Source of the DNA: Cloeon dipterum | Lineage: Eukaryota > Arthropoda > Insecta > Ephemeroptera > Baetidae | NCBI RefSeq assembly: GCF_949628265.1 | Contig: NC_088789.1 | Coordinates: 3,534,001 to 3,598,000 of the forward strand | Reading direction: 5' to 3' | DNA length: 64,000 nt | Part shown: in pieces, positions 1-64,000 of the stretch | How positions within the stretch are numbered: position 1 is the stretch's first letter | Layout of the letters: each line of letters begins with the position of its first letter | Translations under genes and position numbers: made by a program | The notes under the pieces: model-generated | What the model was told of the DNA's origin: nothing | What the model saw: the letters and a program-made list of their open reading frames with translations, nothing else | Databases searched by the model: none

Positions 1-2230
1 AGGAGAAAAAGCGTGAAAGAAAAGTTTTCGTAAGTAAAAATATTTAGATCTAAATTTAATATAGATTCAAAGCAATTTTATTGCGGATCAGCAGAACAAC
101 AACTTTTCTATATTTATTATGTTAATCCATCTTGATTGTGAGACTCTGGGCTCACTTCGGCTTTGTCCGCGAGGGCAGGGTCTTAGTAACTTGTTTTCCT
201 GAAGTGTCGCCCTTTCTCACATGATTTTATCTATTTGTATTTAGCTTTGTGATAACATTAATGTATTATCATATGACAAAATGTGAGAAAAATAATAATA
301 ATAAAGGAATTCATTAATTTATAAATTTTATAGCACATAACATTATGTAATTACATAAATACATATATGTATAATATATGTATGTATATTTTTTATGAAA
401 CAATCGTAAATATGTATGTTTGCATGCGTGTATGTTTGTATCTTTATATATTATGTATGTATGTATTTGCAAGAGTCAATAATGCTAAGTGAGATACAGA
501 TATTATACATACATGTATCTATCTAATGTGTAATCCTGTACAGAGACGTAGAGCTGCTAGAGTTGAACGTATCTACAAAACGCAGTTCAACGCGAACGCA
601 AAGGTAGGAAGAGGCTACGCCAGGGCTACGCTAAACACACTAAACACAGCACTGAGCACACCACAACTTACTAAAAATTCTTACGTGTCGTGCTTTTGCT
701 TTATGCTCGCTCACCATGATAGCATAGTGAGAGTGCCAACTTTGAAGTACGCTGATCCGCTGATGGAAAATCCTTTTTGTATGCGCTAGAAACGAAAAGT
801 ATTACTAAAGGTTAGAAGACATTTAAAAATGTCAAAGTATGTATTATACAACTCTTTCTGGCTTAAAACCAAAAGATAGCGGGAATTATATATAACTTGC
901 ATTTGATTAAATTAAAACACAATACTAAAATTGGTATTAACGTTTCAAATATTTTGAATCCCAACAGGTAGAAAAATAAAAAAAAAATTAAAAAGCATAT
1001 ATCGTCAGCCAACAATTAACTTTTGCCGATGCTTTATTACTATCAAAAATTATTTGCATCTTCGATATCCCTGCCAAAAATCTTCATTAGCAAATATTAC
1101 CAATGATATTTCAACCATACGCTTCATTGGAATAATATTAATAAATGATGAATGAAAAATGATTGCAACACAATGTTGCAGCAATATTAAAAAAATAATG
1201 AAAAACAATTATGCCACACAATCACACATTCTCTCTGTGTAGACAGAGGCAAACATTATAATATGTATAATTATATTTTAAATATAAATCTAAAAAAAAA
1301 TGTTAAAATTTAAAACGCGTTTTTACCGAGTAATAATTATAGTTTTTCGGAAAAACCCAACCTTTCTGGAATTCTATTTAATTAATCAATGATCGTTTAT
1401 TGATTTTTCATTTTTCTAGATTTGAATGTGGGGGATATCATCTTTTTTTATAAAGAAAAAACGCGACATCCTTGTTATAAATTTGTAGATCATATTAATC
1501 ATAAGATAAATATGCTAATGCATTTTATCAATAAAATAGAATAAACATTATTAACTCCTGCAAATTCTACATATATATACATAAAGATACATGCATGCTT
1601 ACTAACACATACATACATACATATCCACGATTGTTTCATAAAAATATACATATAATTATTTATGTAATTACATAATATTTTGCGCATTTTTCCAAATCAC
1701 ATGCATTTTTATTGAAAAAAATGTTGATTTTTACAAAGCAGTAAAAATTTGTCCTTATAGATTCACCAAAAGAACAAAAATTCTAACACTACATAATCGA
1801 ATTTTACCTCAATTTTGGGTGCTTATTGCGTGAAATGTGACATTTATGGAGTTAAATTCGGAAAAATTAATGAGGAAAAACCCAAAACTGTTTGGTTTTT
1901 CCAGCTGGTTTTTCTGGGCAAAAAACCAGTGGTTCATTTTTTGTGCATTTCAACACTGGACACAAGTCCAACTATGGGTAGCTTTTGCAATTCTGATGGT
2001 TGTATAGAACCCGAAATTTGTGGTTGCAAAAATAATAAAATTTGAAATATTCCCATTTTTGCAGTTTTAAGTTGGAAAAAATATAATCACTAAGAAAAAA
2101 TATTTGCAAAGTTCGCATTTGTACTGGGACATCTTTTGTACACATTTTCTAAATTTCAAAATCGTATTATAAACATAATTTTTTTAGATTAAATAACCTT
2201 AAAAATATTCATAATTAGGAAAAAACATCA
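1..2230. other. AT-rich non-coding stretch with repeat fragments
   Basis: No exon chain or recognisable protein could be supported here. The DNA is strongly AT-rich with TATG-type simple-sequence runs around 360-480. The block at about 1830-1950 resembles, in inverted orientation, the block at about 52480-52640, so at least part of the stretch is dispersed repeat. An 87-codon open frame at 526-789 has no recognised relative and no supporting splice sites. Confidence 0.6.
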
Positions 2231-2966
2231 ATGCCTGCATTTGCGGAAAAACAGGATTTTGATATATTTTCCAAAATATATAACCAAGTACACTGCTTTG
2301 AGTTCTCCAAGGAAAAGAAGGAAGATGAAGTGGTAACCAAAGATGAAAATGCAAATAAAGGAATAATTTATTGAGAAAACCCTTTGATTGATTTATCTTG
2401 AATACATTTCTAGCAGCAGCAAAGGCGAAATCTCGGTTTAGATTTAAAAGTAATTTTTATCTAAGTAATGTTAATCATCAGGGGTTCATTTTAGAGCCTT
2501 TTGGACAACTCCACGCTTCCGAAAACTCGTCCATTTTAGACAGGCTTCCCAGCACCATTGGCCGGCCAGGAAACAAATTATTCACAGAGGTGGGCGATGT
2601 GTTCGAACACCACATCTGCAACAAACGCAATATTTAGCGAAATTGGCAATCTCAATTATTTCTTACACAGCTATTGTAAATTCAAATTTGGCAGCATTAG
2701 AATCATGTTACACTTACGTTCGCGAAACCAAGGAAAAAGATTTGATCTCTCGAGATCACATTATTCTTAATTATGGCACAGAGAGAGCCATAATTATCGT
2801 TGTACGCGTTAATGGAATTCCGCAGCCCAAAGATGTAGGCCAGCCATTCGTCTTGCGTTGCCTAAAAGAACAAATAATAATATTTATCAGTGGTTGTGAA
2901 TATGTGAATAAGACGATCGACTATTTTTTTCTGATTTTTCAATCGTTGCGGTATGCGGGACCTTGA
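2231..2966 (+). pseudogene. Degenerate coding-like remnant, family not recognised
   Basis: Three plus-strand frames follow one another with protein-like composition. A 47-codon ATG frame at 2231-2374 starts MPAFAEKQDFDIFSK. The next frame, to 2637, contains ILEPFGQLHASENSSILD and GRPGNKLFTEVGDVFEHH. The third, 2634-2966, contains VNSNLAALESCYTYVRE and NGIPQPKDVGQPFVLRC. No plausible intron joins them, so the simplest reading is one old gene broken by frameshifts, either a mobile-element or virus-derived protein or a decayed host gene. I could not assign a family. Alternatively these are chance frames, but the charged and aromatic residue mix argues against that. Confidence 0.4.
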
Positions 2967-3871
2967 ATAAGCAAAAATGGTGCAATTATCAGCCTCTTGA
3001 AATTTAAAGTATGCTTAAAATCGTCTAAATACCCGTTTAAATCTTCAAAACCCGTTCGAAAATATATCTCACTCATAAATATGTAACTATTTTTTAAGTT
3101 TGGACGAAAATATTTAGACACCTTTAAAAGTCATGCATTTTTTAAGATTAAAACTTCTTAAAAATTACAAACACACACACGTGACATTTGTACGAAAACG
3201 TACTTTTTTGTTAGTAGTGCTTAATTTTGTCAAAGAAAGGGACGATATTTGGGCTGAAAAGATGGCCTTATAACCATTTCAAGTGGCCAGAAACTGTTTA
3301 ACAACCGCTTAATATGCACAGGAATTGAACTAAAAATATTTGACTATATTTCCTTAAATAAATACGTCTAGAATATCATTCATTAATAATAAATATGAAA
3401 AATCTAGTTTATCGCAATTAGCTTCTAATAATTATATAAGACTGCAGTGCCTAAACAGTCGTGTTGTGACACTCTTTGGCCTGTTACTGACTTTAGCGGC
3501 GCCCATGACCAGGCGCCAGTATCGACAGTCAACAGCGCCGTATATTTTCCAGAATTGGCATTTATTTTGGAAGCGTGTAAGATTTTAACGTGATTTTCGC
3601 GCCCTCAGCGCACAATTTGTCTGAACCATCCACTGGCTGACGCGTATATCTGGCGGCCAAACGCACCCTCCCCCGATTTATCGGAGAGGCTGCATTTTGG
3701 GCTTCCTCTGAGATGGTTTTCCGACCTCTACCGAGCAACAACTAGCGTACGCGCCATCCAGCCACAGCAATAAAAGTAAGCATTTTGTCAAAGTCTTGTC
3801 TGCGTTTTAATAATTAACTTAACGGTAAATATGGCCAATATCGCGATTGAAAGCCTTTTTATAATTATTAG

Positions 3872-4468
<597 letters not shown>

Positions 4469-5091
4469 AAATATAATAATAAGCAAGGCAGAATTAGTAA
4501 TATTGAGGAGAGACTTTTGAGAATGGTTTGGCCCAGCAGCAGATAGAGGTTAAATAGAGAGGTATCGGCGCGGCGGAGGCGCAGGTCTGCTCGGCACGTC
4601 GGACAGCCCTCCCTGCACTGCGTGGACCGTAAGTTACAGGGAACAGCCAGGCATAACATTTTTCGTGGTGTTACAGAAAGAAAGGTCACCACAAGTCGTA
4701 ATCGAACACCAGATTAAGGAGACCAAATTTTTTATCAAGAAGGGACAAGATATATCGGGAGGGAACAAAAAGATATAGAGAACATTTACCAGACTTTCCC
4801 CTTCTCGTAGTTTATTTATGGTTGTGCTATTGCTCTCATTGTGATTTTCGTTGCAAATTGGCGCTTCTTTAAACCTCTTGACATGACCAATGTTGATGGC
4901 GCGGGTGAATTCAAAGCTAATAAGAGTGCTGATCGCTGCGAACTTCACGTGGCTGAAAACACGTATATTCTCTTTGCTGCGCTATTAAAATGTATAAAAT
5001 ATTCACTTGCCTATTACGAAGTCCGTGCATTGGAAGTTGCATCAAGCTTACTGGGATTGCTGTCATAGAAATGAGAAAATAATTAATTTGT

Positions 5092-8000
5092 TTAATGTTG
5101 ATTGTTCAAGTATTTGGTTTCCGTACAAATCGAATTGGTTGCCGGATCGTAATTGACGTTGGCCTCGCTCTGGTCACTGTCATATACTAAAGTAGGCTGT
5201 TTCTTCGGCGTAAGGTACAATGAATTCAACTTTGATGCTTCCATGGCGGCCAGAATCTTCAAATGCAACTCAAACAAATCACCATCGACGAAATTATTCT
5301 GAATTAACAAGAAGCAATATAGCCGTTAATTTTATTATTTAGTTCAAAATATTGGGGATTCAAAACATAAAATGAACGCGTCAGCAATTGAAAAGAAAGG
5401 AAACCCCCGGACATAGCAACAAAAATTTGAGTGTCCATCTGTGTGTTTCAACAGGTCTATAAAATTGCAACACAACCTAATTTATGCATTTGAAAAATGA
5501 TTAACTGAAAAATAAATTGAAAATGGGTGTGCCAAAAATATTCAGCGAGAAATTGAAACAATGATTAAATATTCCTAACGCGAAACGCGGAGAAACAATA
5601 TATAAATATATATGCACTCTTTCTGGGTGTTAGCCAAATGAAACGCTTTTAGGGGGTTTTGGGCGATTTAGACGAGTATTGAAGTGTGGTTCGAAAAGCT
5701 TAAAATGCATTTTAAGTGCTCCTTTGATGACCCCGTAGGAAGAACAAAATAAAGTAGTCCATTATCGTCTGATACAGCCCTACCAAGGAGTAAAATTGTT
5801 CTAGTTTGCTGGGGAATAGCGGCTCATCATCGGGGCTAACCACATTGGCTCTTATTGATTCGATTTTCTTTAGTCCCTGTTTCTTGGTCTCTGCGTCCAT
5901 CCAATTCAGTTTCGTCCCATTACTTTTGAGGTACTCCTTAATTTCGCTAAACATCCATAATGCCTGAAAGTATAATTATATAATTATAGGTCAGTTTATC
6001 GCCCTGTGAAGCTCGGTTATTGCCGATTAATGTGAAAGAAATTATAAGATTCCCCACAAAATATGATTGCGCTATTGAAATCATAAATAATTCTCATTAA
6101 GAACTATTCTTTTTTTTTTAAAAAAAAAAAGCAACGCTTAACTCACTCCATGTGCCCGTAAACAGAAATAGTTGAATAATTATTTTTCTTTCACCTGTTC
6201 TCTCTGGTCTTTGTCGAGGTGAATCTTAGCGTATTCGAAGTTAACGATATATCCATACACTTTTTTGACCATTTCCACGCAAACCTTCCACCTTGGAGTA
6301 CTTATGCGGGTGGCACCGACCTTCTGCCAGAGGGTTTGTTGCCTCATTTGGAATTCTCTTGTTGTGTAAGGGGCAAGGGACGAAAACGCTCTCCACCAGA
6401 TGTACATCTCTAAAATTTAAATATTGGGTCAAAATAAAAAATTATTTAACCATCACCGTCAGTATAAGAAACGGATAAGTAGTATTTATATTTCAAAACT
6501 TTTTAACTATTTCCGAGTATATGGCTGATTTGCAAAATATCTCACCGATCATTTCAGGGCTGCTGGTGTGAAATAATCGCGACCACCGCTCGAAATATTG
6601 CTGATCTCTAACTATGATCCGCCAGTCCTTTTCTTTTCTATTAAGGCTGGCGTTTTCGTCGCCATCGAGCACTTGGTTGAAGTACATAGACCAGTTAAAC
6701 TGATTGAGTTAGAAAAAGTTGAGAGATGAGAATAAACTTCGTGCATATTAAGGAAATGGTCTATTTACCCTATGTGTGGAGTTTTTTCTGATATGCGAGT
6801 CGGTGATCTCCTGCAATTCACCTGCGGTCATTTCCAGGTAATGCCCCGCATTTGTCGTCATGTTTCTCAGTTTCGAGTGAAACGCGTAAATATCGCTTGC
6901 CATTCGTTTCGCGTCCACAGTCGCGCCTGGAACCTACGAATTTCAATCCGAGCATAGCATGTAGCAACATATTGAAATCAAAAATTACGTGTTTGATGAA
7001 CATGTTGATGTAATCAGCAATAAAAGCTTCAACAGTATCTCTATCTCCCTGACATTGGGTCTCTGGAAATTCCTCATAGCTCCCTTTATGAACCTGCAAT
7101 CAATAAAAAATTCGTTGAAGAAGAAAAATCGCTCAAAATAGTCTCCTGTTTTCAAATATCAAATCAAATGACGCACATTTGTATGAATTCTACTGGATGA
7201 ATTAATCCTGTTTAATTATTCCGTGAAGAGGGGGGGGGGCAGTTGCTGACTGCCACAATACAAATATATAGACATAATATCGTATTATTTGTCTTGTTTT
7301 ACAATATGGGATAAAAACAAAATCGGTTTCACTTAACAACATCAGCACAATATTTCAATTTCTATTTACCGAGCATGATCTTTTTCTTTTCGGATCACCG
7401 AGCAATGGAATGATTTGCCTCAACCACTTCAAGACAGAAATTTCGAGCATTTTACAACTGACCTTAAAGTTCATCTGTGGCAAAAATTTTAAAGTGTGTG
7501 TGACACTGTTTCAGCAAAGGCCTTGTTTGGCTTGGTTGCCGACGTTTTAGCGACATGATCGATTTTTCAAGTGCCTTTTCAATGTATAAAATATGGTGTT
7601 ATAGAGGAATAAATAAATAAATAAAAGGATTAAAATCGGTACCCAGTCCAAAATTAGAGATTCTAAACTATGCTAATCCCTCCAGGGTTGCATAACATTT
7701 ATATTTTCCCTCATATTCCAAGATGAAATGAGAGCGGTTTAATTTATAAAAAAAATTGGTGGATTCATATTTTTAAAAAGGGGTTCATATTCAGACCTGC
7801 AGGACGTGTTTTGAGCTGTCTAATGGATGCTGTATGACGTCTAATGAGAAGAAAATGCTATCGCCCAGCATTTTTTCTGCGTTGATTAAAGCCCTTTGCC
7901 ACGAAAATCTTTCTCGTTTCTTCAACGTTGGCACTGGCGGAAGCCCTAGAGAGCGAAAAACTTCCAGAATAGGCTCCACACCCTTCTTTTCTCTTTTGTC

Positions 8001-8751
8001 TGAGGAAAATAAACTTGAGGTGGTCAATCTGTTATTGGTATACGTATTTTTAATTTAAATATTGTTGGTTGAAATGAAAAATTATATTTGGATATTCATT
8101 ATTATTGTTCAAATTAAGAATAATAAATTCAAATATTGTCTCAGAGTTAAAGTCACGCAGATGAGTTACCTTCATCCAAGCAGCTTCGGTACAAACTTCT
8201 CGCCTGCATCAAAGGAATCGCCGTCAAATATGAGTTGTCAGCCTCAAGGATTTCTACATAAATCAAAATGCGTGTCACGTAATAATATCGGTCAATATAT
8301 GTGTTTAAAAACCTCTGATTTGATTCATGCTTTGGTCTTTGAGGAGTTGAAACTGGTCCACGTGCGAGGTACCGTCGGGGACAGGGTGTTTTTCGATCCA
8401 TCCTCCGCATGCAAACTGGTAGAAGTCGTCGCACGGATCGACGCTCGTGTCGACAGACGAAGAAAGTCTTGCAGCTAATTGTAAGGAAAGAAAACAAATT
8501 GAGCTAACTGCATGCTTCCAAAGAGCATGTCGAGTCCCGCCCGTGTTGAGGGTGTCTTAAGACGGGACGCCCCAAAAGAACCATTTACCTGAGATTGATG
8601 TAGTAGTGTCAATATTTCCACACGGCGACATTTTGACAAATGGGAACACAAATGCGCAGGTAAAAAAAATGTGCAGTGGTAAATAGCGCAAATAAAACCT
8701 AGAAAAAATCGGAAAAAATATTACATTATTTACCATTTTCTCAATGTTCAT
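5092..8751 (-). pseudogene. Neprilysin-like M13 peptidase relic, frameshifted and lacking the catalytic half
   Basis: Exons on the minus strand, in order, are 8751-8587 (hydrophobic segment YLPLHIFFTCAFVFPF), 8474-8313, 8253-8170, 7999-7797, 7093-6769, 6699-6546, 6409-6195, 5963 to about 5760, and 5298 to about 5117. Family marks are DPCDDFYQFACGGW, LYRSCLDE, the KHVLQ region, WRAFSSLAPY, PRWKVCVEMV, LNWMDAETKK and NYDPATNSI. These cover the N-terminal M13 domain. The zinc-binding HExxH and ExxxD segments were not found in the 5 kb downstream. Near 6905-6930 the frame shifts by one base between LGLKF and TVDAKRMAS, with only about 11 nt between, too short for an intron. The exon ending near 5760 has no good donor. 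The usual CLTPEC segment is reduced. A possible first coding exon at 9105-8994 ends in a GTGAGT donor but does not match the next exon's phase. A divergent inactive paralogue or an assembly error cannot be excluded. Confidence 0.8.
8500..8578 (+). repeat. Fragment of the flanking inverted-repeat family
   Basis: The segment gctaactgcatgcttccaaa through tgaggg to gacgggacg matches the reverse complement of 9290-9360, just outside the right repeat arm. It is a third, truncated copy in the same orientation as the left arm, lying inside the first intron of the M13 relic. Confidence 0.7.
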
Positions 8752-9105
8752 TCATTTTTTATAATATTAAGCGTCTTAATCTAGTTAACTCACTTGAATT
8801 TTGAGTTTGCGTCAGTGGTTTTAGAAATCTTAAACTCCCGTTTTAGAAACTTCTCACGTACCTTTTTAATCAAAATTGCATAACAATAATTAATACATCG
8901 AATAATTAATCATAATTTATTCCAAAATAAGTTTTGTGAACAGCAACTTGCCAGGAGGAACTTTTGGCACAAAATTATCTCTCGTCATACTCACGTGGTT
9001 GAACATGCTGGGCATCACGGCTAGTGGTTCTTTGAAATGACTTGCTACGCGCTGTCGAGGTTTCCAATATGCGCCCTTTACATTCACTTGTGTTATATTT
9101 TTCAT

Positions 9106-10465
9106 TTTTGTGTTTTAGAGGAAATATCGTAAACATACTTCTTACTAATATTTTTACTCGACCTGCTTAAACGGGAAACCACGAAAATTTATTTATTATT
9201 ATTTATTTGTAATGATTGGTCAAAATAAATTCTCTGCGAATGTGGATATATTGACTCAAAAACATCAATATCAGGTAAATGCTTGTATGTGCTTCCCGTC
9301 CCAGGACACCCTCAACACGGGGCGAGACTCCACAATTATGTTCTTTGGAAGCATAATATGCAGTTAGCAATAAAATCACTCTCCTTAAACTGTGATCCAC
9401 TGAACTACATTATTCAACAAGGCAAAATATATTGCCAACAATCAGTCATAATTATTACCAACTCGGCTGCTCAGGCGCGGCAGCGAGTTGGAATAACTTT
9501 GAGAATTTATAGAAATATTAATTGCCTCACTGCATGTGAGCAGTCCGAAATCGTTAGAATAAAATCTGCGTCTTGCTGGCCTGGCAAGAGCGCGCAACTA
9601 AATATTCTCAGCAATCTCTAAACTCAAATAGTCCAGTTTCTCCAAAAATTAGCAAACTATGAAAATTGCAAACTGATTGACGAATTAAACTCCTTTTTAT
9701 TAATTACGTTAATATCTTTATTTGAACTCTCTGCATTTATCAAATGGAAAAGTAGAAATTACACACTGCCGTTGAACTGCTTTGTAACATTGATTCATGA
9801 TGTTGATTTATTGGAACGTAAGTGACTCGATGCTCTTTGTGGTTTTGTAGTTAATATATTGTTTTTTCATTTCCATCATTTCCAATACACTTTAAAATTT
9901 GAGCATATATCCACGTAAAGCCCTAATTAATCGCAATTTGAGGATAATATTGAGAGCAAATTTAATCAATATTACTATCTATATTATTTATAAAATTATA
10001 ATGATAAATTAATAACTTAATAAAATCAAAGTCTTCTCATGAGCGCAAGAGAAACGCGCCAGAATTTGTGCGTGGCGCCAGCATCGCATATTTGCACCAG
10101 CGCGAAATTTAAGTTGCCTCTGGCCTCAGATTTTAAATTATTTACTAGCTTTCCACACGTGCCTTAACTCTGCAGTGAGCTAGCTATTCAGTTAAGGAAT
10201 TTTTTGTTATATTCCGCGGAAAAAATAGAGACTTTGTTGTGGTCAAGGGAAACGAAAAAATTATTAAATACTCCATGCAGAATCCAGCCTGATCCGAACT
10301 TTTGACTTCCACTGTACTTTTTAAAGATGGCTGCCTTTGTTTACCACCGCTGATGCTGACTGCTTCGAGCGGGCCAAACACAGTCTCAAATTGAAGAAGG
10401 TTATGTCGAATTTTTTACCCGAGTTGGAACAACTTAAGTGATTCAAGCTGGAGTCGACGTGCAAA
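9106..10465. other. Intergenic between M13 relic and msl-2
   Basis: This is a divergent intergenic stretch. Its first two thirds are the right copy of the inverted repeat. The remainder (about 9830-10465) is the likely msl-2 promoter and 5' untranslated region, with a GC-richer patch at about 10040-10120. I see no coding exon or RNA gene. Confidence 0.5.
9290..9830 (-). repeat. Right copy of the ~0.5-kb inverted repeat
   Basis: This is the reverse complement of 3872-4349. On its inner side (9290-9343) it extends into sequence shared with 8500-8578, so the full element is at least about 540 bp and the left copy is cut short by the GA tract. It carries the same internal hairpin, ccaactcggctgctcaggcg pairing with gcagcgagttgg. 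Confidence 0.75.
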
Positions 10466-12701
10466 ATGAACTCCACCAGCCTGTATGTTTCGACGTGCCG
10501 CGTGGTTCTCCAGGCGGACAGCGAAGATCCATCCAGCTGGGGAGACCTTTACCGGCTGGTGCCCTATCTAAGACAAAGTCTGTCCTGTACTGTCTGCGGG
10601 AATTTACTGATTGAACCTTTCACACCCACGGACACGAACTGTCAGCACCATGTCTGCAAGGTTCGACCACTCTACGAAGCTAAAATTAGTGCTGTCCGAA
10701 CTTTCCCACCAAAACATTTGCTCAAGGACACTTCCCATTCACTCCATTGTTTACATCACTTTCGATTTCACCCTTGAACTCTAGATGTTACATTTTTGGC
10801 AATTGTCACCGCGAAAACAAATATTTTCGCTACTTTTAATATTAATAAAAATTCCGAGAAATTGATACAAGAAATAGATTTTGTTTCTTATGGTTGACAA
10901 ATTCGTGGGGATAACTTTTTGTGTCTCTTTTTTAATGGTTTTGTGGATTAAATTCTCAATTTGTGGCTGATTTTTTTAGAAATAAATAATTTGATCTCAT
11001 TTTTCAGGGCTGTCAAGGAGGAAAAAAGAAATTGAAACCCTCCTGCGGCTGGTGTAAAAACTATGAAAAATACGTTGAAAACGTTCAATTGCGGATTCTT
11101 CTGCAGTGCTATAAAAAACTGTGCGAGTACATAACAAGCACATCGATATACCGAAAAATTGCATCCGCCATCCCCACCAATGGAGGCAGTTTAGTTGATT
11201 TAATCAACGAAGGTGCAGGTTTCAAGGTATGGAGCGCCTTATAGTTAAAACAACAAACGCCCTAACAAAGTTCAATTTTCCAGGACGACTACAAGAGTAC
11301 AGCTGGCCTTTCAAAGTCTGCATACAGCATCTTACCATGCGTGTACACAAGCAGTTCGACGCAGACCTCTGGGGCGATAGCAACGACACCCTCTGCCACA
11401 GCAGCCGTTTCTACTGCGGCGTCCACCAAAGTGGACACTCCTCCCCCCATTAAAACCGTCTCGAACGGCCAGTCGCTGTACTCAGTCATGTACGCCAGCG
11501 GTAACAAGATCACCATCAAACGAAAGGCGAGCGGCGAGCAAATTTTGCAGACAGCGCCAGCCGCGGCGACTACAGTGCTGCAGCCTGCCACCACCGCGGC
11601 AGCCACTGTCGCACAGACGCCCATGACGGTGGCCACTGCGCCGGTTGAGGTGACTGAGAACGAGTTCAAGAAGCCCAAACAAGTCAGCGTGGTAATGAAA
11701 ATTTAACATTATTTTTCTTGTTTTTTATTGAGATTTTTAAATGATAGGCGTTAGCGGTAACTCACATTATGTGCTCAATGTTTATCAGGTGAAATCGCCC
11801 AAACCGAAAACTAAGAAGAAAGGCTGCCGCTGTGGAAATGCAACAGCAACACCAGGGAAGCTGACATGTTGCGGGCAGCGATGTCCGTGCTATGTGGAAG
11901 CTAAAGCTTGTGTCGAATGCCGATGCAGAGGTTGCCGCAACCCTCATCGTCCAGGAGGCAAAAAGGTGAGCTCATGCAAATTCAAAAATTAAGCTTCTTG
12001 TCTCAGGTAAAATATTAATGCCTTCTCTTCCTAACTACGTCCTGGCATTTTATTTCATCTTTATTTTTCTGAATCTGGGAAGTCTCATTGAATGCAAAAA
12101 CATTTTATTTAAGCCTTTTCTTCTTTGTTCAGCAAACATAGATTTTATCCTATCTGTTAACTGCAATAATGCCTCTATTAAAGTCAAGTGAAAGAAATTG
12201 TTGTTGACCTCTTAAGGATTTCATTAAGCAGCACCAATCTGTTGTGGAAGTAATATTGATTGTATCATTCCACCTGTCTTGCTTTTGTAGGTGCGGCCAC
12301 ACATTCCCGAGCTCCATTCGATCCAGATTCACCTTCCGACACAGACGACTGGCCAGACAACAGCGGGTGCAGCTGTCAGCGTGGCCCAGCAGTTGACGGC
12401 CACGACGCATCACTTGCACAACACAAGTGGCGGCATGATGATCACAGCGAGCCCCAGCCGACAGCTGCACCAAATCGTGGCCACCAGCGTCGGCCACACG
12501 TCGACCATACTGGAGGCGAAGAATCTGCAGGGCCAGCAAATCTTAGGCGTGCACCCGCAGCTGGTATACGCACCCTCGTCCACTCTCAACCTGCAAAACG
12601 TGTCGAGTGTGTTGCCAGCAGCCTTGTTAGTGGGGGACGAGAAGTCTCCGTCGAACTCTGATTCAGAGACTGAGGACAGCGACGTGGACGTTGATGTGTG
12701 A
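10466..12701 (+). CDS. msl-2: MSL2-like E3 ubiquitin ligase (RING + CXC)
   Basis: Five coding exons, all in phase 0: 10466-10660, 11008-11226, 11284-11691, 11789-11965 and 12291-12701, giving 469 aa. The RING finger is split by intron 1: CTVCGNLLIEPFTP...CQHHVCK, then GCQGGKK and PSCGWC. It is followed by the MSL2-typical VQLRILLQCYKKLCEYI. Exon 3 is Ala/Thr/Pro-rich and low in complexity. Exon 4 is the cysteine-rich CXC DNA-binding domain (GCRCGNA, CCGQRCPCY, CVECRCRGCRNPH). The C-terminus ends in an acidic SDSETEDSDVDVDV tail. In Drosophila MSL2 is the male-limiting subunit of the X dosage-compensation complex; in other animals it is a ubiquitin ligase without a proven sex role, so the role here is open. 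It is shorter than fly MSL2 and nearer to vertebrate MSL2. Confidence 0.95.
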
Positions 12702-13908
12702 CCTGAACTAATTATGTGAACATGTTTGGGGAGCGAATGGGACTTCATGACATCATCCCTCGTTTTCATCAGTCGGTTGGGTACTTCAACCGCGTCAAAT
12801 GTGTACATTTTGGCAGTTTTTTCGCCTTAATTTGAAATCGCAATTAGTTCCGACACTTAATATGACTTCTTAAGTCAAGGAATTGTGTAAACTGTATTCA
12901 GCTTTAATTTACTTAGTGAAAAATCGGTATATATGATGTGGAAGATTTATATATTACTTTAAAAGAACATGCTGTTCTCTAAAAATAAATTAATCCATAA
13001 TATATGCTTCAAGAGCAAAAGTATGTTTGAAATCGCGTGCACATAATTTTGGTATTTGCTGTTTTGAAAACTAATTTGCGTGGTTTCAAAAAAAATCTTG
13101 ATGAGAAATAACTAATTAGAGGAATTTGGTCTAATGAAAATTTGATTTAACGTCTTCCAACTTGTAAGCGAGTTTTCTTTTTCAAATTCATTTGCACTTG
13201 AATGCATGATGGATAACATAATTTCATCTCCACCGGTCCTTTTCCTTATTTGCTTAACATTTTGTCTGGAAGTAGAATAGGCTCAGGTTCCATTATATCA
13301 CGCCAGTTGGGGTTCTTGTTTAAGCGCTGACAATTTTAGTGGAAATGTTGGAAAGATCATTGCAGAGTACAAGACTTTCAGCATTCCGATGTCACACGAT
13401 TTTCAGTATTGGCTACAATTGCAGGCACGATCTCTAGTCATTTTTTAATATCATCTTCTCTATATTTTTGTAATTACTTGGTAACTTTTAGTTCTTACTG
13501 ACATTGAAAATGCTCTTGTATTCATTGCTTGTGTAGATTGGAAAACTTTTGTTAGCAAAGTATATCTTTGCCATTACTTGTGGATATCACATAGAATGAT
13601 TGAATAAATGATTAGATCTTAAAATAAGGATAACTGTGTATTATTCAAATTGTAAATTATAAAATAATGCAAGTTACAACTTACAACTAAGCTGCATCGT
13701 CACAACACAGTGTCCCATTAATATTAAATTTTCGCATAATGAAGCTAAACGTGGTTATAAACTAGTGCGTTCATCGGGATCAAGCATTTTCGGGTACCGC
13801 GAACGCACTATTACAAAATCCCGCGCTCAACATGATTTACAATACAAGCAGCTGATTCAGCCGCTCCAAACTCAGTCACAATCCGGAATCAATGATTGTA
13901 TTTTGCGT
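12702..13908. other. Convergent 3' region between msl-2 and TPP2
   Basis: This stretch holds the 3' untranslated regions of the two convergent genes. A possible msl-2 polyadenylation signal (aaaaataaatt) lies near 12981. Nothing else is recognisable in its 1.2 kb. Confidence 0.5.
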
Positions 13909-16900
13909 CTAAAAGGGATGGTAAGTGCTTGGATAGCGGACGGGTAGACCTGCTTCCATGTGTTGTGCTGCGTGCTCCCAGCCCAAGTTTTGCAAATACT
14001 GCAGTGACTTCAGGTCTAAGTCCTTGCTTTGCTTTTCTTCTTGCTGCTTCTGAGTAAACTTCAACGCTCTGCCATAATGCTCAAACACAACCGCATGTTG
14101 GATGGAAAACGGCACCACCTGTTCAAGATCAAATTGAGCCAAGTTTTAAATGCATTTAATGCGAATAACGATATTTTCATACTCTGGTGTCACTGTAGTC
14201 AGCGTATTTGAGAATTTCCTTCATGATAGAGTCCAATTCTTCGCGCGTAGGCGACGGCAGCGCAACACCTGAATCTTTAGGAGCGGTATCTACAGCGTCT
14301 AACTTTTGCTGTGATGCCAAATACAGTTCAGAGAGGATCAACCCCTTCCGCACATGTGCGTCAACCAAAGCAAGCTTCTGCTTTTCCATTTGCCTGCAAA
14401 TTTTTCGTGTTAAATAGTTTTTTTCTGAATTTTAAGGCACTTATATTACGTTTTGATTTTTGTAGAGTCAGGTCTGGAATCATTCTTTAGCCCAAAATAG
14501 GACAGCAGTGTATCTTGGTTGATTAAATTAATGATTCTGTCAGCTAGGCCAAGAGCTTCCAAAGTCAGGCTTTTGTAAGCGAAGAACAGCTCAGAATTAT
14601 TGTTCTCGCTGAGAAAATCGTACAGGGATTGTAGGCGAGAGAGCAGAAGAGGTAGGTGATCTTCGAAGTTGGTATTGAGCTCGTCAAAAATCGTTTTGCT
14701 TAGTTTCATGTTATCACCATGCAGACCTGAAAGTTTCAATTAATGCACGCTTTCCCAAATTAATGACAAAGTTGCCTTACCAATTTTAGCCATCCAGCTG
14801 ATCTTTGTATCTCTGAGGGCATCCTTAAAGTCGTCTGCTTTACTGCGCTCCTTTTCCTTGTTGCTTTCCTTGCTATCTGAAGACGAAGAAGTGCAAACAG
14901 CCATCGCAACTTTGCTGCCGTTGCTGCTTTGCTTTCTAGGCGGTTCAGGGGGCAAGATGTACCTGAAGCTGTACAAATCCTGTTTCCAGGTATATTAGAA
15001 TCCTTAAATCTGGGCGTCTGAACAACTTACAACTTTCTTTCCTATCTCGTCCTTTGCATAAGAGATTGTGCCAGACAAATACTGTCCCATCGTGGCTCCT
15101 TTAAGACTCCTGTAAAACAAAACCCTTTTACAAAAATTAATTTTACACCAGTAAAGAGGAAAGCACAAAGATGAAATTCGTCAATGTTGTTTAGCGGCGA
15201 AACGAACATTGCCTCTCAACTTTAATGGTAAATATTCACATGCGAAAAGGAAGCACACATGAACATACCACATGCTGTCTGCTCTTTTTCTATGATTGCT
15301 CCAGTCACAATTGGAAAACAAGTGAGAACATGAGATACGGTGAATAAGCGCAGCATTTTACGAGATATTATGCTAAGCACATTATCTGCTTTTTTCAAGA
15401 GTTTAACTTTAAAAACAAATGTGCAAACTTACTTCTCGTTAGGCAACGGAGTTATGTAAATAGGTTGAGTGGTGCCAGGAGCCAAAACGATTGGCTGCGC
15501 CTTTTTCCCTGCGATTAAAGCTTGCGAGTGGCTGGTATAAACGTCCAGAGTAAGCGTTGAAGGCAACTTTTGAGCCAGTAAAAGGGTGAGGTCAGTGAGG
15601 CGATCCAGGAGCTCGCGTCTCTCATGTCGAACGTGCATTTTAAGAACAAAGTCTCCCTTTTCCACTTTTACCAAATACTGAAACATACACAAAAGGTTTT
15701 CAGGAGGACTGATAATATGGAAAATGTCAACAGGAATGTTAAGTTAGAATAGTCTAGGTTTAGGCCAGTTTTGTGCTCTAGCAAATAATACCTTGCACGG
15801 ATAAGCGTCACCAGCTGCAATTAGTTGCTTGTTGCTATCGAAAAGCATCCACAGTTGGGACTCATACTCTGACTCGTAGAGCAAATCACTAAGTAGAGCA
15901 CTGGAATAGAACACGTTTAAAAAAGAGCTGCTCAAATTTAAAAATTGCAATTAAACCTGTTTGGTGAAATCTCTGTAGCTTTGTTGATGTGAAAAGAGTA
16001 CGAAAGCTGCAATTCGTAAATTTGCCGCGAGGGAGGGATCACGTCCCTAGTTCCTAGAGCGCAAACTTTGGCGTCGTTGGGTCGCAACACCTGTACTTGG
16101 GTCTTCAACGATATGGTCGGCGACAGTTCCTCGTGTCTCAGACTACTCCGCACCTCCAGGTGCAAGATGCCATCAGCACCATGCATCATCACCGTTGGCG
16201 ATTCTGGTTTCAGGCCGTAGAAAGACAGGGAATAGTCGATGCACACGTCGCCAAGGCTGGCCCACCACTTAGCAACGACAGCTTCAAGGATGATGCCGCC
16301 TTTGACAGGGAAGCCATGCGTCGCTTCTGACTGCTGGCTGATGCTGACCATCTTGTGAAACTCCTGAGTCTTGCACATAAGCTGAGGACGAAGCTGAACG
16401 CAATGAAGCACAAAGCGACTGTTTTTGGTGTCTTTGCGAGCTTTCAGGCGCAAAACTAACAAAAGAAAGTTGAAAAAGAGCACTACTAGTAATATGATTA
16501 CCAACCTCCCCAGGTAGCATCGTCAGGCACTTGAACAAAGTGGCGCTTGATTGTCCCAGGCTTGAAGTAGACGTTGTTAAACGTTAAATCAGGCAATTCG
16601 CTCTTATCCACGGCCAAAGGCTTGACCACAGTGATTGGAACTTCAAAAACTGATCCTTTGTCTACACAAGTCACATCGTATGCCTTGATACTATTATCAT
16701 TCAGATACTTTAGTATGAATCAAAAGAACATAATTGCCACTTTTATTACCAAGTTGAGTGCACACCAGGTTCTAGAGCAGTTGGATCCACTTTGATTGTA
16801 AATGGTCTGTTCATATACATCATGTCCAAATGGCTCGGATACTCAACCCATGGAGCAGAACATGCCAGAGCAAATCGTATGTTGAATTCAATTTTTGATT

Positions 16901-19900
16901 TAGGATCTGCAAGAAATTTAATACAATTAAACACAGTATTAAATATTATTAATGAATACAACTAGAGAGCATTTTTTCCTGTCACAGGAACTGGGAAATC
17001 AGTATTGAGTTGAATTAAACTTAAGAATTTTAAAGCTTACTGAAAAAAAATTTGGTCGCCCCCAGAAACCAGCTTCCCTTGTTTTACAAGACAAGAACAT
17101 TACCAGCATAGTCATTTTTGAGGAAGAAAGGCTCAACAGTGATACTCTGCTCTTTCGCTGTATCCTGCAGACCGCCTCTCAAATGGATTCCTTTGCCAGA
17201 CGTGCCACAAGTTATGTGGAAGCGAACATCTCGTTCACAAGCGTCTGCGTATTTACAGAGGTGGGCGAACGCCTTTTCGACTTGCAGCAAGCCATGTCCT
17301 TGGGCAAAATCATCAAGGTCCTCCATGTACTGGGCAGTGTTTTCAAGGGCCCTCTTCATACTGTATGGAGAGTATGGCAGCGAACGAGCTTTCATTCCAG
17401 AAACCAACAAAGCTGCGAATATTTAAATGGTCAGTATTCACTTAAAAAAAAAACTTGAAAATAATCACTCACCAACCGCGCCACACACGTGTGGAGCAGC
17501 CATGCTGGTGCCGTTCATGAGTTGGGTGCCTCTCAGGGTGAAAGCAGGCACAGAAGCGATGGCGCCTCCAGGAGCACAAATGCTGACGCCAAAATCGCCG
17601 TCCGTGGTTGGCCCACGAGACGTCCACGTGTATGGAGTGCCAGGCAGCTTTTTGCGCATTGAATATTCAGCTACCATCATGTCGGGAGACACGTAGGCGC
17701 CAACCCCAATGACAGCGTTTGTGCTTATGTCAGGAGGAGTGCTGATGGTGCAAAGGGCTGGTCCATTGTTGCCGGCAGAAGCAATCCAGATCACGCCGTA
17801 ATTGTTAATAACCTCATTCATCAGCTCACCAACTCGCCTTCAATAAAAAGATGTAAGCAGGAGGGAAGGAAAAACTATAGTGTATTTGCAGAAAACCCGC
17901 ACGTCATTCACAAACCATTTGTTATTTTTTGGTTTCAATTTATCATTTCTATTATTAACACCAAAATATTTAGTGGCATTGGATCTATTGGCTTTGGACA
18001 AAATAGACACGTAAATTATTCAGAGACGAGTTTGAATAATTTTAAATTTAAATTTTTGTAACTACTGGTGTGCTATCCACTAAACAACAAACAAATAAAT
18101 TTTATGTAGAGAAAAAATAGAACCAGGCTTCATTCCGTCGTTTTAATTCCCGACCAGTTTTGACGTCATCAAGTATGTCCTATTCATGAGGCAGTTGAGG
18201 CATGCTCCAAAATGGTCGAGATATAAAACGACGAAATTGAAACAACGATGATGAAGCCTGGTATTATTTTTTCTCAACATAAAAACAACCTCGGGGTGTC
18301 ACCTATTTCGAAATTTAAAAAATAAATTTTACTTGTCTGTTTCAATAATTTACGTGTCCATTTTGTCAAAAGCAAATAAATATAATACAGCGTTATAGCA
18401 TTAATCTGGCAATTATTTTACAGACTTCACTTCATGATATTATCAGTTATCAGCGCAGAAAATAGGCAAAATTTACAGATGTGGAAACAGGGTTGCATGT
18501 TTTGCTTACCACTCGGTTTTTCACCAATGGTTTTAAATGAATTATTACTACTCCAATTTTTTCCAATTTCTTGCATGCTAGAAATGAATTTATTCTGTAT
18601 TTACCCTGTGAAAACCTAAAATTTGCGGTCAGACTGGTGAAAATTTTCTTCTACTGTGCGGCTTTTTCTTTCAAACTGTCACTTGCTGCCTCATTTTCTC
18701 CAAAAAATTTTCTGACATTTTTTCAACTCAAGGTCATGAGCTAACAATTAGAAAATTATCAAAAACTGACTGAGGCGCAAGCATTGTCGGCAAGAAACTG
18801 GTAAAAATTGAAAAAAAAGGTTTTTATCACTGCACTGCATTTTTTTTAAATGCAGGTGTTTTGCAACCCTGTGTGGAAATCATTTTCGAATTGGCCCAAA
18901 AGTGCCTGGTGAACTTTTTTGTGAGTTATACAAATATTAAAATCTTGGAAATCAGCCACAAGAATGGGTGGTAGGAATATGCAAAATTAAATTATTTAAG
19001 CTGCTCTAAACTAGATTTCTTTTGTGATGTAAGGATTTAATCCTACCGACAATTAGAAATTATGTAACTCATTTACCCTGAACCGGACCAGTGGACATGT
19101 TCGCCATAACTCATGTTAATGACGTCTATGTGTCCATTCCACCCATCATCATCCTGAGACTCCTCTTTGCTCATAACTCGAGTCATGGCCCTCACCAAAG
19201 CAGTGCCAGTTTCCATTGAGCCCAGTCGGTTGTCACCTTTTCAATTGATATTTGTAGTAAAGAGTTTTAAAATTAGGATTTTAATACTAACCAATAGTAA
19301 ATGACACAATCTGTGCGCCTGGGGCAACACCATTTTTTTCAGGATTGTCAGGACAGTATGCAGCAGCAATTGAAGCGACATGAGTTCCATGGCTTGCTGC
19401 AATCAAAAATTTTTATTGGAGTTTGGGAGGAAATTTTCAAAACCTACAGCACATAGACACTATTTCCAAAGTGTTTCCTTTATCATGGAAATTAACGCTG
19501 TAGTGCAACTGATCAGACTTGGTCAGGGGAGCGAAGTCCCTAGTTTTCCTGAATGGACCCATGACCACGCACTTCTCCAAGTCTCCCTCCTCAGTTGTGT
19601 CAACACAAGCCCTGGAGACAGCAAAAATATTTAGATTGAATTCAGATGAGTTAGTTTTAAAATCAAATTTAATCGTGTTTTGTACAGGACAAACAAACCT
19701 CCACATTTCACCGTCATGAAAGACTACACAGTCATATGCAGGTCCGGGGTCGTAATACTTCTTCTCCATAGAGGCGAGTAACTCGATTTGAGTCTCATAG
19801 TCTTCCTTCATCAACTTGTCAGGTCCAGTTGGCTGAGGATTTTTCGCTTCAAACTCTTGTAGTTTTCTGGCAGCTTCGGCCTGAGCACTTTTATGGCCGG

Positions 19901-20508
19901 GATCCCAGCGTCTCTCCTTTCGCTCCTTCTCGATTCTTTCACGCAGTTTGGAAGGGTACAATTCAAAGGCATTTTTCACACCAATGTGATATTCCCCAGT
20001 AGGATTTTTCCAATCCTTGGGAATTCTCAGCTTTCGGCCAGTCAGGCCTAAGATAGCACCGTCATTGGCTTTCACTACAGTGGAGGTGTCCACATCTCCT
20101 GCCCCGCTGCAGTCAATGCGCTCGATGACCTTAGGTTTGCCGTCACTGGTGACCTGATTTGAAACAACTCTACTGTAAGTATTGTTATATCCCAAGTATT
20201 CACTCATTGTCAGGTACTTCATGTATGTGAGCACACAGAGAGTTTGGAGTATGTATGTAATAAATATAGTCAACCCAAAAAAAAACGTAAAACAAAAGTA
20301 TATCTAAATTATTTTGAGTAACTTAATAACTTCTAACCTGCAGACCATCAGCTCCTGGATCAACTCCTGAGTCGAATATGGCAATGACAGTGCCTCTGCC
20401 ATCATACTCAGGGTATTTGTTGAGAAAGGCCATGACGTTAGTCTCCTTTTTCGGAAGTAAGGCCCATGATGGGAAATCGGTGTCCACCATATCATTACTG
20501 GTTGCCAT
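13909..20508 (-). CDS. TPP2: Tripeptidyl-peptidase II (S8 subtilisin-type)
   Basis: A giant cytosolic serine peptidase that removes tripeptides from N-termini downstream of the proteasome. Seventeen exons join in consistent phase: 20508-20338, 20153-19699, 19611-19448, 19396-19292, 19236-19077, 17837-17473, 17412-17104, 16906-16750, 16690-16506, 16455-15957, 15900-15792, 15677-15433, 15109-15031, 14979-14781, 14726-14450, 14393-14183 and 14118-13909, giving 1299 aa. The catalytic triad is visible: Asp in [11 protein letters not shown], His in [12 protein letters not shown], Ser in [19 protein letters not shown] carries the oxyanion Asn. The C-terminal half follows the animal TPP2 pattern ([40 protein letters not shown]). 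The start at LLPKKET matches animal orthologues. A 1.24-kb intron (17838-19076) carries two small mobile elements. It is convergent with msl-2. Confidence 0.97.
17985..18378. mobile_element. MITE-like foldback element in TPP2 intron
   Basis: Nested inverted repeats. The outer arms at 17985-18027 and 18335-18378 share GACACGTAAATTATT and a FTTTGACAAAAT-type segment. The inner arms around 18098-18145 and 18225-18278 share TTTATGTAGAGAAAAAATA and CCAGGCTTCAT. The centre is short and non-coding, as expected of a non-autonomous DNA transposon. No target-site duplication could be fixed. Confidence 0.65.
18488..18871. mobile_element. hAT-like MITE with 8-bp TSD in TPP2 intron
   Basis: A 384-bp non-coding element with terminal inverted repeats CAGGGTTGCA...TGCAACCCTG. 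It is flanked by the direct repeat tgtggaaa at 18480-18487 and 18872-18879. An 8-bp duplication with CAG-starting ends fits the hAT superfamily. Confidence 0.8.
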
Positions 20509-21697
20509 TTTTCTATTTGCTGTCCCTGTGTGAATAAATTGAATAGATAATTACGAAACATTCAAATTTTCAACAACTTGTATGGAATAAATTTTGAGAG
20601 GGTAAACACTTCAAAATGAAGGCGGCACTACTATTCGCAACTAAATTTAAATGTGAATCGTGTGAATAGGGGCTGGAGGACACAGCAACACACCCTAAAT
20701 TAGATCGAATAAAGACTGGAGGACACTGCCACGCATCTAAATTTGATGTGGATAGGGGTTTGAGGGTTTTAAGTGAAAAAGTAAGAAATATAACCTCTTT
20801 CGGGATAGATGCAAAGTCAAATCCGTCAAATCTTTCTTTTCAGTCCGATGCGGATTACAAGCAAGTTCTTTCTACGATGACCAGACAAAATTTGGCCTCA
20901 CAGCCAGTGATAAGACAGTGGTAGTTCTGTTTCCCTATGGGCTTTGAATGCGATAGAGAGGCTCAAAACATCACACCAGTAAAAACACAGACGCAAGTAG
21001 AAAAGGAGGCTGCTTCTCCTTTCCTTGTTTCACCGTGTGACTGAACTGCCGGCTGGGGCAGCATCTGGTGGCCGATTGATGTATTCGCTTTGGATGCTTA
21101 ATTTTTTTCATTCCAGATTTCAGTAATTTTTATTATGAAAAGCACTACAAATGTACCTGCCCTCTTAACAAAAAACTAATACTTTAATTTCTTTAATATG
21201 GATATAAAAAGGATTTAATTTGATGAAATACCCGAAATACATAAATTTAAGTTTTTTATGTTGGTAAGGCTGCTTCACTTCACATGTGTTTTCTTTTTGT
21301 TTTGGTGAGAGGCCATCTTTAACATTTGTCAGGTCCAGGGCAGCCCCTGCTCACTCATATGGCGCGTATATGAGCCAGCTAAGAAGTTCAGCATCCACTG
21401 GCAGGTGGCAGGTCGATAGCTTTTTCAGCCAATCAGATGGCGTCTTGAAGTTTGTTGCCTGTTACGCCCACGTGCAGAGGGAGGCGAAGAGGGGCGTGTG
21501 TCAGAGTTTTTCGTGGGCGTAACAGGCAACAAACTCCAACTCGCCATCTGATTGGCTGAAAAAGCTATCGACCTGCCACCTGCCAGTGGATGCTGAACTT
21601 CTTAGCTGGCTCATTTACGCGCCATATGAGTGAGCAGGGGCTGGTCCAGGGCCTTGGCAACACAACTCCACAGTTCAATCACTGGCAGTTATAAAAG
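20509..21697. other. Divergent intergenic region TPP2/NDUFA1
   Basis: Contains the 5' regions of both genes, about two and a half imperfect ~43-bp tandem units (20641-20758, each with ctggaggacac or a variant), and the foldback element at 21341-21643. No coding exon is seen. Confidence 0.5.
21341..21643. mobile_element. Foldback MITE, 123-bp arms, 8-bp TSD
   Basis: The arms 21341-21463 and 21521-21643 are near-perfect reverse complements with only a handful of mismatches, beginning CAGCCCCTGCTCACTCATAT, around a ~57-bp loop. The direct repeat gtccaggg lies immediately outside at 21333-21340 and 21644-21651. The near identity of the arms suggests recent insertion. It sits about 55 bp upstream of the NDUFA1 start codon. 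Confidence 0.9.
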
Positions 21698-22027
21698 ATG
21701 TGGTTCGAAATTTTGCCAAGTTTTGGAATCGTTCTAGGTGCATTAGCGTTGCCTGGAATCGCAAATTACTATTGCAACAAATTTATGCTGGGCAATGTAA
21801 GGATTTGTGCCCAAAAATCTTATAATTTTTCTAATCAATTTACAATGTGTTTTCAGGCATACAAGAGAAACCTGGATTTGCCTCACTACAGAGATATGTA
21901 CAGGCGTGACTTCAGACTCACAGGTCAACCTTACAAGCCTGCTGTGAGTCTTAAATAATTTATTTCCATACAACCAATTGATGAGTCGTTTTTGTTGCAG
22001 GGCCTCGAAAATATTCCCGACGAGTAA
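21698..22027 (+). CDS. NDUFA1: NADH dehydrogenase 1 alpha subcomplex subunit 1 (complex I, MWFE)
   Basis: Three exons, 21698-21796, 21857-21943 and 22001-22027, give a 70-aa protein, the same length as human NDUFA1. The protein starts with the diagnostic MWFE. Residues about 7-25 form a single membrane span (FGIVLGALALPGIANYY), and a basic tail (YKRNLDLPHYRDMYRRDF) follows. It is an accessory subunit of mitochondrial complex I in the inner membrane, needed for assembly. The last coding exon is only 27 nt. The gene is convergent with UPF3, with about 220 bp between stop codons. Confidence 0.95.
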
Positions 22028-22247
22028 TAACAGGCATTTAGGTAGTTATTTGTGAAATTGCTGTATAAAGGTTTTCTGTTGATAATGGATATATTAAAAT
22101 AATTATCAGAGTATTAATTATTGTATTTTTCAAAGATTAACAAACTGACAGTGAAACATGTACGATTTTATTCATTTTGTGTTTATTACCATATACCGCA
22201 GGCTTTGATTTCATTCAAAACTTTAGTTTCATAGTTTAAAACAAAAT

Positions 22248-24138
22248 TTAAGCAGAACTTTCGTGCTGCTCGTTGGATGTAGGCTTTCGACGTTTTGAAA
22301 CAAATGTTCTTGATTTGGTTTGCTTTTGAACCTCTTCGCCACCCTGCTTGGCAGACGAAGATGCTTCTGCTCCATCAGTGCTTGATTTGCTGTCTCCTCT
22401 TTTCAACATGCCTGGCCGATAGATCTGCATAGCTGGCCTGTCCTTGTTTCGCACTCTGTTTGGCTTGGAGGATCCCTCCACAGGACCTTTAGAGGAACTT
22501 GTCGAGTCTTCAGATTCTGCCTTGGGCTGCTCTGCAGGTTCGGCTGGCTTGCTTTGCTGGCTGGCGCTCTCCTGCTTAGCTGCTGCGCGTGCAGCTCGAG
22601 CTTCCTTCGTCTTTTGCCGCTCCTCTCTGTAGCTCTTTGTTTCCTTTGGATGACTGACAGGTTTACTTCTAAAATTTTTGAAATTTGAAGTGTGCAACTC
22701 AAGGTAAAAAATTAAATTGAACCTACTTGTTCTCGGACTTAACAAAGTTCTGTTGCGTGCTCTTCTTTTCCTCCGAGGGACCCTGATACTTCTTGTCACG
22801 CTTTATTTCTTTCTTTTTCATTTGATCAGGCTTATCAGACTTGTGGTCTTTTCCAGGATGATGTTTCTTAGTCTCTGAAGGTTGGTGCTCTTTTTTAGGA
22901 ATTTCTGGTGCATCGGCTGTTTCCTGTAAGAGTGAAAATGTGAGTTTTGAAGAGAGGATTCAGAATTCATACAAAATATGACCTTTTCTCCCCCAATTTT
23001 CAGCATGTCCTTAAGATTTTTAGTCAGTTCTTCTTCTTTTTTTGCAGTGTCTTCTTTGGGTTTGGCTGACAGGACTCTTGGCGCAGGTTTTTCAGATTTC
23101 TCCTTATTGGATGACTTAAGCATAATTTATTAAGTAATTTTGATATTATTCCATAATCCTATGTGATACCTGTTTTGTTTTCTCTTGATATCGTTTATCC
23201 TTCTGTTTCTTTTTCTCGTCATCCTTAATTTTCTTCTTCTCTGCTCTTTTCTTATCCCTCTCTTCTTTTCTCTCCTCCCTAATTCGGATCCTGTCTTCCT
23301 TCTTCTTCCTCAAGTAATCAAGCAGAGGTGTAGACACCTTAGCGCCACCTTTGTTTGCTACGAAAAGAGTTGCAAATCATTACAGCTAAAAGGCAGAGAT
23401 TAAATTTGCGGTTTTACCTTTCAATTCCCTTTCTTTAGCATTAATTTCCTCAAGGTTTTCGACAGCAGATGATGGGGGAGTTTCAGAGTCATTGCTCTTT
23501 TCAAAGATTTCCAAGAACTTAAGATATTCAGGGTCAGTTTCAATTGTACCACATTTGTGGTCCTTCTTTCGATTCGCCTTCTTGGGAGTTTTTTGGAATG
23601 GAGCAAATTCTACTATGGCCGAGTGTTCATCGCCTGATCAAAAAAAAACAGAACTTATTAATCTCAGAAGTTATATGTGACGTTTTTGCTGTTATACCTT
23701 TGCTGTCAACAAAAACATAACCATCAAATTTTTCTGTGAATATGAATATGTCCTCTTGATTGCAGAAATTGATGTACGCTCTAGAAAATGCAAACTGTCC
23801 TAGCTCTGGGTCGGCATTCACAAATGAAAGATAATCGTATTTTGGCAACGGCGACACTTCTTCGATAAAATTCTCTTTAGTCATCAATGCAGGCAAGTGT
23901 CGTATAACAACCTGTTGACAGCAATTTTGTTTTTAGGTTGATTGAGCAAAATATACAGAAAATATTAAAAGCAAGATAAATGTAACTTGAAACAGATTAT
24001 TAATTATAATATTCAAGATTTAACTTCAACCTTGGTTGGTGGGGCCGGCGGCGCACTTTTGCTCGGCCTTGTTTTAATATCTCTGTTATTGCTGTTGGCT
24101 TTGACATCACTTTTCGGCGGTTCGTCTGTCGGTATCAT
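22248..24138 (-). CDS. UPF3: UPF3 regulator of nonsense-mediated mRNA decay
   Basis: Seven exons (24138-24031, 23911-23698, 23633-23418, 23357-23170, 23114-22983, 22923-22727 and 22668-22248) give 491 aa. Residues about 36-110 form the UPF3 RNA-recognition-like domain that binds UPF2: TKVVIRHLPALMTKENF, YDYLSFVNADPE, ARAYINF-type SRAYINFCNQEDI and FDGYVFVDSKG. AIVEFAPFQK and PLLDYLRKKKE follow, then long Lys/Glu-rich coiled segments. The C-terminal motif VRNKDRPAMQIYRPG is the exon-junction-complex binding site. The protein links exon junction complexes to UPF2/UPF1 in mRNA surveillance. One UPF3 gene, as in flies, is not distinguished here from UPF3A/B. The acceptor of exon 5 is pyrimidine-poor and is the least certain border. 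Confidence 0.95.
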
Positions 24139-24901
24139 TGTTGATAGTTGCGATGAGTCGAAAGCGAATTGATAGCAGGGATAGCAGTTTACATATTACT
24201 ACTTTTGAAAATGTCTAATGCTTCGAATTTCGATTCTTAGCTTAAAACAACTGCTCGGGGAAAAACTATCTTAAGAATTCAGTTTCAACGAACGATTTTG
24301 GGCGAGCGTCATGCGGCTTCTATCGCTGTTCGCTCTATCCCAGCTCTATCCACAAAATATCAGCTATCAGCTGAAAAGTCACGCCCATTCTTTTTGTTGC
24401 AAGAGCAACGCGTGCGCTTTCCCCTATCCTACTTTTTAAAATTTGTATGGGAACTGAAATCATTTTGAAAAGGTAATAAATTTCAAGGTTGGAAGCACCT
24501 CCATAGTGGCGACCCATTAATTTCATTTTATCTTAAATATTGGATTGGAGGACTCATACTATTCGATCAACTCATACTTGGTAGAATACATACATTACAT
24601 AGGGCATTATAAACGTCGATTCTTCCCATCAGACCAGATGTGTTAAAGAGTGAAGGGAGCGGGAACCACGAGTCCTCTATCTGGATATTATTTCCAAATT
24701 AATTATATGTTTATATCTGCGGACTCTGGTAACTAACTATTTCCACGTGATGCTTAGCTTCACTATTCCTCATTTAACATTCTAAATTCTGGCTCAAATC
24801 TCATGGTTCAATTAACATCACAAACAAGTAATAAAAATTAATCATGCCATAATTTATTCATCATTGAAACAGTTTGTGTTAGAGACGCAAAGGTACACTC
24901 T
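24139..24901. other. Intergenic between UPF3 and eEF1G
   Basis: Holds the UPF3 upstream region and the eEF1G 3' untranslated region. A likely eEF1G polyadenylation signal (reverse complement of tttatt) lies near 24852. Nothing else is recognised. Confidence 0.5.
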
Positions 24902-27256
24902 TTATTTGAAGATCTTTCCTTGATTGAACTTCCTTCCCTTGGAATCAGCGCCTGACCAAGAAAAGTATTCATTAACAAGTTTCTTAGTGTCTGGGCTGTT
25001 GGCATCCAGCTTAGTCCATTTGTAGCTCTCATAGTCCGTTTGCCAGTCAGGGCTTAGCTGCAAATAACATGGATGATATGAGTGACATTCTTCCAACCAT
25101 CACGAAAGATTAAATAAAGCTTTGTAATTAATTTCAGTATCCTTTTGGTTAATCAAAATCACAGACTTTCAAGATTAAAATTTTTCATCATTGCAATTAA
25201 TATGGTTAAAAACTTAAGTGCAATATTTTAAGATTACCTCAAAAGCAAGTTTTTGGCCTCTGAAAACCCAAATTCCAGAGATTGAGCTGTCGCCATCAGT
25301 GCCGAAGAGGCACACTGAGGCGAACGCATTTTTCTTCAGTTTCTCAATACGCTGGAACATTCCAGTGATGAGGTTGCAGCTCATGAAGACTTTCTCTAAC
25401 TCGTCGTTGTATTTGTATTCGCCAATCCAAATAGACCAGTTCTCCTTGTCGAGCTTTTCCCAGAAGAAGGGAATGGAAACAGACTCATCTTCATTTGAGT
25501 AACAACGCTTGAACTCGTCCAAGTTGAAAGTTCTGAAAATATTCAAAATTTATTTTAATATAATGAAATATATAAACATAACAAGTGAATAAGTGATTAT
25601 TTCAGTATCCTTTTGGAAATGAATCACTTGCAATCAATAGTGGACAAATTTGTCATCATTTAGTCAATTTCAAATGTAAAACTTTAAGACAAATATTTAC
25701 CCTGCAGGAATATCAGCAAAGGGGTCTTTCTGTTTGGGTTCAAGAGACAGGGCCTCATCGGCTGCGTCAGGCTCGTTTTCAGGCTCCTTCTCTTTCTCCT
25801 GCTTCTTCTTGGGCTCCTGTTTCTTGGGCTCTTTCTCAGACTCGCTCTTCTTCTGCTTCTTGCCACCCTCCTTCTTGGGCTCGGCACCACCACTCTTTCC
25901 CTGGAACTCGGCGAATTTCTTGGCGTCAAACTCGTCAGCAGTGTCGCAGAGTTTGAAGTCCTTGACAACAGCCTTGAACTGCGGCTGATTGACCAGGGTG
26001 GTGAACCAGCGGTTGACATTCTGGTAGGGCTTTCTGAAGTTGGCGTCGAGCACGAATTGGTACAGGTTCAGAAGGGAGGTGCTCACGGCAATGTCAGCCA
26101 GGGTGATACGCTCACCGACCAGGTACGTCCTGGTCAGCAGGTGGCTGTTCAGGGCTTGCAGCAATCTCTTCACGTCCTCCTTGGCACGGTCGGTGGATTG
26201 TTTGTTAAACTGCATGATACTAATTGCGGGGTAGACCCATGTGCAGGAGGCCGGCAGGATTTCGCTGTCGGCAAAAGAGAGCCACTGCTGGACCTGAGCT
26301 TGTTCCAGGTCACTGCTTCCGCGAAGCTGCTTGTTGGACACTGAAAATTAAGTGGAGATAAATTAACGCTCTTTAGATTACTTGAGACAACGGCAAGTTG
26401 GCAAAATCATAATCGTGTTTAGTATTTCACTGAATTTATTATTTTTTTAATTTTATCAAGGATTTGATAAAATTTCCAGACATTAAATTTTTTAAGTAAG
26501 GAAGTTTCCTCTAGTTCGATTTACAAGGAAGTATGGTTTAAATAGTAAAAATGTTTGAAGTTGATTTAGTCCCGTCCTAGTCAAGCAATTAGACTGACGG
26601 GGTGGAGTAATCATTTGATTTACCTCAAAGACTGAATTCTCATTCCATGGATTGGAAATGAAAATAATTTATGCTCTTTGAGGTTCTATAAATTTAAGCT
26701 AACAGAACCAGAGTAGATAATTCATTCCACTTACCATAAAAAGCAATGGCATTGCTCTCGCTTAAGAATTTACCATCGCTGGTTTCAAAAGCTGGGACCT
26801 GACGTGGAGGGAAGAGAAAAAAATTAATTCACCTGTCAGATATCGTTTACAAATGGCCTGTCTCTGCAGTTGCCACGTGTATTTCTGTCGCATTTAAGCA
26901 GATTGTATTCATTTTTTTGACTGGATTAACCACTGACCGGTTAGAATTAAGTGACTAGAACTGATCTGTTACCTTTCCAAGAGGGAATTTCTTCAGAAAG
27001 TCTTCCTTCTTGTTTGTTTCGCCGAAAACAAAAGCTGGATCGACCTTAACATTGGCACCGGAGTATTGTGCCGCAATCAACACTTTCTGGGCCCGAAAGT
27101 TGTCCGGATACGTGTAAAGTGTCTGAAATACCATACAAGCCTGTCAGAAAAATATGTAATGAAGACCACTGACTGCTCTAAAAGGCAGATTCTATCGTAA
27201 TTAGGGTGAAATTTTGAGATTTGAAGTTGACGGAGTAAACTTACTCCAGACGCCAT
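24902..27256 (-). CDS. EEF1G: Elongation factor 1-gamma (eEF1B gamma)
   Basis: Six coding exons (27256-27245, 27122-26973, 26798-26735, 26340-25701, 25532-25238 and 25057-24902) give 438 aa, against 437 in human. The N-terminal part is a glutathione-S-transferase-like fold ([30 protein letters not shown]-type [23 protein letters not shown]). A Lys/Glu-rich linker, about residues 215-275, follows. The C-terminal EF1G domain carries [31 protein letters not shown] and ends [11 protein letters not shown]. It anchors the eEF1B guanine-exchange complex that recycles eEF1A in translation. The first coding exon contains only 12 nt (MASG). A short 5' untranslated intron (ctct/gtgagt to cgcag/cc) is likely just upstream of the ATG. 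Confidence 0.97.
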
Positions 27257-27953
27257 GGCTGCGTTGGTTTCAAAAGGAATGATAGAATGGTACACTCACA
27301 GAGGACACGACACCGGTGCTGCTGCCGTGATCATGTTGAACTGAACACAAGTCTCACGTCTACCCCTACATCACGCGGGAAATTTAAATCTTAATAATAT
27401 TGTTCTGTAACCTCGGTTTACTGTCGGGTTGGCAACATTGAGCTGATTGAGAGCAAGGCTACGGCGCTACAGCCACTACGGTTACAGTCGGTGATTTTGA
27501 GGAATTTTAATAAACACCGGTTATTTAATAAATTTTTTCCTCTCCATTTTTCACAGACCACAGAGCTATTGAATAAAGTTAAAAATAAAAAATAATAATT
27601 CTCTCACCTTCATCAGCCATATCGAAAAAACAAAAAATAGTTTTACCAATATCAAAATTTTCGGTTAACAACTGAGACAGTTTTTTACTGGTCAAACCAG
27701 TTTCGCAACCACTTTCAGGAAGGAGGGGCAGGCAGCAGGCAAGGCAATAAGACATGCGCAGTTCGGTGTTTGACCGTCCTACATAATTCTGCATAAAATA
27801 ATAGTAAATATATTTTCATCAAGTTGCTCTGACCGCGTTCTAGCCCAATAAAGGACCTCGAGGGATTATTTATCCTCGATATCATAAGATCAACCCACCC
27901 ACGGTTGTGAGGCTGCAACTTTCTTTGTTCTCTGGTTCTAAGAAGAGTGAAAA
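27257..27953. promoter_or_regulatory. Divergent intergenic region eEF1G/CanB
   Basis: About 700 bp separate two divergent housekeeping genes, so both core promoters should lie here. I could not place a TATA box or start site. No coding exon is seen. Confidence 0.4.
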
Positions 27954-29445
27954 ATGGTAGGTTTATTTTATTGATTTTTCACGGGGCACTAAATTTTGGG
28001 GTTGATGCAACATGCGAAACTGTTAACCTTTTGACACTGCATACAATCAATCCTATCAGCTAGCTTTTATTATCATTAAACATTAGTTGCACGATACATG
28101 GAACTGCCTTAATTTTTCATCCTCTCCGTTAAAATGACTTTGAATGATACGCCGATCTTGCTGTGCTATGAATGTTATACACATTTGGGGCTGGAGATTG
28201 AACAGAATTAAAAAAGTTATGTTTCCGCGTTGTTTGGTAGTACCATACGTACTGGTGTAATGGTTTAATAGGATCGGAAAAAATGTTCTGATTTAATTGC
28301 TTGCCTTATTTATACCTAATCTAATTTGTCACCATAGTGATTCTTTTTCTATATATCGTTCATAATATATTTATTGCCATTATAATCTTTTTAGAGGTTT
28401 CAGAGCAACTAGGATATTTTTTTTTAAATTAGGTGATATCACATGCGTCTTCCCTGAAGTTATTTTTAAATGTTGTTCATCTAAAAGAAGAAAATTGAAT
28501 GCTCTCAATTTTCGATTTATTTTTGTGAGAACCTGTAAGTGTGGTAAACCAATAAATATTGCAACTTGTTCAATATGCGATAAAAATTTAAAATATTTTA
28601 AATTAAAACCCTTTCAAATCCACCCTGCTTCTTTCAATCATATCAGTTTTCTAATAAATAATATTAACATGCACACTAAACTTCGCATTGAAATTAATTT
28701 AATTTTTCCTTTCCTCAGGGTAATGAAACATCACTGCCAATGGAGCTCTGCTCCAACTGTGAGTATTCAAGTTAAATGACATCTTAGCAACCAAATGCTA
28801 ACAATAAAATTTGTTAGTCGACGCTGACGAAATCAGGCGCCTTGGAAAAAGGTTCAGAAAGCTTGACTTGGACAATTCCGGGTCGCTGAGCATTGACGAG
28901 TTTATGACACTGCCAGAGTTGCAGCAGAACCCACTTGTGCAGCGAGTGATCGATATTTTCGACGCTGACGGAAATGGAGAAGTGGACTTCAAGGGTAATC
29001 TTAGACGTTATTCCCTAAGATAGCGAAGTTTAATATTTTTTGCTGTCAGAATTTATTCAGGGCGTGTCGCAGTTTAGTGTTAAGGGCGACAAGGAGTCCA
29101 AGTTGAGATTTGCTTTCCGCATCTATGACATGGACAATGATGGCTACATTTCGAATGGAGAGCTCTTCCAGGTAAATAAAAAATTTGCAGTTCCATAGTA
29201 GATAGTTTATATCTGGCCACAGGTCCTGAAAATGATGGTCGGGAACAATCTCAAAGATACCCAGCTCCAGCAGATTGTCGACAAGACAATACTTTTCGCA
29301 GACAAAGATGATGACGGAAAGATAAACTTTGAAGAATTCTGTACCGTAAGTGGATTAGAATCAAATCAGTTCGATATTAAGCGCATTCATTTTTCAGGTT
29401 GTTGGCAACACAGACATTCACAAGAAAATGGTTGTAGATGTTTAA
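27954..29445 (+). CDS. CanB: Calcineurin subunit B (EF-hand regulatory subunit)
   Basis: Six coding exons (27954-27956, 28719-28758, 28818-28994, 29050-29171, 29223-29345 and 29398-29445) give 170 aa, the standard length. Exon 1 codes only the initiator Met. The next residues, GNETS, supply the N-myristoylation Gly. Four EF-hands are visible: [39 protein letters not shown] and [13 protein letters not shown], each with acidic residues at the first, third and twelfth loop positions. It is the regulatory subunit of the Ca2+/calmodulin-dependent phosphatase calcineurin. The ending [15 protein letters not shown] is essentially invariant in animals. Confidence 0.98.
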
Positions 29446-31307
29446 ATCTATCTGAAAAATATCACCAAAGGTGGTAAAGTTATCAAGAATTTCAGTCAAG
29501 CCATTCATCATTTTATAAGTTTTTTGCTTCAACTTAATCGATTAAAAGTTAAGAATTGTTTGTTGTTTGTGTTCCCTCAAGAATTTTCTTGTTAAGTTTT
29601 TATTAAATATTGTGATAATTTTTGTACATTATACTCTCCAAGTACACAATTTGAGTGGCTCTATAATGTAAATGCAGAAAAAATACGTTGGTGAATCTAA
29701 GTCACTGGTTTTCTATGGATGTTTTTCTACTCACAATTAACTGAGATGGCAGAGCTTGCCAAAACATCTTCTAACGTTGAAAATTGTTAGCCCTTCAAAA
29801 GATGGTTTTTGATAATAAAAAATTCTCTAAGTTTCAAGACGTAAAACAGTTATTGAGATAAAATTAAATCTTGAGCATTAAAAATGTTTTTCCATCATGT
29901 GCACTTGCTATTGTTGGAATCAAACTATTGATAAAATTTTATTGTAACATATTAATCCAAGGAGGTGAAACTTTTTGGGGAAAATTCGTGTTGTGCACTA
30001 ATCTCTCGATACTGTATGAATGTAATTTTACTTGAGCTCTTTTGTGCCACTCTAACTTTTGTAATTTTAACTTGTGTTAGCTTTCAGGTAATAATAATCA
30101 GTTGTACACTTAATCAAAACTTACTCACTTGATCATACTAAATTAGTTTTTGTTGAATAAGCTCGATTTATGTACCAACCTGTATTGCTTATATTTTTAC
30201 AAAGTTGTAACTCGATCTTTTCCTCCTATCGCTCCTCAAAAGATTAATCAATTAAACTGTTTATACTTTCTGATTGGGTGTTACCAGAGAGGATCTCTGT
30301 TGTTGCAATCCTACCAAATAAATCATTATCAAACATAGCACGCCTGCTCCTGCTTGTTCTTTGTCCTTGGTCGACTCTGCTTGCAGTGCAGTCTGTTGGA
30401 CTTTTTGCATGATCAAACTTGTCCTAAATATAAAGTTGCTTTATCGTTTTATATTTTTGTCATATACGCTTCTCACAGTGCAAATAATTATTTTGGATGT
30501 ATTTATTAAATTTGCTAATTTTGTGTCACGTGGGAAGCCGCCAGCCGCCGTGAATGTGGCTAAGCTGCGCCAGCCGTCAATGAAAAATGGTCAAAAATTA
30601 AAAGTGTATGAGAAAAGTCTTCCGGCCCTTCAGGACGATAAGAACTGTCCAACTTCACGTTTAAATTGTGGTCAGCTGCCGCCTTAAATCTCGCGGCTGA
30701 GACCTCCACTTATTTATAGCGCTCACCAAAAAGGATTTTTTTAGAAAAAAATGTACAAGATTGGTTTAAAAAATATTAATTTATTGCTCTCGCAAAAACT
30801 CTGGTCCTTCTGGAATTTGTCACAGCAGTGAAATGTAGAGAATATGATTGCGGTAACCTGAATAACAATCAACAAGATGGACAAGTATGCAGAAAACATC
30901 TGAACACCACAAAAAAAAAAAAAATCAAATTTCCTCGCATACTCAAACATTGAACTGTATTTAAAAATATTGAACTGGCATATATAGCACATCTAGAAAT
31001 CTCTGCAGTACCGCAACACGAGTGCCGTTATAAAAATGGACAGCTTTAACAGGCGTGCTTCTTGAAAGCTAGGTTCACGTTTCCATTTTCCTCATTAATG
31101 TAACAATTCAGGAAAATTCAGTTTTAAGTGGATTAAGTTAAGGTTACAATTTTAAAATGTGATGTGATATCATAGTTGTTCAACAAAATTAAGGCGAAAT
31201 CCAAAAAGTAATCTCACATCAATCAATCCACTCAGTGAGGCAAAATGGTCGCATTTTTTGGCAAATAATAACAATATAGTTAATTAAAGTTTCGGTGGTA
31301 GACAATA
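29446..31307. other. Convergent 3' region CanB/ENTPD
   Basis: AT-rich 3' untranslated and intergenic DNA. A candidate CanB polyadenylation signal (ccaaataaatc) lies near 30318. One copy of the GAGGTCTCAGC-type repeat ends at 30706. Open frames here (30150-30338, 30361-30687) have no recognised relatives and the second lies largely in the repeat. Confidence 0.5.
30530..30706 (+). repeat. Dispersed repeat family C, copy 1
   Basis: Shares gaaaaatggtcaaaaattaa, ttcacgtttaaa and the terminal gcggctgagacctc with copies at 43017-43216 and 61072-61224. The left end has diverged. It contains gccgccagccgcc-type GC blocks that also occur in copy 2. Confidence 0.75.
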
Positions 31308-34300
31308 TCACAGGCCATTTTCAAGAATGTGGAATGCAAGACCCAATGCCCAGCTGATCTCATGGTTGTCGATTTTCTTGAAAAGCTATAAAAGCAACAA
31401 GTTAGAAAATTACTCAGAAGCACTGCAACATGGATATATTACTTACATTCAGTTTTGTTTTTGATTCAAATCCGAAGCCATCTTTCAGCAAAACAGATAT
31501 GATGGTAAGGTCAAGACACATCAATGGCTGATCTACGTTGGGAGTGTTGCAGCCTAGCCAAAATGTTTTTAAATTAAATGCACAAAGAACACGCACGCTT
31601 GGCGCTTACTTGTTTTAGCAGCATCCATGAACTGTTTTAGAGAAACCACGCCGCCTACTCGTTCATCTGCAAAGGATAAAGTTACATTGAAACTCTGCCC
31701 ATGGTTAAATCAAATCATACCAATTAATCCAACTTCTGCAGCTCGGTCAAAGTAGTAGGAGAAAGCATTGATCTCTCGTCTCGACAAGCCCTTCGGTTTG
31801 TACACTTTGTGGGCAACATAATCCTGAACTGTGGACAAGCACTGAGTGAAATTCACGATTGGCCGGTCCTCAGCAACCGTGCCCTTCTTCTCCTTTATGT
31901 GAATGATAGTCGGATCCTTTGGCCCCCTGCATAAGGCATATTCTTAAGGATTTAGAACACTTTCTGTAACACGAGTACTAACTTCAACGTGTAAGTGGTG
32001 CCCGCGTACTCCCATTCAGTGCTGACAATTGGATTAATGCACACATTGTGTATCACGGAGGTATTTTCTTCCTGGTCCGCTGTGAGAATAGCGTGCCTAG
32101 CTGCCATCAGTCCAAGGCCCAAATAGCTGCAATATCAATTAAATCAGTGATATGCATGTTAAAGAGGCTCAACAGCATTATTGATTGCTCACCTGTGGGT
32201 ATAAACGGCAAGTTTGTTGTGAAAGGCGTTGATTTCGTGCACCGAATCAGGGTCATGGGCCCTAAAGATGGCCTCTTCTTCCTTGTCGAGGGCAAACGTT
32301 ACTTGCGTTGATCCACCACCCAAATCGAGAGCGACCGCTGTATGTTCAGGCCCGGCGCCAAATCGGTCTGACAGTTCAAAAATTAGATCGCGACCTGTTT
32401 TCGTAATAACGTCTGTAATCACCAAGCAAGAAGTTGACTGTGAACCACGAAAATAGGCCTTCATCTGTTCCATCCATTATTGATATCGAGTGTGCTGTAC
32501 TGTGGAACGGTGACTCTCGGAACACTTCTCGAACCTGTTAGTTGCACAATCCAAAACCGTTTATTATTTATTCTCCATTCAAGATACACTCAAATTTACA
32601 AACACTAATTAAATTACAGTAAAATTTAAAGGAATTGTTAAATTGGAGAGTGAATATTTGTAAATACACGTAATGGGTAATTTTAATTAATTTTTAAGGC
32701 GGAGAAACATAATTTAATTGAGTCATGTTTGAATATTTTTTCTCTGAAACTCACTGAATTAAATTTAAAGCTCAGTTAATTTTCTCCTCTTTGCCGACTT
32801 TTTGTATATTAAATATAGTAGCGCAGGATTTTACGGCGCGCTCGGCTCGTGATAATCATCAAGCTGCTCCTGTATCCCCTCAAAATCGAGACCTGCGGAT
32901 ATCAGTTTATCCAGTGACTGAATGTCACGCAAACAGAAATTCTTAAAAAAAAAACTAATGAAAAATTAATTAAATTTTCCCCTTACTTGTATTTTTACCA
33001 AATATTCATCACCAAAATTAACAATTCCTCGTTTCAAGGTGTTGAAGAAAACGAATATTACAGTTCACGTAGGAAACCTACTCTCGGATACCACATGAAA
33101 TCGTTGCTAATGCGTATTCTTTTTTTTGCGTCTTACATTTTAATTCTAAATAGCTGTGGTTAGGTTAGTGGTTCTCCAAAGTTTGTAAAGATAAATTTTA
33201 GATTCAAAAGCTGCGTCGAAGGGGAAACCGCGATGAAATCATTCTTTGACCAAAACACACTCTGAAAGAAAGATTGTCAGGAATTGCAGTGGAATCTTCC
33301 AGTAAAATACAGTCTAAAGATTTAAGTTGAACTGCCTTCTGCGGCGTTGCATTAAAAGTATTGCTCGCGCTTTCTTGCTAACATGTTTTCATTCATTTTA
33401 ATTTTTTAATTGTCATTTTTTGTTGCCTGTAACTTTAGACTAGAGCCAGAGGGGTTTGAATTAAAACAGTAAATTGAGGACGTGCAAAAAGTGCTTGGAC
33501 ACAGCAGCTCGCACTTCATCCAGATTTATAAAAGAAGTTTTTCGCATATCTTGTGCAAGTAATTGGTAAAATTAACTAGTACAAAACAGCAGTGGGTAGT
33601 ATGAAAATGTAACCCTTTGCCTTCTATAATTCTAAAAAAGCGCATAACAAAAATATAATTAAAACCACACCTTAGCAGAATAAGCTAGGTTTAATTCAAC
33701 CAGAGGAGATTTTCTTGTCGTAAGATATGCTTAACTAAAATTTAGAAAAGGAAATATTTAATATAAATAGCTAGTTCCGTTATTCCTGTCTTTAGTTTTT
33801 CTTTTCCTTGCAAAATTTCCAGCATAATTAAATTTGTGCAAATATTTATAGACTTGCCTTCTCAATAAGCCGATCTGCTTTCTCTCTGGGCAAAAGCCTC
33901 AGCCCCGCTGTTGCTTTCATCGACAGGGGAGTGTGCCCGCGTTCAGACGGAGGCACCACATCTTTCGCCCTCTCGAGAAGGGCCAGCATCTGGTTTGCAC
34001 CTTTCTCTGGCTCATTGCTGAACGACGACAACCCTGGCTTCACCTGGACAAACAGCTCGTCATCCAGTTTTAAGTTGCCGTCTATCAGGATTGAATGAAA
34101 AGATACAAAAACGTAAAACGAAAAAATACTTCCAAAAGGGGATCTTTACCAATAAGCGACTTGTGGAATGTAAATGCCAGAAGCCTCGAGCCAGTGCTTC
34201 CAGCGTCGATGACTACCGCGTACACGTGTGTCTGCAGACCCAATGAGAAGGCTAAATTGTCCAAAGCGTTCGTTCCATGCGCGTACAGATTCCACGGCAG

Positions 34301-35901
34301 AGCTTGGAAATAAGCACCTGTGTGTGTGAGGAAATATCTTGTGTGTTACGGTTTGTGCAGTGTCAATTTAGCGCACCTATCACAACTACAAAGAAACACA
34401 CGCAGAGGCACAGGACGGCGAACAATTTGAAAAAGCTTGGAGATTGTCGTGAACTTTTCCTCAGGCGCGGGGGCATCTTGACGGGATGATCATTATCCTC
34501 AGCCACCTGTTGAATGTATCAAAATCAATGTCTTACAATTTATACAGCGCGGAATGCACTTCTAGTGTGTATTTGGTGTTATTTGTTTGCAAAACACGCT
34601 CACAATAAATATACAAAAAAGACTACTCTTGCGATTAATTGCAAGCAGCTTAGAGAGCATTAAACCTTTGTTTTAGTGGAGGCTACTAGGTTCAAACTAG
34701 AAGACGGGATTAATCGTCTAGCTTACAGCAGGCCAAATAAGAACACTGCCACCTTTGTTAGACAGCTCTTAAGGAAAGGCTTGACGAGAAAGAAGTGTAA
34801 TAATAAGAATTTCGTGATGATGTAATACACGCAGCTGTACAAAAATAACAAGCCATACTTCACGATATTCATTTTACCCAGTAGAATAGTGGTTCAAGAA
34901 AATTTTATGATACTTGATACTTTCTTATGAAAGCGTATTTAGATAACAAAAAATTGTAAAATTAAAAAATAGGAAAAATAGTACTTAGGCCAGTTAAATT
35001 ATGGAGCTCAACGTTAATTTTCTCTGCGGCTTGAGACACACAAAAGATTGATTTTGTTTTCTTATCACAGTCAAGGAAATGGTAAAATGTATATTTTATT
35101 TGATGATTGAATTATTTTTTGGATTTTTTGTTCACATTATTTCCCACTCGCGCATGAGTGGTAGGTCACTTTATTTATACAACAAAACCATATCAAAAAC
35201 TGTAGGCATTAACATTGATCCTTTTCATCAGACCGATGAAGTGTGTAAAGTGAGAGGAAAGCCACCAAATAAAAAATTATATATTATAACACTTCAAAAT
35301 TAAAACGTTATTTCTCAATTTCAAGTTTAGTGTATGTATGTATACCAGTTTTTTTTAAATGATCCAAAAAATAACAACATTATTATACGAATGTTTTGTA
35401 GCTAATAAAGTAATAGTATTATTTGCCGAGGAAAGTAATTGATCTTGGCATCATCGTTTCCATATCAATGACCGGCCTTGGAGAATGATTATTTGCAAGT
35501 GAACAAAAAGTGGTGTCAATTTAGCAACACAAAGTTTGATTGCATATCATATGTAATTATTAGTAAAATTAGCACACAACATAATCCACTCAAAGCACCA
35601 AAAATGCAAAGATGAATGCAATGCTCCATCAAGAAAGTCAAAGAAAGTCAACCATTCTATCGAGCGGCGATTACGGGTTATCAAAGCAAACAATGCAATC
35701 GTGGTCAGGTTCGACTCATTAACCGCTCGCGTGTGGAGAAAAAGAAGCCACACTTGTTCAATGATTAATCACCTCCAACAACGGCTGCTCATCCGTCTTG
35801 ACGTCCCACAAATCGGGGGGACCCATCAATATCATTTCTGGGCAAACTCCTCCGACTATTTACTTGTCAAACCTTACCCTGCGCTTCCTGGCCGATGCCA
35901 T
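31308..35901 (-). CDS. ENTPD6: ENTPD5/6-like nucleoside diphosphatase (GDA1/CD39 family)
   Basis: Eleven exons (35901-35878, 34506-34377, 34317-34150, 34081-33858, 32534-32423, 32394-32193, 32126-31983, 31926-31721, 31666-31610, 31553-31447 and 31385-31308) give 483 aa. Apyrase conserved regions appear in order: DAGSTGSR, KATAGLRLLP, MDGTDEGLFSWFTVNFLL, LDLGGGSTQV and AFSYYFDR. A single hydrophobic segment near residue 35-50 (LFAVLCLCVCFFVVVI) should act as a type II signal anchor, and no C-terminal span is present. That fits the Golgi or secreted ENTPD5/6 subgroup, which hydrolyses GDP/UDP rather than surface ATP. The first exon codes only 8 residues and is separated by a 1.37-kb intron; it is less certain than the rest, since translation could also begin at the Met of KMPPRLRKSS. 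Intron 4 (32535-33857) uses a GC donor, AAG/GCAAGT. Confidence 0.93.
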
Positions 35902-36329
35902 CACAGCGGTGCGGGCGTACAGCTGACTTCACACAACACACAATACTAAATACGCTCCGATCAAACTCGAAACTCGCTAGTTCTCTTCGCTACAAGTTGA
36001 ATGCGAATCAACATCAACACCGACCGGCACTGCCAGTTATGCTGGTGCCAACGCCGGCAGTCGCTAGAAGTGCGCAAATGACGTCATTCATGGAATGAAC
36101 GCAGATTGCCTGAAGTGTATGAGAAGGAGTTAAGAGTCACAGCTGGTTACAGCTGGCACACAAGTGAGATTATTGCGAGCGGTGGCATAATTTTAGTTCC
36201 TCCATTACATTCTTATTGGAAATCAGATATTTTAACTGTCATGTCAGGTGTGTGTCATGCAAAATAATTAGATAAGCTGTACTTAATATAATGTAAATTA
36301 TTTATTTTATTCCATAAATTTTAACAAAT
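35902..36329. other. Short intergenic region ENTPD/fumarase
   Basis: About 430 bp containing the ENTPD upstream region and the fumarase 3' untranslated region. AATAAA is readable on the minus strand near 36298. No other feature is recognised. Confidence 0.5.
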
Positions 36330-39300
36330 TTACTTGGGACCAAGCATGTCCTCTGGTTTAACCCATTGGTTAAACTGATCTTCAGTCAGGTAGCCAAGTT
36401 TCAACGCACACTCTTTCAATGTCAGTCCCTCCTTGTGGGCGGTTTTGGCGATTTTAGCAGCCTGTTGTTAAAAACATTTCAAAAGATAAACAAAAACGTC
36501 CTAATAAAAAATACTACCTTGTCATAGCCGATATGAGGATTCAATGCAGTCACCAGCATCAGAGATTCGTGCAGTAACTTGTTAATTTGCTCGCGGTTTG
36601 CCACAATGCCGACGACACAGTTTGTAGTGAACGCATTCGCAGCATCACCAAGCAGGCGTATTGACCTGTTGCGATTGCAAATGAGATAAAAGGTGACTGA
36701 AAATAGAATAAACACAAACCTAAGAACATTGGCGACCATCATGGGTTTGAAAACATTCAGCTCAAAGTGGCCGTTGCTGCCACCGACAGTCACGGCAACA
36801 TGATTCCCCATAACTTGAGCAGCAACCATTGTCATGGCTTCACATTGCGTCGGATTCACCTTACCTGCAATGTCAAATGAGATTGTGGCATTAATTTCAT
36901 TTAATGTGCTGCAAACCAGGCATAATGCTGCTTCCAGGCTCGTTTTCTGGCAGGCTCAGCTCTCCAAGCCCACAACGGGGGCCGGACGCGAGGAATCTGA
37001 TGTCGTTGGCGATCTTCATGAAACTGCAGGCAATAGTGTTGAGGGCGCCGGAAACTTCAACCATGGCATCGTGGCAAGCAAGAGCTTCGAATTTGTTGGG
37101 GGCGGTCACAAAAGGAAGACCTGTAATGAAGAAAATAAATTTAATGACGAATTAGAAGAGCAAAAGGCACGGGTCAAGTTGAATTAATAGCAAAAAATAA
37201 CAAAATAAAAATATTCGGAAATATTAAACACAAAGGCTCACACATCATATCTTGGGAATATTTTCCAGGCTAATTGAAAGAAGTTAAAAAATAGCACTGG
37301 GTGTAAGAGACACAAACAAACACTTATTTTTTTAAATTTAAATAATTACGTCACCACTTAATGAGTGGAATATTTTGTGCTTGGGAAATTCATAAAATAA
37401 GAGAAGCCATCAATGGTAGAAATAAACCGTACTCAGGTTAAACTTTTGGTCAATGACATGCGATGACGTATTTTTTTGGTGTATTAAATCAGGATTGGGT
37501 GCAAATGAACATAATTTCAAAATTTCCTAACTAGCAGATGGGTTAAAACGTTCTTATTTCCAAAATAGTCCCTAAGAACCCACGAATGTTTTTTTATAAT
37601 AATTATATTTGCGAAGAACAAATTTCTAACAAAAAATTTTACAATTTTGCTAAACATGGGCCAAATCAGTTAATCAGCAGTAGCAAAATCCTAAACATGA
37701 ATTATAATTATTACAAGCATCAAAATCAAACCCCAAAGTAGTTATTTTTAAAATTTGTCTCCTTAGAAAATCATTATTGAAATCTATTGTTGGATTACAG
37801 TATATTATAGAAGTGTGATCAAAACATTACCAGTCAGTTCTGCCAGTTTATCAGCAACCTTCTCAGCAAAGCCTATTCTAGTGTTCAGGCCAGTTCCAAC
37901 AGCGGTTCCGCCTGCAGCCAGCATGTACAATCTGGGAAGGCAAGCGTTCACCCTCTCGATTCCAAATTTGATTTGCTGCACGTAGCCGCTGAACTCTTGA
38001 CCAAGAGTCAGAGGAGTTGCATCCTGTTTACAATTAAAATCACGTCAAACCAGCTCATGGAAGCCTGATTTGACATTTTTTACTTGGGTGTGAGTTCGGC
38101 CGATCTTGATAATATCTTTGAACTCATTGGCCTTCGCGTCCAGGGAATCGTGAAGAGCTCTGAGGCCAGGAACCAGGGTCTTGTGCAGCTCCACAGCGAC
38201 AGCGACGTGCATTGCAGTAGGGAAAGTATCATTGGAGCTCTGCAAACGCGTTTCAGTTCAGGAAATGACAAGAGTACGCTGGGGAAATGTACCTGGCTCT
38301 TGTTCACGTGGTCGTTGGGGTGGACGGGAGTTTTGCTTCCAAGTTTTCCTCCCATGATTTCGATAGCCCTGTTGCTGATGACTTCGTTTGTGTTCATGTT
38401 GGTCTGGGTGCCAGAACCGGTCTGCCAAATCACAAGGGGAAAGTGGTCCTTGTACAATTTGCCGCTGATGACTTCATCTGCTGCCTGGCTGATGGCATCC
38501 GCCACCTTGGGGTCCAGACCGTAATCCTTGTTGACCAGGGCTGCTGCTTTCTTCAGCATGCCCATGGCGGTCACAACGGGCACCTGAAAATGCACTTTGA
38601 GTAAAAAAGGATTTTCTAGAACAGAGGTTTTACAGGCATTCGCTCGGTCTCGCCGCCAATGGGAAAGTTCATCACTGAACGAACTGTCTGAGCTCCATAG
38701 TATTTCTCCACCGGAACTTTCAGTTCTCCAAAGGTGTCCGCTTCAATACGGTACTTCTCCTGGAATTACAGAAAAGTTTTAGAATTTTTTGTTTTAAATT
38801 TGGTGTTTAGTAAGGTTTATTAAGTTTTTGGCAAACGACTCTAGGCTAGTTGTCACTCGCATCTTTCACTTAGTTTTAAACATGCATTTATTTCTGTGTG
38901 CAAAGATAATAGTGTCGGGGTGGTGGATGAAAGAGTTTTTTCTACAAATATGAAAAATAAATAAATTATTATAATATAATGTATTTTGTACTTTACTGAA
39001 CTTTAAATATGTTAGGTGTCCAATTGAAATAATAATTAAAAGTCAAAAAGAAATAGATTATAAATAAGTCAAAGGGGGGGGGGGGGAGAAAGAAATTTTT
39101 TTCCTTAACGTAATACATTATCGACTTTGGATGGCTGTTGCAATGTTGTGCTTTGATAAGAGAGGTTGGGGCACTTATTAAATCAATTCCATTATCAAAT
39201 CTTTCGTCTAAAACCGGATCCGTTCTCGGCTCATTAAGATGGATCAAGAGCAGAAGAGCGCAGGCTACCAGTCTACAGAATCATCTTTCACCGTTTAGTA

Positions 39301-39926
39301 AGCTTATTTTTTTAATCTTACTTGGGCCTTTGACTACAGATAAATAGTTACATAGACCTCATTTTGTTACTAAGATGATTCAGACAGATTTTAAGTGCAC
39401 AGCTAAAGAGCACACATCATCACACCATACCGATAATACACCCCCACCAAAAACAGCTGGTTCTCTAAAAAAAGTTGTAGGACCGGTCAGTTTTTGAAAA
39501 ACAATAATTTTTTAATGATTATAGATTAATTGAAAATAGAAATAACTTTCTGCATTATATCACAATACGCTCATAAAAACCAAAAAATACTGGAATATAT
39601 ACAAAAAGACAGGCACAAAAACACAAAAATTTTCCTGTAAAGTAGTGCAGATGCAAAGTGTGAAATAGTAAAAATGATATTATTATATTTTAGTACAAAG
39701 GCAATATTATGATGACTGATGTGCACCTAGTTGTAATTTAACAATGCCTTTCAACACTAAGAATATTTTAGCTAAATGACCAAACAATTCTTTAGTACAA
39801 CCGAAATCAGCTCACCATAATTGCAGCACTCGTACGAAATTTACTGGCTGCCGTTTTATTGAGTGCCAGCTTGAACTGATCCGCCACTCTGCAGCCAGTC
39901 GAGATGCGGTTTGATAATAGAGCCAT
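36330..39926 (-). CDS. FH: Fumarate hydratase, class II
   Basis: Nine exons (39926-39816, 38759-38634, 38583-38293, 38239-38084, 38023-37831, 37120-36917, 36864-36720, 36665-36518 and 36461-36330) give 501 aa. It converts fumarate to malate in the TCA cycle. The first exon (37 aa, [18 protein letters not shown]) is rich in Arg/Ser/Ala and lacks acids except one, as in mitochondrial presequences. The mature part starts [16 protein letters not shown]. Active-site segments are [49 protein letters not shown] and the signature [17 protein letters not shown] homotetramer is expected from the family. The last residue of exon 1 is a Met codon at the position where a cytosolic form could start. It is divergent from LPGAT1. 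Confidence 0.97.
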
Positions 39927-41377
39927 TGTGCCCGTATGTACAGCTTTTTCAAATGCTAATAGTATGCGTAATTGCGTCAACAGCCTCCACAATCTTGCTT
40001 TGCCCTAGTTTTCCAGCTGGAAAGACACTTGGCAAGAATAAGCCTCAAGAGCAAATTTACTCGAGAGTTGCGGTTTCCAAAAGAAAATTTTGGGAAGGGG
40101 GCGTAACAGGAGCCAGGGCGAAAAGTACGAGTTCGCGCAGGCAGCCAACAGAACAGAATAATCCTTAAATTCCGATAATTTAATTATTGAAATGGACGGC
40201 CGGAGTAATCCGGGCTGACGAAACACGGCCGTAACTTAGTTCGTCAATTACCAATGAATGCATCAATTGATAGCAAGAATTACACTGCAGCACGCGTTCA
40301 AGTGTTTCGAGCGAGATTTTCCCTCGCAGGGGCGAGTCTTAATTCGCAAGCTTCGCGCGAGTGGCGCCTCAAATACATAGGGAGGTGTGCAGTGCAGCTG
40401 CTAAAGAGGATGAGCGCGAGGTTGCGCAAACAGCACCTTTTCTTGCACTCCTTTCCACCGACAATTTAATTTGTTTATTTTCTAATTGACATTTGGATGT
40501 AACGCTGTGCTCGCCCGAGCGCCGACTGAGCTCCGAACACCGGCTCAAGTGAACAAATGAATCATTTTGAGCGCACGTGAGCCCCTACTTAAATGAGGTA
40601 ATACGTGCTTGGGAAATGGTCGCGGCGGACCGGCGCTAGTATTTCGCTCCTTTTCGTGCCTGCCAATGCCAATTGCTGTTGTTATTGTGCTCGGGTCGAA
40701 AATCGTTCGCTCGCGCTGCCAGACTGAAATTAGTGCCTACTGACCATGTGTTCGGCGAATTCGATTCGGCAGGTTTAGGCAGCGTCATAGACTGCTCGCT
40801 CGGTGATTTGACAGCCTGATCTTCCGATCACCTCACCCGGCAGCTCTCGAGGCCTTCCCACCCGTTTGATTTGTTTAGCTCGGCATTTCCTCGTAGCAAG
40901 AGATGGCTCCTCAAAATTTTGAACCTCCGGATGCCTACCCGGACGAAATAACTCTTCTGTATTGACATTTTCTTTTCCTTTTGCACGAGGTGGTGGTTTT
41001 GGCGTTCAATTGTGTAATTATTGATATCTACCAATGGTTCAAAACTTTATCGGCAGGCAACCGTCCGCGTTTTTTGTGGTTTCGCGATTTGTTTTTCCCG
41101 GCGTCGTGCTCTGGACGTTTTTTTCTAATTTTCCCGTTTTTGCTTCAACGGTACGACTAACCTTTAAATCTAGAAAATTTCGAAATCTCCTAATTTCCTT
41201 GGGAGCTACAGACATTAAACAGGAACCTTTTTAGCTCAAGGTTAAACAATTTTCTTGGAATGGGCCTAAACGTCGGCTTTACCGCATAACCTTGTACGGC
41301 TATACACACACATACTAGATCGTCAATTGAAATTAATAAAATACTAATTCCATAAACGTATATTCTTTTTGTTTCAG
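39927..41377. promoter_or_regulatory. Divergent intergenic region FH/LPGAT1
   Basis: About 1.45 kb, GC-richer at 40200-40850 than the surroundings, as expected for promoters and untranslated first exons of two divergent genes. No coding exon or defined core promoter element was recognised. Confidence 0.4.
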
Positions 41378-41506
41378 TCTAGAAAACGAGAAACAAGATG
41401 AGGTATCAAGGAAGACAAACAAGGAGAGCCAAGGAATCTTTTTTACAGGATGTACAAATTTCATTGAAATCGTAAACCTAAATCTCACGGCTATGGACCA
41501 GATGTG
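41378..41506 (+). promoter_or_regulatory. LPGAT1 leader exon with upstream ORF and start codon
   Basis: The exon is bounded by gtttcag/tctag and atgtg/gtaaat. It holds a 25-codon upstream ORF (41398-41475, MRYQGRQTRRAKESF...) that ends 17 nt before the proposed start codon at 41493. If transcribed as read, the uORF would limit initiation at the main start. Confidence 0.5.
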
Positions 41507-44500
41507 GTAAATACAAATTTTCTATTATTTCTTTTAATCGGTTTTAATCTCTGTGATCGCGTGACATTTTTTTAATATTTAAATCTCTAAGTGAATAACG
41601 CTTTTGAAGTGATGAAACTTGTTTTCTTTTTAAATTTATTGCCAAGCCCAATCAATGGCTGTGGAAATATTTTTGACTGCAGTGATAAAAATATTTAACA
41701 ATGTTATTATGTTACCTTGCTTCAAGCGGAATGAAGCGAAGAGCTTTATTCTTAGTTACTTTACTTGCCGCCTTGAAATTTAATTGGAATGTGTATTTTT
41801 TGGTTGCATTCTTTGGCACCAGACGTAATTTTTCCTAGTGAACACTGGTTGCTTAACCAATGCTATCACCAATAATTATACCGCAAGCGTTGCATATAAG
41901 CTCAAGCATGCAACCTTGAGAGATCCCCTCCTCTCTGTGCAACTCTTTGAACTCCATCTCTCTCGAGCCCCACACTGCATGCATCACATCATCAGCGGAT
42001 TGCGTGAATTTTGATTGGGTTACGATTTACAATTCACGTATTTTTTTTTTATAGAAAATTTAGAGCGCTGGGGAGTTTGAATCGGTTTTTAAAGAGGCTT
42101 TAGTTTCGAATTTGATTTAATAAATGGGAACGTGTCGTTTTCGTCATTGATGAAAATTTTGGTGAAGCATTCTATTTTTAGGCAACGCGCTGAGCTGCTT
42201 AACTTTTCTTCAGGCTGAAATAATGTTTCCTGTGTTTGGAAGATGGAACATCTGAGGTTCTTCTTAAAAAATGATCTGCAATGAAAGCAATCGTTTTAAA
42301 TCTTTGAGATCTTATCTGATTTGTAGAGTTTTGAATTGAATAGTTCGGTCAGCTTATGAGACGCTGAACTCTAAAACGTGCGATAAACGCATGCAAACGT
42401 AAGCCTTCCTGTCGTGATAAAAAAATTTATCGAGCCCCATTATCCTTCCAACAAAATACTTTAGTTCCTACAAGCCTTTCATGCTTTCACATATTCGTAT
42501 AGGTTTTTTTATACTGTTATCTTAAAATGACCTTTTTTGATAGCGTTCTGAATACAACGTACGATGTCTGAGGTCGTGGGTCATAGAAGTAATAATAAAT
42601 ATTTATTTTACTCCCAAAACAATCTCTAAAAACGTTCACTAACAGTGATTTACTAATCTGTGTGAACTATCTTACTAAAAGTAATTATGAAATCGTAATT
42701 CTTCAAATAAAAATTTACGAAATTGGTTTTTTGCTCATTTTAGATAGTTGCTTGTAAAATTTTGAGTGGAAAAATTATATGCCACGTTCTGATACTTGAT
42801 AGTGGTTGTTTCAGCTTAGAATTCTAGACTTTTCATAAATGAAAAATTATAAAAAAAAATAACATCAACCATACTTTCCTATATTTTTATAGTAGGTAAC
42901 AAGAAAAGGCACTCAAGAAATTGAATAAAAATCGGCTGCTAAATTAATCCTTTTTGCAACTAAAAATATTAATTCAAATTGATGAGAAATTGTGTTTTTT
43001 CGTTTAATAACAATTAGAGATCTCGCTGCGCCGCGCCAGTCGCCGGTGAAAAATGGTCAAAAATTAAAGGGCAGGAGAGAAAAAACCGACCTTTTGGGCC
43101 GCTAAGCACTATCAAACCTCACGTTTAAAATATTGTCAGCCGCGCCAGCCGCCGGGTAAATATTCGGCTAAGTCGGTCCCGCCAGCCGCCGCTTTAAATC
43201 TTGCGGCTGAGACCTTAAAAAACGATTAAAGTGAATCGTAGAATTAACCCACGAAAGTTTTAAATGATTTAGTTTTTAAATTTAAGAAAATTAGCTTAAA
43301 TAAGCATGGTACATGCTCACTTAACACTAATAATTTTCTTAATAATTAATTTTGTGTCGCTGCATTTGAAGTAAACACTTTATCGGGGTATAAACACGTC
43401 GATTGATCAATGCTAGGGGCCGCGAGCGAGTTGACCGCTTCTTGCTATTGAGTAGCCATCCTTGACACAAGTGCACTTGCATCTACAGCGCGGTGCACCG
43501 AGCCACTTTCTACTCCATGTTCTTGCATCCATTCGAGATGTGGTGCTCCCCTTTTCGAAAAAAACCGTACCTTCAGTTCGACGCAGGTGCCGGTCGGAAA
43601 ATGATCAAGTACCACTTGCTGCTGCACGACGTGCTCTTAATGTAGATTTTTTCCTGACGTCTCGTTCGATTTTTCTCATCTTATCGCTCATAATCCGTGT
43701 TACAGCTGCAGCGGCTTATTGTATAGTAGTTACGTCTTCTGCAGAGGCATACTCAAGCTGATATGGGTGCTAGCCAACAACCTCTACTGTTTTCCAACCC
43801 ACACCCTATGGATGCTCACACTGTTCCCGCTGAAGAAATGCAAACCGAACGTCTACTGGAAAATCGAAGGTCTCCTCTATCACTGGATGATCTCAATGGT
43901 GGGCTGCTGGAGCTGGGTGTCTGGCTACAACGGTGAGCCTCATTTTATTCCACTTTTTTAAAATAAAATTCCTCGTCACTGGAAAAAAATTATTGCTGTT
44001 AACACATTTTTTTTATATTCAAGTTTTCAAGATAATTGCAAGTCATATAATATAAAAGATTTTCGTTCCTTTTTAGTAGAGTCAACGGCCAATAAAATGA
44101 AACGAAATCTTAATTTGATACGTTGAATTGAAGCTTAAATTCTCATTTTTACCGTTTGTTGGAAAGATGATAAGGAATGTTTAAAAAAATAAAATGAAGA
44201 AAAAATCCTCTGTCGAAAATGGAAAATTTCTATTTGCTTGTACGGTTAGGAATTGAACAAATTGAAAGAGTGCTACTTATTTTCATTTCCTGATGACAAA
44301 AAAATAGAACATAGTCACCTTACACTAACAGCGAGGAATTTCGCATAATTTTCTATATTTTTTACATCATTCTTAACCATTTAATCATTTGCTATACGTT
44401 TTATTTGCATATAATTTTTCTAGTAATCCTCTTTATTAACCAAATTGAAAATATTTTAGTTGTCGAAGTTGGTGACGACGTGAGTCGGGTAATGGACCAA

Positions 44501-47100
44501 ACGGTTTTGGTGATAGCAAACCACCAGTCAACGGCTGACGTACCTCTGATGATGGGGTGCTTTAATGCTAAGGAGGGCGTGCTGTCCAACTTGATGTGGA
44601 TCATGGACAGCGTTTTTAAGTACACCAACTTTGGAATTGTGTCTTACTTCCATGATGACTTCTTCATTCTCTCTGTAAATTTCTTCTCTTGAGAAACGAC
44701 TTCAAATTAATTCGATCCTGGCGCAGGGTCCTGAAAACAGGGAAAGAGGCGTCCAGCTGCTGAAGAGGCATTTAGAAAAGGTCTACAAGACACTAAACAG
44801 GAAATGGCTCATCTTGTTTCCTGAGGGAGGGTTCTTGCACAAGAGACGAGAAGCCAGCAACAGGTAAAAATGCAGATTTCAGCTCCCACCAGTTTGCCGC
44901 AATGTGTTTTTCAACTCGCAGATATCTTCAAAAGAACGCTGCGCAGATTGGCTTCTCTGAACTGAAGAACGTCACGCTGCCCCGCGTCGGCGCCATGGAG
45001 GCAATCATCGAGTCCCTTGCGCCACCCTCCATCCACTTAAACCAGACCTTCAACTCTGATGTAGAAGAAGCCCTGGACGATCTGCCCAACCGGTCCAACC
45101 ACGTAATAATTCCCCCTGATGAGCCTTGCCTCAAGTATATCCTAGACATCACAATCGCCTACCCAAGCGGCAAACCCCTCAGCTTATTTGACATAGTTAC
45201 TGGATGCAAGGAGCCGAGAGACACCTACTTCTTGTACAAGATCTACGAAATTAAAATGGTGAGTGTTTGACATTGCCACGCGGTGGCCCTATCAAATTTG
45301 ACAAATGCGCAATCGCCTGTCAAGTCATATTAAACAATGCGGCACTTAATTTAATGCAGCCATTTGACCCTGCTGGCGACCTCACTTGTTTGCTGGCCAC
45401 TTAAATTGGCAATTGGCAGTCAGTTTAATGCCTTAATATCATGCACATCACTTTAGTCAATTGATGCGGCACTCGCTGGTCAATGAATGTCGCTGATTTT
45501 TGTTTAAGTTGTTATTTATCAAATTTGCATCCGCCACTTAACGCCTGGGGAGCCAGATTTGACCCGAAGTTCAGTACTAGAAATATTGAATTTGTTTGTC
45601 TTTTTTTTAACCTCTGCTCAGCACATCCCGTTGGCTATGAGCTCATAACATTGCTGAGCGTATAAAATGGGGCCCAAGTGGCCGCAGAGGATCTTGGACC
45701 CAATGTGATCATATTTTTGCCTCCCCGCACTGATTGAAACGCTAGAAATTTGTCCCTAAAGCCGCTGGAAAGGTGCTAAAACCAGCAAGTGGTGAATCCT
45801 CCCTGCCCAACGAACTATTTGAGCATTTCGAGTTACCAATTTAACCACTCTGTGCCATCTCTGACATTGGGCAGCCAGTATTAGATCCCCTAACTGCTAA
45901 AATATCTGCCACTGCTTTGACACTCCTACTCCTGACGTTTCAAATTTTAGTAGTCAAGGACGGTACTGCGATTTTACAAATTAAAATCAGACTCCCCGCA
46001 GACCAGAGGCCAGACTGCTTTCTTGCTTATCAAAGAAGGATGTCTACAAAAATCCATGTAAAATCACGCGTACAAAGTGCGGATTTTTTCCAAATATCAT
46101 CAGTTAACGCCTTATCAAAATGTCACTTTAGTAGCAATCTTTGCATTAAATTATCACTTTAAGGTCAACCACTTGTGCCTGCTTTTTTTAAGTGGCTGTG
46201 ATTACATTCAAAATCGAATTACCAATATCAAGTGGATCAGCTGACTGAGTCATTTCACTTATTTGTAAAATTCTGACTACTTGAGGAAACCACTGTGCTA
46301 TAACAGAATTCTAATAGTATGCTCTTTTGAGATTGTCAAACGAAGTCATTACCAAATTAAATTCGTATTAATGAACTAAATTTCAGGGTTCCGAATTTTC
46401 CCCACCCGATTTTAACGGACCCAGGATTTTTCGTTTTTTTTTTCAGGACAAAATTTCTAATGAAACCCACAATTTTACCCGAGGCTCCAATATTTTCAGT
46501 ATAGAAAATAAAAAAGCGGAAAAACTAATAAAAATTTCAATTTTGCTTTTTTTAACGGTAAAAAATAATGTTGTATTTTTGGGCAATGCAAACTGGCAAG
46601 CCCTGAAGTATAGGGAATGAGTTTCTTCGTTTCTTAAAATAAAGCAGTGAATAGCAAATCCTCTTAAAATCCAAATTACCCCCCAATAAAACCCAGGTGG
46701 GTTGGGCATAATGAAAAAAACCGGGTTTTCGGAACCCTGCTAAATTTTAATCACTGATAGTTTTCATTATATTTATCTGGAAATTTAACTCTTGTAGAAG
46801 TGGTAGCGTATTTGGTTAATAGATAGTGTTTTCATGTGTATCCTTTAATTGTTGCAGATTCCTTCAGATCCAGAGGGAATGAAACAGTGGTTGTACGATT
46901 TATTCAAGCAAAAAGATGACATTTTGCAACATTTCTACACGACCGGCAAATTCCCAATTGAAGTGGGCGACGGTACGTTGTTGAGAAGGCCAGTGCAGCA
47001 AGATAACTTGAAGTTTGTCATCCTGCATTGCACGTTCATTGTGTCCACCTACATGCACTACTGCATTTTTTCATATTTGTATTCGCTGCTCTGGTATTAA
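41493..47100 (+). CDS. LPGAT1: LPGAT1-like lysophospholipid acyltransferase
   Basis: Six coding exons (41493-41506, 43727-43932, 44460-44674, 44727-44863, 44922-45258 and 46858-47100) give 383 aa, against 370 in human. PlsC/AGPAT motifs are [12 protein letters not shown] (catalytic His and Asp), [21 protein letters not shown] and [29 protein letters not shown] and [12 protein letters not shown] match the LPGAT1 branch. Hydrophobic stretches near the N-terminus ([20 protein letters not shown], then the [15 protein letters not shown] region) and at the C-terminus ([18 protein letters not shown]) suggest an ER membrane protein. The family transfers acyl chains from acyl-CoA to lysophospholipids. 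The 14-nt first coding exon and its acceptor (gtatag/tagtt) are inferred from phase only: the more obvious acceptor at ttctgcag/agg would create a stop. Confidence 0.9.
43017..43216 (+). repeat. Dispersed repeat family C, copy 2
   Basis: Begins gagatctcgctgcgccgcgc and ends gcggctgagacctt. It shares gctaagcactatcaaacc, tcacgtttaaaatattgtc and gaaaaatggtcaaaaattaa with copies 1 and 3. It lies in the first intron of LPGAT1 in the same orientation as the other copies. Confidence 0.8.
46384..46739. mobile_element. hAT-like MITE with 8-bp TSD in LPGAT1 intron
   Basis: A 356-bp element with terminal inverted repeats CAGGGTTCCGAA...TTCGGAACCCTG. It is flanked by the exact direct repeat ctaaattt at 46376-46383 and 46740-46747. 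It has no coding capacity. The CAGGGTT ends match those of the element at 18488-18871. Confidence 0.88.
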
Positions 47101-49364
47101 CCAATCCAACCGAATCCTTGCCTCGATGAAGATTCAGCTTTAATAACCGAGAGATTTACTTCGTTCTTAATCATTGTTCCCGTGCAATCCGCGACCTGCC
47201 GCGGCGAAAAACGCATGTTAACCGTTCATTGCCACAAATCAAACGTGGCTCACCCAAAACTCTGCTTTCGTTATTAAGTATTCTGCAAATCTTATTGCCA
47301 AAGCTTCTGTGACATGTGCAATTTTTCCTGAACGCTGGCATTTTAAGCCGAACACGCCATTTTGTAAAGTACATCAGTTGATATCATACTACTTGTTTCA
47401 AATTTTGTCGAGGTTCACACTGAAATAGCAACTAAAGCGCTTTTTAGACACTGGACTGAATTTACTTAACATGGGGAGGAGGCAGTTAGTAAATCGATAA
47501 TGGCTAAACGGAAGTGCTGACATGTAAATACGAGAAAAAAGCAAAACAAATTCACAACCTGGTCACTATCCGAAATTAGAAACAGCAGGCTGTTGTACAT
47601 TGTACATATTGTACAAAAATTCTAATTTATTTTTCTTTTATACCTCTCAATCATTCCATGTCCATGGTATTCAACTAAAGAATAAGATCTTTCCTTTGAC
47701 AAGAGTGCGAGTGGTGTGTGTCTTCGAACATGGACTTTGCGTCGTAGCATTTAACTAGTGTATGTACATTTGAAAACGGAACAGCCGAAACTGTGTAAAC
47801 CATCTCCCCCCGACATTGAATAGCGGTTGTGCAAAGTTTGGCAGAGAGCAACTTCATTTCAAACCTGGCGTTGATATGTGACGATATGAAACAAGTTGAA
47901 CACACTCCTCTCATCAGGGGCAAGAAACTAATTGTTATGTACTGTAGGGAACCAAATGGCAGGCCCCCATCAAGAGGCACTGCGAATGTTAAATATTAAA
48001 ATAGTGATCCATTATCTTCTTGAGATGAAATTAACGTTGTCCCGAATTCAGCTAAATTGAAAGGTTGCCTTACGAATTATTGAGTTTTTCGAGCCAAAAA
48101 TTTTAACGCTCTGGGCATATCGATGAATTTTAAACAAACCTAATTTCTTGTTTTTGGTAACCTAGCGTGTCGTCTTTTGATTTCATAATTATTTATTGCG
48201 GCATAATTTTCAGTCAACAGTCATGACACTATTAGCTCTTTATGCGGCCTCTTATCATTTCAATTTTCAATTGGTTGGTTGTTTTAGTCCGATTGAAAAT
48301 ACAAATCATTTTGTCTAGTCTTCTTTGCCTTTTCTCCCCTAGTGAGCCATTTTTTCATTTTAAATACTTATTAAGGTAAAAAGACTATGATTTTCATAGA
48401 TGATTAATTCCCATGCTTTATCGTTTTCTAATTAAGCATTATTTACTCCACAACTCACTCAGCGCTGCTTGTAACAAACGATAAAATGTATCTCTTAATT
48501 TACAATCAAAAAACTGTGCACAAATGGTAGTTTGGTGAATGCGGAAATAAAATTGCAGTAAAAATATACGCTCAATGAGATTTCAATTAATGCATTTTAT
48601 TTGCTAGGGTAGAGAGCTATGGCCTTCGCTTCTCCCTTCAATATCCGACAAATGGTTACGAACACTCAGACATCCTCCAATGAATTAAATAGTGGTGAAC
48701 ATAATATTTTTTTTAGACAAAAACATGATAATTTCTTGGAAGCTTAATCACAAATACAATGTCATTGAGTTTGCCTTGTTTTAAATGGAATTTTAAAATT
48801 TAAAATTTCAGGGTTTGAAAAATAAAACGAAATCGGATTTGAAGATATATGCGCTTAATTGATAATTTTATTTAATTTGTAAAAACCAAATATAAAATCA
48901 AGGTGAGAGCCCAGTTCATAGAGGTCTGATGCTGGGAAATTATTCACGACTTAATTGGCTATGGAGAACAATGCGCTTGCGCTACAGCCTGCGAGATTAA
49001 CGTTTTTGGATAAATAGTATCTAGCGCGTTAACCTGCTTTTTAAGGCAAACCGCATTGTCATTTTAAATTTATTGCCTACAAACTCTTAAATTAATTAAA
49101 TTAATCTAATATCTAAGGCGCTTAAATCATTGAAAGTGTTCCAACGCGAATCAGATTCGATTGGCACGGTGATTAGACAATTATATACATTTTAATGATT
49201 TTGATATTTAGACATCACGGAAATGCTGATATATGCGCGTATTGATTTGTGACAACCTCGGTGACATCTTAGTGCGAACGAACTTACTATTACATTATGG
49301 TCAGAGAAGGCAAAATATTGACACGCCGGAGACGACTGCACACAAGGAAACATCAGGAACAAAT
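47101..49364. other. Convergent 3' region LPGAT1/Rab26
   Basis: 2.3 kb of AT-rich DNA holding both 3' untranslated regions. AATAAA is readable on the minus strand near 49065. The open frame at 47675-47980 (-) has no recognised relative. Nothing further is supported. Confidence 0.5.
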
Positions 49365-52300
49365 CTAAATGTTGCAATTCATGCAGGCCGACGACTGCGT
49401 CGAGGTATCCGTCACCTTTTGCGAATGCTCCTTAATGTACTCGTGAATAATAAAGGGGGCGCCCCCGTATTCCTTTCTGCTCTCAGGGCTAGAGGTACTC
49501 CTTGCTAACAATCCTCTGTAACGAGAACATGATGGGAATGCATAATTAAAAGTCTTATCGATCACGGTCTTTTTTCTTTGGCCAAAGTGGATAAATTTTT
49601 TAATTTATATTTTATTCAAAAATCCATAAATTCATGTGGATAGATGCCTATGATGGCAGAAGCACGCGAAGTGATCATAATTTATAAGCTTATATTTGTT
49701 AAAAATAATAATTTAACAGGCCTTTTAAATTTTATAATTTACAATATGAATACTTAAAATACGATATTTAACAGAAACATGGAAGCTATAGTCTAGCATT
49801 ATTTCACAAACAAAACTTTCTTCCATTTGATTTCATTTGAATTACCTTGCGACTGCGGTGAAGGCCAAGTCGACATTCAGTCCTGATTTGGCTGAGGTTT
49901 CAAGGAAGATGACATTGTATTCACGAGCCAGCCGCTCTCCCTCTTCCCTCCTGATTTTCCTGTTCTCGCAGTCAGCCTTGTTTCCTGCAACACGCAACAC
50001 CACCTCAGGAGTAATTTAATTCGCCGCCGCTCGCGTGTTATCATCGTCTCGTACCCAAAAGCAAAATAACGACGTCGTCTTGTGCGTACTCTCGAATTTC
50101 GCCGAGCCAAGCCCTAATATTGTCAAAGCTTGTTTTGTTTGTGACATCGTACAGCAGCAGCAGGGCTGAACAAAGAGAAGACGTGAGTAGGGAGAGAAGA
50201 GGAGGCTCCAACAAATAATTGTGTTTATATAAATATGTATATATTTACCGTGAGCATCTCTATAATAGGCATGGGTTACGCTGCGGAAACGCTCCTGGCC
50301 TGCCGTGTCCCAAATTTGCAGCTTCACCATTTCCTCATCCACCGTGACTATTTTGCTCTGCAAATGACACATGCACGTTTCAGAGTGGAGGCTTTTTAAA
50401 TGAACACACTATATAACATGACGCCTGCACGACACGAATTATGCAACCAGCAACGTAAGCACGACACGCAGGTGGCCTATCAACAGAAACAGCAGGCGCT
50501 CTCGGCGGTCTCTCACCCGAAAGTCGACCCCGACGGTGGAAATATAGCAGCCGTAAAGGAATCGGCCGTCTTGGAAGCGAACGAGCAGACACGTTTTGCC
50601 GACTCCGCAGTCGCCCAAGAGAAGCACCTCCGGAAACGAGAGAAATCATTTGGGACCGTTTAGACGCCGGACGTGCTGGGAATTAGTATTAAAAAAAACC
50701 TTTGCGGTGACGGAGCATTGCGGCAACCCGACCAGAATGCCGCTCTGCTGTCCAGGCGCTTTTTCGGCCGGACTGCTGCGCACGGAACCCGACCTCGGAC
50801 TTCTTTGCAACGGACTCAACGGCTCCATTCTTTCTCTCTGTCTGTCTCGCGATCAGCCCAATTCACTGCAGTTTCAAAACTAATTAACTTTCGAGATCGT
50901 ACGTCTCTTTTTCTATAGCAAGCAAAGTGGTTGCTTTTGATTGATTGCCGATCGAGTCTCACAGTGAAAATGTGTGTCAAAGCGAGAGCAGCAGGGAACA
51001 AAGGTAAGCCGCGAATGCTGTTGGACTGTGCTGTTGTGCCGACCGACTATATAGAGAGGGTGGAACAAACGAGCACCTGTCTGGAAATGATTGGGCCTAA
51101 AAATAAACTGAGGACCACCGCGCTCTCGCACTGGGAGCGCCTGCGTCTCCTGAAGGTCACCATAGCAACAGGTAGACCGATCGCGCGATATGATTTGTGC
51201 AAATCGTCGTGCGCTAATCAATTATTAACATATCGCACGCACCCGTCGATAAACTCACTGCTCGTGGTGCGTAAGAGAGTTCTTTCCACCGTGAAATTAG
51301 CTTTTTCCCTTGCTAAAACCCCCTCGACCGATAATTTTTTTGAGCGCGTGTGTGCGTACGTCATCAACCCAACGTGACCTGGGAGATAATTGCTGCGTAA
51401 CTCCTGCAATTGGCAGCTGATAATTAGAGATCTGTTGATGAATATGAGTGTTTTTTTTATTTTTCTTCCATAGAGTGGAATTTTTGTTGATAATTAATAA
51501 TCAAGAGGTTTAGGTTAAGTGGGATAATTGGAATATGTTGGAATTTCACGAAATTCTGTACCAATTTTGTCGTTATTGTTGATAGAAAAAGAAATAACAG
51601 CCAGCAATCATACAGGATATTTCAATTTTAAGATTTAAAGATTGTGTTTTTTGGCCTTTTGAAGTGATGAAGGATAAAAATAGATCTATTGATGGTGAAA
51701 ATATTGTCAGATCAAGACAGATAGCAATTTCAACAGCAGCAATAGTAAATTTTTGTTTGCGTTTCCGAGCTTATGAGTTTTGAGTTGATTTTTCCGTCCT
51801 ATAAATTAGGGGTTGGTAAATACCTATATTTTTGAATTATACATATAATTCCAGGGTTCGTAAAGATATGCTGTTAATTTTCATTTGCAAAGCTCAGAAA
51901 AAAATCACAGTTTGACATATATAATTCACAAGTATACCAATTAAATCAAATCCTTTCAACAATAAAACAGGTTAAGAATTTTTTAAATGCTGAATAAATT
52001 CCCCAGTTAAAGGGTTAAATGTTTTCTCCATTTGTTTCAATATCTTTAAAAAACATTATTTATCCTTCTAAAGGTATTTATTATTTCATAATAACTCCCA
52101 CGTGAGCGGATAAATTTGGATATTTTCTTCAATTTAATTTGCCGCTTTGGCACCTTTGAAAATACGAGGCCATAGAGAATCTTTCAGGACGAACGCTGCG
52201 AGGCAACAGCGTGGCAATCCCCGCCTCCAGCCGCCTTTTCTTACATCAGGGTATATGCAAGCCCTGGAACGATCTGCCACCGATTTTTAAAGATTGCGAC

Positions 52301-53335
52301 GCATCAAAATTTTCATCCCTGTGCGAGCAGTTTTTGTGTTGTAATTTTTAAAGTGTTTGCGATGTAATTTTAATTTATTAACTATTCCACAGTATACGTG
52401 ACAACGTTGAATCAACTTTTTTTCGCGCGTCCATGCAGATCCTGCTTGTACTTGTAATTTTTATGCCTTTCATGCAGAGAATTCGCCAATTTTGCAATGC
52501 GAAAAATGCACCACTGGGTTTCGCGCAAAAAACCAGTTGGAAAAACCACCAGTTTTGGGTTTTCCACATTTTTCCGAATTTGACCTAGCTAAGGTCACAT
52601 TTCGCGCCACACAAGTCATAAATTTTGGAAAATCACGATGAATGTTGCAATTTTTCTTCAATAAAAATGCATATATGTTTCGGAAAAGTGCGCGAAAAAA
52701 CATTTTTTTGCAATGCAGTGTTTTTTTTCGGAAAAATGCTGGTTTTTGCTAACCCTGCTTTAATATTTATGTAATTCTATGATTCTATTTTCTGATTGTA
52801 CTATAAATATAAATCATGAGCAACAAACACCAATATTTCAACTTGAAAAAAGTAATTTGAATTAAAAATCCAAATTAAAAATAATCATACCGTAAATCCA
52901 ATCCCGACTGTTGCCGAAAAGGTACCAGCCTTGAACATTCCTGTGTCAAACTGCACGAGCAGGGACGTCTTCCCTACGCCGCTATCTCCCAGCAGTATTG
53001 TCTGAAGCATTATAAAAGCAGACAAATTTGAGACTGGCAAATATAACAATAAAAATATTACAAACAATTAGAGGAGCGTTAGTTTGCCTTTTAGTCAGGA
53101 CAAGCAAAAAGAGGCTCACCTTGTGCACAGGTGCGTGGTGTGCGGCCGCTGCGGCTGACGTGGGGATGAAGGCCTCGGTGGGGACGACGTAGCCCCGGTA
53201 GCCCGTGGGCGAGGGCACCCGGTCCGAGGTGCCGATGGGGGCGTTAAGGTAGCCCACAGGGGTCGGCGGCTCCTCTTCGTCCGGCGACTCGAAGACGTCG
53301 TCGCTGAAGTTGTCCGCGTCCAAAGTCGACGCCAT
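49365..53335 (-). CDS. RAB26: Rab26-like small GTPase, two alternative 5' modules
   Basis: Isoform A exons are 53335-53120, 53001-52891, 50357-50249, 50165-50055, 49984-49846 and 49515-49365 (278 aa). Isoform B replaces the first two with 50828-50700 and 50627-50517 (249 aa). Nucleotide-binding motifs are GDSGVGKT (A) or GDCGVGKT (B), [27 protein letters not shown] and ETSAKSGLN. The switch II-to-alpha3 run and the tail HEYIKE resemble the Rab26/Rab37 group, whose members act in regulated secretion and synaptic-vesicle turnover. Isoform A has an acidic, Pro-rich 72-aa N-terminus. The C-terminus ends ACMNCNI rather than in the double Cys usual for Rabs. It is convergent with LPGAT1 and divergent from Pc. 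Confidence 0.92.
50517..50627 (-). other. Rab26 alternative P-loop/switch I exon (module B)
   Basis: A 37-codon exon with acceptor ccggag/gtgctt and donor cgg/gtgaga, phase 0 at both ends, reading [12 protein letters not shown]...[10 protein letters not shown]. It has the same length, phase and domain coverage as the exon at 52891-53001 but only partial identity, which implies an old tandem exon duplication. The sequence is closer to the canonical Rab26 pattern (STVGxDFR) than module A. Confidence 0.85.
50700..50828 (-). other. Rab26 alternative first coding exon (module B)
   Basis: An ATG-started 43-codon frame, [15 protein letters not shown]...CSVTAK, ends at a GT donor (gcaaag/gttttt) in phase 0, 72 nt before the module B P-loop exon. 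TAK followed by VLLLGD matches the usual FKVMLVGD strand of Rab proteins. The surrounding 50640-51000 region is GC-richer, consistent with an internal promoter. The donor after the GT is T-rich and not ideal. Confidence 0.6.
52160..52351 (+). pseudogene. 3' relic of a non-LTR retrotransposon ORF
   Basis: A 63-codon open stretch reads [16 protein letters not shown], then [19 protein letters not shown] and ends CCNF-stop. WNxLP followed by a Ser/Phe/Lys-spaced tail is the usual ending of LINE reverse-transcriptase ORFs. Nothing upstream of 52160 continues the frame, so it is a 5'-truncated fragment inside the Rab26 intron between the two modules. Confidence 0.6.
52480..52758 (-). repeat. hAT-like MITE fragment
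   Basis: On the minus strand it starts CAGGGTTAGCAAAAACCAGC, the same CAGGGTT start as the elements at 18488 and 46384. Its inner part (aaatgtgacc...ggaaaacccaaaactggtgg) matches the block at about 1830-1950. The far end and a target-site duplication were not found, so it is probably truncated. Confidence 0.6.
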
Positions 53336-56300
53336 GCGGTCAGCCTTTCCTACGCGGTCGGTCAGCTCATCCCCATCGGCGGCCGCTGCGATTTAATAAG
53401 GTGCGCGGAAAGTAAAATTCCGTTTTTATAGCTCGCGATAATAAAATACGGAGATAAAATTGGGCTCTCTGATGATATATTGAGCTCCAAATGTGCGATT
53501 TAAAATCTAAGGTGGCAAACAATAATTTTTCATTGCTCGTGTAACGTGTGTAACCCGCGGTAATATCGGCGTTTATTGCTGGGGGTACAAATAAGTTATA
53601 TGTTGGATAGTAAAAAATTGCTCCATCAGCTAAAAATGAATAGACTTTATGTATGAACCAAACATAAATATAGGTACTCCTAATAAAATAAGTACAGATA
53701 GTGTGTTTTCTTCCTCTGAAATTTTAAATATTTAAAAGGCGCACATCCCACGCACTAGACAGCAGTAGTTTTGGTAGTCTCAACCCACCTAAAGGTCTAA
53801 AAGTTACTTTATTTTTTAAATGCTTAACAATTAACGAAACAATAATATTTCAACAGGAAATAACTGGCAAAATATTTAATAAATCTAGATGATAAATAAA
53901 AAAGCAATTGCTTTTATCTAGCTGTAATTTTACTGCTCAAAACCCACAAAAATTTCCAAAGGAACATTTTTAAGCAGTGCAAAATATTAAAATTTAACTC
54001 GAATTCAAATTCAGGACACGTAAGATGATTTGCATGACATCCGCACAGGGTGTGGCGCTTATTTTCAGCGACTAAATGAGTGAATGAATTTAATGCACCT
54101 GCGTTATTGCGTGTGCGAGTACAGAGAGAGTAAACATACTCTCCATTCATTGATCTCGACGTTGGCTTTTGCAGCAGCAGAGAGAGCAAATCGAAAGAGA
54201 GGCAAGAAGAGGAAAAGCAGCAAAAATAAATCTATTCATTCGGCGGCTGAATATATATGTACAAAAAGCAAATATAGAACACGAGAGAAGAAGAAAGGTG
54301 AGAGACAGACCTTGCAGTGAGAAATTTTGATTATTCGGCGTTATTGTCAGCAGGTGGCATTATTTTCAACAGGGAGTTGCTAGAGAGACAGAGGGAGAGT
54401 GTGTTTTGCTCGGCGGTCAAACCGAACCATCCGCGAGTATATTGCCAGCCAACGGTCTATGCTATGCCTCGTACTCTTCCTCAGTGCCGAGATGGCGTGC
54501 GCGAATTTCGATCGATATTTCACTGATGACGCTCGAAAAGTTGGCCCGCGCGAGATCTTTGCTTGCACAACATTCCCATAAAGGAAAGCAAGCAGTTTGA
54601 CACACACACTGCACACAAATTATGCGTTCATTTAAAGAGGATACTGAAATATCCTGGAAAATGCTTGTTGCAAATGCATGGAATCACTCTTTTAGGATCT
54701 ATTAAGAATAAGTACTTTAAATTTTGTTATAAAAGTGGCTGCAAAGTTAGCATGCTTCTCAAATGGTGACAAGGCTGTATCCTTATTTGAAATCCTATTT
54801 TATTTCACAACAAAGAAAGGTTTCATACGAAAAGTTGTTTATCGATGAACTGCTATTGCATCCAACAACTCAAAGAGTTTTAAACTGTAACCTGTATCGA
54901 TCCACTTTAAAATGAGATCCTGAGTCTGATGTTACATTGATGAATCAAACAAACATTTTGCGCGTGTTTTTTACAATATTTAAAATTGTCTGATTGTTTG
55001 TATCGTTTTTCAAGCACCAAAACTGATTATAAGGATGATTGCATGAGAGACGAGGTGAAAATTGATGAACCAAGAGAAAGCAGACAGACTAATGTCCTGA
55101 CCTCGAAACAATAAAGAGTGCATAACGTCATGATCTCATGAATTAAATATGATAATACACAAAAATAAGAACAGTGGAATAAGGTCGTATATTTTATGAA
55201 GTGTCAAAAGTAAATCAATATATTTTGTCCTGGAAAAATATGAAAAATAGCAACACATAGGAGGGTTAAAAGGCTAAAGGGGATTTTATAAATGCTACTC
55301 GTCTGATTAGAATTATAAAAGAACGGCTAGTTGTAAGAATTTAATTTTGAAAATAAAACATATCCCGCAAGTTCTATTACTTCAAAGCCTTTATTTGATC
55401 TCTCAGGCTTCCTCAGCAGTGCTTTTCTTGTAAACAAAATACATAATGCAACTGCTTTTTTATAATATATTATTAAAAATTGGGAAAATTATGCCTATAA
55501 ATTTAATTTCATCGGTGAATTCTGACCTCATTGAAGGAAGTCTTTCTTTGTTCAAACAGATAAACGCGTACACATGTTTTCGACAGAAAAAAAAGGAATT
55601 TATTGATGTCTACTTAGCATAATCAGCGAGATAGTGATAATGAATATAGTCCTAGCTGTGATTGCAAATATACCGAGATTATTAGCAAACCAATTTCTAA
55701 CATCTCCTATTTGTTGAAAAGTCGGGAAAAAATAACTTAAATTTGCCTAAAGACACGAGAGCAACGTGACACGACGAGAATTAGATACATACCAGAATAA
55801 AGATAAAAAAGATCACTTAATTCTGTTTCGTGCGCTGGATTGATTTGGATGGGCTTCTTTCAGATTGAGATTTTTAAGGAGAAGATAATCTTGCATGCTC
55901 TAGTACTGGCCAGAGTGGCCAGCCACTGATACGCCCTGTTATCGTAATAAAAATATTAATTTTGACTTTTGTTGGACTCTAAAGAGTCTAGTAAAATATT
56001 AATTTTTACGCAACGGCTTCTTTGCCTGAAAAATGTTGATTAAAGGTATACAGATTCACTTTTATTCTATCCATTTCCTAAATGCAGGTATTTTTGTTTT
56101 TCAATTCTCGACTGTCCCTGAAAGAACGATTTTTTTCCTACCAACAGTGCCCCTGCCCCACATTAGTCGATCAAAACCATTTCCTTATTCTTAATTTCAC
56201 ATGCTTCATTTCCTTAATGATGTTAGAGGCTATCTCGTTTATAACATCTTTAGTTAACCCATCATAAAAGCGCGTCGTATATATGTTTGCTTAACTTTTT

Positions 56301-58989
56301 CTGGCTGCACGGGTTCGCGTATCATTCTAATGGTCACGAGCAGAGGCAGGTGCAAAAGAAGAATAAAAGCAGCAGCGGAAATTTACCAGGAGACGAGAGC
56401 ACACATATTATTATTATTAGCGGACCTGGCGGCGTGTCATGTCAGGTACGAGAATAGGGCCACGGGTTGAAATACATGTGCATGCATGCTGCTGGCAGAA
56501 GGCCCTTGAAAGCAGCGTCAGGTGGCGGCCAAGCAAGAAGCCTCTGCCTCTGCGCTTCCATCGTTTTCTTCTCCTCTCCGCCTCATCCGCCTGGTATTAT
56601 TTGGCGGGCTCGTAGCTAAATAGTACACAAGAAACTCTTATTCATCGCCTTTTTGCCGCCATCAAAGCATAGGCACGGGTCGCCGAGGGTAGATAATTTT
56701 GCGTCAGCTGCCTCTCAATCGCGCGCGGCACACGATTTTTTTTATCGGATTGAGCAGCTGCTGCTTCGCAGTGCGCGCCTGCTGCCGAAAATGCTAATAA
56801 TCTCTTATTTGAAAATCTCTCGTATTTCCAGGAGTGCTCGCTTGTTAGAGACAAAATCTCACCGCAACGCTTGCGAACACTCGAAATTAAAATCTGCTCT
56901 GCTATGGGATTAGCATAAATTGTTAATTTGCACGCACGGCGCTTCTGTGATTGAAGAACGCAAAATAAAAATAAAACGCTAGAAAATTTGATAGTTTAGA
57001 ATTTTCCTTAGCGAAATACTAAATTTATTGGGGGTTTATTAAACCCCAAGAAAAGAATAATTATGCGAGGCAATTTTGCTCAGTTTATTCTTATTCAATA
57101 AATGTCTACTTTTAGGCGCCTTATCCTGGCTTAGATCCACACAGAGTAGAGTCAATATTGAGTCTCTATTCCCTACAGGCTATAGCCTAATTTATTTCCG
57201 TCTGTAGTGTAACTATTCGTATTTCACATTTTGACTTTATTTTATAAAACAATTTTAAATCTGCTAGCTGGTTATGTTTATCTGTCGATTTGTATTAAAT
57301 TCTTCATAGTCACAAGATACGCAGTAAACATATTATTATTAAATTGTTTTAAACGCATCATTGGAAATCCTTTTTAGGCGAAGCCAAATGCTCGATTGAG
57401 AATATAAGAAAATATCTGGAAATTAAAAAAAAAATCAAGCAGAGATTTTAGTTTAGTTCTGCAGCAGAGCAGAGGGAGGGAGGACAGTGCGAGTTACACA
57501 TGGTAAATCTTTGATGTACAAGAGATAAACATCGTGCAGGCTGGATCTGTGGGCTTGAGCAAATAATATGCGCAGTCGATTTCCTGTGAGATTTCGATAT
57601 GCCCCAGAGGACTCATAAAAATCAAACTGACAGAATGAAAAGTTATTTTAAGAAACATGCACAAATGTATAATTTTTAAAATTGTCAAGTTGTTATTATT
57701 TTCTTTTGATCTGAATCGGCCCATCAGACACATCAGGCTCTCAGTAGCCTGGCACATCAAACGACCCCTGGGGAATCATCGTCCCAGGTGGACGGGATGA
57801 GGATGCGGATGTCGCGGATGCGCCCTCACTCACAAGTTGTCAAATTTTCTGCTGCGATTTTTGTATTTTGTTGTTGAATAAAATGGGGTTTTGCTGTTAT
57901 TAGAATTGCATTTTAGTTTTAAGCTTTTTATTTTGATTAAAAAGCTTAAAACTAAAATGCAATTCTATTAAGAGCAACAACGTTATTAACGTCTGTTTCT
58001 ATTCTTATTTATTATTCCTCTTATTGCTAGATACGTTTTAGACTTCATTAAATAAGTTATTTAGATTCGGTTTCAGGAAGTGTGGGAATGTTAATTTTAG
58101 CGGTTTGCGTGCACATGTTATCCACTCGAATGGTATTACAAAGGATCCACTTTTTCTTGAAGGCAATAAATTAAAAAACCCTTTGCAAAACTTTATAAAT
58201 TTATAGTACACTCATAAAATTTACTATGAAAATAAAGAGAACAAATAATGAAAGGATTGAAAGAATTATGGATGTTGTGAACTCGTATTATTTTAAAACT
58301 ATTTTCTTGCAACTCGTGGAATATGTGAGCATAGTGTGCATAACGCTGCTGAATTATTTTCAGTGTACGTGCAGAAAACGCACGTTGAAATAGGCCCCGC
58401 TTGCCTCGTTCATGGTAGTGTTGGCGCTTGCAAACCGATTGTCTTTTGTGCTACAGTGCTGCTGCTTGTTGGTCGTGGCAGAAGCGCGTAATAGAATGTA
58501 CTAGAGAAGACAAAAAGGGCAAATCTCGCCGCAGCTCCATCGAGAGCGATACCAAATAGGTATCGAGGGGAATTCTCTGCTCCGCGACCTGATTTGGCAC
58601 CTAACTCATTCCCTAATTCATATGGGTTTTAGATTTGGATCCAGTTTATCTGGTTGCCCAGCTCACAACCGTGCTGGACGGAAGGACAGGCTGTTCGATA
58701 GCGTCCGCCAGTTGATCGATTAATCTGCGATTGCGGACGTGAATGGTGAGAGAGGCGAGGTGCGTAGCGTAAAGAGACGACTTCAGCCTGCAAAAGCAAA
58801 CGTCAGCCAACGAAGCCTCCGAAGCAGTTTGTTTGTAAATAGCGAGCGTTCGTGGGCCGCACTGATCCGGCCCAGGCCCCCAACGGTTTACGGAGTGTGT
58901 GCATCCGACGTCGCTAAAGGGAGTCCAGGGCTTGCACGGCCCATTTAGCCAACGAGCCCTTCCCTCCCAGGTGGACCCCCCGATTCAAA
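53336..58989. other. Large divergent intergenic region Rab26/Pc
   Basis: 5.65 kb without a recognisable coding exon, the largest gap in the window. It should contain the module A Rab26 promoter and the Pc promoter with upstream control DNA. A perfect hairpin lies at 57901-57967. Open frames here (for example 54084-54320, 56653-56913, 58739-58948) show no recognised family or splice support. Long noncoding transcripts cannot be excluded. Confidence 0.5.
57901..57967. repeat. Perfect 30-bp inverted repeat, 7-nt loop
   Basis: tagaattgcattttagtttt plus aagcttttta (57901-57930) is the exact reverse complement of 57938-57967, with loop ttttgat. Pairing continues imperfectly for about 10 more bases on both sides. 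It could be a foldback repeat end or a hairpin RNA. Confidence 0.9.
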
Positions 58990-61345
58990 ATGGAAATGGG
59001 GGACCGAGTTTACGCGGCCGAGCGCATAATGAAGAAGCGGCTTCGCAAGGTTAGTGCATCAGCGTCCCACGGGGCCCTTGGGACACCCCTGCTCATGGTG
59101 TCCTCAAACTGCACCAAATGACACACTTTCCGTTTTACATAAACGCTCATTCTTATGCTTATTTTTACTTCCAAAGTGCCGTTTTTGATTTTGATTATTC
59201 CTTTGTTATCGTCATCAAAAGAGTGATTTTATTGCTCTATCACGACTTAAAAAAAATCACCTTTTTAAACTCTAAAAACTGATTTTAATTTTAGCGCGTA
59301 TTCGCTTTAATTTCTGGCGAGTAAACACACTAAATACAAAAGTATGCAACGTGCAACTCATATTCGAGTGTTTCAGAAAGTCTCAGTTTAAGTTACAATA
59401 ATAGTTATCTTTAATTATATTTCCTTTTAAATTGAAGAATTATTGGAAAAATTATGAAAACATTTTTATTTTATGCATTAAAATGTCGTTTTTTAGCAGA
59501 TGTTTGGTTTCCTTTATTGATAAAACCAGTGGCCGAAAACATTAATGAAAATTTGGGTCACATAATTAGCTGTGCTTATAAAATTTAAATGGTTTTCTAC
59601 GCTTGACATGCGTTTGAGAAAATAATATCGTTTTAGTTTTGACACTTTTATGTGTTGAATCAATTTGGTTTACAGTTTTAAAATGTGTTAAGCTTTTTAT
59701 TTAACCCCCAAAATATGAAATAATTATTGTAATTTCGCTCTTCGTAACACTAATAAAACTATCAATGGTGCAAATTTTTCTTGGTTGTTTTTCATTTCAT
59801 TAAGACTGAGCCATTGTTTGTGTGTCTTATTACATTATACAAATAAATAGCCCTCCTCAAAGACAGACACCGGCATGCTAAAAGTGCATGACTATGTACA
59901 ACTCCACTGCGAGTTCAGACTTCAGACTGAATTCCTGGCCGCGGTAAAATTCCCATCGTTCAACAAACACAAATGTTCACCGCCGAATTGATTGTTGCCC
60001 TTTTCTTGCAACAAGGAAATTCGCGCTTAGTTGTTGAAAGTTGCGCGATTTTGCCGCTACCAGGACGATTTGCAAATTTTTTTACTAACAAATGGATTTC
60101 TTACCATTTTTTGGACTGCATTAAAAATAATTTCAACTTGTCTCGAGCTGCGAAATTGTTAACTGAATTGTTTGAGATTAATTTTCCCCATGACTGTTGC
60201 ACACGTTTTGTGTTTGATAAATCAGATGATAATGATACCCTAAGTAATCCATTCAAATACTATTTATTAAAGAACATTTTCTGTCTTAATGATAAAGGTT
60301 TTACCAACGAGTAATTATCACTTGTTTGCACTCTAGGGACGAGTGGAGTACTTCGTGAAGTGGAAAGGATGGAGTCAAAAGTAAGGAAAATCGCTCCAAA
60401 TCCAAATTAGTCGCTATGAGTTTAATTTAATTTCTTTAAATATGTAACCTAACAACAACCGAATTTTAATACATTACCAGATTAGCATATTCCTATTAAG
60501 CTGACGGTCAACCAATTTTCAGGCACAGCACTTGGGAGCCAGAAGAGAATATTCTCGATGGCAGATTGATAGAAATATTTGAACAAGGGTGAGTTGCCCT
60601 CTGTTTGTAATTACGCTATGTATCTCTTTTAGTGAAGTGTATTTTAAGAGTGAGGTGTAAAGCATTTTTGTATTTTCACAAGCAGCTGGAATCCTTACTG
60701 TAATAGATACAGGTCTGATTCTCTTTAACAATTTTCATGTTGATCATTTTAATTTTTATTTTGATTCTGAACTTTGAAACCGACTAGAAGGGAACTGTGC
60801 ACACGCAGTTCTCCCGGAAATTGATAGCGAGGCTAGTCAGATCGCTCGTGGTGTATATTTTCACGAGCACTCTGATATAGAGCCGGAATAATTGAAACAT
60901 TTCAGAAATGAATTTCAACATGGATCGTCTCAAAATGAGTCTGATTTCCCTTACGGCATTAAATTTTAACATCATATTACTATGGTTTAAAGCACGTTTC
61001 CCATTAGTAGTCCTGCATTTTTTAGAAATCGCACTAGCTGTATTTAAAAAAGATTCGACGACATCTGAATAGAGGTCTCAGCATGCCGCGCTAATTTTGG
61101 GTCACGGTGAAAAAGGATCAAAAATTAAATAGTGCAGGAGAAAAAAATGTCTCTCGTTAAGCACTATCAAACTTCACGTTTAAAATATTGTCGGCCGCGT
61201 TGTAAACCTCGCGGCTGAGACCTCAACCATCCGTTGATTTGAATTATTTTTAGGTTGCTCTAATAAGAATGCGTTTAGATCAGTGTAAGATTTTTTTCTA
61301 ATTGTTATTCAGAGTGATTCAATCAGTACAATACTCTCGCTTTTT

Positions 61346-61379
<34 letters not shown>

Positions 61380-64000
61380 ATAAAATGTGATTGTGACTAC
61401 GACAAATTTATTCGTTCAACCCTGTTCTAATCCTGATTTTTGCACTTTTATAGGCATGATTTGTATCATTGTCAGCGAAATTTTTGGGGCGAATTATGAC
61501 TAGATGAAAATCTTTCAGATCGAAAGACAAAGATTCACAATCACACAAAAGAGGCCCGAAGAAAAAAGAGCGGCTCCAAGATCACGCCCCAGTTAGTATT
61601 GGCATTTTGGAGGATGACGCGAGCTCTTCCAGCACGCCTATCACGGAGAGGAGGTCAAGACTTGACGCTGGTAACTGCTCTAAATCCAAAATTACCAAAA
61701 TTGTATTAAATAGAAATCCCCTTATTTTTGTAGTTTCGGCAGATGAAGAAGAAGAGGAGGATTTCGAAGACGGAGCCACGAGCTCAAACAGAGACGCTTC
61801 CCCTGCGGACAGCAGCAAGGCCAAGGACGGCCACCACGGTAGCATGAAACGCAAAGCGGAAGTACTATCAATGGAATCCGGCAAAATTGGGGTGACCATC
61901 ACGACCAACCACTCGCACAAGAGACTTATGACTTCTCCAAGGAGCCAAGCATATGAAGAATCATTCATCAAGTCGCTTCAACTAACACCAGTAAGTGTCT
62001 TAATTTTATTCATTAATCGTGAATAACAAGGAAAATCCGCATTTATTATGAGGTACTGTATTGTGCTTGGTTGTGTTGAAAGCTTGAATCAACCACCAGT
62101 CTTTTTTCAGACGTCACTTAAAATAATGAAAAATATATCAATTTCTTTAATAATATTTTTCTACAGGACAAGACGTAATTATATATTGGTATTTTTTACT
62201 CTGTCAGAGAACTCGCTAAATACGGGATTGATATGAAGTTCCCTTGTTGGTTTATCAATTAGTTTTTTAATATTTCCTCAGGATTTGGGTATCAAAGACA
62301 AAAAGTCGCACTAACTATTTATTCATCAGTATCTAGCAAAAAGATCACGCGTTCATATACTTGTCATTGGCAATGGTAATAAAAGTTTCCTTAAACATAT
62401 AAACCGTAATTTCTCGTCTGCTAATTTTCCCACATGTCAGAGGTTAGAATTTCGCGAAGGTGCAGCACAGAATAAAATATTGTCAGAAGAATTAAAAATG
62501 CTTAAATGTTTATTTTACCATATTTCTACAGAACGGTCCTGCGCTGCTAGTTTGTTATATTTCTACCTATCTGTAGAAACATAAATAGCTTGCTACGCAC
62601 CAAAGAAGCTGCATTTCATTCTTCTGACAACTATGACAACCTCGCGTGCGTCTAGCTTCTTTGTCTTCTCTCAAGAAATAAATAATGTGTTTGAGGAAGT
62701 AAAACGACATAATTATTAGGTTAATTCACTAGTTGCCATTCGTACTCAAAGACACAAATAGATGGCACCAGCGGTCACTCTCAATTTTAATGCATTTCCG
62801 CTTCGATTTGAGACTCAATCCTGCTGCTGTGCATTTTGCTCTCATAATTATTTCTATTTATTATGTTGATGGAAAAGAAAATCGTTGTAGACACATCGAG
62901 GAAAGATTTACTATTTAAAAATTGTTTTTTTACGACGATAAGCTGGACCAATTTTGGTTTTCAGCACACAAAAAGGAGTTTTTTAGGTAAAGAATGCGTA
63001 GTGACAGCATTGAGTCTGAAATCGCACTGAAATTGCATTTAAATCCAAAGTGATGACTGGCACCATCGATTGGTGGCTCCAAACACCTAGGGCTTCGCAA
63101 CTGGTGAATTTTATTCTACTTTTTTGTGATATTCAATTGAAATATCTCTGTTACTTATCCATCACCACGATCAAAAAGGGTATTATTATAACCGCTCATC
63201 GCTTTAAAATAAACCCTATTCAATATTTTAAAAATTATTCTCTCGCTGTGCAATTAAAAGATAGTGCCTAATTAACAACATTGAAGCAGTTCATCTTTGT
63301 TTACGGCATGTCACTACAAAATAGATCAGGTGGAATTCATCACTACAATGCAGACAAGAAATATTTATACACCCAAGAAAATTACAAAATATAATAATAA
63401 GCATCTCTGCGTTTATAAATCTTTGACACAATTCAAATACTCAGCATTTATATGTAAGGCGTTATAAAGAGTGGCTGCCGTGGTCAAAGGGTTTTGTTTA
63501 GAAAGCCAACCGGTCTGAGGCGGCAAATACAACTTGGGTTTCGCACGCGTGTTATGATCATGCACGCACGTCCCTGGTTTTCGTGAGGTACTTAGGGTAT
63601 TTAGGTAGCCACGCGATATTTCGAATTTCCTCAACCTGTTACCACCCTAAATGGCAATTTGTATCGCTTGATTAAAATAATCGTGTTTGTCAAGGTGAAC
63701 CGGCGGCCGTCGACCGAAGTCTCTACGCAGGCAGGCCAAAGTGATAACAAGAGCACGGAAATCGGCGGCGACACCTCAAAATCGTCGCAGTCGTGCGAAG
63801 CGGTGGCGCCGGCCAGCTCAGCGAGCAAGGTAAGCAGCTCGCAACTGGCGATCGACACGTCCGGCCAGCGCATGAAGAACGGTGAGCTGGCCACGGCGCC
63901 CGGGTCGCCGCATCTGCCCCCGGGCCGGGCCGAGGCGCCGCGCAGCCCTGCCAGCGCCGAGTATTGGCTAAGCAGAGCACCGATGGCCGAGGAAATTGTG
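58990..64000 (+). CDS. Pc: Polycomb / CBX chromodomain protein, C-terminus beyond the window
   Basis: Five exons are seen: 58990-59049, 60337-60380, 60523-60588, 61519-61990 and 63695 to the window end. The chromodomain is near the N-terminus (VYAAERIMKKRLRK, GRVEYFVKWKGWSQK, HSTWEPEENILDGRLIEIF), with the aromatic cage Tyr, Trp and Trp that reads H3K27me3. A basic KRGPKKKER segment follows, close to the AT-hook-like motif of CBX proteins. Long Ser/acid-rich linker sequence comes next. The last visible residues AEYWLSRAPMAEEIV fit the start of the C-terminal Pc box that binds RING1 in PRC1; the rest is off the edge. Exon 4 contains a 63-nt in-frame segment (61671-61733) with full splice signals. 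The start could also be the second Met (MGDRVY). Confidence 0.93.
61072..61224 (+). repeat. Dispersed repeat family C, copy 3 (TIRs intact)
   Basis: Has terminal inverted repeats GAGGTCTCAGC at 61072-61082 and GCTGAGACCTC at 61214-61224. The interior shares ttaagcactatcaaac, ttcacgtttaaaatattgtc and atcaaaaattaaa with copies 1 and 2. It lies in the third Pc intron. No clear target-site duplication is seen. Confidence 0.8.
61349..61378. repeat. Poly-T tract
   Basis: A run of nearly 30 T lies in the third Pc intron. It may be a retroelement tail in inverse orientation or simple slippage. Confidence 0.9.

Follow-up and report, generated by a model that had tools for sequence, protein, structure and literature searches.

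In vertebrates, RAB26 and RAB37 are encoded by two genes, apparently with the same 37-codon exon as the gene studied here, and RAB6A / RAB6A-prime is a case of a Rab gene in which a duplicated exon is used alternatively. Tandem duplicated exon substitution events are a broader class, in which homologous exons are swapped and the rest of the protein is unchanged; no Rab was found among them in the accessible part of that source (PMC9741552). Variation at the 5' end has been described for two relatives of the gene studied here: Drosophila rab26 is described as having a start codon in each of its first two exons (ATG1 and ATG2; PMC8016483), and human RAB37 has isoforms with N-terminal splice differences (PMC9714508), so that, by analogy and from the accessible text of both papers, alternative 5' ends are usual in the Rab26/Rab37 group. 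The fly gene encodes the same Rab from two starts, and an alternative P-loop exon is not mentioned in the accessible part of that description (PMC8016483). In the open-licence literature, as far as its accessible text extends, we found no report of a second P-loop/switch I exon in human or other vertebrate RAB26 or RAB37, and no description of paired P-loop/switch I exons in any Rab. Duplicated exons used exclusively form a known class (PMC9741552), while a Rab with a duplicated P-loop/switch I exon is apparently undescribed in that literature.

The window analysed here, a stretch of 64 kb from Cloeon dipterum, contains a Rab26-type gene on the minus strand between 53335 and 49365, with two upstream exon sets, A and B, and one common set of four downstream exons:

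53120 to 53335, minus strand: exon A1, ATG and 72 codons, assigned from translation; variable N-terminus, last residue Lys, phase 0
52891 to 53001, minus strand: exon A2, 37 codons in phase 0 at either end, P-loop GDSGVGKT, SATVGIGFT in switch I
51027 to 51053, minus strand: candidate core promoter for B, with TATATAG (51053) followed by ACAGTC, which is initiator-like and has its A at 51027; a consensus match only
50700 to 50828, minus strand: tentative exon B1, ATG and 43 codons, last residue Lys, phase 0; alternative end at 50733
50517 to 50627, minus strand: exon B2, 37 codons in phase 0 at either end, P-loop GDCGVGKT, ISTVGVDFR in switch I
50249 to 50357, minus strand: exon 3, common to A and B, switch II
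50055 to 50165, minus strand: exon 4, common to A and B
49846 to 49984, minus strand: exon 5, common to A and B, NKAD and ETSAK
49365 to 49515, minus strand: exon 6, common to A and B, C-terminus CMNCNI and stop

The four upstream stretches translate exactly as given in the initial annotation, and its claim that both P-loop exons are 111 nt long, in phase 0 at both ends, and lead into the same exon 3 is confirmed by in-frame joins: A1 and A2 joined to exons 3-6 give a product of 278 aa, B1 and B2 one of 249 aa, with B2 and exon 3 only 159 nt apart. With equal length and compatible phase, A2 and B2 are neighbouring homologous exons, separated by an intron of 2263 nt, and they are the only Rab-like P-loops in the window; a third match to the P-loop motif, at 51323, is followed directly by a stop codon and was rejected. 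The RAB6A exons differ in few residues, near switch II, whereas A2 and B2 vary across the P-loop and switch I. The locus also departs from the tandem duplicated exon substitution events, in that the second copy, B2, may have a first exon and a promoter of its own.

Elsewhere in the window, Pfam matches mark a MSL2 RING finger exon at 10442-10777 on the plus strand (PF16685, E 4.9e-11) and, on the minus strand, a subtilase exon at 17465-17839 (PF00082, E 7.8e-16), which looks to us like tripeptidyl peptidase II, a GST C-terminal domain exon at 25697-26347 (PF00043), which we take to be elongation factor 1 gamma, and a Lyase_1 exon at 38080-38742 (PF00206), presumably fumarase. Another Rab-type gene, with the P-loop GELGTGKTS and the motif IGVDF, lies about 34 kb past the end of the window (G000, C4:3631615-3632723, minus strand).

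Both forms can be assigned to Rab26. When a 157-aa chimera carrying either A2 or B2 was searched against the PDB, human Rab26 (2g6b) was the best match in both cases, with 239 and 255 bits; next came Rab8A with 168 and 179 bits, a lead of about 70-76 bits. The two products match the Ras family of Pfam (PF00071) with 189 and 194 bits at a cut-off of 21.6. By eye, the Rab motifs KLQIW and RFRSVT are exact and YYRDA and LLYDVT are near matches, while the first Rab motif reads VGVDF in B and VGIGF in A, where the acid is missing. The C-terminus common to both forms, CMNCNI (window 49365-49385, minus strand), has two cysteines that might be prenylated, but in neither of the usual Rab endings, CC or CXC. 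Like human RAB26, both forms have a one-residue insertion before switch I, a mark that comes from the present analysis rather than from a paper: the exon has 37 residues in A2, B2 and human Rab26, and 36 in all eight of the other Rab exons compared. These eight are all the other fetched sites of the genome with the P-loop and the first Rab motif in one frame; the site C2:17113976, where the frame starts inside the P-loop, was left out.

In the 190-Mb genome, the best non-self match of A2 is B2 (57% over 35 residues, E 5.3e-6; the next match has 1.6e-3), and the best non-self match of B2 is A2 (E 2.9e-6; next 1.3e-4). Since each is the best non-self genome match of the other, the pair is not a chance resemblance; together with the equal length and phase and the common insertion, the reciprocal matches place both exons in the Rab26 lineage, as descendants of one ancestral exon. 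We regard it as near certain that the A2/B2 exon pair is real. Among 128, 11 and 18 genome matches, we found no second case of two P-loop exons on one strand, within 20 kb of each other, that would fit one gene, although such lists can miss a partner exon, as the 128-match search missed A2 itself. One candidate pair, C4:26214182 and C4:26226155, 12 kb apart, was rejected because the second site holds the whole domain in one exon. Scans for relatives gave 1 locus in viral contigs (L009) and 54 loci in prokaryote genomes; the one inspected among the latter (L060) appears by eye to be an intron-containing Rab11 from a eukaryotic contaminant, and was set aside.

That the switch I sequences of A and B clearly differ, as had been noted before, is borne out: 20 of 37 residues are identical between A2 and B2, and 17 differ. 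The differences amount to a pS of 0.78, which is near saturation, and a pN of 0.34, values from one pair of 37-codon exons, a small sample that on its own is compatible with recent decay of one copy. With synonymous sites nearly saturated and both frames open, the exon duplication looks old and both copies look constrained. B2 agrees with human Rab26 at 28 of 37 residues and A2 at 24, which makes B2 the conventional form of the two, with A2 more derived. In a three-way comparison with human Rab26, nine positions are changed in A2 only and five in B2 only; one change is common to A2 and B2, and three positions differ in all.

Four of the nine A2-only changes fall at exon positions 29-37, where ISTVGxDFR becomes SATVGIGFT; relative to the human/B2 form, A2 carries S for I, A for S, G for D and T for R. 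At the fourth place of the first Rab motif, D or E is found at 18 of 19 Rab sites of the genome, and G at A2 alone (a loose pattern gave 22 matches in the fetched loci, and three without Rab context were dropped). According to the accessible part of PMC6548291, the same place is one of the four residues through which switch I of Ypt1 contacts GDI, and it holds Ala in Rab5; the accessible part of PMC3919270 contains nothing on this residue, and PMC3303723 gave no matching text. The D-to-G change in A2 is thus suggestive, and, given the Ala of Rab5 at the same place, not decisive.

The picture is less uniform at the 5' end of module B. Scored with a matrix of textbook frequencies, the B1 donor (AAG|GTTTTT) reaches 0.8 bits, which is the 68th percentile of the 3173 GTs on the minus strand and makes it the weakest of the seven donors of the gene; the six others score 4.7-10.9 bits, with the A1 donor (AAG|GTGAGC, 10.9 bits) the strongest and the B2 donor (CGG|GTGAGA, 9.4 bits) also strong. 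A better phase-0 donor for B1 lies at 50733, with 4.0 bits. The B2 acceptor, CCGGAG, has a G at -3 in place of a pyrimidine. In codon usage, trained on 2254 codons from Ras-family matches, A1 has the highest score of the gene (0.90, in its own frame), while B1 is without signal: out of 2200 stop-free stretches of the window matched for GC, 53% do at least as well. The 72-nt gap between B1 and B2 contains an in-frame TGA, and would therefore need to be spliced. A search between 52890 and 50630 for a better first exon for B2 found none: no frame opened by an ATG there leads to a phase-0 donor scoring at least 6 bits. Taken together, B1 with its end at 50700 is a tentative exon.

Upstream of B1, the TATA-like box at 51053 is followed 26 nt on by the initiator-like site, a combination for which a loose rule gives 45 matches on the minus strand and 36 on the plus strand, 81 in 64 kb. 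GC content rises to 0.48 over the 400 nt that precede B1, though 38 of the window's 318 tiles are as high, and CpG observed/expected in the leader is 0.99 vs a window median of 0.90, so that neither GC nor CpG singles out a B promoter. A separate promoter for B is nevertheless plausible. The B leader, 51030-50829, is free of ATG. The A leader contains a short upstream ORF, ATGGGGATGAGCTGA, at window positions 53376-53362 on the minus strand, some 40 nt ahead of the start of A1. With an upstream ORF in one leader and about 200 nt without ATG in the other, translation of the A and B forms could be under different control.

The initial annotation read the locus as two complete 5' modules. What holds of this is the pair of P-loop/switch I exons with a common remainder; the N-terminus supplied by B1 is weak, considering its donor, its codon usage and how common promoter-like matches are, and we put two complete modules at about even. 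The most serious alternative is that of classic mutually exclusive exons, in which A1 is the sole N-terminus and is spliced to either A2 or B2, with B1 a chance ORF in the intron. The initial annotation did not list this case of a shared A1 with A2 and B2 alone alternating, though the phases allow it. The A1 donor is the strongest in the gene, and the exon closes in phase 0, so that A1-B2 would be in frame; A2 and B2 match in length and phase, as is typical of such pairs; and the poor donor and codon usage of B1 would find a simple explanation. It would, however, leave a 2263-nt intron in which the sequence directly before B1 is rich in GC and free of ATG, and a B1 that, like A1, ends in Lys, here 72 nt before B2; moreover, the B2 acceptor, atypical at -3, would have to compete with that of A2. 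We consider this reading somewhat unlikely, though worth keeping in mind.

The weak B1 donor and the atypical B2 acceptor would also fit a relic B2: an exon copy of long standing that has fallen out of use, in a gene that makes only A-type mRNA. In the fly, only products with predicted masses of 41-45 kDa are given in the accessible part of the description (PMC8016483), which is in line with such a relic, and a short B-like form is accordingly not among the products described there. Against this, the B2 frame is open, its P-loop intact and its donor strong despite a pS of 0.78, and B2 resembles human Rab26 more closely than A2 does; long disuse would have erased frame, P-loop, donor and Rab26 likeness alike, and we hold a relic to be quite improbable. 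That module B was assembled from another locus had been raised in the initial annotation as a possible refutation; matching P-loop or downstream exons were not found elsewhere in the genome. The window lies within one contig of 36,396,660 bp, in a genome of 190 Mb in 10 contigs, with no sign of local misassembly, and B2 and exon 3 are close neighbors in frame. Nor is there a second Rab26 gene in the genome: among the matches listed, none outside the locus is above 63% identity, and, with the window inside one 36-Mb contig, module B is not the 5' end of such a gene. With nothing found in its favor, an assembly or duplication artefact is extremely unlikely.

We thus think it probable that this is a single Rab26-type gene in which the P-loop/switch I exon was anciently duplicated, and which encodes two alternative GTPases. 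An internal duplication long ago would have been followed by divergence of the copies, with B2 staying conventional and A2 becoming derived. Two expressed isoforms from the one gene are likely, and each mRNA would carry one of A2 and B2, since a transcript with both would encode tandem P-loops. As joining A2 to B2 keeps the frame, and would give two P-loops and no nonsense signal, exclusion would have to come from the choice of start site or from competition between splice sites. We favor an internal promoter near 51 kb, with B transcripts presumably starting at or near B1, because alternative 5' ends have been reported in the Rab26/Rab37 group. The two GTPases would be identical in switch II, the remainder of the G-domain and the C-terminus, and would differ in the first switch. 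GKT and the switch I threonine are kept in both A and B, so both forms should bind and switch nucleotide, while the four differences between A2 and the human/B2 form in the switch I region predict that they should differ in their effector or GDI/REP contacts.

We may speculate one step further, to a reading that we regard as unlikely, a little more so than a shared A1: that two promoters let one gene do the job of vertebrate RAB26 and RAB37, with the A switch I binding other effectors or evading GDI recycling. Promoter B would then give a conventional Rab and promoter A a Rab without the acid in its first motif, and transcription alone would pick the membrane cycle given to the same C-terminal address.

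According to the accessible part of PMC8016483, a rab26 null was obtained in the fly by removal of the first exons. In insects with the same arrangement as here, a B form would escape both a null of this kind and an antibody against the N-terminus of A. Should both forms be produced, a single Rab gene would exchange its nucleotide grip and the switch that faces effectors but retain its membrane-targeting end, and the locus would be a natural domain-swap test of the contribution of switch I to Rab identity.
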